Shown: piece by piece, positions 1 through 64,000 of the stretch | Position numbering within the stretch: position 1 is the first letter of the stretch | Layout of the letters: each line of letters begins with the position of its first letter | DNA from: Pseudolabrys sp. FHR47 | GTDB lineage: Bacteria > Pseudomonadota > Alphaproteobacteria > Rhizobiales > Xanthobacteraceae | Assembly: GCF_005153485.1 (NCBI RefSeq) | Contig: NZ_CP039740.1 | Span: 4,157,001 to 4,221,000 of the forward strand | Length of the DNA stretch: 64,000 nt | Reading direction: 5' to 3' | Made by a program: the position numbers and the translations under genes | The notes under the pieces: generated by a model | What the model was told of the DNA's origin: nothing | The model's database searches: none | Seen by the model: only the letters and a program-made list of their open reading frames with translations

Positions 1-233
1 CTGCCGGTGGAAACGAGCTTTTTCTTTTGAACGCGCTGCGATGCTTCGTAGAGCTCGACCAGCGTCGGCAGGAATCCCGCGAGCGTCTTGCCACCGCCGG
101 TCGGCGCGATCAGCAGCGATGACTTGCCGGCGCGCGCCTTCTCGAGCAGCGCCAACTGATGCGCACGCGGCTGCCATCCCCGCGAGGCGAACCAGCACGT
201 GAAGATATCGGGGAGCAGCGCTTGCCCGCTCAA
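1..233 (-). CDS. ligase-associated DEXH-box DNA helicase (Lhr-Core type), N-terminal part only
   Basis: This is the first 77 codons of an ATP-dependent 3-prime to 5-prime DNA helicase; the rest lies beyond base 1. Early residues include F-A-S-R-G-W-x-P-R-x-H-Q, the family's Q-motif region, and the Walker A box APTGGGKT at residues 43-50. I chose the TTG at 233 because it follows AAGGAGGGGG closely and overlaps the stop codon of the upstream methyltransferase gene (TTGA), so translation is probably coupled. In this family the helicase acts with the ligase and exonuclease found at 1192-3920. Family placement rests on the N-terminus plus the neighbouring genes. Confidence 0.85.
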   Translation of the reverse strand, partial: MSGQALLPDIFTCWFASRGWQPRAHQLALLEKARAGKSSLLIAPTGGGKTLAGFLPTLVELYEASQRVQKKKLVSTG

Positions 234-1147
234 GCCCCCTCCTTCTTGGCAACAACGACCAACCCCGGAACCGCCACGCCCCTCTCCGTGCGCGTTGACG
301 CACGCTCGCAAACCAGAAGCTCGAGCCCGCCGCCAGCCACCGCAGCGCGCACATGCGCCTCCGAATGCGCATAGCGCAACGTATCGCGCAAAATCACGCC
401 GTCATCGTCATGCGTTTCGACGCTGAAGGCGAGATAACCGCCCGGCTTCAGAACTCGCGCGATCGGCACGCCGATCTGCATGAGTTCGTGGAAGTAAATG
501 AAAACATCCGCAGCCAGAACGAGGTCGAAGGAATTCGGGCGCGCACTTCCGAGAAAAGTCATCGCCTCGGCTTCGACGAGTTCATCATAGACCTTCTTGC
601 CCTGCGCCACCTGAAGCATGCCGCCGGACAAGTCGACGCCGGTCAGCCGGCCGCACAGCGCCCGGAACAGATCGCCGGCAAGCCCGGTGCCGCAGCCGAG
701 ATCGAGCGCATCGGCAAAGTGCGATGGCGCGCCGGCGCGCGTCAGCGCATCGAGCAATAATTGCGGCCCGCGATAATTGAGATGGCCGGTGAGCGAGGTT
801 TCAAACTTCGGCGCATAACCGTCGAACAGCGACTGGATGTAACCAATCGGCATGGCGACCGGCGGCAGCGCACCAAGACGGGCGAGCCGCACCGCCGCGC
901 CATGGGCGTCGCGCGGATCGGCCGCGCGCGCCTTCTCGAAGGCCGCCACCGCGCCGACGGTATTGCCGAGCTTTTCGCGCGTCTCGCCCAGCGCAAACCA
1001 GGCCGCGGCAAAACCGGGCGCCAGCGCCACCACCTCGGCCAGCAGTTCCGCCGCGGCGGCGTGGTCGCCTTCGTCGATCAGGCCGCGCGCCCATTCGAAA
1101 CGGCGGTCGGCGATGAGGTCGCCGGAGGTCTGGTGGATGGCACTCAA
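230..1147 (-). CDS. TPR-repeat SAM-dependent methyltransferase (COG4976-like)
   Basis: This 305-residue protein has an N-terminal TPR-like helical region (about residues 15-90) and a class I methyltransferase domain. The SAM-binding loop DLGCGTG is at about 149-155, the acidic strand-2 residue is in GVDLS near 172, and LKPGGYLAFSVE is near 233-244. It probably methylates a small molecule or protein, but the substrate cannot be read from the sequence. The start is a TTG at 1147 with a weak ribosome binding site; no better start is visible. Its stop overlaps the helicase start, so the two are probably one transcript, which ties this methyltransferase physically to a DNA repair module. It diverges from the exonuclease gene, whose start is only 44 bases away. 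Confidence 0.8.
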   Translation of the reverse strand: MSAIHQTSGDLIADRRFEWARGLIDEGDHAAAAELLAEVVALAPGFAAAWFALGETREKLGNTVGAVAAFEKARAADPRDAHGAAVRLARLGALPPVAMPIGYIQSLFDGYAPKFETSLTGHLNYRGPQLLLDALTRAGAPSHFADALDLGCGTGLAGDLFRALCGRLTGVDLSGGMLQVAQGKKVYDELVEAEAMTFLGSARPNSFDLVLAADVFIYFHELMQIGVPIARVLKPGGYLAFSVETHDDDGVILRDTLRYAHSEAHVRAAVAGGGLELLVCERASTRTERGVAVPGLVVVAKKEGA

Positions 1148-1191
1148 AGGGGCGCTCGCGCGTTACGGGTTCAATGCTTATCTAGACCGTC

Positions 1192-2229
1192 ATGCGGCCC
1201 GAACAAATCCTGGTCCCCACGCCGTCCGGCCTGTGCAGCAAGGCCGGCGGCTTTCATATCGACCCGACGCGGCCGGTGGACAAGGCCCTGATCACCCACG
1301 GCCACTCGGACCACGCCCGGGCCGGGCACGGCCATGTGCTGGCGACGCAGGAAACCCTCGACATCATGCGCTTGCGCTACGGCGAGAACTTCGCCGGCTC
1401 GACGCAGGCGGTGCGCTACGGCGAGCGCCTCACCGTCGGCGACATGACGGTGAGCTTCCATCCGGCCGGCCATGTGCTCGGCTCGGCGCAGATCGCCGTC
1501 GAGCGCAAGGGCCTGCGCATCGTCGCCTCCGGCGACTACAAGGACGTCGCCGATCCGACCTGTACGCCGTTCGAACTCGTGCCGTGTGACGTGTTCATCA
1601 CCGAGGCGACGTTCGGGCTTCCCGTTTTCAGGCATCACGACGCCGAAGGCGAAATTCGAAAGCTGCTGCATTCGGTGGCGGTGTTTCCCGAGCGCGCGCA
1701 TCTGGTCGGCGCCTATTCGCTCGGCAAGGCGCAGCGCATCATCGCCATGTTGCGCGCCGCCGGCTACGACAAGCCGATCTATCTCCACGGCGCGATGGAG
1801 AAAATCACGTCCTACTATCAGGAACGCGGCATCGATCTTGGTACGGTCGAACTTGTCCGCGGCGCCAAGAAGGCGGAGCTCGCCGGCACCATCACCATCT
1901 GCCCGCCGACGGCCATGAGCGACCTGTGGTCGCGGCGCTTTCCCGATCCGGTGCTCGCCTTTGCGTCAGGCTGGATGCGCGTGCGCGCCCGCGCCCGGCA
2001 ACGCGGCGTCACGCTGCCATTGGTCATTTCCGATCACGCCGATTGGGACGGGTTGACGAAGACCATCCTCGCCACCGGCTGCTCCGAGGTCTGGGTCACG
2101 CATGGCGAGGAAGAAGCGCTGGTGCATTGGGCGCACATGCAGGGATTGAAGGCCAAGCCGCTGGCCATTGTCGGCTATGGCGATGAGGAGGAGAGTGAGA
2201 ATCCGGCGCCAGAAGAGGCGGACGCATGA
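1192..2229 (+). CDS. ligase-associated DNA exonuclease, metallo-beta-lactamase fold (Exo)
   Basis: This 345-residue enzyme belongs to the metallo-beta-lactamase/beta-CASP nuclease group of the ligase-associated DNA damage response family. The metal-binding motif HGHSDH is at residues 36-41; further histidines fit the family (HPAGH near 92-96, SDHADWDG near 280). Such proteins digest DNA ends in a two-metal reaction in the cytoplasm. The last codons overlap the ligase start as ATGA, so exonuclease and ligase are translationally coupled. Family members are usually 330-350 residues, so this copy is full length. Confidence 0.9.
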   Translation: MRPEQILVPTPSGLCSKAGGFHIDPTRPVDKALITHGHSDHARAGHGHVLATQETLDIMRLRYGENFAGSTQAVRYGERLTVGDMTVSFHPAGHVLGSAQIAVERKGLRIVASGDYKDVADPTCTPFELVPCDVFITEATFGLPVFRHHDAEGEIRKLLHSVAVFPERAHLVGAYSLGKAQRIIAMLRAAGYDKPIYLHGAMEKITSYYQERGIDLGTVELVRGAKKAELAGTITICPPTAMSDLWSRRFPDPVLAFASGWMRVRARARQRGVTLPLVISDHADWDGLTKTILATGCSEVWVTHGEEEALVHWAHMQGLKAKPLAIVGYGDEEESENPAPEEADA

Positions 2230-3920
2230 ACCGCTTTGCCGAACTGCTCGACCGCCTTGCCTACGAGCCGGGGCGTAACAACAAGATCAAGCTGATCGCG
2301 GCTTATTTCCGCGAGACCGAAGACCCCGACCGCGGCTATGCGCTCGCCGCGATGACCGGGGCGCTTTCCTTCAGAAATGCCAAGGCCGGCCTGATCCGGC
2401 AGTTGATTGCCGAGCGCACCGATCCGGCGCTGTTCGCGCTGTCTTACGACTACGTCGGCGATCTCTCGGAGACCGTCGCATTGATGTGGCAACCAACGGC
2501 TGTCGACTCGCCCGCGCTCGATAAATTTCCGACCGACCTCTTCGCAACGCCGCGCGACGAAGCGAAGCTGCTCCGCAACGATCCCTCCCCCACCCTCGCC
2601 GAGGTCGTGGAGACGCTCTCGACGTTGAGCAAGGCGCAGCTTCCGACCCAGATCGCGCGCTGGCTCGACACGCTCGACGAAACCGGCCGCTGGGCGCTGC
2701 TCAAGCTCGTCACCGGCGCGCTGCGCATTGGCGTTTCGGCGCGGCTGGCCAAGACCGCCGCCGCTTCGCTCGGCAACAAGGAGCCGGATGAGATCGAAGT
2801 GATCTGGCCCGGTCTCAAGCCGCCTTACACCGAACTGTTCGCCTGGCTCGAAGGCAAGGGCGACAAGCCTCAGAGCAACGATCCCGCGCCGTTCCGGCCG
2901 GCTATGTTGGCGCACGCCATCGAGGATGGCGATCTCGCCGCGCTCGACCCTGCCGACTTCATGGCCGAATGGAAATGGGACGGCATCCGCGTTCAGGCGG
3001 TCGCTGGACGCGACGAGCATGGCGCGCTGGTGACGCGGCTTTATTCGCGCACCGGCGAGGACATCTCGAAAAGCTTTCCCGATTTGCTGCCGTGCCTGCG
3101 CCAGCCCGGCGCCATCGATGGCGAGTTGCTGATCCTGCGCGATGGCCGCGTACAGTCTTTCAACGTCCTGCAGCAACGCCTCAACCGCAAGACCGTCACG
3201 CCGAAGCTGATGAGCGAATTCCCGGCGCATCTGCGCGCTTATGATCTACTCGCCGACGACAGCGGCGACCTGCGCCACCTCGGTTTCGCCGAGCGCCGCG
3301 CCCGGCTCGAAGCCTTCGTTCACAAGCTCGACACGAGGCGGGTCGATCTTTCGCCGCTGATTGCCTTCAAAACCTGGGACGAACTCATCGCCGCGCGCGC
3401 CAATCCCGACGGCGGCGGCGCCGGCGACGACGCCGAAGCCGTCGAAGGCGTCATGCTCAAGCGCCGCAACGCAGCCTACGTGCCAGGCCGGCCGAAGGGC
3501 CAATGGTGGAAATGGAAGCGCGACCCGATGACGGTCGATGCCGTGCTGATGTACGCCCAGCGCGGCCATGGCAAGCGCTCGTCGTTCTATTCCGATTACA
3601 CCTTCGGCGTCTGGAACGGCGCCGACGAACTGGTGCCGGTCGGCAAGGCCTATTTCGGCTTCACCGACGAGGAACTGACCGAGATCGACCGCTTCATCCG
3701 CCGCAATACCATCGCCAAGTTCGGCCCAATCCGCGAGGTCACCCACGAGCCTGATACGGGTCTGGTATTGGAGGTCTCCTTCGAGGGGCTCCAGCAATCG
3801 ACCCGTCACAAATCGGGGATAGCCATGCGCTTTCCGCGCATCAGCCGCCTGCGCTGGGACAAACCGCCACGCGAGGCCGACCGGCTGGAAACGCTGGAGA
3901 AGATGATGGCGAAGGCATAA
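2226..3920 (+). CDS. ATP-dependent DNA ligase (ligase-associated repair cluster)
   Basis: This 564-residue protein is a stand-alone ATP-dependent DNA ligase. It has an N-terminal DNA-binding domain (about 1-215), a nucleotidyltransferase domain with the adenylated lysine in KWDG (K250), the EGVMLK motif, and a C-terminal OB domain with the WWKWKRD motif. It seals nicks in duplex DNA through an enzyme-AMP intermediate. It is not fused to polymerase or nuclease domains, so it is not LigD. Coupling to the exonuclease and proximity to the helicase match the four-gene Lhr-Core/Exo/ligase/metallophosphoesterase cluster known in other bacteria; the phosphoesterase is not in this window and could lie left of base 1. 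Confidence 0.93.
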   Translation: MNRFAELLDRLAYEPGRNNKIKLIAAYFRETEDPDRGYALAAMTGALSFRNAKAGLIRQLIAERTDPALFALSYDYVGDLSETVALMWQPTAVDSPALDKFPTDLFATPRDEAKLLRNDPSPTLAEVVETLSTLSKAQLPTQIARWLDTLDETGRWALLKLVTGALRIGVSARLAKTAAASLGNKEPDEIEVIWPGLKPPYTELFAWLEGKGDKPQSNDPAPFRPAMLAHAIEDGDLAALDPADFMAEWKWDGIRVQAVAGRDEHGALVTRLYSRTGEDISKSFPDLLPCLRQPGAIDGELLILRDGRVQSFNVLQQRLNRKTVTPKLMSEFPAHLRAYDLLADDSGDLRHLGFAERRARLEAFVHKLDTRRVDLSPLIAFKTWDELIAARANPDGGGAGDDAEAVEGVMLKRRNAAYVPGRPKGQWWKWKRDPMTVDAVLMYAQRGHGKRSSFYSDYTFGVWNGADELVPVGKAYFGFTDEELTEIDRFIRRNTIAKFGPIREVTHEPDTGLVLEVSFEGLQQSTRHKSGIAMRFPRISRLRWDKPPREADRLETLEKMMAKA

Positions 3921-4001
3921 CTTGACCGCCACCGGAACTTCGCATCAGGTATCGCCGAGTTATACAACATGCCGAATGAATTAGAGCCCGTGGAGCGCCG
4001 C

Positions 4002-4277
4002 ATGAGCAACGACACCGCCACCCGCATTTTCGGCGGCTCGCCGCTCGGCGTCCTCGTACGCCTGATCCTGGTGTCGATCCTGGTCGGCGTCATCCTGTCG
4101 GCGCTCGGGCTCGACCCGCTCGACATCTTCGATAGCCTGCGGCGCCTCATCCGCAACATCTGGGAGATGGGCTTCGATGCCATTCGCTGGGTATGGGGCT
4201 ATTTCCTGCTCGGCGCCGTCATCGTCATCCCGATCTGGCTGATCATGCGCATCGTCAACGCGCCGCGCGGAAAATAA
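4002..4277 (+). CDS. small integral membrane protein, DUF6460-like
   Basis: About 91 residues with two clear hydrophobic segments, LVRLILVSILVGVILSALGL near the N-terminus and a C-terminal segment with GAVIVIPIWLIMRIV. It resembles short DUF6460 inner-membrane proteins of Hyphomicrobiales, whose function is unknown. I prefer ATG 4002, preceded by GGAG, over the upstream ATG at 3969, which would add 11 polar residues. It lies between the ligase and the MATE transporter on the same strand. Confidence 0.7.
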   Translation: MSNDTATRIFGGSPLGVLVRLILVSILVGVILSALGLDPLDIFDSLRRLIRNIWEMGFDAIRWVWGYFLLGAVIVIPIWLIMRIVNAPRGK

Positions 4278-4289
4278 TACGGCCCACGG

Positions 4290-5608
4290 GTGAATCCTTC
4301 CGTCCAGGTCACCTCGGCCCGCATCTTCGCGATCGCGGGCCCGGCGATGCTCGCCAACGTCACCACGCCGCTGCTCGGCGTGGTGGCGACGACCGTCATC
4401 GGCCGCCTCGGCGACGCCGCCATTCTCGGCGGCGTGGCGATGGCCGCGCTCGTCTTCGACTGCATCTTCTGGCTGTTCGGATTCCTGCGCAGCGGCACGG
4501 TAGCGCTCACCGCGCAAGCCTTCGGCGCCCGCGACCATGGCGAGCAACGCGCGGTGCTGGCGCGCGCAATGATGACCGCGGTCCTTTCCGGCATCGCCCT
4601 GATCGTCCTGCGCGAGCCGCTGACGACCTTTGCTTTCGATCTCATGGGCGGCAGCGACGAAGTCAGCACCGTCGCCCGCCATTATTTCCTTCTGCGGAGT
4701 TGGGCCTCCCCCTTCGCCCTCGGCAATTACGTGATACTCGGCTGGCTCGTCGGCTTGGCGCGGCCGTTGCCGGCGCTGGCGGTTCAGATCGTCGTCAATG
4801 TCATCAACATGACGCTGACGGTCATCCTGGTGCTCGGTTTCGACTGGGGCGCCAGCGGTGCGGCGATCGCCGCGGTCGTCGCCGAAATCGGCGGCCTTGT
4901 CCTCGGCCTCGCCATCGTCTGGCGCATGCTCAACGGCCGTTTGGAATGGAGCAGAACGGCACATTTCGACCGCGCCAAACTATGGCGCATGCTGATCATC
5001 AACCGTGACATCATGCTGCGTACGGCCGCGCTGGTCGCGGTCTTCCTGTTCTTCTCGGCGCAAGGCGCCCGCGCCGGCGACGTGACCTTGGCCGCCAATG
5101 CCGTGCTGCAGAATTTCATTTTCATCGGCACCTTCTTCCTCGAAGGCTTGGCCAATGCGGCGCAACAACTCTGCGGCGCTGCTGTCGGCGCGCGCGACCG
5201 CGCCGCCTTCGCGCGCGCCGTCGCCCTCATCATGCGCTGGAGCCTCATGTTCGGCGTCGGCGCAGCGGCGTTTTTCTATGTCGCCGGGCCGGCTATCATC
5301 GGAGCGATGTCGGCGAGCGACGACGTGCGGCGCGCCGCCAATGATTTCCTCCTGATGGCGGCGCTGGTGCCGCTGATCGGCGCACCCGCATTCGTCATGG
5401 ATGGTGTCTATGTCGGCGCGACCTGGACGCGCGACATGCGCAACCTGATGGCCGTTTCGCTCGCCATCTATCTTGCCGCCTGGTGGGCGCTGCACGCGTT
5501 CGGCAACACCGGCCTGTGGCTGGCGTTGCTCACGTTCTATCTGTTCCGGGGGGCCTGCAGGTGCTGCGCTATCGCAGCCTGTCGCAGCGGCCCTGGCCGC
5601 AGCGCTGA
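4290..5608 (+). CDS. MATE-family multidrug/Na+ antiporter, apparently frameshifted near its 3-prime end
   Basis: A polytopic inner-membrane exporter of the MATE (DinF/NorM) family that moves toxic cations out in exchange for H+ or Na+. From the GTG at 4290 the sequence gives a long series of membrane helices through FYLFRG. At the six-G run (5548-5553) the reading frame then turns into Cys- and Arg-rich sequence overlapping pyrD antisense by almost 580 bases. Adding one base (or losing two) at that run restores L-Q-V-L-R-Y-R-S-L-S and a stop at 5606-5608, just short of the convergent pyrD end at 5619. This is either an error in a homopolymer or a true frameshift that replaces the last helix. 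Confidence 0.82.
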
Positions 5609-5618
5609 CCGGGCCGGA

Positions 5619-6725
5619 TCAACTCGGCCAGCTGTCCGCGGTGATGTCGGCGGCGTCGACCCCGACCATGGCAGCGAGCGAATCGCGGTTGCCACGCTTG
5701 AGAGCGGCGGCGATGTCGGCCTTCATGCGCGGCACCAGTCCGATGCCGTGATAGATCAGCCCGGTATAGAGCTGCACCAGGGTCGCCCCGGCCTTGATCT
5801 TGGCGATCGCGGTCGCGCCAGAATCGATGCCGCCGACGCCGATCAGCGGGAAGGCGTTCTCGGTGCGCACAAAGGTCTCGGCGAGGATGCGCGTCGACAG
5901 CTTGAACATCGGCTTGCCGGACAGGCCGCCGGTTTCCTTTGCCTTCTCGCGGTCGCGCAATGCCGACGGCCGCGAAATCGTGGTGTTCGACACGATCATG
6001 CCATCGACGCGATGCTTGCGCGCGATGCCGACGACATCGTCGAGCTCGGGCAACGTCAAATCGGGGGCGATCTTCACCAGGATGGGGGTTGGGCCCGAAC
6101 GCGCCCGAACGCTGTCGCGGGCCTCCATGACGCGGGACAGCAGTTCGTCGAGCGCCTGGGCCTGCTGCAGATTGCGCAGGCCCGGCGTGTTCGGTGACGA
6201 CACGTTGACGGTGAAATAGCTCGCCACCGCCGCGAAAGTCTCGATCAAACGGACATAGTCTTCCGTGCGGTCGACCGAATCCTTGTTGGCGCCGATATTG
6301 ACGCCAACGACGCCCTCACGCGGGCGCGCGGCAAGCCTGGCCAGCGCCGCCGCCGCGCCGCCATTGTTGAAGCCCAGCCGGTTGATGACGCCGCCGTCCG
6401 CCTCGAGGCGGAACACGCGCGGCCGCGGGTTGCCGAGCTGTGGCCGGGGGGTCAGCGAGCCGACCTCGACAAAGCCGAAGCCGAGCCGGAGCAGCGCATC
6501 GGGCGCCACGGCGTTCTTGTCGAAGCCGGCGGCGAGCCCGATCGGATTGGGGAAGTTCAGGCCGAAGGCGCGGACCTTCAATTCCGGCGGATCGGGCTCG
6601 GGGCGGCCCCGCGGCACGAATCGCAGCGCCTTCAGCGCCAGATTATGGGCGTCTTCGGGGTCGAACGCCCGCAGGAAAGGGCGGGACAGGCGATCAAAAA
6701 AGCCGATCACCGGCAAACTCCACAT
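5619..6725 (-). CDS. pyrD: dihydroorotate dehydrogenase (quinone), class 2
   Basis: This enzyme oxidises dihydroorotate to orotate in pyrimidine synthesis, passing electrons to membrane quinone through FMN. The start at 6725 gives 368 residues and an N-terminal amphipathic helix (FFDRLSRPFLRAFDPEDAH) typical of class 2 enzymes; the open frame runs 49 codons further upstream without family-like sequence. Recognisable motifs are N-V-S-S-P-N-T-P-G-L, ILVKIAPDL, VSNTT, the GLSGKP loop and the C-terminal phosphate-binding GVGGI plus LYTGLIY. It converges with the MATE gene and diverges from the S24 regulator. Confidence 0.95.
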   Translation of the reverse strand: MWSLPVIGFFDRLSRPFLRAFDPEDAHNLALKALRFVPRGRPEPDPPELKVRAFGLNFPNPIGLAAGFDKNAVAPDALLRLGFGFVEVGSLTPRPQLGNPRPRVFRLEADGGVINRLGFNNGGAAAALARLAARPREGVVGVNIGANKDSVDRTEDYVRLIETFAAVASYFTVNVSSPNTPGLRNLQQAQALDELLSRVMEARDSVRARSGPTPILVKIAPDLTLPELDDVVGIARKHRVDGMIVSNTTISRPSALRDREKAKETGGLSGKPMFKLSTRILAETFVRTENAFPLIGVGGIDSGATAIAKIKAGATLVQLYTGLIYHGIGLVPRMKADIAAALKRGNRDSLAAMVGVDAADITADSWPS

Positions 6726-6875
6726 AAACAGCGCGGCGGCGACGGCCCCGCCGTGATTCCAAATGCCGCAGAGACATAGGCCTGGCCGCCGGCAAAAGCG
6801 ATCTTTTTGAAAATTCCTGTCGGATTTTGGGTATTCAGCCACAGAAAGACTTGCAGTCCAGCCCCGATTCAAGGC

Positions 6876-6881
6876 TATAAT
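6876..6881 (+). promoter_or_regulatory. -10 box upstream of the S24 regulator
   Basis: A perfect TATAAT lies in the pyrD/regulator divergent region, 72 bases before the preferred start codon. A TTGCAG at 6851-6856 would be the -35, but the 19-base spacing is long. The box is plain; the -35 is uncertain. Confidence 0.4.
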
Positions 6882-6952
6882 TCCTACGTAATGACCGATA
6901 ACCCATGCCTCCGAGTCCCGAGCGGGCCGGGGCCCAAATGATGGTGCCTTTC

Positions 6953-7582
6953 ATGCTGACCCATGCGCAAATCTGGAATGCCATCGACCGCCTGGCGGCC
7001 CGCTCCAAGCTCACCGCCTCGGGCCTCGCCAAGAGGGCCGGGCTCGACCCGACCACCTTCAACAAGTCGAAGCGCATCACGCCGGAAGGACGGCCGCGCT
7101 GGCCCTCGACCGAATCGGTCGCCAAGGCGCTGGCGGCGACCAGCACCAAGGTCGATACCTTCGTCACCCTGATTACCGACGGCGGCAAGCCGACCATCTC
7201 CAGCGTGCCGCTGATCGGTTTCGCCGAGGCCGGCGCCGCCGGTTATTTCGACGATGCCGGTTTTCCGGTCGGCAAAGGCTGGGAGGAAGTGACCTTTCCC
7301 GCGATCACCGACGAGCACGCTTATGCGCTGGAAGTGTCCGGCGATTCGATGAAGCCGGCTTATCGCGAGGGCGACATCCTCATCGTCTCGCCGGGGGCGC
7401 CGGTGCGCAAAGGCGACCGCGTCGTGGTCAAGACCAAGAAGGGCGAGGTCATGGCCAAGGAGCTCAAGAAGAAGCAAGCCAAGTCGATCGAGCTCAAGTC
7501 GCTGAACTCCGAGCACCGCGACCGCACGTTGCAGATGGCGGATGTCGAGTGGATCGCGCGCATCCTTTGGGCGAGCCAGTAA
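6953..7582 (+). CDS. XRE-type transcriptional regulator with S24 (LexA/CI-like) peptidase domain
   Basis: About 209 residues from ATG 6953 (MLTHAQIW...). The N-terminus is a lambda-repressor-like helix-turn-helix (ASGLAKRAGLDPTTFNKSKR). The C-terminus is an S24 domain with the nucleophile serine in SGDSMKPAYREGD (about S132) and the general-base lysine in KGEVMAKEL (about K169); EAGAAG is a possible self-cleavage region. Such proteins act as cytoplasmic repressors, some self-cleaving after DNA damage. It is not canonical LexA, whose DNA-binding domain is different. ATG codons at 6938 and 6941 are alternative starts. There is no phage gene nearby, so this looks like a resident chromosomal regulator. 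Confidence 0.85.
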   Translation: MLTHAQIWNAIDRLAARSKLTASGLAKRAGLDPTTFNKSKRITPEGRPRWPSTESVAKALAATSTKVDTFVTLITDGGKPTISSVPLIGFAEAGAAGYFDDAGFPVGKGWEEVTFPAITDEHAYALEVSGDSMKPAYREGDILIVSPGAPVRKGDRVVVKTKKGEVMAKELKKKQAKSIELKSLNSEHRDRTLQMADVEWIARILWASQ

Positions 7583-7808
7583 GCCGACGGCGCATCTTCA
7601 GCATGGTAACGCTGTAGGCTGCGCCATGCAGCGATTACCGCATGCCCAAGACATCTCGTTAAATTGACACAACGCCCCGCGCGCGGGGCGCTGATTATAA
7701 ACTGGATACGGAGTAGCCTTAACCAATTGCCGATTCCCGGCAGTTAAGGTTCGGAATCGCCGGCACTGCCGGAGCCATAACCGGTCTACTCTCATCCAGG
7801 GGCAATAC
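7583..7808. other. intergenic region with palindrome between promoter-like boxes
   Basis: No convincing gene is present. TTGACA at 7664-7669 and TATAAA at 7696-7701 face the carbonic anhydrase gene but are 26 bases apart. Between them, at about 7672-7689, sits a perfect 18-base G+C palindrome. It could be the end-of-transcript hairpin of the S24 gene or an operator. Confidence 0.4.
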
Positions 7809-8558
7809 ATGAATCGTCGACATGCATTGAAGGCGCTCGCCGCGATGGCGCTGTGTCCGATCTGCTCACCCGCGGGCTTCGCGGCGGAAGGCGCACACTG
7901 GAGCTACGAAGGCGAACACGGCCCCGCCCACTGGGGCGATGTCGATGCAGCCAGCAAGGTCTGCTCGGTCGGCGCCCAGCAGTCGCCGATCGATATTCAG
8001 AGCAGCATCAAGTCGCAACTGCCGCCGCTGCAGATCGGCTGGACCAAGAAGCCGGACATGATCGTCAACAACGGCCACACCATCCAGGTCAACGCCGACC
8101 CCGGCAACATGCTCACCGTCGGCGCCAGCAAATACGAGCTGCTGCAATTCCATTTCCATCATCCGAGCGAACACCTGATCGCCGGCAAGACCTATCCGAT
8201 GGAAGTACACTTCGTGCACAAGGACGCGGCCGGCAATCTGGCGGTGATCGGCGTCATGATGACGGCGGGTCAGGCCAATCCGGCGTTCAAGGCCATTACG
8301 ACGGCGATGCCCGGCGCAGCCGGCAAGCCGGTGAAGATGACGGCCGTGGATATGGGCCAGCTCCTTCCGGCCCGGCGCGGCTATTTCCGCTATGCCGGCT
8401 CGCTGACGACGCCGCCTTGCGCTGAAGTTGTGAACTGGCTGGTGCTGCGCGAGCCGATCCAGGTCGCCCGCGCCGACATCGACGCCTTCGCCAAGCTGTT
8501 CCCGATGAACGCCCGCCCGGCGCAGAAGGACAACCGGCGCTTCGTGCTGAGTTCGTAA
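7809..8558 (+). CDS. alpha-type carbonic anhydrase, exported
   Basis: This 249-residue enzyme interconverts CO2 and bicarbonate in the periplasm. An N-terminal export signal with paired arginines (NRRHALKAL) and a hydrophobic stretch ends near A-F-A-A-E, so Tat export is possible. The three zinc histidines of the alpha class are visible as H115 and H117 in FHFHHPSEH and H134 in MEVHFVHKD. Family motifs S-P-I-D-I near 59-63 and LTTPPCAE near the C-terminus are present. AGGGG precedes the ATG. C52 (KVCSVG) and the cysteine in PPCAEV could form the disulfide usual in bacterial enzymes. Confidence 0.95.
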   Translation: MNRRHALKALAAMALCPICSPAGFAAEGAHWSYEGEHGPAHWGDVDAASKVCSVGAQQSPIDIQSSIKSQLPPLQIGWTKKPDMIVNNGHTIQVNADPGNMLTVGASKYELLQFHFHHPSEHLIAGKTYPMEVHFVHKDAAGNLAVIGVMMTAGQANPAFKAITTAMPGAAGKPVKMTAVDMGQLLPARRGYFRYAGSLTTPPCAEVVNWLVLREPIQVARADIDAFAKLFPMNARPAQKDNRRFVLSS

Positions 8559-8581
8559 GGGGGCGCAACTCGCAACCAAGC

Positions 8582-8664
8582 TGTCATGCCCCGCGAAAGC
8601 GGGGCATCCAGTATCCATATCGGCCTCAGTGATTACTGGATCGCCCGCTTTCGCGGGCGATGAC
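8582..8664. repeat. two-hairpin intergenic repeat, copy 1
   Basis: This 83-base element has two G+C hairpins: GCCCCGCGAAAGCGGGGC on the left and CGCCCGCTTTCGCGGGCG on the right, joined by a spacer that carries ATCCAG and its complement CTGGAT. It is bounded by GTCAT and ATGAC. A diverged copy with the same plan lies at 25786-25866. It sits between the carbonic anhydrase stop and the lysK stop and may also act as a terminator for both. Confidence 0.75.
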
Positions 8665-8684
8665 GTCTTCGTTCATTGCGGGCG

Positions 8685-10340
8685 CTACGCACTCCTCGCC
8701 AGCGCGCCGTCGATCATGTCGACCGTATTCTTGATGCCGTAGACGGCGACGAAGGAGCCAAAGCGCGGGCCCTTCTCCTGGCCGAGCAGCACCTGATAGA
8801 GCATGTTGAACCAGTCGAGCGACACGCCGGGCCGGCCATCCTTTGCCTTCTTGGCGTGATCGAGGAACGGCTCGCGGCGGCCGATCTCATAGACGACGTT
8901 CTGGATATCCTCGGCCGTCGAGTCCGGATTGAGATTGGCGAGCGCGTCACGCAGATCCTGCAACGCCTTGCGCTCGATCTCGCTCGGCTCGCGGAATTTC
9001 TTTTCCGGCAGCACGAAGTCGCGGAAGTAATGGATGGCATAGCCGACCATCGCATCGAGCTTGGGATGCGTCTGCGGCGTCACGCCGGGACGATAGCGGC
9101 CGATGAAGCCCCACAGGGTCTCGGCATTCTCCGCGTTCGATGACGACACCAGTGTGAGCAGCATCGTGAACGTCACCGGCATGTCCGCGACCGGCGGCTT
9201 GCCGGAATGGATGTGCCACACCGGATTGCCGAGCTTCTGCTTCCAGTCCTGCTGGCGCGGATAGCCCTCGAGGAACTGCTGATAATCGTCGACCTGTCGC
9301 GGGATCACATCGAAATAGAGGCGCTTGGCCGACTTCGGCTCGCGATACATGAACAGCGACAACGATTCCGGCGAGGCATAGCGCAGCCATTCCTCGATGG
9401 TCAGGCCGTTGCCCTTCGACTTGGAAATCTTCTGTCCCTTCTCGTCGAGGAACAGTTCGTAATTGAAGCCTTCCGGCGGCTTGCCGTCGAGCGCCTTGCA
9501 GATCTCGCTCGACAGCTTGACCGAGTCGATCAGGTCCTTGCCGGCCATTTCGTAATCGACGCCGAGCGCGACCCAGCGCATCGCCCAGTCCGGTTTCCAT
9601 TGCAGCTTGCAGGCGCCGCCAGTCACGGGAACCGTGACCGGCTCCTTCGTATCCGGATGTTCGTAGGTGATCGTGCCGGCCTTGGCGTCATGCGCCGTGA
9701 CCGGCACCTGCAGGACAATACCCGTGACCGGATCGATCGGCAGGAACGGCGAATAAGTCGAAGCACGCTCCTCGCGGAGCGACGGCAACATGATCGCCAT
9801 CACCTTGTCAAAGCGCTGCAGCATCTTCAGAAGCGCGGCGTCGAACCGGCCCGACTTGTAGCAATCGGTCGACGACATGAACTCGTAGTCGAAGCCGAAG
9901 TGATCGAGGAAGCTGCGCAGCCGCGCGTTGTTGTGCTCGCCGAACGAGGGATGCGTTCCGAACGGGTCGCGCACCTTGGTCAGCGGCTTGCCGAGGTCGA
10001 GCGCCAGCGCGTCCTTGTTGGGCACGTTGTCCGGCACCTTGCGCAGCCCGTCCATATCGTCGGAGAAGGCGATCAGCCGCGTCTTGATCTTGTCTTCGGT
10101 CAGGGTGCGGAAGGCGTGGCGCACCATGGTGGTGCGCGCCACCTCGCCAAAGGTGCCGATATGCGGCAGGCCCGATGGGCCGTAGCCGGTTTCGAAAATG
10201 ACCTCGTCTTTCGGTTTGGCTTTCAACCGCGCCACGATCTTTTTCGCCTCCTCGAACGGCCAGGCGTTCGACTGCTCGGCGAACTTCTTGAGCTCTTCGG
10301 GCGTGATTTGCGGCGCAATTTCGGCAGTGGTCATCGACAT
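8685..10340 (-). CDS. lysK: lysyl-tRNA synthetase, class I
   Basis: This enzyme charges tRNA-Lys with lysine. At 551 residues it is the class I (archaeal-type) LysRS that replaces the usual class II enzyme in many alphaproteobacteria. The HIGH-type motif appears in [10 protein letters not shown] near the N-terminus and the KMSKS-type motif as KISKSKGNG in the middle. I chose ATG 10340 because GGAGG lies five bases upstream; an in-frame ATG two codons later is possible, and the further upstream extension is unlike the family. It is divergent from the flavoprotein at 10411. Confidence 0.95.
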
Positions 10341-10410
10341 TCCGGCCTCCGGCGGGCAGACATAGGCAACAGGCGCGAAGGCGTCAATTGAAGGCCAGAA
10401 AGCAGCGATC

Positions 10411-11658
10411 TTGAGCCCACCCAAAGCCCCGAAGAACAAGAGCGCCGCCGTGATCGGCGGCGGCCCGGCCGGCTTGATGGCGGCGGAGACCCTGGCGCGC
10501 GCCGGCGTCGCCGTCACGGTCTACGACCGGATGCCCTCGCTCGGCCGCAAGCTGCTGATGGCGGGTCGCGGCGGGCTCAACCTGACCCACAGCGAGCCCC
10601 TCGCCGACTTCCTCAAGCGCTATGGCGAGGCCGACGAGCAGCTGCTGGCCGCCGTCACGGCCTTTCCGCCGGCGGCACTGCGCGCCTGGGCTGATGAACT
10701 TGGGGCCGACACCTTCGTCGGCTCCAGCGGCCGCGTCTTCCCAAAGGCGCTGAAGACCTCGCCGCTGCTGCGAACCTGGCTGCTGCGCCTGCGCAATCTC
10801 GGCGTCACCGTGAAGCTGCGGCATTGCTGGGAGGGCTGGGACGAGGACGGCCAACTTCTTTTCAAGGCTGGCGACGAGAAGGTTTCCGTGAAGCCCGATG
10901 TCGTCGTGCTGGCCATGGGCGGCGCCAGTTGGCCCAAGCTCGGCTCGGACGGACGCTGGGTGGATATCCTGCGCGGCGAGAAGGTCGCGGTGGCGCCGCT
11001 GCAGCCGGCGAATTGCGGTTTCACCGCCGCATGGTCCGACGTGCTGCGTGGCTTCGCCGGCCAGCCGCTCAAACGCATCGCCATCACGTTCGGTGAACGC
11101 AGCGCGCGCGGCGAAGCGATGGTGACGCAGTCGGGCATCGAGGGCGGCGCGATCTATGCGCTATCGTCGCCGATCCGCGACGCCATCACCAAGGACGGCG
11201 CAGCAACCATCACCATCGACCTGTTGCCGGACGTCACGGCCGCCAAACTCACCGAGCGCCTGTCGGCGCCGCGCGGCAAGCAGTCGCTGACGAACTTCCT
11301 GCGCAAGAACACGCATCTGGCCGCCGTCGCGCTGTCGCTGCTGCACGAGGCGGCCCTGGCCAAAGGCAAGCCACTGTCGGCGCTGTCGCCAGCGACTATC
11401 GCCGCGCTGATCAAGGCCGTGCCGGTAACGCTGACCGGCGTGCAGCCGATCGAAACGGCGATCTCCAGCGCCGGCGGCATCCGCTTCAGCGAACTCGACG
11501 ATCACTTCATGCTCAGGAACAGCCGCGGCGTCTTCGTCGCCGGCGAAATGCTCGACTGGGACGCACCGACCGGCGGCTATCTCTTGCAGGCTAGTTTCGC
11601 CACCGGCGTTGCGGCCGCGCAAGGCGCGCTGGCCTGGCTCAAAAGTTCTCGCAAATGA
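10411..11658 (+). CDS. BaiN/HI0933-like flavoprotein (TIGR03862 family)
   Basis: This 415-residue FAD-dependent oxidoreductase belongs to the HI0933 group. The dinucleotide-binding motif [11 protein letters not shown] is at about 16-26, followed by [18 protein letters not shown] and the C-terminal [16 protein letters not shown]. The physiological substrate of this subfamily is not established. The TTG start at 10411 is the only usual start before the FAD motif; its ribosome binding site is weak. The stop is immediately followed by a strong palindrome at 11661-11690. Confidence 0.85.
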
Positions 11659-11660
11659 AA

Positions 11661-11690
11661 GAAGGGCCGTCCCGATCGGGACGGCCCTTC
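11661..11690. terminator. perfect 30-base palindromic terminator
   Basis: A 15+15 base perfect inverted repeat (GAAGGGCCGTCCCGA and its complement). On the minus strand it is followed by TTTCATTT, so it is best read as the terminator of the tiny gene at 11719-11796. On the plus strand it sits two bases after the flavoprotein stop and can serve that gene too. Confidence 0.8.
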
Positions 11691-11718
11691 CATTGTCGAA
11701 CCGCAATCCGCGGGACCG

Positions 11719-11796
11719 CTAGCCGACGCGGAACCCCACCGAGGCGAGATTCCAGGTCGCGGATGCCGACGTCTGCGGCGATAGACAATGAGACAC
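11719..11796 (-). CDS. 25-codon small protein with a maximal ribosome binding site
   Basis: A GTG-initiated frame encodes a 25-residue peptide beginning VSHCLSPQTSASATW and ending NLASVGFRVG, then TAG. It is too short for ordinary gene finding. What supports it is the leader: AGAAAGGAGGTGATCCAG runs directly into the GTG (its last G is the first base of the codon), with AGGAGG at ideal spacing, and is complementary to about 18 bases of the alphaproteobacterial 16S rRNA 3-prime end. A dedicated terminator follows at 11661-11690. A TTGACG at 11876-11871, overlapping the stop codon of the upstream gene, could be its -35, but the matching -10 is poor. No transmembrane segment or known domain is visible. 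It may be a real small protein or a small RNA that binds 30S subunits. Confidence 0.6.
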   Translation of the reverse strand: MSHCLSPQTSASATWNLASVGFRVG

Positions 11797-11815
11797 TGGA
11801 TCACCTCCTTTCTGA
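11797..11815 (-). promoter_or_regulatory. extended Shine-Dalgarno complementary to the 16S rRNA tail
   Basis: The minus strand reads AGAAAGGAGGTGATCCA immediately before the GTG at 11796. The plus strand is therefore identical to the end of 16S rRNA (CTGGATCACCTCCTTTCT). Ordinary genes in this window show four to seven matching bases, for example AAGGAG before ccr. Pairing this long should saturate initiation or hold the ribosome. Confidence 0.75.
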
Positions 11816-11872
11816 TGTTGACGATCTCACCAAGTTAAGGCGTTCGCACAGATTTGGAAGTGGCTTCACCCG

Positions 11873-12796
11873 TCAAAACGGACTGATCGGAAAATATCGG
11901 AGCCACAGGTCGGTGAACCGCCCCTGCTCCCACAGGCGGAACAGCGCCCAGTTGATGGCCTGGCGCACGAGGTCGTTGCCCCGGCGGACCGCGATGCCGA
12001 CGCCCTCGCCGAAGAAACGGCTCTCCATATAGGGCCCGCCGACGAAGGCGCAGCAGCCGGCCGAATCCGTGCCATTGAGCCAGAACGACAGCGAGATGCC
12101 ATCGCCGAACAACAGATCGACCTCGCCCTTTTTCAGCGCCTCGCGCGCCGCCGCTACGTCAGGGAAGGGTCGCAGCTCGGCCTCGGTGAACAGCATCTTC
12201 AGATAGGCTTCGTGCGCGGTGCCGGCGACGACGCCAACTTTCTTGCCTTCGAGCGCGGCCGGGCGCACGTCGACAATGCCGGCATTCCGCCGCGCCACGA
12301 AACGCGCCGGCGTGCGGTAATAGGGATCGGAGAAGTCGACGCGCTTGCGCATCGCCGGCGTCGCCGCGAAGGAGGCGATCACCGCATCGCCCTGATTGGC
12401 ATTGAGGCTGTCGATCAAGGTGTCGTAACGGCGCATCTGCACCGTGCAGACGACCTTGATCTCCTCGCAGATCATCCGCGCCAGATCGACATTGAAGCCG
12501 ACCGGCGCCCCGTCCGGCCCGGCGTAATTGAACGGCGGATAATCGGTCTCGGTGAGAAAGCGAATCACGGTGAGGCGCGAGAGGTCGGGCCGTTCGGGCC
12601 GGCGGCGCGGATCCCAGAAGCCCGGCACGTCGGTTGGCGTGCGCACAGGGTTGGTATCCGGAGCGTCAACGGGCGGCTGGTCGCGCTGCTCGCCGGGCCG
12701 CGGCACATGGGCCTGCGGCCAGGCCGCGGTCGCGGTCAGCATCAACGCCAGCGCAGCAAACGCCGCGCGCCCCGTCAGCTTCTGGAAGAAACCCAT
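11873..12796 (-). CDS. periplasmic solute-binding protein, family 3 (amino-acid type)
   Basis: This 307-residue protein has a signal peptide (GRAAFAALALMLTATAAWPQA) followed by a Pro- and Asp-rich linker and a family 3 solute-binding domain with F-L-T-E-T-D-Y-P-P-F-N-Y and GFNVDLARMICEEI. It would bind an amino acid or similar small ligand in the periplasm. No permease or ATPase gene is adjacent, so it is either an orphan component or a receptor-like binding protein. The host-attachment-like gene lies upstream on the same strand, separated by a repeat. Confidence 0.85.
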   Translation of the reverse strand: MGFFQKLTGRAAFAALALMLTATAAWPQAHVPRPGEQRDQPPVDAPDTNPVRTPTDVPGFWDPRRRPERPDLSRLTVIRFLTETDYPPFNYAGPDGAPVGFNVDLARMICEEIKVVCTVQMRRYDTLIDSLNANQGDAVIASFAATPAMRKRVDFSDPYYRTPARFVARRNAGIVDVRPAALEGKKVGVVAGTAHEAYLKMLFTEAELRPFPDVAAAREALKKGEVDLLFGDGISLSFWLNGTDSAGCCAFVGGPYMESRFFGEGVGIAVRRGNDLVRQAINWALFRLWEQGRFTDLWLRYFPISPF

Positions 12797-12835
12797 CGAC
12801 CGGTCCGGTCCTCGATCAGATTCGGCCGGACCATA

Positions 12836-12872
12836 AAGCGTTTTCAGGCGAAGTGGAAACCGGTTCGCCTTC
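12836..12872. repeat. truncated copy of a Hyphomicrobiales intergenic repeat
   Basis: The stretch with AAAGCGTTTTCAGGCGAAGT followed by GGAAACCGGTTCGCC resembles one half of a short palindromic repeat that recurs between genes in Bradyrhizobium relatives. The expected mirrored GAAAACGC arm is absent here, so this copy looks broken. The assignment is from memory of the repeat family, not from a search. Confidence 0.45.
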
Positions 12873-12901
12873 GTGGCCCACGAGCCACTACCTGAGTCCC
12901 C

Positions 12902-13345
12902 TTACGCCGTGAGGTACTTCTCGATTTCGTGGACGGGCATCTTCACCAGATCCTTGTCGATCTCGGCGCGCACCGCGGCCTTGAGGCCGTGCCCGTAAGC
13001 CTGGCGCAGAAACCCGAGCGCGCGCGGCGGCGCCACCACGATCAGAGACTTCACGTCCTGCCCGTTGATCGCCTGATCGAGCTTGGCGGCGAGATCGGCG
13101 AGAAAGGTCTCTTCTTCCTGCGTATGCCAATCGGTCTGACCGACCGAGGAGCGGCCCGGTCCGACAGCGGAATGCGAACGCCCCGGCTTGTCCGCGCCCA
13201 GTTCGTGGGTCGCCGCCGCCTTGTGCTCGAAGACCTCGCGCGTTTTCAGGTTGGGGAATTTGGTATCGCCGACATTCTCGAGAATGAGCGCCTTGGCGCC
13301 GTCGCAGACCACGATCCACTCGCCCTGATTGATGGTTAGCGCCAT
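12902..13345 (-). CDS. host-attachment family protein (baeRF-like)
   Basis: A 147-residue protein starting MALTINQGEWIVVCDGAKAL, preceded by GGGAGG. The pattern of an N-terminal strand ending in D-G-A-K-A, the central TRE-V-FEHK segment and C-terminal SLIVVAPPRALGFLRQAY matches proteins annotated as host attachment protein, whose fold is related to the eRF1 central domain. The annotation comes from a plant-associated context and the molecular activity is not established. The frame extends upstream but this start has the only good ribosome binding site. It lies downstream of mcd on the same strand with a 94-base gap. Confidence 0.8.
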   Translation of the reverse strand: MALTINQGEWIVVCDGAKALILENVGDTKFPNLKTREVFEHKAAATHELGADKPGRSHSAVGPGRSSVGQTDWHTQEEETFLADLAAKLDQAINGQDVKSLIVVAPPRALGFLRQAYGHGLKAAVRAEIDKDLVKMPVHEIEKYLTA

Positions 13346-13439
13346 GAAAACCTCCCTGAATTGCAGGGCATTAGAGCGCGGTCGCCGCCGCAACGATTTG
13401 CGGCAGATCAACGCCCGACCCGGTATTTTTGTTGCATCG

Positions 13440-15116
13440 CTAGTTGGTGCCGTCGAGCAACCGGCGCGCGATGACCTGCGCCTGGATCTCGGCCGCGCCC
13501 TCGAAAATGTTGAGGATGCGGGCGTCGCAGAGAATGCGCGACACCGGGAACTCCAGCGCGAAGCCGTTACCGCCATGCACCTGCACGGCATTGTCAGCAT
13601 TGGCCCATGCGACGCGCGCGCCATAGAGCTTGGCCATGCCGGCCTCGAGATCGCAGCGACGGCCGGAGTCCTTCTCGCGCGCGGCATGATAGGTGAGCTG
13701 GCGCGCAATCATGATCTCGGTGGCCATCATCACGATCTTGTCCGAGACGCGCGGGAAATCGGCGATCGGCCGCGAGAATTGGATGCGCTGCTGCGCATAG
13801 TTCATGGCCGTCTCCATCGCCGCCTGAGCGACGCCGATGGCGCGCGCCGCGGTCTGGATGCGCGCGGATTCGAAGGTCTGCATCAGTTGCTTGAAGCCGA
13901 GACCTTCGACGCCGCCGAGCAGGTTCTCCGCCTTCACCTCGAAACCGTCGAAAGCGATCTCGTATTCCTTCATGCCGCGATAGCCGAGCACCTCGATCTC
14001 GGTGCCCGTCATGCCTTTCGCCGGGAAGGGGTTCTTGTCGTCGCCGCGCGGCTTTTCAGCGAGCAGCATCGACAGGCCGCGATGGCCCGGCTCCTTCGGA
14101 TTAGTGCGCACGAGAAGCGTCATCAGATCGGCGCGCACCGGATGCGTGATCCAGGTCTTGTTGCCGTAGACCTTGTAGACATCGCCTTCGCGCACAGCCC
14201 GCGTTTTCAGCGACGCCAAATCCGAACCGGTGTTCGGTTCGGTGAACACGGCGGTCGGCAGGACTTCGCCCGAGGCGATCTTCGGCAGCCACTTGGCCTT
14301 CTGCTCCGGCGTGCCGCCGCCGAGAATGAGTTCGGCGGCGATTTCCGAGCGCGTGCCGAGCGAGCCGACGCCGATATAACCGCGCGACAATTCCTCGGAG
14401 ACAACGCACATCGACTCCTTGCCGAGACCCATGCCGCCGAATTCTTCCGGAATGGTCAGGCCGAACACGCCGAGCTCGGACATCTGCGCGATAATCTCGA
14501 GCGGAATGTAACTGTTGGTGCGGTGCCAGCCTTGGGCGTGCTCGATGACTTCGGCGTCGGCGAAGCGGCGCATTTCTTCGCGGATCGATTCCAAAGTCTC
14601 GTCGAGTCCGGCGAAGCCCACGGTGGCGCCGTGATGCGCGCGCATCAGCTCCATCAGCCGCGCGCGGCGCTCGGTGGTGTTACCGTTCGCGATCAGCGTT
14701 TCGACGGCAGGCGTCATGCGGGCCGCGACCTGCGTCATCGACAGGCCCATGTCGGCGGGGCGCACGATTTCGCCCTGGCTCATCGGGATGCCGCCAAGGG
14801 TCTGCGCCAGCAATTCGCCGAGCCCGATCCAGGTCAGATGTTCTTCCATCTCGCCGAAGGTGCCGGCCGCGGTCATGCGCTCTGCATAGGCCGTGAGCTG
14901 CTTGACCGCCTCGGCATAGGTCGCGAGCCAGGCCAGCCCGTGGGTGGCGCGCTGCTCGCGGTCGAACAGTTTGGCCACCGCGTGGCCTTCCACCACGACC
15001 TTGCCGCGGACCCGAACCGTGGCGTCCGACAGCAGCGCCTCCATGGCGATGACCGCCGCGCGGCCGAGTTCAACGAGGTCCTGGTCGGCAGCGGTACGGG
15101 AAGCGGCAATCGGCAT
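13440..15116 (-). CDS. mcd: (2S)-methylsuccinyl-CoA dehydrogenase
   Basis: This flavoprotein oxidises (2S)-methylsuccinyl-CoA to mesaconyl-CoA in the ethylmalonyl-CoA pathway. At 558 residues it is much longer than ordinary acyl-CoA dehydrogenases (about 380). The first 160 residues form an extra helical domain, and the dehydrogenase fold starts near IREEMRRFADAEV. Motifs include LGVFGLTIPEEFGGMGL, TEPNTGSDLAS, the GYRGMKEYEIAFDGFEV region and the C-terminal VQVHGGNGF. The long N-terminus plus ccr and ecm nearby favour Mcd over a generic acyl-CoA dehydrogenase. ATG 15116 has GAGGAC five bases upstream. A GTGC-AGC-GCAC dyad lies in its leader at 15175-15185. Confidence 0.88.
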   Translation of the reverse strand: MPIAASRTAADQDLVELGRAAVIAMEALLSDATVRVRGKVVVEGHAVAKLFDREQRATHGLAWLATYAEAVKQLTAYAERMTAAGTFGEMEEHLTWIGLGELLAQTLGGIPMSQGEIVRPADMGLSMTQVAARMTPAVETLIANGNTTERRARLMELMRAHHGATVGFAGLDETLESIREEMRRFADAEVIEHAQGWHRTNSYIPLEIIAQMSELGVFGLTIPEEFGGMGLGKESMCVVSEELSRGYIGVGSLGTRSEIAAELILGGGTPEQKAKWLPKIASGEVLPTAVFTEPNTGSDLASLKTRAVREGDVYKVYGNKTWITHPVRADLMTLLVRTNPKEPGHRGLSMLLAEKPRGDDKNPFPAKGMTGTEIEVLGYRGMKEYEIAFDGFEVKAENLLGGVEGLGFKQLMQTFESARIQTAARAIGVAQAAMETAMNYAQQRIQFSRPIADFPRVSDKIVMMATEIMIARQLTYHAAREKDSGRRCDLEAGMAKLYGARVAWANADNAVQVHGGNGFALEFPVSRILCDARILNIFEGAAEIQAQVIARRLLDGTN

Positions 15117-15174
15117 GAGGGTCCTCGGAAAACGGATTTACAAACAGCCCGATGGGCATCGCCTCAGACTATGC

Positions 15175-15185
15175 GTGCAGCGCAC
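15175..15185. promoter_or_regulatory. TGC-N3-GCA dyad upstream of mcd
   Basis: GTGC-AGC-GCAC, 59 bases before the mcd start. It shares the TGC-N3-GCA core with the dyads before ccr (19669-19679) and ecm (20975-20985). This is the least specific of the three because the core alone occurs often by chance in G+C-rich DNA. Confidence 0.4.
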
Positions 15186-15307
15186 AAAAGCAAAGAGGAG
15201 CGCCGCCGGCCGGGCGAAAAATACCTAAATATTAACCAATTCAGGCTCTTGTCGAGCGTCATAGGTGCGTGCGGCATTCCCTCACCTTCGACGAGTCCGG
15301 ACCGGTC

Positions 15308-17323
15308 ATGCGCTTCAGAACACAGCTCCTGTCGTCGCTGTCGCTGAACCGGCTATTGACCCGGTTTTCGGTCCGCACCCGCATCATAGCGCTGGCTTTG
15401 GCGCCGCTGGTCGGCTTTGCCGCCAATGCCATCACCTATAGCGCCGGCGAGCGGGAGGTCGACGATGCCTTCGTGACCGTCGACCATGCACACCGCCTCG
15501 CCGACGCCAGCCGCGACCTGCGCAACGCCATCGCGCTGATGCGCATCGCGGTGAAGGACTTCGCCCGCCAGCGCGATACGCAGTTGGACGCCTTTCCGCA
15601 GTCGCTCGACCTCGCCAACCGCAGTCTCGACACCATCGCGATGCTTGTCGGCGCCGACGGCGCGGCGCAGATGCTCACGCTACGTGACGAACTGGTCGGC
15701 ATCGGCCAAAACTACACCGATCTCTACAACACCCAGCGCGTCCTAGGCCTCACCGAGAGTGACGGCTTGCGTGCCGCGCTGAATAATGCGGGCGTGCGCA
15801 TCGAAGCGGCCATCAACGACAGCCTGAGCTGGCTCGCCGGATCCGAGGCTCGGCGCATCGTCGTCCTGCTGCTCAACATGCGTCACCACGAGGCCGAATA
15901 CCGGCTCAATCCCAGCGAACTGACGCGCCTGCAATTCACCGCCGCCTATCGCGAGTTCGTCAAAATCTTCGAGGGGGTGGAAGGCGCCCCGGAGATGAAA
16001 AACAAGCTCGCCAGCGAAATGAAGGACTATCACGATATCTTCCTGGATTGGGTCGTGCTCACCGATCGCACGAATCCGCTGCGGGCCATCATCGACATCG
16101 ACAGCCAGAATTTATTGCCGCGGGCGGCGGCGATCATCGAAACGGCCAACCGGGCCGCGACGATGGCCAGCGAGAGGCTCGCCGCATCGCAGGCGCGGAC
16201 CCGCAGCGGGCTCATCGCGGCCGGCCTCGTCATGGCAATTCTCGGCCTCGCCTTCAGTTGGTACATCGGGCGCAGCATCAGCGGGCCGCTGCAGAATCTG
16301 GCGGGCGCCATGAAGCGGCTGGCGGCCGGCGAAACGTCGGCGCGGATTCCGGATACCGGCGCGCGCGACGAAATCGGCGATATGGCACGCACCGTGCTGG
16401 TGTTCCGCGATTCCATGATCGAGCGACAGAAGCTCACCGCCATCCAGGGCGAACAAAGCCGCGCCCGTGAGGCGCGCAGCGACAGCATCGCTGCGGCGAT
16501 CCGCCGTTTCGAAGCCTCGGCCGGCGATGCCCTTGGCAAGTTGCGCGCCGCCGCGCATGACCTCGAGCAGAGTTCGGCGGCGCTCAACAGAACCGCCGAC
16601 ACGGTTTCCGCCGAAACGCAGGGCGCCGAACGCAGCGCCACAGCCGCCTCGGGCAACGTCGCCAACGCGGCCGACTCGATCGAGGAACTGGCCACTTCCA
16701 TCGACGCGATCACCGCCCAGGCCAACCAGTCGAACGACGTCGCGGCGCGCGCCGTCAAAGAAGCGCAGCGCACCGTCAAGACCATGGCCGATCTCGGTCA
16801 GGCCGCGAGCCGCATCGGCGAAGTCGTCGGACTTATCCAGGCTATCGCCGGCCAGACCAACCTGCTGGCGCTGAACGCCACCATCGAAGCGGCACGCGCC
16901 GGCGAGGCCGGGCGCGGCTTCGCCGTGGTCGCCGCCGAGGTCAAATCGCTGGCGGCGCAGACCGCCAAGGCGACGGAGGAGATCGCCGATCAGGTCGGCG
17001 GCATCCAGACCGCGGCCGCCGGTACCGCGCTCGCCATCGAGCAGGTCAACACCATCATCCGCGACATGGCCGCGATCGCCACCGCGGTCGCCGCCACCGT
17101 CGAGCAGCAGAACGCCGCAGTCGCCGTTATTGCCGAAGGAGTCAGCCGCGCCTCCGACGACGCCCGCACCGGAGCCGAAGCCATGGGCCGCGTGGCTGGC
17201 GTGGCGGTCGACGCGCGCTTGACCGCCGCCGAGGTCAAGGAACTTGCCGACGCCGTCGCCGTTGAAGCGGGCAGCATCGACGATGAAATCCGCCGCTTCC
17301 TGAACGACGTCCAGGCGGCCTGA
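15308..17323 (+). CDS. methyl-accepting chemotaxis protein, membrane-bound
   Basis: About 671 residues. There is one transmembrane segment near the N-terminus ([19 protein letters not shown]), a roughly 270-residue periplasmic helical sensor, a second segment ([19 protein letters not shown]) near 305-325, a HAMP domain ([20 protein letters not shown]) and a cytoplasmic signalling coiled coil whose hairpin tip has [17 protein letters not shown]. It would relay an extracytoplasmic signal to a CheA kinase. No che gene is nearby. A GTG at 15269 could add 13 residues; neither start has a strong ribosome binding site. The C-terminal pentapeptide for CheR docking is absent. Confidence 0.92.
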
Positions 17324-17425
17324 TCCCCTCTCCCCGAGAGCGGCTGGGCCGGCCGAAGCGCCACTTGCCAATAACCTGCCGATCGCCAACTCTGCGAAGC
17401 TGACGCAGCTCAGGATTTCAGCGCT

Positions 17426-18316
17426 TTGCGCATTCTCAGAATTTCATTTCGCGTCGTCCTTGATGCCGGCCGGCAATTCCTCGCCGACGATGGCTGGGCC
17501 ATTGCCAGCCACATAGCGCTGTCGCTGTTGATGGCGATGTTTCCCTTCCTCATCGTCTGCACCGCGCTGGCCGCGGTGTTCTTCGGCTCCGAGAGCCTCG
17601 CGGACGAAGCGGCGCGTATTCTGCTGGAGGCATGGCCCGAGCAGGTCGCCGGGCCGATCGCCGCGGATATTCGCGGCGTGTTGACTGGCAGCCGCGGCAA
17701 CGTGCTCACTTTCGGCGTACTGTTCGCACTCTACTTTGCCTCGAGCGGCGTCGAGAGCCTGCGGGTCGCGCTCAACCGCGCCTATGGCATGGCGGAGCGC
17801 CGGCCGTGGTGGGTGCTGCGCATCGAGTCCGTCGGCTATGTGATTGTGGGCGCGATCGCGCTTCTGTCGTTTTCGTTTCTCGTCGTGCTGGCGCCGCTGA
17901 TCTGGTCCACGATCGTGCGCTACGTGCCAACCCTCGAGCCGCTGAGCGACCTCGTCACGTTGTCGCGCTTTGCCACCGCGGCCTTCGTGCTGGTGGTCTC
18001 GCTGCTGATCGTGCATCGATGGCTGCCGGCCGGAAAGCGCAGCTTCATGGAAATCGCGCCGGGCATTGTCGCGACGATGCTGCTTTGGCTGATCGGCGGC
18101 GCGGCCTTTGGCCGCTATCTCGCCGACTACGCCTTCGCTTACGTCAACATGTATGCGGGCCTCGCCTCGGCGATGATCGCGCTGGTGTTTCTCTACGTCT
18201 GCGCGTCGATCTTCATCTTCGGCGGCGAGCTCAATTCGGTCGTGCAGAAAATAAGGCTCGGACGCATCGCTGCATCCGAGCCCGGTCCGGTTGAAGATAA
18301 ACCAACGCTGCCCTAG
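17426..18316 (+). CDS. YihY/BrkB-family inner-membrane protein
   Basis: A 296-residue protein with about six hydrophobic segments, including SLLMAMFPFLIVCTALAAVF and FASSGVESLRVALNRAYG, characteristic of the YihY/virulence factor BrkB family. It was once misassigned as RNase BN; the sequence shows no nuclease motifs. The precise role of the family is unsettled. The start is a TTG at 17426 with a poor ribosome binding site. It converges on ccr with only eight bases between stop codons. Confidence 0.88.
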   Translation: MRILRISFRVVLDAGRQFLADDGWAIASHIALSLLMAMFPFLIVCTALAAVFFGSESLADEAARILLEAWPEQVAGPIAADIRGVLTGSRGNVLTFGVLFALYFASSGVESLRVALNRAYGMAERRPWWVLRIESVGYVIVGAIALLSFSFLVVLAPLIWSTIVRYVPTLEPLSDLVTLSRFATAAFVLVVSLLIVHRWLPAGKRSFMEIAPGIVATMLLWLIGGAAFGRYLADYAFAYVNMYAGLASAMIALVFLYVCASIFIFGGELNSVVQKIRLGRIAASEPGPVEDKPTLP

Positions 18317-18324
18317 CGGTAGGA

Positions 18325-19605
18325 CTACATCTGCCCTGCCACCTCCAGCACGTCCTCGAAAGTCTTCAGCCCCGTGGTCGGCGCATTCACCAGACACGCC
18401 ATGTTGCCCGGCGGATGCTGGTTCTTCCACATCATGGTGTGCGCCTTCGGGATTTCCATCCACGGGAAGGTCTTGGACAAGCAGGGATCGATGCGGCGCT
18501 CGAGCACGAAGCGATTGGCCTGGCTGGCCTGCTTCAAATGCGCGAAGTGCGAGCCCTGAATGCGCTTCTGCCGCATCCAGACATAGCGCGCGTCGAAGGT
18601 GATGTTGAAGCCGGTGGTGCCGGCGCAGAACACCACCATGCCGCCGCGCTTCACCACCATCGACGACACCGGAAACGTCGCCTCGCCCGGATGCTCGAAC
18701 ACGATGTCGACGTCGCGCTTGCCGGTGATGTCCCAGATCGCCTTGCCGAAACGGCGCGCTTCCTTGCTCCAGTCGTTATATTCAGCCGAGTTCACCTGCG
18801 GCAACTGGCCCCAGCAGTTGAACTCCTTGCGATTGATTGCGCCCTTGGCGCCGAGATTGAAGACGTACTCCATCTTCGATTCATCGGACACCACCGCGAT
18901 GGCGTTGGCGCCGGAGGCGGCGACCAATTGGATGCCGAACACACCGAGGCCACCGGAAGCACCCCAGACCAGCACGTTGTCGCCGGGCTTGAGCGTGTGC
19001 GGCGGGTGGCCGAACAGCATGCGATAGGCCGTGGCGAGCGTCAGCGTGTAGCAGGCCGACTCCTCCCACGACAGATGCGCAGGCTTGGTCATCAGCTGGC
19101 GCGACTGCACGCGGCAGAACTGCGCGAACGAGCCGTCCGGCGTCTCATAACCCCAGATGCGCTGCGACGGCGACAGCAGCGGATCGCCGCCGTTACAGTC
19201 CTCGTCGTCGCCGTCGTCCTGGTTACAATGGACGATGACTTCGTCGCCGACCTTCCAGCGCTTCACCTTGGAGCCGACCGCCCAGACGATGCCCGAGGCA
19301 TCGGAGCCCGCGATGTGGAACGGCTGCTTGTGCACGTTGAACGGCGTAATCGGCTGGCCGAGGCCTGCCCAGATGCCGTTGTAATTGACGCCGGCGGCCA
19401 TCACCAAAACGAGCACGTCCTCCTCGCCGATCGGCCAGGTCGGCACGGCCTCGAGCTGGAACGACTGCTCGGGCGGCCCGTGGCGCTCCTGCCGGATCAC
19501 CCAGGCGTGCATCTTCTCGGGGACATGACCGAGGGGCGGGATTTCGCCAATGTCATAGAGGCCCTTGAGCGGCCCCTCCCGCTCCACCTTCGCAAGCGCC
19601 GGCAT
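18325..19605 (-). CDS. ccr: crotonyl-CoA carboxylase/reductase
   Basis: This is the key enzyme of the ethylmalonyl-CoA pathway: it reductively carboxylates crotonyl-CoA to (2S)-ethylmalonyl-CoA with NADPH and CO2. The 426-residue protein is a medium-chain dehydrogenase/reductase with the NADPH loop VWGASGGLGVFGIQL and characteristic segments GVNYNGIWAGLGQP, HIAGSDASGIVWAVG and HPGEATFPVSS. ATG 19605 has AAGGAG at ideal spacing; the open frame runs 23 codons further upstream without support. It is divergent from the GT87 gene, and a TTGC-AAT-GCAA dyad lies 64 bases before the start. Confidence 0.96.
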   Translation of the reverse strand: MPALAKVEREGPLKGLYDIGEIPPLGHVPEKMHAWVIRQERHGPPEQSFQLEAVPTWPIGEEDVLVLVMAAGVNYNGIWAGLGQPITPFNVHKQPFHIAGSDASGIVWAVGSKVKRWKVGDEVIVHCNQDDGDDEDCNGGDPLLSPSQRIWGYETPDGSFAQFCRVQSRQLMTKPAHLSWEESACYTLTLATAYRMLFGHPPHTLKPGDNVLVWGASGGLGVFGIQLVAASGANAIAVVSDESKMEYVFNLGAKGAINRKEFNCWGQLPQVNSAEYNDWSKEARRFGKAIWDITGKRDVDIVFEHPGEATFPVSSMVVKRGGMVVFCAGTTGFNITFDARYVWMRQKRIQGSHFAHLKQASQANRFVLERRIDPCLSKTFPWMEIPKAHTMMWKNQHPPGNMACLVNAPTTGLKTFEDVLEVAGQM

Positions 19606-19668
19606 CGGCTGATCTCCTTGGATATAGGTTTGTTCTATTTTTCGGCGGAGAGTGTGAACCAACTTATG

Positions 19669-19679
19669 TTGCAATGCAA
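19669..19679. promoter_or_regulatory. TTGC-N3-GCAA dyad upstream of ccr
   Basis: TTGCAATGCAA, a near-perfect palindrome in the ccr/GT87 divergent region. The same TTGC-N3-GCAA form occurs before ecm. As I recall, TGC-N3-GCA dyads are the recognition class reported for PhaR/AniA-type regulators of acetyl-CoA and polyhydroxybutyrate metabolism in alphaproteobacteria, which would make sense here. Confidence 0.55.
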
Positions 19680-19752
19680 TATTGTCGTTCGCGTTTAAGG
19701 CTTCGGCAAACCGACGCGGTTAGGATCGCCGCCACACAACGCGGCGAGATGC

Positions 19753-20988
19753 ATGACGGTTTCCGATAGCAACGAGGTAGCCAGCGAAGTCCTGGCGCGG
19801 CTGCCTCACGCGGTGCTGACGCGGCCCGTGGAACTTTTCAGCATGGCCCTGCTCGTCGTCTCGCTGTCCTATCTTTTAGCCAGCTATTTCAATCATCTGT
19901 GGCTGATCGGGACAGATGGCAAAGGCATCCCCGACGACTTCGTCAATGTCTGGGCGGCCGGCCGGCTGGTTCTCCAAGGCCATGCGCCATCGGTCTATGA
20001 CTGGCCGACGCATAAGGCCATGGAGGAAGTGGCGCTCGGCCGGCCCTTCGAAGGCTATTTCGGCTGGCACTATCCGCCGAACTTCCTGTTCCTGGCCGCG
20101 GCACTCGCACTGTTGCCTTATCTCGGGGCGTACCTGCTGTGGCTCGCGGTCACCTTCCCGCTCTATCTCACCGCGATCCGCGCCATCATCGGCGAGCGCA
20201 GCGGCTATCTGATCGGCGCCGCCTTTCCCGGCGTGCTGTTCAACACCATCGTCGGCCAAAACGGTTTCCTGAGCGCCGGATTGCTGGGCGCCGGTCTCGT
20301 TCTGATCGCCGAGCGGCCGACCCTCGCCGGCCTTGCCTTTGGCCTTCTCACCTACAAGCCGCAACTCGGCATTCTCATTCCGATCGCGCTGATCGCCGGC
20401 GGCTACTGGCGCACGATCGCCGCGGCGGCGACGTTGACGATCGCGTGGTCGGCGGTCTCGCTGGCCGCCTTCGGCTGGCCGACATGGCAAGGCTTCATTG
20501 GCAATATCAGCCACACATCGGAGGCATTTCTCTCCAAGGGCTGGGCCAATTTCGGCAAGCTGCAAACGGCCTTCGGCATGATCCGTTCGATGGACGGCAG
20601 CGAAACGCTCGCCTGGTCGGTGCAAGGCGCCATCATCGCGGTCGCGGCCATCGCCATCGCCGCGCTCTGGCGCAGCCGCGCATCTCATGATGTCAAAGCC
20701 GCAGGCCTCGGCGTCGCGGCTTTGCTCGCGACGCCTTATCTCTATGCCTACGACCTGGCCGTGCTGGCCGTGCCGCTGGCCTTTCTGTTTCGCCGCGCCC
20801 GGCAAACCGGATTCCTCCGATACGAACTGGCGACGATCGGTGCCGCCTGCCTGCTGCTGCTGATCTTCCCGTTCGTTGTCCTGCCACTTGGGTTCATTGC
20901 GATCCTCATGATCGCGGGTCTCGTCGCGCGCCGCGCCCTGGACGAGGTCGCCATCGGCGCCCACAGAATTCATATTGCGTTGCAATAA
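19753..20988 (+). CDS. GT87/DUF2029-family membrane glycosyltransferase-like protein
   Basis: This 411-residue polytopic membrane protein has about ten hydrophobic segments and an early periplasmic loop with D-F-V-N-V-W-A-A-G-R-L-V, the conserved region of GT87 (alpha-mannosyltransferase-like) proteins that use polyprenyl-phosphate sugars. HYPPNFLFLAAALALLPY is also typical. The acceptor is unknown. It lies between ccr and ecm; its last codons contain the ecm-proximal dyad, so the spacing to ecm is regulatory rather than operonic. Confidence 0.82.
   Translation: MTVSDSNEVASEVLARLPHAVLTRPVELFSMALLVVSLSYLLASYFNHLWLIGTDGKGIPDDFVNVWAAGRLVLQGHAPSVYDWPTHKAMEEVALGRPFEGYFGWHYPPNFLFLAAALALLPYLGAYLLWLAVTFPLYLTAIRAIIGERSGYLIGAAFPGVLFNTIVGQNGFLSAGLLGAGLVLIAERPTLAGLAFGLLTYKPQLGILIPIALIAGGYWRTIAAAATLTIAWSAVSLAAFGWPTWQGFIGNISHTSEAFLSKGWANFGKLQTAFGMIRSMDGSETLAWSVQGAIIAVAAIAIAALWRSRASHDVKAAGLGVAALLATPYLYAYDLAVLAVPLAFLFRRARQTGFLRYELATIGAACLLLLIFPFVVLPLGFIAILMIAGLVARRALDEVAIGAHRIHIALQ
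20975..20985. promoter_or_regulatory. TTGC-N3-GCAA dyad upstream of ecm
   Basis: TTGC-GTT-GCAA overlaps the last codons of the GT87 gene, 43 bases before the ecm ATG. It has the same form as the ccr site. The match is direct; the regulator is inferred. Confidence 0.5.
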
Positions 20989-21027
20989 AAAACACGGCAC
21001 CTTGGCTCATTCTCATGAGTGCCGGAC

Positions 21028-23013
21028 ATGACCACCGAGAAGCAAAAGCGCGATAAGCCCTGGATTTTCCGCACCTATGCGGGCCATTCCACGGCCGCGG
21101 ATTCCAACGCGCTGTACCGCAAGAACCTCGCCAAGGGACAGACTGGCCTGTCGGTCGCCTTCGATCTGCCGACACAGACCGGCTACGACAGCGACCATGT
21201 CCTCTCGCGCGGCGAAGTCGGCAAGGTCGGCGTTCCGATCAGCCATCTCGGCGACATGCGGGCTTTGTTCGACCAGATCCCGCTCGGCTCCATGAACACG
21301 TCGATGACCATCAACGCCACCGCGGCGTGGCTGATGGCGCTCTACATCGCGGTCGCGGATGAGACGGGTGCGCCGCGCACGGCGCTGACCGGCACGATCC
21401 AGAACGACATCATCAAGGAATATCTGTCGCGCGGCACTTATGTATTTCCGCCGAAGCCATCGCTGCGGCTTATCAAGGATGTCGCCATCTTCACCACATC
21501 GGAACTGCCGAAGTGGAATCCGATGAACATCTGCTCCTATCATTTGCAGGAAGCCGGCGCGACGCCGGTGCAGGAGCTTGCCTACGCGCTCGCCACCGCC
21601 GTCGCCGTACTCGACACGGTGAAAGCGTCCGGCGAAGTCGATCAGGCCAAGTTCGGCGAAGTGGTTGGCCGCATCTCGTTCTTCGTCAATGCCGGGCTGC
21701 GCTTCATCACCGAAGTCTGCAAGATGCGCGCCTTCACCGAATTGTGGGATGAGATCACGCGCGAGCGCTACGGCATCACCGACCCGAAGCAGCGCCTGTT
21801 CCGCTACGGCGTGCAGGTCAACTCTCTTGGGCTGACTGAACCGCAGCCGGAAAACAACGTCGCCCGCATTCTCATCGAGATGCTGGCCGTGACTTTGTCG
21901 AAGAACGCCCGCGCCCGCGCCGTGCAGTTGCCGGCGTGGAACGAAGCGCTCGGATTGCCGCGGCCGTGGGACCAGCAGTGGTCGCTGCGCATGCAGCAGA
22001 TCCTCGCTTACGAGACGGATCTTCTCGAATATGGCGACATCTTCGACGGCTCCGCCGAGATCACCCGCAAGGTCGAAGAGCTCAAGACCGAGGCCCGCGA
22101 AGAACTCAAGCGCATCGAGGACATGGGCGGCGCGGTGGCGGCGGTCGAGACCGGCTACATGAAGCAGCGTCTGGTCGAATCGAACACCGCGCGCCTGGAG
22201 GCTATCGAACGCGGCGAGCAGGTCGTCGTCGGCGTCAATAAGTATCTTGAAACGGAACTGTCGCCGCTCACCGGCGGCATCGACTCGATCATGACCGTGT
22301 CGGAGGAAGCCGAGCACAATCAGATCGAGCGGCTGAATGCCTGGCGCGCGCAACGCGACAACAAGGCCGTCGCCGATGCGCTCGCGGCTCTCAAGCGTGC
22401 CGCCACCGAAGGCAGCAACATCATGCCGCCGTCGATCCAGTGCGCCAAGGCCGGCGTCACCACCGGCGAATGGGGCTGGACCTTGCGCGAAGCCTTCGGC
22501 GAATACCGCGCACCGACCGGCGTCGGCAACGCCATGCGCAACGACGTCGAAGGCCTCGACGACATCCGCGCCGATGTCGACCGCGTGTCGAAGAAACTCG
22601 GCCGGCGCATGACGTTCCTCGTCGGCAAGCCCGGCCTCGACGGGCATTCAAACGGCGCCGAACAGATCGCCGTGCGCGCCCGCGATGCCGGCATGCAGGT
22701 TGTCTATGAAGGCATCCGCCTGACGCCGGAAGAAATCGTCGATGCGGCGAAGAAGGAAAAAGCGCACGTCATCGGCCTCTCCATCCTCTCGGGCAGCCAT
22801 CTGCCGCTGGTCAAGGACGTAGTCGGCCGCATGAAGGCGGCAGGGCTCGATGTGCCGGTGGTCGCCGGCGGCATCATTCCGCCGGAAGACGCCGCCGAAC
22901 TCGAGAAGGCCGGCGTCGCCGCGGTCTATACCCCGAAGGATTTCGAGCTCAACCGCATCATGGGCGACCTGGTGCGGATCGTGGAAAAGAAGAACAGCCT
23001 GACGAACGCGTGA
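21028..23013 (+). CDS. ecm: ethylmalonyl-CoA mutase (adenosylcobalamin-dependent)
   Basis: This enzyme rearranges (2R)-ethylmalonyl-CoA to (2S)-methylsuccinyl-CoA, the substrate of Mcd at 13440-15116. The 661-residue protein combines a TIM-barrel mutase domain (YDSDHVLSRGEVGKVGVP, GSMNTSMTINA) with a C-terminal cobalamin-binding domain whose D-x-H-x-x-G motif is D538, H540 and G543. It closely resembles the MeaA/Ecm branch rather than methylmalonyl-CoA mutase large subunits. I prefer ATG 21028 over the GTG three codons upstream. Confidence 0.95.
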   Translation: MTTEKQKRDKPWIFRTYAGHSTAADSNALYRKNLAKGQTGLSVAFDLPTQTGYDSDHVLSRGEVGKVGVPISHLGDMRALFDQIPLGSMNTSMTINATAAWLMALYIAVADETGAPRTALTGTIQNDIIKEYLSRGTYVFPPKPSLRLIKDVAIFTTSELPKWNPMNICSYHLQEAGATPVQELAYALATAVAVLDTVKASGEVDQAKFGEVVGRISFFVNAGLRFITEVCKMRAFTELWDEITRERYGITDPKQRLFRYGVQVNSLGLTEPQPENNVARILIEMLAVTLSKNARARAVQLPAWNEALGLPRPWDQQWSLRMQQILAYETDLLEYGDIFDGSAEITRKVEELKTEAREELKRIEDMGGAVAAVETGYMKQRLVESNTARLEAIERGEQVVVGVNKYLETELSPLTGGIDSIMTVSEEAEHNQIERLNAWRAQRDNKAVADALAALKRAATEGSNIMPPSIQCAKAGVTTGEWGWTLREAFGEYRAPTGVGNAMRNDVEGLDDIRADVDRVSKKLGRRMTFLVGKPGLDGHSNGAEQIAVRARDAGMQVVYEGIRLTPEEIVDAAKKEKAHVIGLSILSGSHLPLVKDVVGRMKAAGLDVPVVAGGIIPPEDAAELEKAGVAAVYTPKDFELNRIMGDLVRIVEKKNSLTNA

Positions 23014-23026
23014 GGCGGGCCCCGAG

Positions 23027-23311
23027 CTAGGCCGCTTTCCGGCTGACCGCCATGCGGACCTTAAGGCCGGCTTTGTCCGCAATATTCATCAGCGCATCAA
23101 GGCTGAACTTGTCGATGCGTCCGCGCAGCAGATCGTTCATGCGCGGCTGAGTGAGGCCCAGACGCTTTGCCGCGGCAGCTTGCGTACCCTCCCAGGATTC
23201 GACCGCTTTAGCGATGGCCATCATGACATGCGCGCGCAACTTCATGTTGGCGGCCTCCGCACGATCCGGCTCTATGGCGTCCCAGACACTGGCAAACCTT
23301 CGGGCTTTCAT
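23027..23311 (-). CDS. XRE-family antitoxin (HigA-like)
   Basis: About 94 residues starting MKARRFASVWDAIE. It has a helix-turn-helix with TQAAAAKRLGLTQPRMNDLLRG and the DKFSLDALMNIADKAGLKVRM tail of antitoxins paired with Gp49-like toxins. Its ATG overlaps the toxin stop (ATGA), giving the toxin-first order usual for HigBA-type modules. It should neutralise the toxin and repress the operon at the palindrome near 23651-23668. Confidence 0.9.
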   Translation of the reverse strand: MKARRFASVWDAIEPDRAEAANMKLRAHVMMAIAKAVESWEGTQAAAAKRLGLTQPRMNDLLRGRIDKFSLDALMNIADKAGLKVRMAVSRKAA

Positions 23312-23598
23312 TCGGCTGTCCCTCGCTTCAATTCGCTCAAGCGGGTTTTCGCAACCGCCAGATCTCGTAGCAGCGTCCGCTGCGATTTCTTCTGAAAGGC
23401 GTGCAGCACATAGACAGCATCCTTCCAATTGGCGACGTAGATGACCCTATACGCTCCTGATGCGTCGCGGACGCGGATTTCCCGGACGCCGGCCCCAACC
23501 GACGCCATTGGCTTCCAGTCATCTGGCTCAAGGCCGTTTTGAACGCGATCCAACTGAAAACCGCAGCTGCGTCGCGCTCGCTGGGGGAACTCCCGCAC
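23308..23598 (-). CDS. RelE/HigB-type toxin (phage Gp49-like), start codon uncertain or lost
   Basis: The readable protein includes GFQLDRVQNGLEPDDWKPM, VREIRVRDASGAYRVIYVANW and AVYVLHAFQKKSQRT, diagnostic of ribosome-associated or mRNA-cleaving HigB/RelE toxins. The only usual in-frame start is GTG 23598, which removes the first strand. Upstream, in the same frame and without a stop back to about 23650, the sequence encodes I-K-P-I-V-F-L-G-D-S-L-E-R, the expected family N-terminus, with ATC (23637-23635) where relatives have the initiating ATG. The toxin may therefore be inactive, weakly translated, or start at a rare ATC. Confidence 0.85.
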   Translation of the reverse strand: MREFPQRARRSCGFQLDRVQNGLEPDDWKPMASVGAGVREIRVRDASGAYRVIYVANWKDAVYVLHAFQKKSQRTLLRDLAVAKTRLSELKRGTAE

Positions 23599-23650
23599 TC
23601 GCTCCAGCGAGTCGCCGAGAAAAACGATCGGCTTGATGCTTGCACCGGTT

Positions 23651-23668
23651 TATATCAATATGGATATA
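23651..23668. promoter_or_regulatory. A+T-rich operator of the toxin-antitoxin operon
   Basis: TATATC-AATATG-GATATA is a perfect 6+6 inverted repeat in a 75-base gap between the kinase stop and the toxin gene. Its position, composition and symmetry fit the autoregulatory operator bound by HigA-like antitoxins, and it can also contain the -10 element. Confidence 0.6.
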
Positions 23669-23673
23669 TGAAT

Positions 23674-24873
23674 TCAAGAACCTTTCGTACCGGCGGTCAG
23701 GCTCAGCGCCTCGGCCAGCTTCGACGGACTCACCGGCTTGGTGAGATAGAAATTCATGCCGGCATCGCGCGCGGCCCGTTCGTCGTCCGGACTATCGCGA
23801 CCAGAAATGCCGATCACCGGCACTTGCCCCGCCTTGCCGGGCAACGCGCGAATGCGACGCGTCGCTTCCAGTCCGTCGATATCGGGCAGCGCCACATCCA
23901 TCAGCACGGCGTCATAGCCGCCGCGCGCGGCCGCCTTCACTGCAGCCTCGCCGCTGTCGACGAAGTCGGCGCGGTGGCCGAGCGCCTTGAGAACGGTGTT
24001 CATCACCACGCGACCGTAGGGATTGTCTTCGGCGCACAGAACCATCAGCGATGGGCGCGCTTCGTCTCGCGCCGCCATTTCGCCGGACGCCGCAGCTTCT
24101 GCCACCGCGACCAGCGCTGTAAGCGTGAAGGTGGAGCCTTTGCCGCGTTTGCTGGTGACGGTGAGGTCGCCGCCCATGGCACGCGCGATGCGGCGCACGA
24201 AGACAAGGCCGAGGCCGGCGCCGCCATAGCGCCGCGCCACGTCTTCATTCGCTTGCACGAACGGCTTGAACAGCCGCTTCACCTCGGCGGGAGACAGACC
24301 GATGCCCGTATCGGTGAAGGTGAAGGTCAGGCGCAGGCGGCCGCGCGGCGCTTTCGTCGCCCCGGCGGCGAACTTGATCGAGCCCTCGCCCGTGAACTTC
24401 ACCGCATTGTCGGCCAGGTTTTCCAGCGCCGTGCGCAGGCGCAGCACATCGCCCAAGACTAGAACCGGCAAATCGCCGATGACCGTCTCAGTGGCGACCG
24501 ACTTACTTCCCGCACGAGCGGCCAACGCCTCGCCAACGGACCCGGCAAGGAGGCGCGGCGAAAACGGATCGTCGCGGATCACGAGCCCCTTGGCATCGGC
24601 ACGCACCGCATCGACGAGCAAGGTCGCGATCTGCGCCAGATGGTCGGCGCCGCTCTTGATCGCATCGGCCCAGCCGCGCTCGCGCGCCCCAAGATCGGAC
24701 GCCGACAACAGTTCGGCCAGCGCCACGATGCCGGTCAGCGGCGTGCGGATGTCATGGGCGATGCCGGCCAGCGCAGCCTCTACAGCGCGGACGACCGGCA
24801 TCCGGCCCGGCCGCTTCGGCCGCCGAGCCCCGGTCTTCCTGGCCTTACTGACGGCCTTTTTGCGCTTCGCCAT
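23674..24873 (-). CDS. cytosolic hybrid histidine kinase with receiver domain
   Basis: A 399-residue protein with a basic N-terminus, then a HisKA domain with H40 in GIAHDIRTPLTG, an ATPase domain with LADNAVKFTG (N box), DTGIGLSP (G1) and GGAGLGLVFV (G2), and a C-terminal receiver domain with D326 in VLMDVALPD and the conserved lysine in LTKPVS. There is no sensor or transmembrane domain, so the input is probably a partner protein. No DNA-binding regulator is adjacent. GAGGAGC precedes the ATG. Confidence 0.9.
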   Translation of the reverse strand: MAKRKKAVSKARKTGARRPKRPGRMPVVRAVEAALAGIAHDIRTPLTGIVALAELLSASDLGARERGWADAIKSGADHLAQIATLLVDAVRADAKGLVIRDDPFSPRLLAGSVGEALAARAGSKSVATETVIGDLPVLVLGDVLRLRTALENLADNAVKFTGEGSIKFAAGATKAPRGRLRLTFTFTDTGIGLSPAEVKRLFKPFVQANEDVARRYGGAGLGLVFVRRIARAMGGDLTVTSKRGKGSTFTLTALVAVAEAAASGEMAARDEARPSLMVLCAEDNPYGRVVMNTVLKALGHRADFVDSGEAAVKAAARGGYDAVLMDVALPDIDGLEATRRIRALPGKAGQVPVIGISGRDSPDDERAARDAGMNFYLTKPVSPSKLAEALSLTAGTKGS

Positions 24874-24915
24874 GCTCCTCGCCCCTCAGGGGCGACATTG
24901 CCATGGCCGCCCCGC

Positions 24916-25776
24916 TCAATCGAGCCCGGCCATCCGGCGGATATCGGACGGGGTTAACCCCTGCCCCCGCAATTCGCGCAGGCCCGTCGCCGCGGTCGAT
25001 TTGGACAGTTTGCGGCCGTCGGCGTCGAGGATGAGCCGGTGATGGTGGTAACGCGGCGCCGGCAAACCCAGAAGCGTCTGCAGCAGGCGATGCACGCTGG
25101 TCGAATGAAACAGATCCCGCCCCCGCACGATGTCGGTGACGCCCTGCTGCGCATCGTCGATGACCACCGACAGATGATAGCTGTTCGGCGTGTCCTTGCG
25201 CGCGAGGATAACATCGCCCCACGCCGCCGGGTCGGCGGCAACCATCTTGCCCGCTTCGTCCCATTGCAACGGACCGCTTCGCACCAGCGCGGCGGTCATA
25301 TCGAGGCGGCGCGCATAGGGCGCGCCCGCCTCGATCAAGCGCCGGCGCTCGGGCTCGGGCAGAGACTTGCTGAATTCCGGATAGCGAATGCCGCCATCGG
25401 GATCGCGCGGCCACGCTTGGCCCGATATGGCTTCGCGTTCGGCCACAAGGCGCGCAATCTCGGTGCGGCTTTCGAACGCCGGATAGATCAAGCCCATGGC
25501 GTCGAGTCTGTCGATAGCCGCCCGGTAATCGTCCAAGTGCTCCGATTGCCGCCGCACGGGCTGTTCCCACGTCACGCCGAGCCAGGCCAGATCCTCGTAA
25601 ATCGCCGCCTCGTATTCCGGCCGGCAGCGGGTCTCGTCGATGTCCTCGATGCGCAGCAGCATGCGCCCGCCGGAAGCGCGCGCCGCTTCGGCATTCAGCA
25701 GCGCGGAGAGCGCGTGGCCGAGATGCAGATAGCCGTTCGGGCTCGGGGCAAAACGGAAAACGGGTGGCATGGTCAT
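24916..25776 (-). CDS. gluQ: glutamyl-Q tRNA(Asp) synthetase
   Basis: This truncated glutamyl-tRNA synthetase paralogue (286 residues) attaches glutamate to queuosine at the wobble position of tRNA-Asp. The HIGH-type motif is HLGHALS near residues 17-23, with APSPNGYLHLGH, RIEDIDETR for glutamate binding, and the KMSKS-type GRKLSKS near 257. There is no anticodon-binding domain, as expected. The zinc-site cysteines of the E. coli enzyme are missing: the region reads Y-P-A-F-E-S-R-T-E-I. ATG codons at 25776 and 25770 are both possible. Confidence 0.92.
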   Translation of the reverse strand: MTMPPVFRFAPSPNGYLHLGHALSALLNAEAARASGGRMLLRIEDIDETRCRPEYEAAIYEDLAWLGVTWEQPVRRQSEHLDDYRAAIDRLDAMGLIYPAFESRTEIARLVAEREAISGQAWPRDPDGGIRYPEFSKSLPEPERRRLIEAGAPYARRLDMTAALVRSGPLQWDEAGKMVAADPAAWGDVILARKDTPNSYHLSVVIDDAQQGVTDIVRGRDLFHSTSVHRLLQTLLGLPAPRYHHHRLILDADGRKLSKSTAATGLRELRGQGLTPSDIRRMAGLD

Positions 25777-25785
25777 TGTGGACTC

Positions 25786-25866
25786 GTCATACCCTGCGAA
25801 AGCAGGGTATCCAGCCCTATATCACTTCAGCGAAGGGCTGGATCGTCCGCCTTCGCGGACGATGAC
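25786..25866. repeat. two-hairpin intergenic repeat, copy 2
   Basis: This has the same plan as 8582-8664: GTCAT, a hairpin ACCCTGCGAAAGCAGGGT, ATCCAG, a spacer with CTGGAT, a second hairpin CGTCCGCCTTCGCGGACG and ATGAC. It occupies nearly all of the 98 bases between the divergent gluQ and AlkA-like genes, so promoters for both must lie in or beside it. Confidence 0.75.
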
Positions 25867-25874
25867 GAGAGATA

Positions 25875-26669
25875 ATGACCCATTTCCTCCACACCCAGGG
25901 CGATCTCGAAGCCGGTCTCCTTGAACTGATCCGCATCGATCCACGCCTTGCGCCGGTGGCAGAGACCGCCGGCGCCTTCAACCTGCGCCGCCGCGAGGGT
26001 GGTTATCCCGGCCTGTGCGCCATTGTCTGCGGCCAGCAGCTTTCGACCGCCAGCGCTGCGGCCATCCGCGATCGTTTGTTCAAGGCCTTCGATCCGTTTC
26101 ATCACGACGCCGTCGTCACCGCGCGCAGCGACAAACTCAAGCGGCTCGGGCTGTCGAACGCCAAGATCAAGGCCATCAAGGAAATCGGCAAGGCCGTATC
26201 GACCGGCGCGATCGACCTCAATGCCGTCGGCGAAATGGATGCCGATGCCGCGCATCAACTGCTGACCGCCCTGCACGGCGTCGGGCCGTGGACGGCCGAT
26301 ATTTATCTCTTGTTCTGCCTCGGTCACGCCGACGCCTTCCCGGCCGGCGATCTCGCCGTGCAGGAGGCCGCCCGCATCGCGCTGAACCTGCGCAAGCGGC
26401 CCGATCCCAAGGCGCTCACCAAAATCGCGGAAAGCTGGCGGCCGTGGCGCGGCGTGGCGGCGCATCTGATGTGGGCCTATTATCACGTCGTCAAACGCCG
26501 CGAGGGCATCAGCCTGGAGGCCAAGGCAGACAAGGCGGAGAAAACGGCCAAGGCCAAGAAGCACGGGCCGCAAATCAAGAAAGCCAAAAAGCCGAGAACT
26601 TCGGCTAAGAAGGCCGCGAAGAAAACGGCGAAAGGAAAACAGCGTGCCCCTCGACGGACCAAATCTTGA
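25875..26669 (+). CDS. AlkA-type DNA-3-methyladenine glycosylase with Lys-rich tail
   Basis: This HhH-GPD superfamily base-excision enzyme (264 residues) removes alkylated purines. The helix-hairpin-helix is LLTALHGVGPWTADIYLLF (about 129-147) and the catalytic aspartate is D159 in PAGDLAVQ. About 50 residues at the C-terminus are nearly all Lys, Ala and Arg, probably a non-specific DNA-binding tail. The gene end overlaps the esterase start by 26 bases in another frame, so the two are probably coupled. Confidence 0.9.
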   Translation: MTHFLHTQGDLEAGLLELIRIDPRLAPVAETAGAFNLRRREGGYPGLCAIVCGQQLSTASAAAIRDRLFKAFDPFHHDAVVTARSDKLKRLGLSNAKIKAIKEIGKAVSTGAIDLNAVGEMDADAAHQLLTALHGVGPWTADIYLLFCLGHADAFPAGDLAVQEAARIALNLRKRPDPKALTKIAESWRPWRGVAAHLMWAYYHVVKRREGISLEAKADKAEKTAKAKKHGPQIKKAKKPRTSAKKAAKKTAKGKQRAPRRTKS

Positions 26670-27327
26670 TGGGCCTCGTCTTGAGCCCAAATCCGGCAAG
26701 GCGAAGCAGCTCGTCGTCTTTCTCCACGGTTACGGCGCCGACGGCAACGACCTCATCGACATCGGCCTGGCCTGGCAGAACCTCTTGCCGGACGCCGCCT
26801 TCGTCTCGCCGCACGCGCCGCGGCCCTGCGGCCAGGCCCCGGTCGGCCGCGAATGGTTTCCGCTGACCTTCCGCGATCCGAACGAGCGCTGGACCGGCGT
26901 CAATGCCGCGGCGCCGGGACTGAACGAATTCCTCGACGCGGAACTGATTCGCCACGGTCTGCCGGCTGACGCACTGGCGCTGGTCGGCTTCAGCCAGGGC
27001 ACGATGATGTCGCTGCATGTCGGGTTGCGCCGCGCCGTCGCGCCCAAGGCCATTGTCGGCTATTCGGGCATGCTGGTGCTGCCGGAGGAAGGCGATCTCG
27101 ACGCTTTCTCCGCGGAGATCGTGAGCCGGCCTCCCGTACTGCTGATTCACGGCGATCAGGATCAGCTCATTCCCGTGCAGGCGCTCATGCACGCCGCGCA
27201 GAGCCTGGCCGCGCTGGAAGTGCCGGCGCAATGGCATGTGTCGTCCGGTATCGGTCATGGAATCGATCAGGAAGGCCTGCGCCATGGCGGCGAATTCCTC
27301 GCCCGGCAGTTTGCCGCCCGCCAGTAG
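26644..27327 (+). CDS. phospholipase/carboxylesterase, alpha/beta hydrolase
   Basis: A 227-residue cytosolic serine hydrolase of the PF02230 group. The nucleophile S117 is in GFSQGT, the acid in HGDQDQLIP and the histidine in GIGHGID. FLHGYGADGNDL forms the oxyanion-hole region. Substrates in bacteria are generally short acyl esters; nothing here specifies one. The start is GTG 26644 inside the end of the glycosylase gene, preceded by AAAGGAAAAC. Confidence 0.9.
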   Translation: MPLDGPNLDGPRLEPKSGKAKQLVVFLHGYGADGNDLIDIGLAWQNLLPDAAFVSPHAPRPCGQAPVGREWFPLTFRDPNERWTGVNAAAPGLNEFLDAELIRHGLPADALALVGFSQGTMMSLHVGLRRAVAPKAIVGYSGMLVLPEEGDLDAFSAEIVSRPPVLLIHGDQDQLIPVQALMHAAQSLAALEVPAQWHVSSGIGHGIDQEGLRHGGEFLARQFAARQ

Positions 27328-27341
27328 CCGCCAGTATTAGT

Positions 27342-27359
27342 AGGCCCTCGTGCGGGCCT
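27342..27359. terminator. short hairpin after the esterase gene
   Basis: AGGCCC and GGGCCT pair around a six-base loop 15 bases after the esterase stop. The following bases are only moderately T-rich, so this is a weak terminator candidate. Confidence 0.4.
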
Positions 27360-27451
27360 CTTGCATCGGCTTCACAATCCCGTCACGCTGCCCTATTAGT
27401 AGAGGCTAAGCCGCGTGGCGGCGGCTGTCCTTGGAGGTCGAGGAGCAGCGC

Positions 27452-28009
27452 TTGAACGTGCACGTTTCGCCAGCCGGGTTTCCGGCCCTTGTGCTCAACG
27501 CCGATTTCAGACCGTTGAGCTACTACCCCCTGTCCTTGTGGTCCTGGCAGGACACGATCAAGGCGGTGTTTCTCGAACGGGTCAGTATCGTCGCCAATTA
27601 CGATCAGGCGGTACGAAGTCCCAGCTTCGAGATGAGATTGCCCAGCGTCGTATCGCTCAAGACCTACGTAAAGCCTTCGACCCACCCCGCCTTTACCCGC
27701 TTCAACGTTTTTCTCCGCGACCGGTTTTCCTGCCAATATTGCGGCAGCCGCGACGACCTGACTTTCGATCATGTCATTCCCCGCTCGCGTGGCGGCATCA
27801 CCTCCTGGGACAACGTCATCACCGCCTGCTCGCCCTGCAACCTGCGCAAGGGCTCGCTGACCATGAACGAAGCGCACATGTTCCCGGCGCAGATGCCGTA
27901 CCAACCGACGGTGCACCATCTGCACCGCAACGGCCGCCAGTTCCCGCCGAACTATCTGCACGACAGCTGGCTCGACTATCTCTACTGGGATACGGAACTG
28001 GAGCCGTAG
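27452..28009 (+). CDS. HNH endonuclease-family protein
   Basis: A protein of about 185 residues with a zinc-type HNH nuclease core: two CxxC pairs (FSCQYCGSRDD and ACSPCNLRKG) flanking FDHVIPRSRGG with the catalytic histidine. The first 90 residues contain VLNADFRPLSYYPLSLWSWQDTI, typical of a chromosomal HNH family widespread in alphaproteobacteria. The biological substrate is unknown. I chose TTG 27452 because GAGGAG lies six bases upstream; the open frame begins seven codons earlier. No methylase or mobile gene accompanies it, so it is unlikely to be a restriction or homing enzyme. Confidence 0.87.
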   Translation: MNVHVSPAGFPALVLNADFRPLSYYPLSLWSWQDTIKAVFLERVSIVANYDQAVRSPSFEMRLPSVVSLKTYVKPSTHPAFTRFNVFLRDRFSCQYCGSRDDLTFDHVIPRSRGGITSWDNVITACSPCNLRKGSLTMNEAHMFPAQMPYQPTVHHLHRNGRQFPPNYLHDSWLDYLYWDTELEP

Positions 28010-28336
28010 ATTTCCCGGCGTCTGTGCACAACACGCCGCCCCTTGCGGCGGAACCCCCGGCTACCTATCTGTGTTACTGCTGCGATGTTGAGCATGTGAA
28101 AGCCTGCTCCATCGCGCCGCGGCAAGACCGCGGATGACGGCCACGAATAGCGGGCGACGCCGGATGTACGCGCGCCTCTCCTTCGTGGTCGTTGCTTTTT
28201 GTGCTGAAGGTTTTCGCGACAGCGTTGAGCGGTTCGCGCCCGGTCGTCCGATCGGGCTCGCGTCGTGCTCCGCTGCTCGCGAGGCGTGGGTTGCGGCCTT
28301 TGAACCTTAATTGGCTCGGGTCGCGCCCACGCCGCC
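28010..28336. other. gene-free interval between HNH gene and dsbB
   Basis: No frame here looks like protein. A CGCCGC/GCGGCG hairpin with loop CCCTT at 28034-28050 could terminate the HNH transcript, and CCGCGGcaagaCCGCGG near 28117 is a second small hairpin. The remainder is G+C-rich and featureless to me. Confidence 0.5.
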
Positions 28337-28870
28337 TTATTCGGGCTCAGGCCGCGCAAGCGCGGCTTTGGCGCCAAAGGCGGCGACGGCGGCAAGAAAC
28401 GCCGAGATCAGCACGTCGTAACCAGCCATCGAAATTCCGAACAGCCGCCACGCCGCCTCGTCGCAACGCGCAATGCGTATGGTCTGGAGCCGGTTCAGCA
28501 TGTTACCGGCCGACCCGAAATTGTTGACAGGCCCCGAGCAGTCGGACGGTCCGGGCCAGAACTTCCATTCGACCCCGGCGTGGAAGGCGGCAAGTCCGGT
28601 GTTCCAGAGCATCGCCACAGCGATGACCAGAAAGCCGAGAAACAAGACCTTGCGCGACGCGCCATGACCGGCGCCGAGGCACAACAAGGCGGCCAGCGGC
28701 ACAGCCACGTAGAAGGCCTTGCGCTGATCGAGACACAGCGCACAGGGCTCATAACCGAGCACATGTTCGAAGAACAGGAAGCCGATAATGGTGGCGAGGC
28801 CGACCAGCGCGACAAGCGCCGCGGCGGTGGCGATCGGATCTTTGCGCATCATCGACAGGGTATCGGTCAT
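28337..28870 (-). CDS. dsbB: disulfide bond formation protein DsbB-like
   Basis: An inner-membrane protein of 177 residues with four hydrophobic segments. It re-oxidises the periplasmic thiol oxidase DsbA by passing electrons to quinone. The first cysteine pair is C43/C46 in YEPCALCLDQR, and the second periplasmic pair is C111 and C136 (DCSG and ARCDEAAW). I chose ATG 28870; the frame extends upstream into the tRNA gene, which is not plausible coding sequence. No dsbA is adjacent. Confidence 0.9.
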   Translation of the reverse strand: MTDTLSMMRKDPIATAAALVALVGLATIIGFLFFEHVLGYEPCALCLDQRKAFYVAVPLAALLCLGAGHGASRKVLFLGFLVIAVAMLWNTGLAAFHAGVEWKFWPGPSDCSGPVNNFGSAGNMLNRLQTIRIARCDEAAWRLFGISMAGYDVLISAFLAAVAAFGAKAALARPEPE

Positions 28871-28985
28871 CCGGCGTATCCAGAGTGGGTTGGCGCGTAT
28901 CCGGACGGCGAACCGGCTTCCGTTCTGGCACAACAGGCAATCACGCCATCGGGCCCGGCCGCTCGGCTGAACGTTGCGAGGAAGA

Positions 28986-29070
28986 TGGTGCCCCTGGCCG
29001 GACTCGAACCAGCACACCTTGCGGTACCTGATTTTGAGTCAGGCGCGTCTACCAATTCCGCCACAGGGGC
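28986..29070 (-). tRNA. tRNA-Leu, anticodon CAA
   Basis: The minus strand folds as an 85-base tRNA: acceptor GCCCCTG pairing with CAGGGGC, a D-arm with GGTAGACG, an anticodon loop CTCAAAA giving anticodon CAA, a long variable arm typical of leucine tRNAs, the T-loop GGTTCGAGTCC, discriminator A and an encoded CCA end. Confidence 0.96.
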
Positions 29071-29122
29071 ATCTTTCACCGCGCAGGAGCGTACAGCCCG
29101 CCCGTTGCGCTTCGCGGGCGGG

Positions 29123-29150
29123 ATAATAACCACGCGAAGCCCCCGGTCAA
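29123..29150 (-). promoter_or_regulatory. candidate tRNA-Leu promoter
   Basis: On the minus strand TTGACC (29150-29145) and TATTAT (29128-29123) are separated by 16 bases, about 50 bases before the tRNA. A strong CCCGCCCG/CGGGCGGG hairpin lies between the -10 box and the tRNA and would form in the leader RNA. Confidence 0.5.
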
Positions 29151-29311
29151 CCGGCGGGTTCCGCGAACCTTCTCCGGTTCGTGGTGCAGCGATGTGGCGC
29201 TTTCGGGGCCGACGGAACTCGTTTTCGCGGCCAACAATCGCGCACGGCCCCGCAGGAACTTCCGCCGCTGATCGTTCTTAAGATGGGGCTACAAGCGTTC
29301 AGGAGTGGCAC

Positions 29312-29604
29312 ATGATCAAGACGACTGTTTTCGCCGCCGCGGCGGCCGCTCTGTTTGGATTGACCGCGCCCGCCCCGCGCAGGCCGCCATGGCCAATCCG
29401 GCTCTAGGCACGACGGTGCCGTCGGCGACGGAGAACGTGCAGTACTTCTATTACGGCCCGCCACGTCATCGCTACTATCACCGCCATTATCCGCGGCGTT
29501 ACTACGGCCCGCCGCGGTACCGCTCTTATGGCTATTACCCGGGCTATCGCCGCTGCGTGACTGTTTGGAACGGCTATCGCTACGTGCGTCGCTGCCGCTG
29601 GTAG
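29312..29604 (+). pseudogene. small exported Tyr/Arg-rich protein, frameshifted in its signal peptide
   Basis: ATG 29312 has AGGAG at good spacing and starts a typical signal peptide, MIKTTVFAAAAAALFGLTAP. That frame then ends in R-R-P-P-W-P-I-R-L. One missing base around the GCCCGCCCCGCGC tract (about 29360-29375) would join it to the other frame, giving A-Q-A-A cleavage and a mature protein of about 70 residues rich in Tyr, Arg and His (YFYYGPPRHRYYHRHY) with two cysteines near the end. Similar small secreted proteins are common in Hyphomicrobiales, and their function is unknown. A downstream ATG at 29389 would give only the mature part. This is either a sequence error or a recent inactivation. 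Confidence 0.65.
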
Positions 29605-29629
29605 CAAACGGCGCTATTCCACCAGGCGA

Positions 29630-29649
29630 CCGCCCGCGTCAGCGGGCGG
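29630..29649. terminator. bidirectional terminator hairpin
   Basis: CCGCCCGC and GCGGGCGG pair around a GTCA loop, between the convergent small-protein gene and the SAF-domain oxidoreductase gene. The plus-strand flank has CTCCGTTT. Confidence 0.6.
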
Positions 29650-29656
29650 CTCCGTT

Positions 29657-31009
29657 TCAAGACACGTTCTGTCGGCCGAAGGCGGCTTCCATCTCGCGGC
29701 GCACCTTCACCGCGATGTCAGTTGCATCGTAATCGACATCAGCCCAGCGCACCGCCCCGCCTTCGGCAATGTCATGCTTGAGCTTGACGTTGTGTGCCAG
29801 GCCGAGCGGCAGCAGACCGCGGTCGAGCGACAGGTCGGCCGGCGTCTGCTTGCCCCAGACGCAGAAACCGCCCTCACCATCGAGCATCTCGCCGGCCTTC
29901 AGATTCTTCTTTGCCGTCGCCACCACATCGGAACGGAACGCGTTGGGCGCGCCGGTCGGCTCATGCCGCAGCGCGCATGACGCCACCGATATGCCGAGCT
30001 CAAGGCCGATCATGTGGATCGGCCGATAAAGCGCAGCATACTTGCCGGATTTGTCCGGCAGCATGGCGTACTCCTTGAAGCAACGCCGTGCATAATCGGT
30101 CTCGCCCTCGAACACGACATAGGTGCCGAGCGCCAGATGATGCGGCACGTCGGTGCCGTCGCGATAGACCGACGACGTCACCTCGGTGACACCCTCGCCT
30201 TCCAGCGTGCCGCCGTCCGATTTCGGCTTGCAGATGTCGGCAAGTTCGAACCGCGTCGCGGGCGGAAAATGCAAACCATCCGATTGCGGACGCAATCCGG
30301 TGGCGTTGCACACCGCCGTCATCTCGATGCCGGACTTGGTGCCATCGACAAAGGAGTTGAACATCTTCGGATTGATCGACTTGCGGTCGATAATGTTCAG
30401 ATAGCGATCGAGAATGTCCCAGACATTGTCGGGGTTGGATTGGTGATAATGCGGCTCATAGCGCGTACCTTTGCCGGCCGCGATCACCTTGAAGCCGGCG
30501 GCACGGGCCCAATCAACCTGCTCGCAGATCAGCGCCGGCTGGTCGCCCCAGGCCAGCGAATAGACGACGCCGGCGGCCTTGGCCTTGCGTGCCAGCAGCG
30601 GACCGGCGACGGCGTCGGCTTCGACATTGACCATGACGACATGCTTGCCGTGCTCGATTGCCTTGAGGCAATGCGCAATGCCCGCGCCCGGCACGCCGGT
30701 CGCCTCGACGATGACCTCGATACGCGGATCGGTAATGAGGGTTTCGGCGTCCGCGGTGATGAGGGTCGCGCGCCTGGCATAGGCGTCATCGAGCGACGTC
30801 GCGGCGTAAAGCGCCTCCGGCCACCCCGCTGTTTTGAGCTGCGATCTGGCACGCGCAACATCGAGATCGGCGACGCCGACGATATGAGTGCCGTCGGTGA
30901 GCCGGGCCTGCGACAGATACATGGTGCCGAACTTGCCGGCGCCGATGACGCCGACGGTCACCGGTCTGCCGGCCGCCGCGCGCTCGAGAAGTTTGGCGTG
31001 AAGATTCAC
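29657..31009 (-). CDS. NAD(P)-dependent oxidoreductase, homoserine-dehydrogenase-like with C-terminal SAF domain
   Basis: A 450-residue protein. The N-terminal Rossmann fold has VGVIGAGKFGTMY at about 19-31 and VGVADLD after the second strand. The middle has EATGVPGAG, VVMVNVEADA and GDQPALICEQVDWARAAGFKVIAAGKGT. The C-terminal part (NLKAGEMLDGEGGFCVWGK) is an SAF-like domain as in sialic-acid synthases and FlgA, and such proteins are sometimes misannotated as FlgA. It probably oxidises or reduces a sugar-acid-like compound; the substrate cannot be deduced. It stands alone between two terminator or repeat regions. Confidence 0.8.
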   Translation of the reverse strand: MNLHAKLLERAAAGRPVTVGVIGAGKFGTMYLSQARLTDGTHIVGVADLDVARARSQLKTAGWPEALYAATSLDDAYARRATLITADAETLITDPRIEVIVEATGVPGAGIAHCLKAIEHGKHVVMVNVEADAVAGPLLARKAKAAGVVYSLAWGDQPALICEQVDWARAAGFKVIAAGKGTRYEPHYHQSNPDNVWDILDRYLNIIDRKSINPKMFNSFVDGTKSGIEMTAVCNATGLRPQSDGLHFPPATRFELADICKPKSDGGTLEGEGVTEVTSSVYRDGTDVPHHLALGTYVVFEGETDYARRCFKEYAMLPDKSGKYAALYRPIHMIGLELGISVASCALRHEPTGAPNAFRSDVVATAKKNLKAGEMLDGEGGFCVWGKQTPADLSLDRGLLPLGLAHNVKLKHDIAEGGAVRWADVDYDATDIAVKVRREMEAAFGRQNVS

Positions 31010-31090
31010 GGGTGTCCGCTCCCTGATGTTTTTTATATTGGGAGAACGGAAACACGGCGGCGCGCTTGAGACAAGCTATGCGCTTTCTTA

Positions 31091-31270
31091 CTTCCCTCTC
31101 CCCTTGCGGGAGAGGGTGGATCGCGCTGAGCATTTGCGAAGCGCGAGCCGGGTGAGGGGTCGGAGCGCACGTCACATCCCACCCCTCACCCGCCTTCGCC
31201 ATAGCGCGTCGAAGACGCGCGTAAACGCGCTTATGGCTCAGGCGCCCTCTCCCGCAAGAGGAGAGGGAAA
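31091..31270. repeat. large palindromic intergenic element
   Basis: The outer arms, CTTCCCTCTCCCCTTGCGGG onward (31091-31116) and its near-complement (31244-31270), each carry a small hairpin. Inner arms GGGTGAGGGGT and ACCCCTCACCC add a second layer. The whole 180 bases can fold as one long imperfect stem. It fills the gap between the oxidoreductase start and the next gene's stop. Related CCCTCTCCCC...GGGAGAGGG sequence recurs at 60968-61115. Confidence 0.75.
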
Positions 31271-31278
31271 GAAGAAGT

Positions 31279-31869
31279 CTATTGGCAGAGCGCGCGGGAG
31301 ACGAAGGTCTCGGAGCGGCATTCAGCGCCGGTGCTGCGGCCCGAGAGATAGACTTGCGCCGGGCAGACTTCGGCGGTGGTCATGTCGGCGCTCTTGCCGC
31401 TTTCGAAGCCGCGCGCCTTGCACATCGCGGTGGCGGCGGCGACGCAATCCGGCGCGCCGTTCGGCGCGGTACGGCATTTCTCGTGGCCGGTGACGACGCG
31501 CGCGGTCGGAATGCGCGCAACCGCACCGGCGGCATCCTTGGCGCCCTCGACTGTGGTTTTCGCGGCGACGCCAGCCTCGCGGCCGAAATTCTCGACGCCC
31601 TTTCCTGCATCCTTGAAGGAGGAGCCAATATTGTCGGTCTGGCGATCGAGCCAGCGCCCAATGCTCTCCAAGAGGCCGGGCTCATCGGCCCCTGGAGTTC
31701 GATCCCGCGGAGCCTGCGTCTGATGCTGACGCGGTTCCTGGCCCTGAAACTGCCGTTGCTCCTGGGCCGGCGCAATCGCGGGAAATGCCAGCAAGCAGAC
31801 AGCCAGCACGCCAAAAGGCGCAGCTTTCGCCGCGCGCCCTTCCGCAAAAAATCGTGCGCCCCACATCAT
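31279..31869 (-). CDS. exported hypothetical protein with Cys-rich C-terminus
   Basis: A 196-residue protein with a hydrophobic signal segment (FGVLAVCLLAFPAIAPAQ), a Gln-rich stretch, then an amphipathic region (SIGRWLDRQTDNIGSSFKDA, followed by Ala-rich sequence) and a C-terminal domain containing six cysteines (about C132, C142, C149, C168, C183 and C195), which may form disulfides in the periplasm. I do not recognise a characterised family. The signal and the cysteine spacing argue that it is a real gene. Confidence 0.7.
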   Translation of the reverse strand: MMWGARFFAEGRAAKAAPFGVLAVCLLAFPAIAPAQEQRQFQGQEPRQHQTQAPRDRTPGADEPGLLESIGRWLDRQTDNIGSSFKDAGKGVENFGREAGVAAKTTVEGAKDAAGAVARIPTARVVTGHEKCRTAPNGAPDCVAAATAMCKARGFESGKSADMTTAEVCPAQVYLSGRSTGAECRSETFVSRALCQ

Positions 31870-31965
31870 TTCGTTGCGCCTGAATTCGGACCACCCAACG
31901 CGGCCGCACGCGCAATAAATAATACCTAACCCATGCCGATGGCGAAATTGAGATCGCCGATTCGT

Positions 31966-32583
31966 TCAGAACAAGTATACCGCGCCAATGAGGCCGATGA
32001 GGACCACCGCGGCGCTCAGCCCGGTCCATAGCCCGAGCCGCTTCTCGATGATGATCCGCGCTTGGTCGCCATAGCGGTGCAGCAGGAAGGCGATCACGAA
32101 GAAGCGCATGGCGCGCGCGATGATCGAGAAGATTATGAACAGGAAGAAGTTGTAGGCGGCGAAGCCGGAAGTGATGGTCACTACCTTGTAGGGGATCGGA
32201 GTCAGGCCCTTGAGCAGGATGATCCAGGCGCCCCATTCGGCATAGGCGTGGCGAAAAGTCTCAACCTTGTCGCCGTAGCCATAAAGCTGGATTAGCCAGC
32301 CACCGACCGAGTCATAGAGCAGAGCGCCGATGGCGTAGCCGACGATTCCGCCCAGCACCGAAGCGACCGTGCACCAGGCGGCGAATAAGTAGGCGCGCTT
32401 GGGGTGCGCCAGCGACATCGGCACCAGCATGACGTCGGGCGGGATCGGGAAAAAGGAGCTTTCCGCAAAGGCGATCGCGCCCATGGTCCAGGTGGCATGC
32501 GGCTTGTGGGCAGCGTCGATGCACCGGTCGTAGAGACGACGGAGCCAGTTGCGCGGAGGGGCGGCGGCCTCGATAGGGGTCAT
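31966..32583 (-). CDS. YqaA/DedA-superfamily membrane protein
   Basis: About 205 residues with four or five hydrophobic segments. The motif AFAESSFFPIPPDVMLVPMS and the second half GLTPIPYKVVTITSGFA are the two inverted halves of the SNARE-associated/DedA (VTT) fold in the YqaA branch. DedA-type proteins act in lipid-carrier flipping and membrane homeostasis; the YqaA branch is less studied. ATG 32583 is preferred; a GTG three codons upstream is possible. Confidence 0.85.
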   Translation of the reverse strand: MTPIEAAAPPRNWLRRLYDRCIDAAHKPHATWTMGAIAFAESSFFPIPPDVMLVPMSLAHPKRAYLFAAWCTVASVLGGIVGYAIGALLYDSVGGWLIQLYGYGDKVETFRHAYAEWGAWIILLKGLTPIPYKVVTITSGFAAYNFFLFIIFSIIARAMRFFVIAFLLHRYGDQARIIIEKRLGLWTGLSAAVVLIGLIGAVYLF

Positions 32584-32627
32584 ACGCGACACTCATGAAA
32601 GGGAATTGTGACGGGGAGACGACGCGC

Positions 32628-33020
32628 CTAGCGCCGTTTCGAGACCCGTCGGGGCCGAAGGGGCACCACCTCGGGACCTGATTTATGCCTGACCGGCGGC
32701 TTGACCAGATCCTTTGGCAATTTTTCGGCAATGCCAAGAAGCCGCTCACGGCGGCGCATTTCATCCCAAACCTGGTCCGGGGTGACGCCGGCATGGACCC
32801 ACAGAACGACCAGATTGTAGAGCAAATCCGCGCTTTCGCGGACCACCGCCTCGGGCTGGCCGTCGAGGGCGTCGATGACGACCTCCACGGCTTCCTCGGC
32901 CAGTTTTTTGGCCATTTTGGCCCGACCGGATTTGAGCAGCTTGGCCGTGCGCGATTTCGCCGGATCTGCGGTCCGGGCAGCCAGAACGGCGTTGTGTAGG
33001 CGTGAAATCGAATCGGCCAT
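32628..33020 (-). CDS. hisE: phosphoribosyl-ATP pyrophosphatase, stand-alone HisE
   Basis: This enzyme hydrolyses phosphoribosyl-ATP to phosphoribosyl-AMP in histidine biosynthesis. The MazG-like helical core is clear: KMAKKLAEEAVEVVIDAL with the metal-binding glutamates and ESADLLYNLVVLW. The basic C-terminal extension (P-L-R-P-R-R-V-S-K-R-R) is longer than usual. ATG 33020 is preceded by AAGGTG. No other his gene is near, so this may be a second, repurposed HisE paralogue. Confidence 0.82.
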   Translation of the reverse strand: MADSISRLHNAVLAARTADPAKSRTAKLLKSGRAKMAKKLAEEAVEVVIDALDGQPEAVVRESADLLYNLVVLWVHAGVTPDQVWDEMRRRERLLGIAEKLPKDLVKPPVRHKSGPEVVPLRPRRVSKRR

Positions 33021-33060
33021 GGCGCACCTTAGCCGATCCGTCAAAAGACCACGTTAATGA

Positions 33061-33091
33061 AAAGCGGGCGGCCAGGTCGGCCGCCCGCTTT
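33061..33091 (-). terminator. strong rho-independent terminator
   Basis: A 13-base perfect stem, AAAGCGGGCGGCC with its complement, around a five-base loop, followed by TCATT on the minus strand after the stem-terminal T run. It lies just past the stop of the gene at 33106-33606. Confidence 0.85.
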
Positions 33092-33105
33092 GTTTATTAC
33101 CGTCG

Positions 33106-33606
33106 TTAACGGTCGAGGCCCCAGTTCTGGATCGGCGGATGCGGACCTGGGCCGTAATTCTGCGGGCCCGGCGTCCGAAGCTGCGGGTTCGGATGATCGC
33201 TGACGATGCCGTCGCGATAGTAGGTCCGGGGCTGCGGCGCCGCGCGATAATAGTTTCGGCCACTGCGTTGGTAGGTCCGCCCGCCATAGTAGGTGCGACC
33301 GCCGTAGTATGGGCCGTCGCTGTAATAGTAGCCGCCGCGCCGATAGTAGCGGTCGCGCTGCGACTCCTGGATGGCGAGGCCGATCATGGCACCGGCAATC
33401 CCCGCAAAAGCCGCTGCGGCGGCAGCGTTATTGCCGCGATGGCGCTTCTTCCTCGAAGCGACCTCGATCAGCTGGGCGTCATTGGCAGCGCTTTGATGAA
33501 CCGCCGGCAGCGGCGCGGCCGGCGCGGCAGAAGCCGCGTTGATGCCGAACGAACTCACCGCCATGACCGCGGCCAAAGTCACGGCGATCGAAGATCTGAC
33601 GCGCAT
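33106..33606 (-). CDS. exported Tyr/Gly-rich protein with glycine-zipper-like helix
   Basis: A 166-residue protein with a signal peptide (SIAVTLAAVMAVSSFGINAASA), a basic patch RKKRHRGN, an Ala/Gly helix (AAAAAFAGIAGAMIGLAI) that could insert in the outer membrane, and a tail with repeated Y-Y-G-G-R-T-Y units ending in Pro- and Asn-rich sequence. This layout is common among Hyphomicrobiales envelope proteins of unknown function. ATG 33606 with AGGAAAC upstream is preferred over a 40-codon longer frame. Confidence 0.78.
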   Translation of the reverse strand: MRVRSSIAVTLAAVMAVSSFGINAASAAPAAPLPAVHQSAANDAQLIEVASRKKRHRGNNAAAAAAFAGIAGAMIGLAIQESQRDRYYRRGGYYYSDGPYYGGRTYYGGRTYQRSGRNYYRAAPQPRTYYRDGIVSDHPNPQLRTPGPQNYGPGPHPPIQNWGLDR

Positions 33607-33744
33607 GTTTCCTGCTCCCTGCGTTCCTTTGCGTCCTTGATCATTCAACGCACGAGGACGCGCAAACCTGTGCGGCACACGGATGCGTGAATAAAGAAGC
33701 GCAGACGCAACCTCGTCTGCCGACAAACCACGGAAATCTCTTGC

Positions 33745-36700
33745 TTATTCGTCCACCGCCAAGAGCGTCGCATTACCGCCGGACGCGGCGGTATTCACCG
33801 TCACGACCTGTTCCAACGCAAATCGGGCAAGATAGTTCGGCCCGCCGGCCTTCGGCCCGGTGCCGGACAGGCCGTTACCGCCAAAAGGCTGCGAGCCGAC
33901 GACTGCGCCGATCATGTTGCGGTTGATATAAACGTTGCCATTGGGAAGTTTCCCTACGACCCGCGCAATCGTCGCGTCGATGCGCGAGTGAACGCCAAGC
34001 GTCAGGCCGTAGCCATTGCCGGCGATCTCGGCGAGCAGGGCATCGAGCTCGCCGGCACGCCAGCGCACGACATGCAGCACCGGCCCGAAAACTTCTTCCT
34101 TCAGGTCACCGGCGCGGCCGAGTTCGACAATGGCCGGCGCGACGAAGGTGCCTGCCGCCGGTCCGGCTTCGCCCCGGAAGCGCACGGCTCCGCGTGACGT
34201 CATGTCGCCGACCCAGCGGTCGAGCTTGCCTTTGGCTTCGGCATCGATCACCGGCCCGACATGGGTGGCGAGGTCGCGCGGATCCCCCATCTTCAACTCC
34301 CGCGCCGCGCCCTCGATCATCTCCAAAATCTTGTCGGCGACGTCATCCTGCACGCACAGCAGCCGCAGCGCCGAACAACGCTGACCGGCGGAACGGAAAG
34401 CCGACGTCACTACGTCGTCGGTCACCTGCTCGGGCAGCGCGGTGGCATCCACGATCATGGCGTTGATGCCGCCGGTTTCGGCGATCAGCGGCACAATCGG
34501 TCCGTCCTTGGCGGCGAGCGCGCGGTTGATCAGCCGGGCGACTTCGGTCGAACCGGTGAAGGCCACACCCGCGACCGCCGCATGAGCCGTGAGCCACGCA
34601 CCGACCTTGCCGTCGCCCGGCGCCAGATGCAGCGCCGTCGCCGGCACGCCGGCCTGGTGAAGCAGCTTCACGGTCTCGCAGGCGATCAGCGGCGTCTGCT
34701 CGGCGGGCTTGGCGACCACGCTGTTGCCGGCGACGAGCGCGGCGGCAACCTGCCCGGTGAAAATGGCGAGCGGAAAATTCCACGGACTGATACAGACGAA
34801 GACGCCGCGGCCGCCATGGCGAAGCTGGTTGCTCTCGCCCGTCGGCCCCGGCAAGGTCTGCGGTGCGAAATCGCGCAAGGCCCGCGCGGCGTAATAACGA
34901 CAGAAGTCGGCGGCCTCGCGCACTTCCGACATGCAATCGTCGATGGTCTTGCCGCCTTCGCTTTGCAACAGGGCGATCAGGCGGCCGCGATTGTCCTCGA
35001 TCAAGTCGGCGGCGCGTTCCAGCGCCGCGGCACGGCCTTCAACGCTGACCGCGCTCCACGAAGGAAAGCCGGCTCTCGCCGCCGCCATCATGGCCGTGAC
35101 GATCGCTTCGTCGCATTCCGTGACCTGCCCGATGACGGCGCCGTCGATCGGCGACGTCACATCGCGGCTCTTGCCCTTTACGGCAACGCCATCGATCAGC
35201 GGTGCGGCCTCGGCCACAGCCGGCGCCTTGGCGATCTCGGCCCGCAGCGAGGCGAGCGATGCAGCGTGGCCGAATTCGACCCCGGACGAATTCTTGCGCT
35301 CCGGCGCGAACAGATTGCGCGGCAAAGGAATATGCGAATGCCGGGCGTGCGCCGGATCGGCGATCCAGGCTTGCGGCCGCTTGAGAATATCGGAGACCGG
35401 CACGTCGGGATCGGCGGCGACCGACACGAACGACGAATTGGCACCATTCTCGAGCAAACGCCGCACCAGATAGGCCAGCAGATCGGCATAGCCCCCGACC
35501 GGCGCATAGGTCCGGCAGGCAAGCCGCGGATCCTCGGCGAGCAGTGCGCCGTAGAGCGCATCGCCCATGCCGTGCAGGCGCTGGAATTCGAAGCCTGAAC
35601 TGTCGCCGGCATCTTCCAGCACGCTGGCGATGGTCAATGCATTGTGCGTGGCGAACTGCGGATAAATGCGCGGCCGCAGGCCGAGCAGCTTGCGCGCGCA
35701 TTCGCCGTAGCTCAGATCGGTCATCGCCTTGCGCGTGAACACCGGATAGTCGGCAAGGCCACGCTCCTGCGCGCGCTTGATCTCGGTGTCCCAATAGGCA
35801 CCCTTGACCAGTCGCACCATCAGCCGGCGGTCGAGCGTCTGCGCCAGTGCGGCGATCCAGTCGATCACCTGCGGCGCGCGCTTCTGATAGGCCTGGATGG
35901 CCAGACCGAAGCCGTCCCATCCCGCGAGCGATGGATCGCGCAACGTCGCCTCGATCACGTCGAGTGACAGTTCAAGGCGGTCGGCTTCCTCGGCATCGAC
36001 GGTGAAGTTGAGATCGTAGCCTTTGGCCCGGCGCGCGAGATCGAGCAGACGCGGCGGCAGTTCCGCCATCACCCGTTCGCGCGACAGCGCCTCGTAGCGC
36101 GGATGCAGCGCCGACAGCTTCACCGATATACCCGGCCGCCGCGGCAGGGCGTCGTTGCCGGCGGATTGGCCGATGGCGTCGATCGCCTTGGCATATGAAG
36201 CGAAATAGCGCGCGGCGTCCTCGGCAGTGCGCGCGCCCTCGCCCAGCATGTCGAAGGAATAAAGAAACTGCCGGGCGTCGCCGGCGCGATCGAGCGCAGC
36301 CTCGATGGTCTGGCCGAGCACAAAATGCGAGCCGAGCAGCTTCATCGCCTGCCGGGTGGCGGTGCGCACCGCCGGCAGACCGAGCCGCTTCACCAAAGTG
36401 TCGACGATGCCTTCCGGCGTTTCGCCCGGCGCAATCACCCGCGCCGTGGTCGCCAGCGCCCAGGCGGACGCCGATACCAAAAGCGTTCCGGAACGACGGT
36501 CGCCATGATTCCAGTCGCCGCCTTTAAGCTTGTCCTCGATCAGGCGGTCGGCAGTGGCGCCGTCCGGAATGCGCAACAGCGCTTCGGCCAGCACCATGAG
36601 CGCCAGCCCCTCCTTGGTCGACAGCGCATAGGCATGGAGGAAGTCCTCGACCCCGCCGAGTCCACCAACCCTTGAACGGATCGCCTCGATCAGGCGGGCC

Positions 36701-36861
36701 GCCCGTGAGTCGATCCGCGCTTCGGCCGCATCATCTCGGCCTGCCGCCGCCAGCAGCCGGGCAGCGATGGCTTCATCCGGCGGGGCAAAGTCGGCGCGAA
36801 ACGGAGAAATGGCGGGAGATGTCTGGGCGGGCATGGTGAGGACCTGATTTTTCCGATCCAT
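33745..36861 (-). CDS. putA: bifunctional proline dehydrogenase / L-glutamate gamma-semialdehyde dehydrogenase
   Basis: This 1038-residue enzyme converts proline to glutamate in two steps at the membrane using FAD, then NAD+. The N-terminal half is the proline dehydrogenase barrel (LMVRLVKGAYWDTEIKRAQE, QFATHNALTI, EFQRLHGMGDALY). The C-terminal half is the aldehyde dehydrogenase with FTGSTEVARLI, the active-site cysteine in SAGQRCSALR, EVFGPVLHVVRW and PFGGNGLSGTGPKAGGP. There is no N-terminal ribbon-helix-helix domain, so it does not repress its own gene; the divergent Lrp-type regulator probably takes that role. A second in-frame ATG lies nine codons downstream. Confidence 0.96.
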   Translation of the reverse strand: MDRKNQVLTMPAQTSPAISPFRADFAPPDEAIAARLLAAAGRDDAAEARIDSRAARLIEAIRSRVGGLGGVEDFLHAYALSTKEGLALMVLAEALLRIPDGATADRLIEDKLKGGDWNHGDRRSGTLLVSASAWALATTARVIAPGETPEGIVDTLVKRLGLPAVRTATRQAMKLLGSHFVLGQTIEAALDRAGDARQFLYSFDMLGEGARTAEDAARYFASYAKAIDAIGQSAGNDALPRRPGISVKLSALHPRYEALSRERVMAELPPRLLDLARRAKGYDLNFTVDAEEADRLELSLDVIEATLRDPSLAGWDGFGLAIQAYQKRAPQVIDWIAALAQTLDRRLMVRLVKGAYWDTEIKRAQERGLADYPVFTRKAMTDLSYGECARKLLGLRPRIYPQFATHNALTIASVLEDAGDSSGFEFQRLHGMGDALYGALLAEDPRLACRTYAPVGGYADLLAYLVRRLLENGANSSFVSVAADPDVPVSDILKRPQAWIADPAHARHSHIPLPRNLFAPERKNSSGVEFGHAASLASLRAEIAKAPAVAEAAPLIDGVAVKGKSRDVTSPIDGAVIGQVTECDEAIVTAMMAAARAGFPSWSAVSVEGRAAALERAADLIEDNRGRLIALLQSEGGKTIDDCMSEVREAADFCRYYAARALRDFAPQTLPGPTGESNQLRHGGRGVFVCISPWNFPLAIFTGQVAAALVAGNSVVAKPAEQTPLIACETVKLLHQAGVPATALHLAPGDGKVGAWLTAHAAVAGVAFTGSTEVARLINRALAAKDGPIVPLIAETGGINAMIVDATALPEQVTDDVVTSAFRSAGQRCSALRLLCVQDDVADKILEMIEGAARELKMGDPRDLATHVGPVIDAEAKGKLDRWVGDMTSRGAVRFRGEAGPAAGTFVAPAIVELGRAGDLKEEVFGPVLHVVRWRAGELDALLAEIAGNGYGLTLGVHSRIDATIARVVGKLPNGNVYINRNMIGAVVGSQPFGGNGLSGTGPKAGGPNYLARFALEQVVTVNTAASGGNATLLAVDE

Positions 36862-36938
36862 ATGCTACCTTATGTAGTGATACTATCTGCTTTTTTGGCT
36901 ATAATTTAGTTCTATTCACTAATTACGAGACAAAAATA
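36862..36938. promoter_or_regulatory. divergent putA / Lrp promoter region
   Basis: These 77 bases are strikingly A+T-rich. TATAAT at 36900-36905 with GTGATA 17 bases upstream forms a good promoter for the regulator. Lrp-family operators are degenerate A+T-rich dyads, so this whole interval is the likely proline-responsive control site for both genes. Confidence 0.6.
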
Positions 36939-37403
36939 GTGACTTCAGAAATCGACAAGACTGACCGGCGCCTGCTCGCCGAACTGCAGCGCGACGGCCG
37001 TATCGCGGTCGTGGCGCTGGCGGAGAAGCTGGGGCTGTCGCCAACCGCGACGACCGAGCGGCTGCGCCGGCTGACCCGTGACGGCTACATCCTCGGCTAT
37101 GCGGCCAGGCTCAATCCGGAAAAGCTCGACCGCGGCCTTCTCGTGTTCATCGAGGTCAAGCTCGACCGCACGACGCCGGATGTTTTCGACCGCTTCGCCC
37201 AGGCGGTGGCCCGCGCGCCGGAAGTCCTCGAATGCCACATGGTCGCCGGCGGGTTCGACTACCTGGTCAAGACCCGGGTCGCCGACATGAATGCCTACCG
37301 CCGCTTCCTCGGTGACGTGCTGTTAGCATTACCGGGCGTGCGCGAGACCCACACTTACGCCGTCATGGAAGAGATCAAGAACTCGGCCGCCCTGCCGATC
37401 TGA
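36939..37403 (+). CDS. Lrp/AsnC-family regulator of putA
   Basis: A 154-residue regulator with an N-terminal helix-turn-helix (VVALAEKLGLSPTATTERLRRL) and a C-terminal RAM ligand-binding domain ending ALPGVRETHTYAVMEEIKN. The divergent arrangement with putA is the classic one for PutR-type activators that respond to proline. The start is GTG 36939. The function is inferred from position and family. Confidence 0.92.
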   Translation: MTSEIDKTDRRLLAELQRDGRIAVVALAEKLGLSPTATTERLRRLTRDGYILGYAARLNPEKLDRGLLVFIEVKLDRTTPDVFDRFAQAVARAPEVLECHMVAGGFDYLVKTRVADMNAYRRFLGDVLLALPGVRETHTYAVMEEIKNSAALPI

Positions 37404-37456
37404 GTGCGAGCCGGGTGTAACTTCGTCGCAGGCGACAAAACGCCCTGACGGTGCCT

Positions 37457-37497
37457 TGCTCTTTGCCACGGCATGCTCTTTGCTAGGCAGTGCCTAG
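37457..37497. promoter_or_regulatory. direct repeats and 15-base palindrome upstream of the ABC importer
   Basis: TGCTCTTTGC occurs at 37457-37466 and again at 37474-37483, 17 bases apart, and runs into the perfect palindrome CTAGGCAGTGCCTAG at 37483-37497. The cluster ends 60 bases before the solute-binding protein gene and looks like an operator. The LysR gene at 40199-41110 is a possible partner. Confidence 0.5.
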
Positions 37498-37557
37498 AAA
37501 ATTGGCCGTGAACGCATCGCCGGGTGCGCGGGCCGTCACCAAAGAGGATGCTTTTCC

Positions 37558-38622
37558 ATGCGCGCTTTCGCTGCCGGCCGGCCGGCAAAAACCCTCAAGC
37601 TGGCAAAACTCGCGGGCGGCCTGATGCTCGCCGCCGCGGTAACGGCTGGCGCCGGATCGATACCGGCCGCCGCGCAGGAAACCATCATCAAGTTCAGCCT
37701 GGACTTCAAATTCGAAGGTCCGTCCGCGCCGTTCCTGGTGCCGCTCGACAAGGGTTACTACAAGGCCGAAGGCCTCAACGTAACCGTCGACAGCGCCGCC
37801 GGCTCGCTGGAGCCGATCAACCGCGTCGCGTCCGGCACGTACGATATGGGCTTCGGCGACATCAATTCGCTGATCAAGTTCCGCGACGCCAATCCGGGCA
37901 CGCCGATCAAGGCCGTGTTCATGGTCTACAACAAGCCGCCCTTCGCCGTCGTCGGCCGCAAGAGCCGTGGCGTGTCGAAGCCGAAGGATCTCGAAGGCAA
38001 GAAGCTCGGCGCCCCCGCGCCGGACGGCGCCTATGCGCAGTGGCCGATCTTCGTCGAGGCCAACGGCATCGACGCCTCGAAAGTGACGATTGAAAACGTC
38101 GGCTTCCCGGTGCGCGAACCGATGCTCGCGGCAGGTCAAGTCGACGCCATTACCGGCTTCTCGTTCTCGTCCTTCATCAACCTCAAGGACCGCGGCGTCG
38201 CCGTCGACGATATCACGGTGCTGCTGATGGCCGACTACGGCGTCAACCTTTACGGCAACGCCATTATCGTCAATCCGAAGTTCGCTGCCGAACATCCGAA
38301 CGCGGTGAAGGGCTTCCTCAAGGCTTTCGTCAAAGGCCTGAAGGACACTGTCAAGGATCCGTCGACCGCGGTCGACTCGGTTCTCAAGCGCAACGACGTC
38401 GCCAAGAAGCCGACCGAACTCGAACGCCTCAACATGGCGCTCAAGGACAATATCGTCACCGCCGAGACCAAGGCCAACGGCTATGGCGGCGTCGACGCGG
38501 CGCGCTTTGCCAAGGCGGTCGATCAGATCGGCCTGACCTACAAGTGGAAGGGCACGAAACCGACGATGGCGGACATCTTCGACGCCTCGTACCTGCCACC
38601 GGAGGCGGAGCGCAAATTCTGA
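37558..38622 (+). CDS. ABC transporter solute-binding protein, NMT1/SsuA type
   Basis: A 354-residue periplasmic binding protein with a signal peptide ending near P-A-A-A-Q-E. FLVPLDKGYYKAEGLNVTV and the VASGTYDMGFGDINSLI region identify the NMT1/THI5 family, which serves importers of sulfonates, nitrate, pyrimidine precursors and similar small compounds. Nothing in the pocket specifies the ligand by eye. It is first in an operon with the ATPase (13-base gap) and permease. Confidence 0.9.
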   Translation: MRAFAAGRPAKTLKLAKLAGGLMLAAAVTAGAGSIPAAAQETIIKFSLDFKFEGPSAPFLVPLDKGYYKAEGLNVTVDSAAGSLEPINRVASGTYDMGFGDINSLIKFRDANPGTPIKAVFMVYNKPPFAVVGRKSRGVSKPKDLEGKKLGAPAPDGAYAQWPIFVEANGIDASKVTIENVGFPVREPMLAAGQVDAITGFSFSSFINLKDRGVAVDDITVLLMADYGVNLYGNAIIVNPKFAAEHPNAVKGFLKAFVKGLKDTVKDPSTAVDSVLKRNDVAKKPTELERLNMALKDNIVTAETKANGYGGVDAARFAKAVDQIGLTYKWKGTKPTMADIFDASYLPPEAERKF

Positions 38623-38635
38623 CGGGATAGCGGCC

Positions 38636-39415
38636 ATGTCCGCTTTCGTCTCGCTCCGCGATGTGAACCACGCCTATGGCGCGGGCACGGCGCTCGCCGT
38701 CGAAAACCTCTCGATCGAGGTTGGCGAAGGCGAGTTCGCCGCCGTCGTCGGCCCTTCGGGCTGCGGCAAGTCCACACTGATGAAGCTCGCGACCGGTCTC
38801 CAGTTTCCGCAAAGCGGAACGGTGACCGTCGCGGGCGACCGCGTCACCAAGCCGGTGAAGATCGCCGGCATGGCATTCCAGGCGCCGACCTTGCTGCCGT
38901 GGCGCTCGACGCTGGAAAACCTGCTGCTGCCGCTCGAGATCGTCGAGCCGCATCGCAGCGAAATGCGCCGGCGCAAGGTCGAATTCGCGGCACGCGCCAA
39001 AAATCTCCTGGCATCGGTCGGCCTGCGCGACCAGGGCGAGAAGTTTCCCTGGGAGCTGTCCGGCGGCATGCAGCAGCGCGCATCGTTGTGCCGCGCCCTG
39101 ATCCACGAGCCGAAGCTTCTCATGCTCGATGAGCCTTTCGGCGCGCTCGATGCCTTCACCCGTGAGGAACTGTGGTGCGTCATCCGCGACCTGCATGCCT
39201 CGCGCAAGATCACGGTCATCCTGGTGACGCATGACCTGCGCGAAGCGGTGTTTCTCGCCGACCGTGTTTTCGTCATGTCGTCGCGGCCCGGCCGCGTCAT
39301 CGAGGAGCGCAAGATCGACCTGCCGCGGCCCCGCGATCTTGAGGTGACCTTCACGCCGGAGTTTCAAGACATCGTCCACGAATTGCGGGCGCACATCGTC
39401 AAGGCGCGGCAATGA
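38636..39415 (+). CDS. ABC transporter ATP-binding protein (SsuB/TauB-like)
   Basis: A 259-residue ATPase with Walker A GPSGCGKST, Q-loop FQAPTLLPW, signature LSGGMQQR, Walker B LLMLDEPF and the switch histidine in THDLREA. It belongs to the nitrate/sulfonate/taurine importer group. Its stop overlaps the permease start (ATGA). The C-terminal IEERKIDLPRPRD is typical of the group. Confidence 0.93.
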   Translation: MSAFVSLRDVNHAYGAGTALAVENLSIEVGEGEFAAVVGPSGCGKSTLMKLATGLQFPQSGTVTVAGDRVTKPVKIAGMAFQAPTLLPWRSTLENLLLPLEIVEPHRSEMRRRKVEFAARAKNLLASVGLRDQGEKFPWELSGGMQQRASLCRALIHEPKLLMLDEPFGALDAFTREELWCVIRDLHASRKITVILVTHDLREAVFLADRVFVMSSRPGRVIEERKIDLPRPRDLEVTFTPEFQDIVHELRAHIVKARQ

Positions 39416-40191
39416 CGATGAACCGCACCAACCTCCTCATCAAGGCCTCGCCCTGGCTGTTCACCATCGCGCTGTTCGCCGTCTGGGAAGCGGCAGTGCG
39501 AATCTTCAAAATCCCGACCTTCTTCCTGCCGCCGCCGAGCCTGATCGCAATGGCGTTCGTCGAGTTCTCGGGCCCGATCGCGCGCAATTCGTGGATCACG
39601 TTGCAGACGACCATGATCGGATTCGGTCTCGCCGTAGGCTTCGGCCTGTTGCTCGGCCTGCTGGTCGGCTGGTCGCGCGCCATCTATGCCGGGCTTTACC
39701 CGCTGATGATCGGCTTCAACGCCATTCCCAAGGTGGCACTGGTGCCGATCCTCGTATTGTGGTTCGGCATCGGCTTCATCCCGGCGGTGCTCACCGCGTT
39801 CCTGATCTCGTTCTTCCCGATCGTGGTCAATGTGGCGACCGGTCTTGCCACCATCGAGCCGGAACTGGAGGACGTACTGAAGGCGTTAGGGGCCTCCAAG
39901 CTCGACATCATGCGCAAGGTCGGCATCCCGCGCACGCTGCCTTACTTCTTCGGCTCGCTGAAAGTCGCGATCACACTCGCCTTCGTCGGCTCGGTGATCT
40001 CGGAAAGCGTCGCGTCGAACTATGGCATCGGCAATTTGATGCTGCAGGCGCAAGCGCAGTTCCAGGTGCCGCTGATCTTCGCCGGCCTCGTCGTGCTGGC
40101 GATCGAAGGCATCGCCATGTACGCGGTGATGGCGCTCCTGGAAAAGCGCATGACTGGCTGGGCGCAACGCTCGGGCTTCAGTCAGAACTGA
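39412..40191 (+). CDS. ABC transporter permease (SsuC/TauC-like)
   Basis: A 259-residue inner-membrane protein with six predicted helices and the EAA loop (ALGASKLDIMRKVGIPRTLPYF) that docks on the ATPase. FLPPPSLIAMAF near the N-terminus is typical of nitrate/sulfonate permeases. It completes the importer and ends seven bases before the convergent LysR gene. Confidence 0.93.
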   Translation: MTMNRTNLLIKASPWLFTIALFAVWEAAVRIFKIPTFFLPPPSLIAMAFVEFSGPIARNSWITLQTTMIGFGLAVGFGLLLGLLVGWSRAIYAGLYPLMIGFNAIPKVALVPILVLWFGIGFIPAVLTAFLISFFPIVVNVATGLATIEPELEDVLKALGASKLDIMRKVGIPRTLPYFFGSLKVAITLAFVGSVISESVASNYGIGNLMLQAQAQFQVPLIFAGLVVLAIEGIAMYAVMALLEKRMTGWAQRSGFSQN

Positions 40192-40198
40192 GCCCGCC

Positions 40199-41110
40199 TC
40201 AAGCCGCGGTGTTTTTTCCATCGAAAAGCCCGGCCACACCCAAAGGCGTGGCCGGCATGCGTCTGCTCATCGTGGCGGCAATTTCGTCGGCCAGTTGCTC
40301 ATAGATTTCGCGCGGCCCGCCCTCGCGGACATAGATACCGCCATAAGCATGATTGAGCGCCGGCAATGGGAGGTCGTCGCCGATGATCATGCCGCCATCG
40401 ACGGCACGACGACGGGTTATCGGCATGACGCCGAGCCCGGCGGCAACGGCGCCGGACAGGCTCGCCATGATCGGCCCGGTGTAAACCTCTTCCCACTCGA
40501 GCCCCGCTGCCCGCAAGGCGCTGACGGCCGCGCGGTGATAGACGCTCGGCTCGCCATAGGACACCAGCGGCACCGTCTCGCCCGGCTCCAGCCGCACGTC
40601 GGCACCGCGTACCCAGACCAATGGCGCCGGCCAGACCTGATGAGCGTCGCGCGGCTCGCCATTCGACAAGCCGACGAACACATCGATCTCGCCGTCCCGG
40701 AGCTGCCGCATCAGCGGCTCGCTGTACCCGGCGCTGACGTTGAAGCGCACGGCCGGGTAACGGGCGCGAAAGCTGGCCAGAATGTCCGGCAACAGCGTCA
40801 CGGTGAAGTCGCTCGACGTGCCAATGCGGATGACAAGCTCCGGCCGGCGACTGCCGCCGAGATGAACGATCTGGTCATTGATCGACAATAACCGCCGTGC
40901 ATAGTTGATCACGACCTCACCATGCGGCGTCAGGCTGACGCCCGGCACCGTCCGGTCGAATATCTCGTCGCCGAGCATCGACTGCAGACGCTTGATCTGA
41001 GCGCTGACGGCCGGCTGGGTCACGCCCAACGAATTGGCCGCCTTGGTAAAACTTCGATTATCGACCACCGCCACGAACGTACGCAGCAAATCGGTCGGAA
41101 TGTTCGTCAT
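40199..41110 (-). CDS. LysR-family transcriptional regulator
   Basis: About 303 residues. The N-terminal helix-turn-helix reads DLLRTFVAVVDNRSFTKAAN then LGVTQPAVSAQIKRLQ. The effector domain follows from about residue 90. ATG 41110 lies after AAGGGGGGAC; the longer frame is unlikely. It is convergent with the ABC operon and downstream of the thiolase gene, so it could control either; the ABC upstream palindrome makes the importer the better guess. Confidence 0.9.
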   Translation of the reverse strand: MTNIPTDLLRTFVAVVDNRSFTKAANSLGVTQPAVSAQIKRLQSMLGDEIFDRTVPGVSLTPHGEVVINYARRLLSINDQIVHLGGSRRPELVIRIGTSSDFTVTLLPDILASFRARYPAVRFNVSAGYSEPLMRQLRDGEIDVFVGLSNGEPRDAHQVWPAPLVWVRGADVRLEPGETVPLVSYGEPSVYHRAAVSALRAAGLEWEEVYTGPIMASLSGAVAAGLGVMPITRRRAVDGGMIIGDDLPLPALNHAYGGIYVREGGPREIYEQLADEIAATMSRRMPATPLGVAGLFDGKNTAA

Positions 41111-41230
41111 GGTGCCGTCCCCCCTTAGCGACCGCGTCACAATCGAACCGTCCAGGTCCGAAACAAATCTAACACGCCCGGTAGATGGATCAATTTCTCA
41201 CTCATAATGAGTTGTGACGCCCTTCAGGTT

Positions 41231-41248
41231 GCATCGCCACGGCGATGC
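41231..41248 (-). terminator. perfect hairpin after the thiolase gene
   Basis: GCATCGCC and GGCGATGC pair around AC, 77 bases past the thiolase stop on its strand. There is no strong T run, so the terminator function is tentative. Confidence 0.4.
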
Positions 41249-41324
41249 ACAATGGTAGTCATGCACCGGGCCCACGCTCCGGCTCAGCTTGTCAGAAGAT
41301 CATAAGTTCAACGACCCACGATCG

Positions 41325-42491
41325 TTATTTAATACGTTCTAAAATGCTCACGTAATTGGCGACAGCGGCACCGCCCATATTGAAGATACCGCCAATCTCG
41401 GCATCGCGGACCTGTATGTCGCCGGCGGTTCCCGTCAACTGCATGGCGGTAAGCGCATGCATTGAAACGCCGGTGGCACCGATCGGATGCCCCTTGGCCT
41501 TGAGGCCGCCCGACGGATTGACCGGCAATTTGCCGTCTTTCTGCGTCCAGCCTTCCTTCACGGCGCGGGAACCTTCGCCCTCCGGAGTAAGACCCATCGC
41601 TTCGTATTCGATGAGTTCCGCGATCGTGAAGCAATCATGGGTTTCGACGAAAGACAGATCGTCGAGCGTCAAGCCCGACTTGGCTAGCGCGCGCTGCCAG
41701 CCGAGCGCGCAACCCTCGAATTTGAGGATGTCGCGTTTGGCGAGCGGCAGGAAGTCCTGCACATGCTCGGCGGCGCGGAAGGCCACCGCCTTCTTCATCC
41801 TGAGCGCTGTCTCGATATCCGTGAGCACCACCGCGGCGGCACCGTCCGATACCAGCGAGCAATCGGTGCGCTTCAGCGGGCCGGCGACGAACGGGTTCTT
41901 GTCGCTTTCATTGCGGCAGAAGTCGTAGCCGAGATCCTTGCGCATCTGCGCATAAGGGTTGCCGACACCGTTCTTGTGGTTCTTGGCGGCGATCAAAGCG
42001 AGCGCGTCGGACTGGTCACCATATTTCTGGAAATAAAGCCCGGCGATCTTGCCGAACACACCGGCAAAGCCGCCTTCGATGTCGGCTTCATCGCGCACAT
42101 AAGACGCCTTCAGGAGGTTCCTGCCGATCTCGGCCGGCGGCGTGGTCGTCATCTGCTCGACGCCAACCGCGAGAACGACACGCGCCGCCTTGGCCTCGAT
42201 CGCCTTGATGCCCTGATGGACCGCCGCGGACCCGGTGGCGCAGGCATTCTCGACACGCAGCGCACGCTTGAAGCGCAAATCGGGGGACGCCTGCAGCACC
42301 AGCGAGGCGGTAAAGTCTTGGGCGGAGAAGCCCGCATTGAAGTGCCCCAGCACGATCTCGTCCACGTCGCCGGGCGCGATACCGGCATCGGCCAACGCCT
42401 CGGTCGCGACCTTAACGATCAGGCTCTCGACGGTCTCACCCGTCAGCTTGCCGAAGGGACTATGGGCCCAGCCGACGATTGCCGCAGTCAT
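41325..42491 (-). CDS. thiolase-family protein, SCPx type
   Basis: A 388-residue acyl-CoA C-acyltransferase-like enzyme. The acyl-accepting cysteine is C84 in ENACATGSAA, with histidines in THDCFTIAEL and KGHPIGATG. The usual second cysteine motif (CxG) is replaced by N-M-G-G-A-A, the mark of the SCP2-thiolase branch, which tends to cleave branched or unusual acyl chains. No acyl-carrier or OB-fold partner gene is adjacent. It may supply acetyl- or propionyl-CoA to the pathways encoded elsewhere in the window. Confidence 0.87.
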   Translation of the reverse strand: MTAAIVGWAHSPFGKLTGETVESLIVKVATEALADAGIAPGDVDEIVLGHFNAGFSAQDFTASLVLQASPDLRFKRALRVENACATGSAAVHQGIKAIEAKAARVVLAVGVEQMTTTPPAEIGRNLLKASYVRDEADIEGGFAGVFGKIAGLYFQKYGDQSDALALIAAKNHKNGVGNPYAQMRKDLGYDFCRNESDKNPFVAGPLKRTDCSLVSDGAAAVVLTDIETALRMKKAVAFRAAEHVQDFLPLAKRDILKFEGCALGWQRALAKSGLTLDDLSFVETHDCFTIAELIEYEAMGLTPEGEGSRAVKEGWTQKDGKLPVNPSGGLKAKGHPIGATGVSMHALTAMQLTGTAGDIQVRDAEIGGIFNMGGAAVANYVSILERIK

Positions 42492-42679
42492 TGCTATCTC
42501 CCGGAATACATTACCCGACTTGGATGCTCGCCTTGGGCCGCCGCCGCCGGCTGCTGCCGAACTTTGGTCGCATTAACCGGCGAAGGAAAGCCGTTTCGTG
42601 ATTGACCATAAGCTCAAGAGCTCGCCCGGACGGCTTTGCCTCGCGCCGCCAGCTTAGATAGCCTAGAAACACAGTTCGC

Positions 42680-42704
42680 GGAACCCGCGATTCTTTCGGG
42701 TTCC
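42680..42704. promoter_or_regulatory. hairpin in the D,D-carboxypeptidase leader
   Basis: GGAACCCG and CGGGTTCC form a perfect eight-base stem with a nine-base loop that ends 14 bases before the TTG start, close to where a ribosome binds. It could modulate translation of the carboxypeptidase and the coupled CobW gene. Confidence 0.4.
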
Positions 42705-42718
42705 ATTATCGGCCAACC

Positions 42719-43984
42719 TTGCCCGACCGGATTGCAGCCTTGCCGTTTCCAAGCCTCCGCCGCCTCGTTCTTTCGGTGCTCGCCGCGAGCGTATTCGCCG
42801 CCGCGTCGCCGGGCCGCGCACAGGCCGAAGCGTTCCTGCTAATCGAAGCCTCGACCGGTAAGGTCCTGCATGCCGAGAATGCGACCTACCCGTGGTATCC
42901 GGCCTCCGTCACCAAACTGATGACGCTCTATACGACGCTGAAGGCCATCAAGGATCGGAAGCTCAGTTACGACACGTTACTGACGGTCTCGAAGAACGCC
43001 GTGGCGCAGCAGCCCACCAAGATGGGGTTCAAGGTCGGCACGACCGTCACGGTCGACAATGCTCTCAAGATGCTGATGGTGAAATCGGCCAACGATGTCG
43101 CCGTCACCATTGCCGAAGGCGTCGGCGGCTCGCTCGAGGGCTTCGCCGACATGATGAACGCCAATGCGCGCCGCCTCGGCATGACGCAATCGCATTTCAT
43201 CAATCCGAACGGCCTGCCCGCCGAGAACCACGTGTCGTCGGCGCGCGACCTCGCGATTCTCGGGCGCGCGCTGATCATGGAGTTTCCGCAGGACGACGCC
43301 TACCTGCATGTGCATGCCATCCGCTACGGCAACCGCGTCATGCGCAACTACAACAACCTGCTCGATCGCTACCCGGGCGCCGACGGCATGAAGACCGGCT
43401 TCATCTGCGCCTCCGGCTACAACCTCGTGGCATCGGCCACGCGTAATGGCCGCCGTCTGATCGTAGTGGTGCTTGGCTCCTATTCCGGCGCGACACGCGC
43501 GCAGAAAGCGGCGCAGCTTCTCGAGCGCGGCTTCGATAGCAGCGGACTGTCATGGCTGACGCCGCAACTCGGCACTGTCGACAAACTGGCGCCGATCGAC
43601 GCCGCGCCGCCCAACCTGCGCGAAGAGATGTGCGGCGGCCATCGGCGCAAGCCGCCGTCGGAAGACAATCAGGAAGAAGAAGCCGTCAACGCCGACACCT
43701 CGGCCGTCCCAGGCGGCGGTCCGGCCTTCATGCTGTCGAATCTGAAGCCATCCGCCGGCAAATACGTGCTCGGCCCGCCGGTGGAAACCGTGCCGCCGGT
43801 CGTCGTCTTCACTGGCCCGGCCAATCATCCCGATCCGGTGGTCGCAACCGGCACTCCGGCGAAAAAGAAAAAGAAGGTTGCCGCCAAGCCGAATGGTGAA
43901 GGCACGGCGGGCGACAAGCCCAAGAGCACCAACAGCTCGGCCAAGAAGCAGGCCAAGCCGAAAGTGTCATCGGCCACTCAATGA
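42719..43984 (+). CDS. D-alanyl-D-alanine carboxypeptidase (class C PBP, DacC/PBP5-like)
   Basis: This exported peptidoglycan enzyme (421 residues) trims the terminal D-alanine from stem peptides. After a signal sequence (LVLSVLAASVFAAASPGRAQA) come SxxK as S63-V-T-K66, SxN as S123-A-N125 and KTG at 225-227. The C-terminal 100 residues are Pro-rich and end in a Lys/Ala tail in place of the usual amphipathic anchor. The TTG at 42719 fits the signal peptide. Its stop overlaps the CobW-like start as ATGA, so the two are coupled. Confidence 0.92.
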   Translation: MPDRIAALPFPSLRRLVLSVLAASVFAAASPGRAQAEAFLLIEASTGKVLHAENATYPWYPASVTKLMTLYTTLKAIKDRKLSYDTLLTVSKNAVAQQPTKMGFKVGTTVTVDNALKMLMVKSANDVAVTIAEGVGGSLEGFADMMNANARRLGMTQSHFINPNGLPAENHVSSARDLAILGRALIMEFPQDDAYLHVHAIRYGNRVMRNYNNLLDRYPGADGMKTGFICASGYNLVASATRNGRRLIVVVLGSYSGATRAQKAAQLLERGFDSSGLSWLTPQLGTVDKLAPIDAAPPNLREEMCGGHRRKPPSEDNQEEEAVNADTSAVPGGGPAFMLSNLKPSAGKYVLGPPVETVPPVVVFTGPANHPDPVVATGTPAKKKKKVAAKPNGEGTAGDKPKSTNSSAKKQAKPKVSSATQ

Positions 43985-45132
43985 GCAATACTGACCAAGC
44001 CCCGACGGCGGCAAGCGCACGACGCACGCCGCCCGAGCCGATTCCGCTATCACTGCTGACCGGCTTTCTCGGCGCCGGCAAGACCACCTTGCTCAACCGG
44101 CTCCTGAAGGATCCGGCGCTCGCCAATACCGCCGTCATCATCAATGAATTCGGCGAGGTCGGTCTCGATCACCTGCTGGTCGATTACATCGACGACAACA
44201 CCGTGCTGCTGCAATCGGGCTGCCTGTGCTGCACCATGCGCGGCGATCTGGTCGACGCGCTCGAAAAGCTGTTGCGCGACCTCGACAACGGCCGCGCCAA
44301 ATTCTCGCGGGTTCTGCTCGAGACCACCGGCCTCGCCGATCCGGCGCCGGTGCTGCACACCGCGATGGTGCATCCCTATCTGGTCAAGCGCTTTCGGCTC
44401 GACGGTGTCATTACCGTGGTCGACGCCGTCAACGGCGACCGGACGCTCAACGAGCATGCCGAGGCCGTGAAGCAGGCGGCGGTCGCCGACCGCATCGTCC
44501 TGTCGAAAACCGATATCGCCACGCCGACCGGAACGCAGGCGTTGATCGATCGCCTAAAAGCGCTCAACCCGGCAGCCGCGATCCTCGATGCCGCCCAGGG
44601 CGAGGCCACCGCCGACAAGCTCCTTAATTGCGGCCTTTACGATCCGTCACGGAAAATCCCCGATGTCGGCAAGTGGCTGGCGGCGGAGGCCTACGAGGCC
44701 AGCCACGTGCATGGTCACGACCACCATCACGGCCATCACCATCACGACATCAACCGGCACGACGAACACATCGGCTCTTTCGTGCTGCGAACCGACAGGA
44801 CGATCCCGGCGGGAACGCTGGACATGTTCTTCGAGCTTTTGCTCGCAACCCACGGCGCCCAGATTCTGCGTCTCAAAGGCATCGTGAAGGTGGCGGAACA
44901 TCCGGAAATGCCGCTGGTCGTCCATGGCGTACAGCATGTGCTGCACCCGCCCGCGCGGCTGCCGCGCTGGCCGGATGACGACCACACGACACGGCTGGTC
45001 TTCATCACCCGCGATTTGCCGCAGCGCACAGTTAGCGACCTGTTCGACGCTTTCATCGGTATACCGAAGGCCGATCAAGCCGACCGGACCGCCCTGACCG
45101 ACAATCCTCTAGTGCCATTCGGCGGCCGCTGA
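43981..45132 (+). CDS. CobW-family (G3E) GTPase, putative zinc metallochaperone
   Basis: A 383-residue P-loop GTPase of COG0523. Walker A is GFLGAGKT at 28-35, the metal-binding CLCC is at 81-84, and the nucleotide-specificity SKTD is near 175. A His-rich stretch spans 242-263 (12 histidines), followed by the CobW C-terminal domain. Such proteins deliver zinc to target enzymes under scarcity. Coupling to a D,D-carboxypeptidase suggests a cell-wall link, but that is an inference. No Zur-box palindrome is obvious upstream. Confidence 0.9.
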   Translation: MSNTDQAPTAASARRTPPEPIPLSLLTGFLGAGKTTLLNRLLKDPALANTAVIINEFGEVGLDHLLVDYIDDNTVLLQSGCLCCTMRGDLVDALEKLLRDLDNGRAKFSRVLLETTGLADPAPVLHTAMVHPYLVKRFRLDGVITVVDAVNGDRTLNEHAEAVKQAAVADRIVLSKTDIATPTGTQALIDRLKALNPAAAILDAAQGEATADKLLNCGLYDPSRKIPDVGKWLAAEAYEASHVHGHDHHHGHHHHDINRHDEHIGSFVLRTDRTIPAGTLDMFFELLLATHGAQILRLKGIVKVAEHPEMPLVVHGVQHVLHPPARLPRWPDDDHTTRLVFITRDLPQRTVSDLFDAFIGIPKADQADRTALTDNPLVPFGGR

Positions 45133-45185
45133 CGGCCCGGGGATATCTGCGCTGTTGCGCCCCCTTGCACCCTCACTCGACTCGA

Positions 45186-45215
45186 TTGATGCTGCGGCAA
45201 GCCGCCTGCCATAAT
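45186..45215 (+). promoter_or_regulatory. candidate fadD promoter
   Basis: TTGATG at 45186-45191 and CATAAT at 45210-45215 are 18 bases apart, 24 bases before the fadD ATG, giving a short leader with AGGGGA as ribosome binding site. A dyad of CTGCC and GGCAG around the -10 box could be an operator. Confidence 0.5.
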
Positions 45216-45238
45216 GGCGGCAGCCTAGGGGACGCATC

Positions 45239-46912
45239 ATGGAACGGATCTGGCTGCGCAATTATCCGCCGGGGGTGCCAGCCGAGATCGACCCCGGGCA
45301 ATATCCGTCGCTGCTCGACATTTTTGACGAGAGCTTCAAGACTCATCGCGACAAGGGCGCCTTCGCTTGCATGGGCGCGACCAAGACCTTTGGCGAAATC
45401 GAAGAGGCGTCGCGCGCCTTCGCTGCGTGGCTACAAACCCTCGGCCTGCCGAAGGGGTCGCGCGTCGCCATCATGCTGCCGAACATCCTGCAAAGTCCGG
45501 TGGCAATGTTCGGCACGCTGCGCGCCGGCATGACCGTGGTCAATGTCAACCCACTCTACAAGGCACGCGAACTCGAGTTTCAGCTCAACGATTCGGGCGC
45601 CGAGGTCATTGTCGTTCTCGAGAACTTCGCCGCCGTGCTGCAGCACGCCTTGCCGAACACGAAGGTGAAGCATGTCGTGATTGCCCGCATGGGCGACATG
45701 CTCGGGCTCATCAAGGGCGCCATCGTCAATATGGTGGTCAGGCACGTGAAGAAGATGGTGCCCATCCACGATCTTCCGGATGCGCATTCCTTCAAGGAAG
45801 TGCTGTCCATGGGCGCGCGGCTACCCTTCAAGCAGGCCCAGCTCGGCCCCGACGACATCGCCTTCCTGCAATATACCGGCGGCACCACGGGCGTCTCCAA
45901 GGGCGCAACATTGTCGCATCGGAACGTCGTTGCCAACACGATGCAGGCGAATGCCTGGCTGCAACCGGCTTTGCAGGCCGAGCCGCAGGTGGGGCAGCTC
46001 TTCATGGTCGGCGCTCTGCCGCTTTATCATATCTTCGCACTGACGGCCTGCGCGCTCATGTGCGTACGGCTTGGCGGCCTTTGCCTGCTCATTCCCAATC
46101 CGCGCGACATTCCGGGCCTGCTGAAAGAATTGTCTAAATATCAAATCCACTTCTTCCCTGCCGTGAATACTCTTTTCAATGCCATGCTGAACCACCCGGA
46201 CTTTCACAAAGTGGACTGGAAGCATCTCAAAGCCGCCGTGGGCGGCGGCATGGCGGTACAGAAGCAGGTGGCCGATCGCTGGCTCAAGGAGACCGGCAAG
46301 CCGATCATCGAGGCCTATGGCCTGTCGGAGACGTCACCCGGCCTTACGGCCAATCGTTGCGACATTACAGAGTGGACCGGCGGCATCGGTTATCCGTTCC
46401 CATCCACCGATCTCAAGATTCTCGATCACGACGACAAGGAACTGCCGGTCGGCGAAGCCGGTGAGATTTGTGCGCGCGGCCCACAGGTCATGGTTGGCTA
46501 CTGGAACAGACCGGACGAGACCGCCAAGGTGATGACCGCCGATGGCTTCTTCCGCACCGGCGATATCGGCATCATGGACCAAACAGGCATGTTCCGCATC
46601 GTTGACCGCAAGAAGGACATGATCTCCGTCTCCGGCTTCAAGGTCTTCCCCAATGAAGTCGAAGATCAGACCATGTTGCAGGGTAACGTCGCCGAATGCG
46701 CCGCCATCGGTGTGCCGGACGCCAACTCCGGTGAGGTGGTGAAATTGTTCGTGGTCAAGAAATCGCCGGACCTTACCGAAGACGAAATCCGAGCCCACCT
46801 GCGCGACAAGCTCGCGGCTTACAAGATTCCGAGATACATTGAATTCCGCCCAGATCTACCGAAGACCAATGTCGGCAAGATCCTGCGCCGCGCCTTGCGG
46901 GACGGGGAATAG
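45239..46912 (+). CDS. fadD: long-chain-fatty-acid--CoA ligase
   Basis: This 557-residue enzyme activates fatty acids to acyl-CoA through an acyl-adenylate. It tracks E. coli FadD almost from the first residue (W-L-R-N-Y-P-P-G-V-P-A-E-I). The AMP-binding P-loop is YTGGTTGVSKGA near 217-228, with EAYGLSETSPG, the FRTGDIG motif and the C-terminal GKILRRAL lysine. It probably supplies beta-oxidation and hence acetyl-CoA for the ethylmalonyl-CoA pathway. Confidence 0.95.
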   Translation: MERIWLRNYPPGVPAEIDPGQYPSLLDIFDESFKTHRDKGAFACMGATKTFGEIEEASRAFAAWLQTLGLPKGSRVAIMLPNILQSPVAMFGTLRAGMTVVNVNPLYKARELEFQLNDSGAEVIVVLENFAAVLQHALPNTKVKHVVIARMGDMLGLIKGAIVNMVVRHVKKMVPIHDLPDAHSFKEVLSMGARLPFKQAQLGPDDIAFLQYTGGTTGVSKGATLSHRNVVANTMQANAWLQPALQAEPQVGQLFMVGALPLYHIFALTACALMCVRLGGLCLLIPNPRDIPGLLKELSKYQIHFFPAVNTLFNAMLNHPDFHKVDWKHLKAAVGGGMAVQKQVADRWLKETGKPIIEAYGLSETSPGLTANRCDITEWTGGIGYPFPSTDLKILDHDDKELPVGEAGEICARGPQVMVGYWNRPDETAKVMTADGFFRTGDIGIMDQTGMFRIVDRKKDMISVSGFKVFPNEVEDQTMLQGNVAECAAIGVPDANSGEVVKLFVVKKSPDLTEDEIRAHLRDKLAAYKIPRYIEFRPDLPKTNVGKILRRALRDGE

Positions 46913-46980
46913 CGCATTATCCCGAAGGCGGACGCGACGGGACGCGCTGTCCCTTCGACCAAGATCATGCGCAGGACATC

Positions 46981-47538
46981 ATGAGTGCGTCGCAACTCGC
47001 TACCGCCGCCGATATCGTTTCGTTCTGGCGTGAGGCCGGCCCGGACGCCTGGTTCAAGAAGGACGAGGCGTTCGACACCCGCATTCGCGAACGCTTCCTG
47101 CCGACCTATGAAGCCGCCGCCGACGGCAAACTGTCGTCATGGGAAAGTCACGCCGAAGGCGCGCTGGCGCTGCTGATCCTGCTCGACCAGTTTCCGCGCA
47201 ATATGTTCCGCGGCCAGGCGCGCATGTTCGAGACCGATCCGATGGCGCGCGCGATCGCCGCCGGTGCGCTCGTGCGCGGTTTCGACGCCGAGATGCCGCG
47301 CGACATGCGCTCGTTCTTCTATCTGCCATTCGAGCACTCCGAGAGCCTGAAGGACCAGGAGCGTTCGGTGGCCCTGTTCAAGGCGACGGGCGACGCGGAC
47401 CTCCTGAAATGGGCGGAGATTCACGCCAACATCATCCGCCGCTTCGGCCGCTTCCCGCATCGCAACGCGGTGCTTGGGCGCGCGACGACCCCGGAGGAGC
47501 AGGCGTTTCTCGATGACGAGGCGAGTTTCAAGGGGTAG
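46981..47538 (+). CDS. DUF924-family protein
   Basis: A 185-residue soluble helical protein of the DUF924 family. Diagnostic segments are [39 protein letters not shown] and [13 protein letters not shown]. The fold is TPR-like and the function unknown. It is eight bases upstream of the DapA-like gene and probably cotranscribed. Confidence 0.88.
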
Positions 47539-47546
47539 GCAATTTC

Positions 47547-48422
47547 ATGTCCTCCAACTTCCACGGCGTCTTTCCCTACCTCGTCTCGCCCATTGATGCC
47601 GAGGGCATCATCAAGACCGGCGTGCTGGCGAAACTGTGCGACGATCTCATCGCGGCGGGTGTCCACGGCCTGACGCCGCTCGGCTCGACCGGTGAGTTCG
47701 CCTATTTGTCGCGCGAGCAGCGCGAGACGGTGGTGAAAACGACCATCGAGGCGGCCGCCAAGCGCGTGCCGGTGATCGCCGGCGTCGCCTCGACCGCCAC
47801 GGCCGACGCGGTCGATCAGGCGCGGCGCTATCAGGCGTGTGGGGCCGACGGCATTCTCGCCATCTGCGAGGCTTACTTTCCGCTGAAGGACGCGCAGATC
47901 GAAAGCTATTTCCGCGCCATCGCCAACGCCGTCGATATTCCGGTCGTCATCTATACCAATCCGAATTTCCAGCGCAGCGATCTCACCCTCGACGTCATCG
48001 CGCGGCTGGCGCAGCATCCGCGTATCGTCGCCATCAAGGATGCCTCGACCAATACCGGGCGGCTGCTGTCGATCATGAACCGCGCGCCGGAAATCGACGT
48101 GTTCTCGGCGTCAGCTCACATCCCTGCGGCGGTGATGATGATCGGCGGCGTCGGCTGGATGGCAGGCCCGGCCTGCGTGGTGCCGAAGCAAAGCGTTCGA
48201 CTCTACGAACTGTGCAGGGCGAAAAAGTGGGGCGAGGCCATGGCGCTGCAGCGCGAATTGTGGCGCATCAACGAGGCTTTCGCCCGCTTCAATCTGGCTG
48301 CCTGCATCAAGGCCGGCCTGCAGTTCCAGGGCTATGACGTCGGCGACCCGGTACCGCCGCAGACGCCGCTGTCGCCGGAAGACCGCAAGGTGGTGGAAGG
48401 TATTCTGGCGGCTCTGCCTTAA
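47547..48422 (+). CDS. DapA-like class I aldolase (dihydrodipicolinate synthase family)
   Basis: A 291-residue TIM-barrel lyase. The Schiff-base lysine is in VAIKDAS near residue 164, the catalytic tyrosine in YTNPN near 136, and the pyruvate-binding GSTGEF at about 48-53. The segments differ from genuine DapA, so a keto-acid or sugar-acid aldolase is likelier. No partner catabolic gene is adjacent, so the substrate is open. A good ribosome binding site (AAGGGG) overlaps the DUF924 stop. Confidence 0.87.
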
Positions 48423-48486
48423 AGCAGCCTCCGCACCTCCCGCATCTTCCAACCGATTCTTAACGATCCCTTGCTATCGCCTGAGG

Positions 48487-49869
48487 ATGGCCCCGCCGTC
48501 CTCCCCAGGTTCCGAAGCCGCCGCGCTGCCGCCGCCGGGCGGCGTTATCGCCCGCCTGCGCGCCATGCTTGCCGACAAAAGCGATTCCCGGCTGGCGCAG
48601 CTCATGGCCGGCAAGGTCTTCCTCGTCCGCGTCGCCAATGCGCTCTTGATGCTGCTCAGCCAGGTGCTGCTGGCGCGCTGGATGGGCACGCACGAATTCG
48701 GCATCTTCATCTATGTCTGGACCTGGGTGCTGATGATCGGCGCGCTGTCCGACATGGGCCTGTCGTCGGCGGCCAAGCGTTTCATTCCCGAATACACCGA
48801 ACATAGGGCGTTCGAAAAACTCCGCGGCTTCCTCACCGGCAGCTGCTGGCTGTCCTTCGCCATCGCCACCGCCATCGCCGCCATCGGCGCGCTCGGCGTC
48901 TGGCTGCTCGGGCCCTGGCTCGATCACTATCTCATCATTCCGCTTTATCTCGCCTGCGTCATGATCCCGGTTTACGGCCTGGTGCAGGTCGCTTCCGGCA
49001 TCGCCTCGGCTTACAACTGGCCGGGGCTCGCTTATTGGCCGTTCTATATCATTCGGACCTCGCTGGTGATCGTGCTGATGGCGATTGCCTGGCTCATCGG
49101 CCTGCCGACCGATGCGCACACCGCGCTCTACATCTCCATCATCACGATCTACGGCATCACCATCGGCCAGCTCGTGGTGCTGAACCGCCGGCTCAAGACC
49201 AAGGTCGCGCCGGGTCCGAAACAATATGAAGTCAAGGTCTGGCTCGGCACCGCGCTGCCGATCTTCGTCGTCGAGGGCTTCTACCTGCTGCTGACCTATG
49301 TCGACATCCTGGCGCTGCAGCATTTCGGCACGCCGGACGACGTCGCCACTTACTATGCCGGCGCGCGCCTGCTCTCGATTGTCGCCTTCGTCTATTTCGC
49401 CATCTCCGGCGCGGTGACGCATCGCTTCACCGAATATCACGTCTCGGGCGACAAGGAGCGGCTGGCGTCGTTCTTCGCCGAGACCATCCGCTGGACCTTC
49501 TGGCCGTCGCTGGCGATGTGCGTCGGCATTCTCGCCTTCGGCAAGCCGCTGCTCTATCTGTTCGGCCGCGAATATGAAGCCGCCTATCCGGTGATGTTCA
49601 TCCTCGCCATCGGCCTCCTGGCCCGTGCCGCGGTCGGCCCGGCCGAGCGCCTGCTGAGCATGCTCGGTGAGCGCAGGCCCTGCGCGCTGATCTACGCGGC
49701 GGCCTTCGTCGTCAATCTGACGCTGTGCATTGTGCTGATCCCGCGCTTCGGCATCGAAGGCGCCGGCGCGTCGACGTCGGCGGCGCTGATCTTCGAGTCG
49801 ATCATGCTGTTCATCGTCGCGCGGCGCCGCCTCGGCCTGCACGTCCTGATGTGGGGCGGCAAGAAGTAA
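48487..49869 (+). CDS. polysaccharide (Wzx/MOP-superfamily) flippase
   Basis: About 460 residues with some twelve hydrophobic segments. An N-terminal LARWMGTHEFGIFIYVWTW and the later GFYLLLTYVDILALQHFGTPDDVATYY are typical of oligosaccharide flippases and related exporters that move lipid-linked glycans across the inner membrane. ATG 48487 is preferred; the frame extends back into the DapA-like gene. No glycosyltransferases are adjacent, so it is an isolated member. Confidence 0.87.
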   Translation: MAPPSSPGSEAAALPPPGGVIARLRAMLADKSDSRLAQLMAGKVFLVRVANALLMLLSQVLLARWMGTHEFGIFIYVWTWVLMIGALSDMGLSSAAKRFIPEYTEHRAFEKLRGFLTGSCWLSFAIATAIAAIGALGVWLLGPWLDHYLIIPLYLACVMIPVYGLVQVASGIASAYNWPGLAYWPFYIIRTSLVIVLMAIAWLIGLPTDAHTALYISIITIYGITIGQLVVLNRRLKTKVAPGPKQYEVKVWLGTALPIFVVEGFYLLLTYVDILALQHFGTPDDVATYYAGARLLSIVAFVYFAISGAVTHRFTEYHVSGDKERLASFFAETIRWTFWPSLAMCVGILAFGKPLLYLFGREYEAAYPVMFILAIGLLARAAVGPAERLLSMLGERRPCALIYAAAFVVNLTLCIVLIPRFGIEGAGASTSAALIFESIMLFIVARRRLGLHVLMWGGKK

Positions 49870-51486
49870 TCAGCCGCGTTCCCGCAGCATCCGCCGGATC
49901 ACCTTGCCTGTCGTGGTCATCGGCATGTCGTCGATGAACGCCACTTCGCGCGGATATTCGTGGCCGGACAGCCGCGTCTTCACATAGGTCTGGATCTCGG
50001 CGGCGAGCGCGTCCGACGGCGTGATGCCTGGCTTGAGCACAATGAAGGCTTTCACGATCTCGGTGCGGATCGGATCGGGCTTGCCGATCGCGGCGGCCAA
50101 CGCCACCGCCGGATGCGAAATCAGGCAATCCTCAATCTCGCCGGGGCCGATGCGGAAGCCTGATGACGTGATGACATCGTCGTCGCGACCGACGAAGGTG
50201 ACATAGCCATCCTCGTCCATCACGCCCTGATCACCGGTCGTCATCCAGTCGCCGATGAATTTGTCGCGCGTCGCCTGCTCGCGGCCCCAGTACTCGATGA
50301 ACATCACCGGATCGGGTCGCTTCACCGCGATCTGCCCAACCTCTCCGGCTTTCAGCACCGTGCCGTCCGCTCCGACCACCGCGACGGTGTGTCCCGGCAC
50401 CACCTTGCCGATGGCGCCGACCTTCAATGCGCCGAGTTGCGCGCAGGAGCCGAGCACCAGATTGCATTCGGTCTGGCCGTAGAATTCGTTGATGGTCAGG
50501 CCGAAAGCCGAGCGGCCCCATTCCAGCGCCTCGAGCCCGAGCGACTCGCCGCCCGATCCCATGGCGCGCAGCTTGAGGTCGTAACGCCCGGCGGGCGACG
50601 GCACGGCGCGCATCATGCGCAGCGCGGTCGGTGGAATGAAGGCGAGGCGCACGCCGGTCTTCGCCATCAGCGCGAAGGCCTCATCCGGATCGAACTTGTC
50701 GAGTTTGCGCGCCACCACCGGCACGCCGTGATGCAGGCTCGGCAGCAGCACGTCGAGCAGGCCGCCGGCCCAGGCCCAGTCGGCCGGCGTCCAGAACAGG
50801 TCGCCTTTCTGCCCGAACGGATAGTACGGCAGTTCGGCGCCGGGCAGATGACCGAGCACGACGCGATGGCCGTGCAACGCGCCCTTCGGCTGTCCGGTGG
50901 TGCCCGAGGTGTACATGATCAGCGCCGGATCGTCCGCCGCGGTCACTTCCGGCGTGAACGATGATGAAGCCTGCGAGAGTTGCGCGCGAAAATCGCCGGC
51001 GCCATCGCCCGCGCCGTCGATCGACAGCACGCAGGCAAGTCCCGGCGTCTCATGGCGAATCTCGTCGAGACGCGCGACGCCCGCGGCATTGGTGATGAGT
51101 GCTTTCGAGCCGGAGTTTTGCAACCGATAGGACAGCGCCTCCGGCCCGAACAGCACCGCGATCGGCAGCGCCACGGCGCCGAGTTTGTAGATGGCGATGT
51201 GACAGGCGGCGACCTCGGGCGCCTGCGGCAGATACACCGCGACACGGTCGCCGCGCTTCACACCATTGGCACGAAGCACATTGGCGAGCCGGTTCGAGGT
51301 CTCGCGCAGCCAGCCGAAGGATATGCGATCTTCGCGGCCGTCGGCGTGGACATGCAGAATGGCAAGCCGGTCAGGGTCCTCGTCGGCCCAGCGGTCGCAG
51401 CACCCGATCCCGATGTTGTACTGCGGCGGAATCTGCCAGCGGAAACGGCGGGTCAGTTCGTCGAAATTGGTAGCGTCCGGCAACAT
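49870..51486 (-). CDS. acyl-CoA synthetase, medium-chain/acetyl type (AMP-forming)
   Basis: A 538-residue adenylate-forming ligase. The P-loop is MYTSGTTGQPKGA near 192-204, with NEFYGQTECN, the MTTGDQGVMDEDGYV region and the C-terminal lysine in TGKVIRRML. It resembles acetyl/propionyl- and medium-chain synthetases more than FadD. It probably activates a short or medium carboxylate. It lies opposite the flippase and ends next to it. Confidence 0.9.
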   Translation of the reverse strand: MLPDATNFDELTRRFRWQIPPQYNIGIGCCDRWADEDPDRLAILHVHADGREDRISFGWLRETSNRLANVLRANGVKRGDRVAVYLPQAPEVAACHIAIYKLGAVALPIAVLFGPEALSYRLQNSGSKALITNAAGVARLDEIRHETPGLACVLSIDGAGDGAGDFRAQLSQASSSFTPEVTAADDPALIMYTSGTTGQPKGALHGHRVVLGHLPGAELPYYPFGQKGDLFWTPADWAWAGGLLDVLLPSLHHGVPVVARKLDKFDPDEAFALMAKTGVRLAFIPPTALRMMRAVPSPAGRYDLKLRAMGSGGESLGLEALEWGRSAFGLTINEFYGQTECNLVLGSCAQLGALKVGAIGKVVPGHTVAVVGADGTVLKAGEVGQIAVKRPDPVMFIEYWGREQATRDKFIGDWMTTGDQGVMDEDGYVTFVGRDDDVITSSGFRIGPGEIEDCLISHPAVALAAAIGKPDPIRTEIVKAFIVLKPGITPSDALAAEIQTYVKTRLSGHEYPREVAFIDDMPMTTTGKVIRRMLRERG

Positions 51487-51535
51487 GCGGGCGGGAGGCT
51501 AGTCGCGGACAGGCGCGGCGTCCAGACGAACGCGC

Positions 51536-51566
51536 TTCACCCTTCCCTGGAGGGGGAGGGTGAAGG
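51536..51566. terminator. imperfect hairpin between acyl-CoA synthetase and CAP lipoprotein genes
   Basis: CTTCACCCTTCCC folds onto GGGGGAGGGTGAAG with a short loop, just past the lipoprotein stop on the minus strand. The sequence resembles one arm of the CCCTCTCCC repeat family at 31091 and 60968. Confidence 0.5.
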
Positions 51567-51573
51567 TGAAAGC

Positions 51574-52095
51574 TCAATTCTTCCGGTCGTCCGGCTGGGC
51601 GATGATCATCGCCCAGTACACCTTGTACTTCGACTTCGGCGTATAGACCGCCGCGATCCCGAGGCGCGTCGCGTCCTTGAGGAGCATATTGGCGCGGTGC
51701 GATGGCGAATCACGCCAGCCCGAAAAGGCCTCCGCCAGCGTGTGATAGCCGGCGCCGATATTCTCGGCCGCCGATTTGGCGTCGTAACCCGCCGCTTTCA
51801 GGCGGGCGTTGAATGGTTTGCCGACGGCATGATCGAGCTTGTCGCGCTGAGCCATCACTTCGGCCTGGCTCTGCGCCAGGCGCGTCAATTCCGGATCGAG
51901 CGTCACCGCCGGCAGGCCGTTATTGGCGCGATAGCCGGAAATCATGGACGCGGCCGCGGCATCGTCAAGCTTGGCCCCCGGCTGCGCCAGGCTGCGGTAG
52001 AAGCTCGGTTCCTGCTTGGGAACATAATTGTCGCCGGCACAGCCGGACAGCGCCACGAGAGCGAGGAATGGCGCGCACAGGCGGGCAGCGAACAT
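51574..52095 (-). CDS. CAP/SCP-domain lipoprotein
   Basis: A 173-residue lipoprotein with lipobox L-S-G-C and a CAP (CRISP, SCP) domain. Motifs include MISGYRANNGLPAV, LTRLAQSQAEVMAQRDKLDH with the first histidine, AAENIGAGYHTLAEAFSGW and SPSHRANML. CAP proteins in bacteria are exported and often of unknown activity. GGAG precedes ATG 52095, and the 48-codon upstream extension is not coding-like. Confidence 0.88.
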   Translation of the reverse strand: MFAARLCAPFLALVALSGCAGDNYVPKQEPSFYRSLAQPGAKLDDAAAASMISGYRANNGLPAVTLDPELTRLAQSQAEVMAQRDKLDHAVGKPFNARLKAAGYDAKSAAENIGAGYHTLAEAFSGWRDSPSHRANMLLKDATRLGIAAVYTPKSKYKVYWAMIIAQPDDRKN

Positions 52096-52312
52096 TGAAT
52101 TCTCCGGAACGGAACGAGATGCGGCGGGAAACTGGCCGCCGACCATGGCCGAACGGTGGTGAAGAATGGGTGTCTCGCGAGTCTGTTGGGCGGAACCTCG
52201 GACAGACGCAAAGCCCGGCGTTAGCGATTGGTTAACCAACTAACTGCCCAAATTAACAACAAAAAAACCGCTCTGCCCTATCGTCGCGCCGATTATCGCC
52301 GGGAACACCCGA

Positions 52313-53749
52313 ATGGCCGCTGCCGCTACTGCATCGACAGTCAAGCGACTCGCTTTTGTTGGCGGGTCCGGCGCCGCGGCGCTCGTTGGCGGCTTTCTCG
52401 CGCTCAACAATTTTTTCGCGGCCGGATCGGCTCTCACTCTCGCTGCGGCCGGGGCGACGACGCTCATGGCCGCCCTGCTGTTCGGCCTGTCCGCTCATAT
52501 CCGCGCACAGAATCGGACGATGGCGGTCGCGCTGCGCGGCATGTCGCTCGGCCTCTGCGTCTTCGACGGCCGCGAGCGCCTCGTCTATTGCAACAAGCGC
52601 TACGCCGATCTTTATCGCCTGCCGGACAAGTTGACACGTCCCGGTACCACGCTGAGCGACATTCTCGCTTACCGCGCCGCCAATGGATCGTTCATGCACG
52701 ATCCGTCCGAATTCCGCCGGAAGCTGATTGACGACATGCGGCAGCTCAAGACGACGAACGTCGAAGTGAAAGCGCCGAACGGGCGGCTGCTGCAAATCAG
52801 CAATCAGGGACTTCCCGGCGGTGGCTGGGTCGGTAGCCACGAAGACATCACGGAGCGGCGCGAGGCCGCGCTCGAACGCGAGAACCTGCAGGCGCAGGCG
52901 AGCCGCCGCGCCGCTATCGACTCCGCGATCGCCGCGTTCCGCTCGCGCATCGACGAGCAGTTGCGCGCCGCGAGCGACGGTGCGCGCACCATGCGCGCCA
53001 CCGCGACCACCTTGTTCGCCAACTCAGGCCGCACGTCGACCGGCGCCAACACCGCGGTGTCGGCGTCCGAGGAGGCGTCGGCCAATGTCCAGACGGCAGC
53101 GATCGCATCCGATGAACTGGCGTCCTCGATCGTCGAGATCGCGCGGCAGCTCACCGTAACGACCGATATCGTACGCGGCGCAGTCGACGAGACCCGTGGC
53201 GCTTCCTCGCAGATCGGCCGGCTTGCCGAGGCCGCGCAGAAGATCGGCGATGTGGTCAAACTGATCCGCGCCATTGCCGAGCAAACCAATTTGTTGGCGC
53301 TCAACGCGACGATCGAAGCGGCGCGCGCCGGCGAGGCCGGCAAGGGGTTTGCGGTGGTGGCCTCTGAGGTCAAATCGCTGGCGGTGCAAACCGCCCAGGC
53401 AACCGAAGACATCTCGACATTGATCGGATCGGTGCAGAAGGCGACCGCCGGCGCCGTCGGCGCGATCGGCCGCATCGCGGGCCGCATGCAGGAAATCGAC
53501 AGTTGCGCGACCATCGTAGCGGCGGCAATCGAAGAGCAGAGCGCGGCAACGTCGGAAATTTCGCAGAACGTCTCCGGTGCCGCGAGCGGCGCAAGATCGG
53601 TGGGAACCACACTCGACGACGTGGTCGGCGCTGCGACCAGGACCTCGGCGGCCGCCGAAAGCGTGCTGACCGCCGCGCAAGCGGTCGAGACGGCGGCCAG
53701 CGAATTGCGTGACGAAGTCGCCGCCTTCCTGCGCCGCGTCGCGGCCTGA
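52313..53749 (+). CDS. methyl-accepting chemotaxis-type receptor with PAS domain
   Basis: A 478-residue protein with two adjacent N-terminal transmembrane helices (about 10-65) and almost no periplasmic loop, a cytoplasmic PAS domain ([25 protein letters not shown], with D-I-T-E-R-R at its end near 180) and a signalling coiled coil with tip [17 protein letters not shown]. There is no HAMP. It probably senses an intracellular or membrane-linked cue such as redox state. It shares a terminator with the converging L,D-transpeptidase. Confidence 0.92.
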
Positions 53750-53771
53750 CGTTTCACCAGACTGAAACGGA

Positions 53772-53797
53772 AAAGGCCGGGCTTTTGCCCGGCCTTT
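53772..53797. terminator. strong bidirectional rho-independent terminator
   Basis: AAAGGCCGGGC and GCCCGGCCTTT around a TTTT loop, followed by CTTATTTT on the plus strand and TTTTCCGTTT on the minus strand. It ends both the PAS receptor gene and the L,D-transpeptidase gene. Confidence 0.92.
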
Positions 53798-53819
53798 CTT
53801 ATTTTCTCTATCCGCTGCT

Positions 53820-54947
53820 TTAACGCACCGGCGGGCGCGACATCACCGGCGGATTGATCGGTGCCGGTCCGGCGTTGGGGGCGGGCGCCGCGGCGGCTCC
53901 GGTGGAAACCGGCACCGGCGTCCCCGCATTCGCGATGGTGGCTGGCGGTTTGCCCGGCCAGACGACCACGCGTGTGCCAACCTGAACGCGGCTGTACAGA
54001 TCCTCGATGTCTTCATTGAGCATGCCGACGCAGCCGGACGACACAGTCTGGCCGATCGTCGATGGCTGGTTGGTGCCGTGGATGCGATACAGCGTGTTGC
54101 CGAGGTACAGCGCGCGCGCTCCCAGCGGATTGCCGTTGCCACCCGCCATAAAGCGCGGGAGATAAGGCTGGCGCTCGATCATTTCCGCCGGCGGATGCCA
54201 ATCCGGCCATTCCTTCATGCGGCTGACGCGTTCGGTGCCCGACCACGTGAAGCCTTCGCGGCCGACGCGCACGCCGTAACGCAGCGCCTTGCCGCCACCA
54301 AGCACCAAGTAGAGGTAGGTGTTGGGGGTATCGACAATGATGGTGCCGGGCGGTTCCTTGGTCTGGAAGTCGACGAGTTGCTTCTTCAAATGGGCCGGCA
54401 ATTCCTTTGGCTGGCCCTGCTCCGGCTGATCTTCTGCCGGCAACGCCATGACAGAGTTCGGCGCGACCGCAGACGGTGCCGCCGCCGACGCTCCGCCGAC
54501 AGCGGACGGCGGACGGTCAATGGCCGGCGCTACCGCTGACTGGGCTGGTTGCGGCTCGTTGCCGAACTGGTGGCCGATCGGTCCTTGGGGCAGAGCCATC
54601 GGCTGGCCGGAATTCGGCTGACCGTAGCCGACCTGTCCGGGATTGGGAGTAGCGTAATTCGGCTGGGAGCCGGTCGCCGGCCCGATGGGCGACGGCGCGA
54701 CGCCTTGCGGCTGCGCCAGTCCGGGCGGGGGCAAGCTTTCCGACTCGATGCGTCCCTGGGCCACCTGAGACTGCTGCACCTGAACGTAGCGATTGTCGTC
54801 ATCGCGCTCCTGGTCGCCGCCGAACAGGCCGAGCAAGCTTGGAAACCGGCCGCTCTGGGAACCGGACGACTGGGCCTGCGCCGCCGGGGCGGCCAAAATC
54901 AGGGCCACCGGCAAGGACAGCAGCAATGAGCCGAGAGGACGCTTCAT
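53820..54947 (-). CDS. L,D-transpeptidase (YkuD domain), exported
   Basis: A 375-residue periplasmic enzyme that forms 3-3 peptidoglycan crosslinks or links proteins to peptidoglycan. It has a signal peptide (SLLLSLPVALILAAPAAQAQ), about 150 residues of Gln/Pro/Gly-rich linker, then a YkuD domain with IIVDTPNTYLYLVLGGGKAL, the histidine of R-I-H-G-T-N and the catalytic cysteine in S-S-G-C-V-G-M. AAGGTGATC precedes the ATG. Confidence 0.93.
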   Translation of the reverse strand: MKRPLGSLLLSLPVALILAAPAAQAQSSGSQSGRFPSLLGLFGGDQERDDDNRYVQVQQSQVAQGRIESESLPPPGLAQPQGVAPSPIGPATGSQPNYATPNPGQVGYGQPNSGQPMALPQGPIGHQFGNEPQPAQSAVAPAIDRPPSAVGGASAAAPSAVAPNSVMALPAEDQPEQGQPKELPAHLKKQLVDFQTKEPPGTIIVDTPNTYLYLVLGGGKALRYGVRVGREGFTWSGTERVSRMKEWPDWHPPAEMIERQPYLPRFMAGGNGNPLGARALYLGNTLYRIHGTNQPSTIGQTVSSGCVGMLNEDIEDLYSRVQVGTRVVVWPGKPPATIANAGTPVPVSTGAAAAPAPNAGPAPINPPVMSRPPVR

Positions 54948-55231
54948 CGATCACCTTCGGAAAGTCGCTTGAAAGGTCTGGTCAAACGGAGGCGGCCGCT
55001 TCGGGCCGCCGATACCGCCACTGCTTTGCCCCGCGATCAAGGCACATTCAAGACCGGATTTGACGGTTCGCGCTTTCGTGATTCCAGCGAGAAATCCGTC
55101 ACTTGATGGCATCCTGTCATGCGGAGCGGCCAATTGACAGGCCCGGCCGCATTTCGTCCATTGCCGCCGTGGCAGCGACGGCGGGCGCGGAGTCGGGCGT
55201 CCTGGACGGCGAAAGAGCAAGGGAACCAGGG
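54948..55231. other. divergent intergenic region, transpeptidase / monooxygenase
   Basis: No convincing gene. A GCGGCC-GCTTCG-GGCCGC hairpin lies near 55002-55018 and GGCCAATTGACAGGCCC near 55130. A frame in phase with the monooxygenase runs through the right half but lacks a supported start. Confidence 0.5.
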
Positions 55232-56455
55232 ATGAACGTAGCCATCGTCGGCGGGGGCATTTGCGGACTGTCGCTTGCACTCCATCTCCACAAACAGGGT
55301 ATCCAGTCCCGGGTCTATGAGCGCGTGGCGGAGATCAAGCCGCTTGGCGTCGGCATTACCCTGCTGCCCCATGCCATGCGCGAATTCTCCGCGCTCGGCA
55401 TCGGCGACGAACTCCTGAAGGCGGGCATCGAGAACCGCGAAAGCCGCTTCTACAACCGGTTCGGCCAGCTCATCTACCGCGAGGACCGAGGCAAGTTCGC
55501 CGGCTACCAGTACCCCGAGGTCGGCATCCACCGCGGCACCCTGCACCTGATCCTGCATGGCGCGGTCGTCCGCGCGCTGGGACCCGAGGCGGTCGTCACC
55601 GGCCACGAATGCGTCGGCGTCGACCAGGACGACAATGGCGTCACTGTCCACTTCAAGGGCCGCGAACCAGTCCGCGCCGATATCGTGGTCGCCTGCGACG
55701 GCATCAATTCGGCGATCCGCAAGCAGTTCTACCCGGACGACAAGGTCGTCTTCACCGGTATCAATACCTGGCGCGGCGTAACACGGCACAAGCCCATCCT
55801 CGACGGCCGCACCTACATGCGCGTCGGCTCGATCAATACCGGCAAGATGGTCATCTATCCGATCATCGACGATATCGATGGCAACGGCAATCAGCTCATC
55901 AACTGGATGGCCGAAATCAAACGCGAGGACAGCGCCAGCCAAAACGACTGGAACCGGCCGGGCAATCTCGACGACTTCTTCCCTATCTACGAGAGCTGGA
56001 GATTCGACTGGCTCGACGTCGCACAGATGATCCGCGACGCCGACCAGATCCTCGAATATCCCATGGTCGACAAGGACCCCATCCAGAACTGGACATTCGG
56101 CCGCGTAACGCTCGCGGGCGACGCCGCCCATCCGATGTATCCGCGCGGCTCCAATGGCGGTGCCCAGGCGGCGATCGACGCCCGGACTTTGGCCGACTGC
56201 CTTGCCAAGACTGCTGACCCGCGCGAGGCGCTCAAGGCCTACGAGGCAGCCCGCGCCGAACCGGCCGCCAATGTGGTCCGCACCAACCGGGCCCAGCCGC
56301 CGGACTTCATCAACATCAAGGTGGAGGAGCTGGTCGGCGACCGGCCGTTCGAGAACCTGGACGATTACATCACCCAGGACGAGCTGCGATCGCTGTCCGA
56401 TGGCTATAAGAGGGTGGCGGGCTTTGCCCTGTCCGATGTAAGCCGGCCGGCCTAA
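55232..56455 (+). CDS. FAD-dependent aromatic-type monooxygenase
   Basis: A 407-residue class A flavoprotein monooxygenase. The FAD motif GGGICGLSLALHL starts near residue 7, a GD-like motif ADIVVACDGINSAIR is near 150-164, and the second FAD motif GDAAHPMYPRGSNGGAQA is near 290. It most resembles PhzS/salicylate-hydroxylase-like enzymes that hydroxylate aromatic acids with NADH or NADPH. No ring-cleavage genes are adjacent, so the substrate is unknown. AACCAGGG precedes ATG 55232. Confidence 0.88.
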   Translation: MNVAIVGGGICGLSLALHLHKQGIQSRVYERVAEIKPLGVGITLLPHAMREFSALGIGDELLKAGIENRESRFYNRFGQLIYREDRGKFAGYQYPEVGIHRGTLHLILHGAVVRALGPEAVVTGHECVGVDQDDNGVTVHFKGREPVRADIVVACDGINSAIRKQFYPDDKVVFTGINTWRGVTRHKPILDGRTYMRVGSINTGKMVIYPIIDDIDGNGNQLINWMAEIKREDSASQNDWNRPGNLDDFFPIYESWRFDWLDVAQMIRDADQILEYPMVDKDPIQNWTFGRVTLAGDAAHPMYPRGSNGGAQAAIDARTLADCLAKTADPREALKAYEAARAEPAANVVRTNRAQPPDFINIKVEELVGDRPFENLDDYITQDELRSLSDGYKRVAGFALSDVSRPA

Positions 56456-56695
56456 CCGGCCTTACCAAATCGGCGGCTGCAGCCTTCCGGCCGCATAAAG
56501 GCATGGTAAATAACGCCCTTGCGCCGTAAGCTTTTCTCAAAGCGCCGCCCGTTCAATGGCTTAGAGCACGCCTCGGAAAAGCTTTGTTACAAATCCGGAC
56601 TCGTGTCGGCACAGGTTTTGGTCGATTTATGCGTTTAACGAATAGACCCAACCCCACGCCGATGTGGTTCTCGCGATGGCACTTGCCGGCTCCCG

Positions 56696-57250
56696 ATGGA
56701 CGATAGCGACGACGCCGACGATTTGGCGCTTATGGCGCGGGTCGCCCGGGGCGACGAGGCGGCCTATCGGCTGCTGTCCCGCCGCCACGTCCCTGCGATG
56801 CTGGGGCTCGCCCGGCGCATCCTCGGTAACGCGGCCGACGCCGAAGATGTGGTCCAGGAGGCGATGCTCCGGGTCTGGACCCACGCGCCGCGCTGGGAGC
56901 CTCTGGCGGCCTTCCGCACCTGGCTCACGCGGATCGTGGTCAATCTTTGCCTCGACCGCAAAAGGAAGGCCCCTTGGGTCGACCTCGAGGCGGCCGGCGA
57001 AATCGCCGACCCGACGCCCAATGCCGGCGACGAGGCCGAGCGGAATGAACGCGACCGGCTGGTGGACCAAGCCATTGCCCAATTGCCGGATCGCCAGCGC
57101 ACCGCAATCGTGCTCACTTATGGTGAGGGCATGAGCAATGCGGAGGTCGCGGAAGTGATGGGAACGACCGTTTCGGCGGTCGAGACTTTGTTGGTGCGCG
57201 GCAAGCAGGGCTTGCGACGCGCGCTCGGCGACACCACCGACGAAGGGTGA
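56696..57250 (+). CDS. ECF-type RNA polymerase sigma factor
   Basis: A 184-residue group 4 sigma factor. Region 2 contains AADAEDVVQEAMLRVW (about 45-60) and region 4 contains LPDRQRTAIVLTYGEGMSNA (about 127-146) with the promoter -35-binding helix (VSAVETLLVRGKQGLRRAL). It begins a same-strand run: 36 bases to the small membrane protein, then the periplasmic sensor-like protein, then the tripartite RND pump. It probably controls this block and itself. Confidence 0.9.
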   Translation: MDDSDDADDLALMARVARGDEAAYRLLSRRHVPAMLGLARRILGNAADAEDVVQEAMLRVWTHAPRWEPLAAFRTWLTRIVVNLCLDRKRKAPWVDLEAAGEIADPTPNAGDEAERNERDRLVDQAIAQLPDRQRTAIVLTYGEGMSNAEVAEVMGTTVSAVETLLVRGKQGLRRALGDTTDEG

Positions 57251-57286
57251 TGCGCCAGAAAGCGTGATGAACGGGGATCGAATGCC

Positions 57287-57661
57287 ATGACCGACGATCG
57301 GAACCACGATTATCTCCAGGACGCGCGCAAGCGCGCTACGCTTGATGACGTGCTCAAGCGCGTCACCGCGCCGCGCCCGATCGATGACGCTGCGGTGGCC
57401 CGCGTGCTCAAGCGTCTGCAGCCTCCGCTGCCGCGGCAGAAGTTGTCGCTGTGGCGGCTGACCGCCGTTCTGCTCGATTGGCAATTCGCGCCGGCTTGGC
57501 CGCGCATGGCTGCGCTCGCCTGCAGCGCCGTGCTCGGCTTCTATGTCGGCATCGCCGGACTCGACCTGCCGTTCGACCGGCTCGACCAGACGACAGTCGC
57601 CAGCGCCGATGCCGGCTTCTTCGTGTTCGATCCCGAACCGCTCACCGGGGCACGGCCATGA
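57287..57661 (+). CDS. small single-pass membrane protein, probable anti-sigma factor
   Basis: A 124-residue protein with a charged N-terminal half (HDYLQDARKRATLDDVLKRV), one hydrophobic helix near 76-93 (MAALACSAVLGFYVGIAGL) and a short C-terminal tail. An inside-to-outside topology and position directly after the sigma gene match anti-sigma factors such as CnrY. There is no zinc HxxxCxxC motif, so it is not a ZAS protein. The function is inferred from position and topology. Its stop overlaps the next start (ATGA). Confidence 0.7.
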   Translation: MTDDRNHDYLQDARKRATLDDVLKRVTAPRPIDDAAVARVLKRLQPPLPRQKLSLWRLTAVLLDWQFAPAWPRMAALACSAVLGFYVGIAGLDLPFDRLDQTTVASADAGFFVFDPEPLTGARP

Positions 57662-58143
57662 CGGCGACTCACTACACTCCCGCGACGTCCCGACCAGCGA
57701 CGCGCTGGCTTCTGCTCGGCTCGCTGGCGCTCAACCTGTTCTTCATCGGCATCGCCATCGCGATGGCGGTGCGCCCTCCGCCACCAGGGCGCATGTGGGA
57801 TCGCGACATCTTCGTGCGCACCGAACGCCTCGCCGAACGGCTGCCGAAAGAAGACGGTGCCATCCTGATCGCGCAGATGAATGCCAATCGCGATGCCATC
57901 GAAAGGACGCAGAAGCAATATCGTGCCGGACAGGAAGCGATCCGCGAGAGTTTCGGTAAAGAACCGTTCGATGCCAATGCCATGCGCGCGGCGATGAGCG
58001 ACACGCGCGCGGCGCGGCAAGCCTTCGACGTCGCCGTGCAAGCCGCTTTCGCCAATGCCGCCATGCAGATGTCGCAAGCCGGACGCGTGGCACTGGCCGA
58101 TGCGCGGCCATCGCAGCGCGGCTCGACTGAGAAAAATCGCTGA
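57658..58143 (+). CDS. membrane-anchored periplasmic helical sensor (heavy-metal-resistance/CnrX-like fold)
   Basis: A 161-residue protein with one N-terminal helix (WLLLGSLALNLFFIGIAIAMAV) and a periplasmic helical hairpin-type domain with IERTQKQYRAGQEAIRESF, resembling the CnrX/CpxP-like PF13801 family. Known metal-sensing members use several histidines and a methionine; the periplasmic part here contains no histidine or cysteine. It may therefore sense something other than nickel or cobalt. It is translationally coupled to the putative anti-sigma gene. Confidence 0.75.
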   Translation: MTATHYTPATSRPATRWLLLGSLALNLFFIGIAIAMAVRPPPPGRMWDRDIFVRTERLAERLPKEDGAILIAQMNANRDAIERTQKQYRAGQEAIRESFGKEPFDANAMRAAMSDTRAARQAFDVAVQAAFANAAMQMSQAGRVALADARPSQRGSTEKNR

Positions 58144-58195
58144 CGCGCCGCCCGCAGAGCCACAACCCCTGACGATCGTTTGAAAGTATCTATGT

Positions 58196-59668
58196 ATGCG
58201 TTGTTTTAATCGTGTGAGCGCGCGCTTCGGTCTGGAGACGGCACGGCCGTTTGGCAGAATACTGCTTGCAGCCTCAATCGCGGTGACCTTGGGCGGTTGT
58301 CTGCTCAGCGACAAGCCGGAGCCCGGACTCGACATCCCGGCGCGCTATAGCGGTTCTTCGGCCAATCCAAAGATCGCCGAAGCCGCCTTGCCCAAGCTCG
58401 ACTGGTGGCGCGGCTTCCGCTCGCGCGAACTGACCGAGATCGTCGAGCAATCGCTCGAGGCCAATCTCGACATCGCCGCCGCCATTGCCCGCATCGTCCA
58501 GGCCGACGCGCAATCGCGCATTTCCGGCGCGCCGCTGTTGCCCAGTGTCAGCCTCAGCAGTGATGCCTCGCGCTCGCGCTCCTCGCGCAGCGTTACGCCG
58601 ACGGCGCGCGACACCAACTCGCTGTCGGCGTCGCTGACGGCGAGCTACGAACTCGATTTCTGGGGCAAGAATCGGGCTTCCCTGCGCTCCGCCGAACAGA
58701 GCGCGGTGGCGGCCCGCTACGACCGCGAAGTGGTGGCATTGTCCACTGTCGCCAGCGCGGCCAACGCCTATTTCCAGGTGCTCGCAGCGCAGGACCGGCT
58801 CGCCGCCGCACGCAATAACCTCGCCAGCGCCAATCGGGTGCTCGATTTGATCAAGCAGCGTGTCACTGCCGGCACCGCCTCCGATCTCGAACTCGCGCAG
58901 CAAGAAAGTACTGTCTACACGCAGCGTGCCACCATACCGCCGCTATTGCAGACGGTGACGGAGAACAAGAACACGCTGGCCTTGTTGATGGCACGTTCGC
59001 CGGAAAGCGTACGCATCCGCGGCGGCTCATTGCGCGCCATCGCCATGCCGCGCGTCACGCCGGGCCTGCCGTCCGAACTTTTGGCGCAGCGCCCCGACAT
59101 CCGTTATGCCGAAGCCAATCTCGCCGCAGCCAATGCCAATGTCGAAGTCGCACGCGCCAATATGCTGCCCAGCATATCGCTGACCGCCGAAGGCGGCGTT
59201 CAGAGCGCGGTCTTCAAAACGCTGTTGAAGCCGGAATCGACCCTCTATTCGCTCGGCGCCGGCTTAACCCAACCGATCTTCGACGGCGGTACGCTGCAGG
59301 GCACTCTCGACCTGAAAAAAGGTGCCCAGGACGAATTGTTGCAAAGCTACCGCAAGGCGGTGATCTCGGGATTCTCCGATGTCGAGACCGCACTCGATGC
59401 CGTCCGCCAGACGGCGCAGGCCGAGCGCGTGCAGGCCGAGGTCGTATCGAGTTCGCAGCGCGCTTTCGACATTTCCGAACGGCGTTTGCGTGAAGGCACG
59501 GTCGATATGGTCACCGTCCTGCAGACGCAGCAAACGCTGTTCTCGGCGCAGGATACGCTGGTGCAGAAGCGACTCGCTTCCGTGCAGGCTATCGTCAGTC
59601 TTTATCAGGCGCTCGGTGGGGGGTGGGCGCCGAAACCGCAAATCGCAGAAGCGCCAGATGCACGGTGA
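58196..59668 (+). CDS. outer-membrane efflux lipoprotein (NodT/OprM type)
   Basis: A 490-residue TolC-family channel component with lipobox L-G-G-C near residue 35. The two repeats expected of the family are visible: W-W-R-G-F-R-S-R-E-L near 66-75, SASLTASYELDFWGKNRASLRSA, and later PGLPSELLAQRPDIRYAEANLAAANA. It spans the outer membrane and periplasm for the pump encoded downstream. It overlaps the adaptor gene by 11 bases. Confidence 0.93.
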   Translation: MRCFNRVSARFGLETARPFGRILLAASIAVTLGGCLLSDKPEPGLDIPARYSGSSANPKIAEAALPKLDWWRGFRSRELTEIVEQSLEANLDIAAAIARIVQADAQSRISGAPLLPSVSLSSDASRSRSSRSVTPTARDTNSLSASLTASYELDFWGKNRASLRSAEQSAVAARYDREVVALSTVASAANAYFQVLAAQDRLAAARNNLASANRVLDLIKQRVTAGTASDLELAQQESTVYTQRATIPPLLQTVTENKNTLALLMARSPESVRIRGGSLRAIAMPRVTPGLPSELLAQRPDIRYAEANLAAANANVEVARANMLPSISLTAEGGVQSAVFKTLLKPESTLYSLGAGLTQPIFDGGTLQGTLDLKKGAQDELLQSYRKAVISGFSDVETALDAVRQTAQAERVQAEVVSSSQRAFDISERRLREGTVDMVTVLQTQQTLFSAQDTLVQKRLASVQAIVSLYQALGGGWAPKPQIAEAPDAR

Positions 59669-60938
59669 ACTCCCCAAACCCAATACAACGGTCGCGCCGG
59701 CGACCGGTCCGACGCAGAGGAAGCGCAATCGCTGGCTGATCTACCTCATCGTGTTCGTCGCGATCGGCGGCGCGCTTTACTATGTGTTTGGGCAGAAGGC
59801 TGAGCAACAGCAGCGACGCGGCCGCTTCTTCGCCGGCGACGGCCCGGTGCCGGTGCTGGCGGCCAACGCGCAGTTTGCCGATGTGCCGGTCTATCTCGAC
59901 GCCGTCGGCACCACGAAGGCGCTCAATACCGTCACCGTGCGTTCGCAGGTCGACGGCAAGCTTCTGAGCGTGAATTTCAAGGAAGGCCAGGACGTTAAAA
60001 AGGGCGACGTGCTGGCGCAGATAGACCCGACGACGTTCCAGGCCACGCTCGACCAGGCCATCGCCAAGAAGGCCATGGACGAAGCTTTGCTCACCAACGC
60101 CAAAAACGATCTGGCGCGCTACGAGCAGCTCGCCGCAACCAACGCCATCAACAAGCAGCAGTCCGACACCCAGCGCGCGCTGGTGGCGCAATACACCGCG
60201 CAGGTGCAATCCGACCAGGCGGCGATCGAAAGCGCGCAGGCCACGCTCGGTTACGCGACGATCCGAGCGCCGATCGACGGCCGCACCGGCCTGCGCCAGG
60301 TCGACGAAGGCAACATCGTGCGTACGTCGGATTCCTCGGGCATCGTCGTCATCACCCAGCTTCAGCCGATCTCGGTGCAGTTCAACCTGCCGCAGCAATA
60401 TCTCGGTGAGGTCAACAGCGCCTTTGCCCAACGGCCGCTGGCGGTCGATGCGCAACGCTCCGACACCGACGCCGTGCTCGACCGCGGCAAGCTCACAGTC
60501 GTCGACAACCAGGTCGATTCAACGACCGGCACGGTGAAACTCAAAGCCGAATTTCCGAACGCCAATCTGCAGCTCTGGCCCGGCCAGTTCGCCAATATCC
60601 GGCTGCTCATCAACACATTGCAACATGTCGTGACCATTCCGACCGGCGCTGTGCAACGCGGACCGAACGGCACCTTCGTCTATGTCATCAAGGACGGCGT
60701 CGCATCGATGCGGCCCGTCGTGGTGCAGCGACAGGACGAGGTGCGCACGGTGGTGAAGAGCGGACTGACGCCGCCCGAGCAGGTGGTCACGACCGGCTTC
60801 GCGCGCCTCACCGAGGGCGCGAAGGTGACCGTCAGCAGCGGCGATGGCACGCCGGCGACGGCGGCTGCGGCACCGCGGGGACAACGACAGAATGGGGCAC
60901 CGGGGGCGAGCGGACAGCGACAGAACCGAGGTCAGTGA
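59658..60938 (+). CDS. RND efflux periplasmic adaptor (membrane fusion protein)
   Basis: A 426-residue adaptor. A single N-terminal transmembrane anchor (NRWLIYLIVFVAIGGALYYV) is followed by a lipoyl half (VRSQVDGKLLSVNFKEGQDV), a coiled hairpin (LLTNAKNDLARYEQLAATNA region), the second lipoyl half and a beta-barrel domain. It resembles MdtA. The C-terminus is Gly/Gln-rich. ATG 59658 is inside the end of the upstream gene. The longer open frame starts inside the upstream gene and is not supported. Confidence 0.93.
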   Translation: MHGELPKPNTTVAPATGPTQRKRNRWLIYLIVFVAIGGALYYVFGQKAEQQQRRGRFFAGDGPVPVLAANAQFADVPVYLDAVGTTKALNTVTVRSQVDGKLLSVNFKEGQDVKKGDVLAQIDPTTFQATLDQAIAKKAMDEALLTNAKNDLARYEQLAATNAINKQQSDTQRALVAQYTAQVQSDQAAIESAQATLGYATIRAPIDGRTGLRQVDEGNIVRTSDSSGIVVITQLQPISVQFNLPQQYLGEVNSAFAQRPLAVDAQRSDTDAVLDRGKLTVVDNQVDSTTGTVKLKAEFPNANLQLWPGQFANIRLLINTLQHVVTIPTGAVQRGPNGTFVYVIKDGVASMRPVVVQRQDEVRTVVKSGLTPPEQVVTTGFARLTEGAKVTVSSGDGTPATAAAAPRGQRQNGAPGASGQRQNRGQ

Positions 60939-60967
60939 TTTGTCACCCCATCCGCCACGTACTCGCT

Positions 60968-61115
60968 TCACCTCTCCCCTTGGGGGAGAGGTCGACGCAC
61001 GAAGTGCGTCGGGAGAGGGGTCAAAATTTATCGGCTTAAGTTACCCCTCTCCCCAACCCTCTCCCCCAAAGCTCGCCGGACGGCGAGCGTTCGCTCGCCT
61101 ATGGGGAGAGGGGGC
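60968..61115. repeat. CCCTCTCCCC-type palindromic repeat in the efflux operon
   Basis: Successive hairpins: CCTCTCCCC-TTGG-GGGAGAGG, GACGCAC-GAA-GTGCGTC, then CCCTCTCCCC paired at distance with GGGGAGAGGG, and a GGCGAGCG-TT-CGCTCGCC hairpin. The element lies in the 225 bases between adaptor and pump genes and may attenuate expression of the pump relative to the adaptor. Confidence 0.7.
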
Positions 61116-61163
61116 AGGCCGAGACCGCGGCGCGCGCAATGCGAAACCGCTGAACGTGACCCC

Positions 61164-64000
61164 ATGAGCGTCTCCTCGCCCTTCATCCATCGGCCCATTG
61201 CCACTTCGCTGCTTGGCGTCGCGGTGATGCTGGGCGGCGCCCTCGGTTACTGGTGGCTGCCGGTGTCGGCGCTGCCGCAGGTCGATTTCCCGACAGTGCA
61301 GGTGACGACGCAACTGCCGGGCGCCAATCCGGACACGGTGGCCTCGCTGGTGACGGCCCCGCTCGAACGCTCCTTCGGCCAGATCCAGGCGCTGCAGACG
61401 ATGACGTCGTCATCGTCGTTCGGCATCAGTCAGGTCACCTTGCAATTCGATCTCAACCGCGACATCGACTCGGCCGCGCAAGACGTTCAATCGGCAATCA
61501 ACGCCGCGGGCTCGACGCTGCCGAAGAACCTGCCCTATCCGCCGGTCTATTCGAAGGTGAACCCGGCCGACACGCCAATCATCACTTTGGCGATAACCTC
61601 CGACAACATCGCACTGCGCGAACTCTCCGACATGGCCAACACCATCATGGCGCCGCGCCTGTCGGAGGTGTCGGGTGTCGGTCGCGTCTCCGTGCAGGGC
61701 GGCATCAAGCCGGCGGTGCGCATCCAGGCCGATCTGTCGCGGCTGGCCGCTTATGGCATTGCGCTTGAGGACCTGCGCAGTGCCATCGTCAGCGCCAATG
61801 TGTCGGGCGCCAAGGGCGCGCTCGACGGCGCGCAGCAGTCCTACACCATCGCTGCCAACGACCAACTTGCCAACGCCAGCGCGTACCGGAACATCACGGT
61901 CGCCTACCGCAACAACGCACCGGTGCTGCTGTCGGACATCGCCGATGTCGTCGACGGGCTGGAGAACAACCAGGTCGGCGCCACATATCAAGGCAAGCCG
62001 GCTATCGTCATCGACGTACAGCGCCAGCCCGGCGCCAACGTGATCGACACGGTCAAGCGTTTGCGCGCCGAACTGCCGCGGCTGCAGCGCACCTTGCCGG
62101 CCGGCGCCAAGCTCACCGTCGTCACCGACCGCACCGACACCATCCGCGCCTCGATCTACGATGTCCAGTTCACGCTGGTGCTGTCGGTCGCACTGGTCGT
62201 GCTGGTTGTGCTGATCTTCCTGCGCACCATTCGCGCCACCGTGATTGCCGGTGTCGCGCTGCCTTTGTCGCTGATCGCCACCTTCGGTGTCATGTATTTC
62301 GCGGGCTTCTCGCTCGACAACCTGTCGCTGATGGCGCTGACCATCGGCACAGGCTTCGTGGTCGACGACGCCATCGTTATGATCGAGAACATCGTCCGCC
62401 ACATCGAGAACGGGGAGCACCCGCTGGCGGCGGCGCTGAAGGGCGCCAAGGAAATCGGCTTCACCATCATTTCGCTGACCTTGTCGCTGATCGCGGTGTT
62501 CATCCCGCTGCTGTTCATGACCGGCCTCGTCGGCCTCATGTTCCGGGAGTTCGCGCTGACGCTGACCATCGCGGTGGTCGCGTCCGCCATCGTGTCACTG
62601 ACGCTGACGCCGATGATGTGCGCCAAGCTGCTGCGCCGCGAGGAAGACGGCGAGCGGAAGGCTGGCCTCGGCCGCCGGCTGTCGCAGCGCTTCGAGGAAT
62701 GGACCGACCGCACCATCGAGACCTATCGCATCAGCCTCGAGTGGGTGCTGCGGCGCCAGCGCGCCACTCTGCTCGCGACCTTCGCGACGCTCGCCGTCAC
62801 GGTCGCGCTTTATGTCGTGATGCCCAAAGGCTTCCTGCCGATCCAGGACACCGGACAGATCACCGCCGTGACCGAGGCCGGCACCGACGTGTCCTTCGCC
62901 GAGATGCAGCGTCGACAGGCCGAGATCGAGAATGTCATGCGCGCCGATCCCGACGTTGCCAGCGTCGTCTCGGTGATCGGCGTATCGCCGCTCAATGCCA
63001 CGCCCAATGCCGGCCGCATCGCCATCACGCTGAAGCCGCGCAGCGAGCGCGACAATCTGGTGAGCGCGATTGTCGATCGGCTGAAGGAGAAGGTCGCCGG
63101 CATTCCCGGCATGACGGTCTATTTCCAGGCGACGCAGGACATCCAGATTTCGACGCGGTCGAGCCGCGCCCAGTATCAGTACACCCTGACCGGCAGCGAC
63201 GCCGCGGAGGTGGTGGCCTGGGGCGACCGGCTAACGCGGCGGCTGCGCAGCGATCCGGCGATGCGCGAGGTCGCCTCCGAGGCGCAGGAGGGCGGGCCGC
63301 GCATCATGGTCAATGTCGATCGCGACAAGGCCGGCCGCCTCGGCGTGTCGATGCAGAGCGTCACCGACACCCTGTACGACGCCTTCGGCCAGCGGCAGAT
63401 CTCGACCATCTACGGCCAGGCCAATCAGTACCGCGTCATCCTGGAGGCGCAACCGCGCTACCAGCAGGATCCGACCGCGCTGTCGAAGATTTATGTCACT
63501 GGGGCGACCACCTCGACCGGCACCGCCGCGACCGCCGGCAACACTGCAACCGGCACGACCAACACCAATACATCGGCGACGCCAAACAGTGTCACCAGTT
63601 CCAATCAAGTGCCGCTCGCGGCCTTTGCGCGCTTCGAATACACCGCCGCGCCCCTCGCTATCGCGCATCAGGAGCAGTTCCCATCGGTAACGATCAGCTT
63701 CGATCTGGCACCCGGCTACGCGCTGTCCGACGCGGTGAAGTTGATCACCAGCGCCGAGCGCGAACTCGGTATGCCGTCGTCGGTGACCGGCAGCTATTCC
63801 GGCGACGCCGCCGAATTCGCCAAATCCCTGGAGGGTGAACCCTATCTTATCCTCGCCGCCGTGATCGCCATCTATATCGTGCTCGGCGTGCTGTACGAGA
63901 GCTTCATCCATCCGCTGACGATTCTTTCGACCTTGCCGTCGGCCGGCGTCGGCGCGCTGCTGGCGCTGATGCTGACCGGCTACGATCTTTCCATCATCGC
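61164..64000 (+). CDS. RND efflux pump, HAE/MdtB-MdtC type, C-terminally cut by the window
   Basis: An inner-membrane proton-driven drug exporter; 945 codons are visible and the end is outside. It starts MSVSSPFIHRPIATSLLGVAV. Helix 4 carries the proton-relay pair D401-D402 in GFVVDDAIVMIEN, which marks drug-type pumps and not the metal (HME) type. ALKGAKEIGFTIISLTLSLI and VSLTLTPMMCAKLL closely follow MdtB/MdtC. A Thr/Asn/Ala-rich insertion of about 35 residues (near 780-815) in the second periplasmic loop is unusual. The pump is separated from its adaptor gene by a repeat element but has no visible promoter of its own. Confidence 0.95.
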   Translation, partial: MSVSSPFIHRPIATSLLGVAVMLGGALGYWWLPVSALPQVDFPTVQVTTQLPGANPDTVASLVTAPLERSFGQIQALQTMTSSSSFGISQVTLQFDLNRDIDSAAQDVQSAINAAGSTLPKNLPYPPVYSKVNPADTPIITLAITSDNIALRELSDMANTIMAPRLSEVSGVGRVSVQGGIKPAVRIQADLSRLAAYGIALEDLRSAIVSANVSGAKGALDGAQQSYTIAANDQLANASAYRNITVAYRNNAPVLLSDIADVVDGLENNQVGATYQGKPAIVIDVQRQPGANVIDTVKRLRAELPRLQRTLPAGAKLTVVTDRTDTIRASIYDVQFTLVLSVALVVLVVLIFLRTIRATVIAGVALPLSLIATFGVMYFAGFSLDNLSLMALTIGTGFVVDDAIVMIENIVRHIENGEHPLAAALKGAKEIGFTIISLTLSLIAVFIPLLFMTGLVGLMFREFALTLTIAVVASAIVSLTLTPMMCAKLLRREEDGERKAGLGRRLSQRFEEWTDRTIETYRISLEWVLRRQRATLLATFATLAVTVALYVVMPKGFLPIQDTGQITAVTEAGTDVSFAEMQRRQAEIENVMRADPDVASVVSVIGVSPLNATPNAGRIAITLKPRSERDNLVSAIVDRLKEKVAGIPGMTVYFQATQDIQISTRSSRAQYQYTLTGSDAAEVVAWGDRLTRRLRSDPAMREVASEAQEGGPRIMVNVDRDKAGRLGVSMQSVTDTLYDAFGQRQISTIYGQANQYRVILEAQPRYQQDPTALSKIYVTGATTSTGTAATAGNTATGTTNTNTSATPNSVTSSNQVPLAAFARFEYTAAPLAIAHQEQFPSVTISFDLAPGYALSDAVKLITSAERELGMPSSVTGSYSGDAAEFAKSLEGEPYLILAAVIAIYIVLGVLYESFIHPLTILSTLPSAGVGALLALMLTGYDLSII

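Follow-up and report, generated by a model that had tools for sequence, protein, structure and literature searches.

A short alphaproteobacterial RNA, whose leader complements nearly the whole 3′ tail of 16S rRNA, is best read as a ribosome-engaging mini-mRNA, for which translation, rather than the translated product, would be the object of selection. We place the probability of this reading, drawn from comparative sequence analysis, at about 0.5. Three features are invariant: the 16S complement, the normally spaced start codon, and the presence of a short, stop-terminated frame. It is unusual that selection keeps a frame, its length and its stop while the amino acids drift, and this combination points to translation as the function. 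The copy described here lies in a window of 64,000 nucleotides of Pseudolabrys sp. FHR47 (the window being the whole stretch of DNA analyzed) and is a member of a named family, CC2171, which itself is the recognized part of a much wider alphaproteobacterial RNA.

The locus and its parts

The element occupies the minus strand of the window (Table 1). The sequence AGAAAGGAGGTGATCCAG is found exactly at 11813-11796, overlapping a GTG codon whose first base is its final G, and the frame that follows, from the start codon at 11796-11794 to the TAG at 11721-11719, translates into the 25 residues VSHCLSPQTSASATWNLASVGFRVG. The 30-base perfect palindrome was also called by a terminator scan (14 pairs, tail TTTCATTTGCG; 1 terminator found versus 0.4 expected in shuffles). 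Leader, frame and terminator all lie at the positions originally given. A further helix, P1, joins codons 3-5 with the seven bases just 5′ of the terminator. The element had also been described as self-contained. Leader, frame and terminator bear this out and are kept in relatives, but the promoter is weak: the best hexamer pair in the window copy, CTTCCA-16-TTAACT, scores 6/12, and a tool scan of the window called no promoter at the locus. Of the 18 bases proposed to pair with the 16S tail, relatives conserve 14 (-16 to -3): positions -17, -2 and -1 vary, and base 18 belongs to the start codon. The sole tRNA of the window, a tRNA-Leu (CAA), lies at 28986-29070 on the minus strand.

Table 1. 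Features of the element in the window
Feature	Position	Strand	Evidence
Rfam RF01867 (CC2171 sRNA) match, whole model 1-159	11664..11820	-	cmscan, 99.8 bits, E 1.3e-19
Putative -35, CTTCCA, weak	11855..11860	-	best hexamer pair at the family's usual place; no tool-scan call
Putative -10, TTAACT, weak	11833..11838	-	first base at -42
Leader GAAAGGAGGTGATC, complement of the alphaproteobacterial 16S rRNA 3′ tail	11799..11812	-	sequence; invariance in relatives; duplex energy
25-codon frame, GTG...TAG, VSHCLSPQTSASATWNLASVGFRVG	11719..11796	-	translation; frame conservation
Helix P1, 5′ strand CATTGTC (codons 3 and 4 plus one base of codon 5)	11784..11790	-	covariation; window fold
Helix P1, 3′ strand GACAATG, abutting the terminator	11691..11697	-	covariation; window fold
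Intrinsic terminator, 30-base perfect palindrome	11661..11690	-	T-rich flank 11660-11650

The locus had been thought to match nothing that can be named. This proved wrong, because it belongs to a family already in Rfam, RF01867 (CC2171, "Caulobacter sRNA"): the match spans the full model, its 99.8 bits exceed the family's gathering score of 75, and it is the only one in the genome. Rfam gives the entry type of RF01867 as Gene; sRNA. Landt et al. 2008 reportedly detected CC2171 with tiling arrays in Caulobacter. An excerpt of the Rfam 15 paper (PMC11701678) gives one additional covarying pair for the CC2171 family, and the Mesorhizobium huakuii sRNA MH_s33 bears the CC2171 Rfam label in an excerpt of PMC5596092. 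Among the records listed, a search of the literature accessible without subscription returned no functional study of RF01867/CC2171, no match to sequence strings of the element, and no description of the conserved frame, the near-neutral peptide, the class-wide P1 covariation or the meaning of the leader.

Distribution of the element

The element is widespread in Alphaproteobacteria yet not universal. With the RF01867 model, 94 of the 387 sampled alphaproteobacterial genomes matched at E <= 1e-3, with 15 of the 387 above the cut-off. Among the 60 weak matches fetched and inspected (about a dozen further ones were left out), the leader is present within two mismatches in 59 and lacking in one (L269), and where it is present a start codon and a short frame nearly always lie 3′ of it; the weak matches are thus mostly real members. 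A strict pattern search found the element in 98 of the 387 genomes and, in a sample of the whole phylum, in 54 of 88 alphaproteobacteria versus 1 of 161 other Pseudomonadota (split counted by hand). The reversed control pattern matched 3 of the 249 phylum-sample genomes and, among the matches listed, 1 of the 387 class-sample genomes. The single match outside Alphaproteobacteria (genome G812, stretch L371) has a 10-codon frame and neither P1 nor a terminator in the inspected stretch, and was put down to chance.

R1, a covariance model built from 70 sequences, matched 115 of the 387 genomes over model positions 1-175 at E <= 1.1e-7, a hand count that includes one genome (G086) whose match covers only 38 bases. 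A larger R1 tally, 206 of 387, was not used, because most of the weaker matches miss the first 15 or more model positions and seem to consist of a terminator alone. With its gathering score of 75 bits, RF01867 shuts out most of the members detected (15 of 387 genomes above it, versus 115 of 387 with R1), and it could be rebuilt from the wider set with P1 included.

At least 120 stretches matched in a scan across organisms; named carriers among the matches listed include Sphingomonas, Bosea, Methylobacterium, Microvirga, Brevundimonas, Azospirillum and Pseudolabrys. The copy of Pseudolabrys sp. Root1462 is 97% identical to the window copy over codons 5 to 25. Three genomes (G010, G350 and G357) hold two copies each, of clearly different types in G010 and G357. 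One copy (L118) resembles Sphingomonas-type members although the title of its contig names a Candidatus Kuenenia MAG, likely reflecting a binning error.

The search pattern also occurs on 27 viral contigs, seven of which carry the RNA (L325, L326, L328, L330, L336, L341 and L348, with L328 and L348 cut off). These seven copies are probably host sequence in or beside prophages, possibly near an integration site. A phage origin of the element was considered and rejected, since the seven copies look like host DNA and most of the other occurrences are unrelated genes of phage contigs. In the latter (L327, L332, L334, L343, L344, L349 and others), the same fully extended ribosome site, AAAGGAGGTGRTC, precedes a start codon.

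The leader and the 16S rRNA tail

The leader is the most invariant block in A1, an alignment of 70 of the 116 suitable references. Its consensus across relatives is the near-invariant GAAAGGAGGUGRUC, a complement of the 16S tail, and it diverges by only 0.7% in 61 independent close pairs. The search patterns themselves account for part of the conservation of the leader and of CATTGTC; the GAAA at -16 to -13, however, was absent from the patterns that collected the first sequence sets, and is conserved at 87/89 (G), 81/89 (A), 89/89 (A) and 89/89 (A). The 14-mer GAAAGGAGGTGATC has one exact match within the window and exactly one site in the 4.52-Mb genome, with none at one mismatch and 32 at two mismatches; the reversed control of the 14-mer has 8 sites in the same genome.

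Paired with the last 16 bases of the 16S tail, the leader has a computed duplex energy of -30.1 kcal/mol. To free its 14 bases from the predicted fold of the window RNA would cost about 4.6 kcal/mol. Over 158 clusters, the mean opening cost is 5.3 kcal/mol, as against 6.5 with the downstream part shuffled. A search for the 16S genes of the FHR47 genome gave 0 matches, the genes being masked or missing. The tail used is a 54-base alphaproteobacterial 16S end, checked against plasmid records, 237 of which match it (209 at >=99% identity); these come mostly from Azospirillum, Ensifer, Sphingobium and other alphaproteobacteria, and from some others, e.g., Acinetobacter.

Being an exact complement of the 16S 3′ end, the leader could in principle belong to a 16S rRNA gene fragment or to an antisense RNA. 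Yet the complementarity ends within the start codon, the remainder has its own conserved architecture and a terminator, Rfam found no rRNA in the window, and both the frame conservation and the P1 covariation contradict such an origin, which we regard as highly improbable.

The leader is the sole long sequence common to the aligned members, and hence the 16S tail is the only base-pairing partner visible across the class. This bears on the possibility of a classical trans-acting sRNA with mRNA targets, in which the frame would be either incidental or a second function. The Rfam type and the reported tiling-array detection in Caulobacter accord with such a role, but the frame is conserved and, because the 70 aligned sequences contain no long conserved block outside the leader, P1 and the terminator, no shared mRNA-pairing seed is visible besides the 16S complement. 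We consider this role decidedly unlikely.

Complements of the leader occur within the element itself, inside or 3′ of the frame, in many members (e.g., UCGCCUC at +50), with an aggregate score of 16.67 versus 14.73 in shuffles (largest shuffled-set mean, 15.08). Masking of the leader by such an internal anti-Shine-Dalgarno mimic was nevertheless dropped: taken singly, only 24 of the 158 clusters score above 95% of the shuffles made from them, and the leader is on average easier to open than with shuffled downstream sequence, so we claim no masking. One group of 14-codon members (L227 and L357-L361; VS..KRCHLAGIAR or similar) contains UCACCUC, a copy of the 16S tail, within the frame, and by eye the bases of these frames are near-identical between genomes, third positions included. 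In another member (L364), a 14-base complement of the leader, with one G-U pair, lies 3′ of the frame at about +116 from the start codon and fits a leader with G at position -5; masking of the leader is possible in that lineage.

The reading frame

Conservation of the frame was assessed in a first set of 160 unique sequences, after 6 pattern hits close to the end of their contig had been dropped, and in a wider set of 281 unique sequences forming 158 clusters (<70% identity), with viral contigs L325-L351 and L371 excluded. The frame is 20-28 codons long in 155 of the 160 unique sequences. When they are grouped into 90 clusters, 86 have their first in-frame stop within codons 20-28, as against 5 and 15 in the other two frames and a Markov null with a mean of 10.3 and a maximum of 24 in 500. 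The stop codons themselves vary (TGA 59, TAA 19 and TAG 11 in the first set). With a broader bracket, codons 14-36, the count in the wider set is 154 of 158 clusters, versus 41 and 47 in the other frames; the remaining 4 of the 158 have frames of 55-58 codons.

Base composition and indels agree with this picture. GC per codon position within the frame is 0.60/0.58/0.70, compared with 0.64/0.63/0.64 in stop-free Markov sequences, and the third-position rise is confined to the frame, with no rise past the stop. In the 61 close pairs, which were taken from sequences with a 14-36-codon frame (a filter that removes few, 4 of 158 clusters), the frame past codon 5 holds 4 indels (3 with a length divisible by three), whereas the stretch of similar length from the stop to +130 holds 70 (65 with a length not divisible by three). 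The count of 70 comes from free-end alignment; an earlier count of 79 included gaps forced by the cut at +130.

Given the conserved stop position, the third-position GC bias and the scarcity of indels, the frame is, as judged from these comparisons, under selection and very likely translated. Conservation of frame and leader in relatives had been named beforehand as the test of the original prediction, and both are conserved. An extract of Schrader et al. 2014 (PMC4117421) describes Caulobacter ncRNAs, mostly intergenic, as untranslated by ribosome profiling, which would count against a translated frame if CC2171 is among them.

One lineage, represented by L219 (357-521, minus strand) and L385 (138-305, minus strand), has a longer frame of 55-56 codons behind the same leader. 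Its translation, VSKSMKILAAASVLAFGTVLSGAALAGC..., resembles a secretion signal and has no Pfam match, so that a genuine protein may have arisen from the element in this lineage.

The encoded peptide

The original prediction named a small protein and a 30S-capturing RNA as plausible alternatives, and proposed to set synonymous bias in the frame against conservation of the leader only. The two are not on a par: the frame is kept, as a small protein would require, but the peptide evolves near-neutrally. In the 61 close pairs, the frame carries 9.2% substitutions and the stretch past the stop 10.1%, compared with the 0.7% of the leader given above, and differences within the frame are spread evenly over the codon positions (84, 90 and 83). 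No purifying selection on amino acids was detected in these pairs (pN/pS 0.81 versus 0.85 in shuffled columns, with 150 of 400 as low), nor in an earlier set of 40 pairs (0.77 versus 0.90, with 56 of 500 as low). Amino-acid constraint is thus not detectable in the pairs compared, and weak selection on the peptide may remain.

The one near-invariant piece of the peptide, MSHC in CATTGTC-type members, coincides with the P1 strand, and where P1 differs in other lineages it is replaced by MSS, MSN, MSK or VSR. Of the CATTGTC-type members, 55 of 88 contain a tryptophan, and a TW motif is common among them. An RNA motif, GGAGCARCCT, is read, by eye, in different frames in different lineages. Four tested peptides had no match in Pfam or NCBIfam.

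These observations bear on an ordinary small-protein gene, i.e., a strongly initiated peptide of 14-36 residues that is active in the cell and diverges fast between lineages. The conserved frame, stop and third-position GC bias, the MSHC and frequent TW motif of CATTGTC-type members, and the lower pN/pS of the first pair set all speak for it. Yet the larger set of pairs gives a pN/pS no lower than that of shuffled columns, the frame diverges about as much as the loop that follows, MSHC is the coding reading of a P1 strand and shifts with it, and GGAGCARCCT changes frame by lineage. Because of the near-neutral pN/pS, the tie of MSHC to P1 and the lack of Pfam or NCBIfam matches for the four peptides, a conserved product seems unlikely; a conserved small protein, the initial reading of the element, was dropped after the first two of these results, and we now hold a small-protein gene to be rather doubtful. 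That the frame is kept around a near-neutral peptide tells against the small-protein option and favors selection for engaging the ribosome.

Helix P1 and the fold of the RNA

P1 appears, from covariation, to be a helix conserved across the class. In A1, 79.2% of the cells pair at the P1 register, compared with 22-50% when the register is slid, and 69 cells are double-changed, compared with 21.3 ± 3.7 in shuffles; 7 P1 pairs have any double change, versus 5.5 in shuffles, a number that 50 of 500 shuffles reach. A partner test covered 152 of the 158 clusters; of the others, 4 had no called terminator and 2 had one that lay too close. For the 71 clusters that lack CATTGT, the mean score with their own partner strand is 11.35, as against a permuted maximum of 9.42 in 1000, and 30 of the 71 individually beat 95% of foreign partners. 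The variant strands include CATGGTT/GACCATG, ATGAGATT/AATCTCAT, GTGAG/CTCAC and GCATC/GATGC. RNAalifold on A1 did not predict P1, giving the terminator and a 3-pair leader hairpin instead.

The predicted fold of the window RNA (-83.4 kcal/mol, z -4.23) has P1 flush with the terminator and the GUG unpaired; the last seven bases of the leader pair with upstream bases, if the transcript begins that far up. A bound 30S subunit covers a region of the mRNA that includes +7. Since P1 begins at +7, it would lie in the mRNA channel.

The position of P1 also suits an untranslated 30S trap, in which the RNA binds the tail, P1 blocks accommodation and the frame only ends occasional translation cleanly. 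The strong computed duplex between leader and tail, the start of P1 within the stretch under the bound 30S, and the stable window fold, with P1 formed and the GUG unpaired, fit such a trap; the third-position GC bias along the frame, on the other hand, suggests that elongation is frequent enough to matter, and we consider the trap unlikely.

Promoter, transcript and neighboring genes

Promoter-like hexamers have a preferred upstream position: in 122 of the 158 clusters, the first base of the best -10 candidate falls between -44 and -41, and the promoter score reaches at least 8/12 in 71 of the 158, versus 26 of 158 with shuffled upstream bases. From a start near -29, the predicted transcript is 146-247 bases long (median 176; 123 clusters measured).

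Neighboring genes fall into 226 clusters, the largest with 9 members, so that none is common beyond close relatives. The downstream neighbor has the opposite orientation in 81 cases and the same in 62 (62/143 co-oriented); in the window, the gene downstream of the element is convergent. A leader-peptide attenuator of the downstream gene would share with the element a short frame followed by a terminator, but given the convergent next gene in the window and downstream neighbors that are unshared and lie in either orientation in the family, the probability of such an attenuator is next to nil. The element seems, from its genomic settings, to be a stand-alone unit. The Pseudolabrys copies (that of the window, that of Root1462 and a third, L151) have a downstream neighbor in common, which looks like a flavoprotein gene.

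Proposed function

In the mini-mRNA reading that we prefer, the leader would present the 30S subunit with the complement of nearly the whole 3′ tail, at normal spacing to the start codon, and 30S subunits would bind the RNA in the cell. P1 would then slow or gate the passage from binding to elongation. The ribosome would translate the short frame enclosed by P1, meet the stop and depart, and the 3′ strand of P1, together with the terminator, would seal the 3′ end of the RNA. The physiological effect would presumably consist in occupying, or reporting on, the pool of free 30S subunits; titration of 30S or sensing of free ribosomes is the effect that we favor; alternatively, the effect could depend on the state of the RNA after translation.

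In a more specific form, the element would be a ribosome-directed counterpart of 6S RNA: its leader would out-compete mRNAs, the 30S would be held at P1 and released by translating an arbitrary frame, and the ribosome pool would thereby be buffered or sensed. In this full form, the proposal is speculative and probably too bold.

An RNA with an invariant complement of the 16S tail, if kept by many alphaproteobacteria, would make it possible to test directly in Caulobacter whether a dedicated RNA regulates the pool of free 30S. Were the mini-mRNA reading true, a family now filed as an sRNA would need re-annotation, and catalogues of small proteins based on ribosome profiling may hold frames without a selected product.

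Comparison with known systems

The closest known relative is RF01867 itself, with which the element shares sequence and fold over the whole model. RF01867 is filed as an sRNA, whereas the element as described here has a conserved, translated-looking frame, a much-compensated helix, an invariant 16S complement and a wider distribution.

By its proposed mode of action, the element resembles 6S RNA, which mimics the natural substrate of RNA polymerase, holds the enzyme and is released once the polymerase works on it. The likeness is one of analogy, in that a substrate mimic could hold a central machine until it is used; the target here would be the 30S subunit, there is no homology, and sequestration is only proposed. 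SgrS/SgrT is a dual-function sRNA, and a structured small RNA with a short frame is common to both; in the present element, by contrast, the peptide is unconserved and no class-wide mRNA-pairing seed is visible. The rpsO mRNA acts by entrapment of the 30S subunit, and by analogy a structure close to the start codon may hold an already bound 30S in both cases, but neither a gene for a ribosomal protein nor a protein ligand plays a part here, as far as seen.

Finally, according to an excerpt of PMC13009471, Staphylococcus aureus relies in general on extended Shine-Dalgarno sites. Pairing with the 16S tail beyond the core is thus common to both systems, as far as that excerpt goes (PMC13009471); unlike the general use described there, the extended complement here belongs to one dedicated gene, with no other site in the genome within one mismatch.
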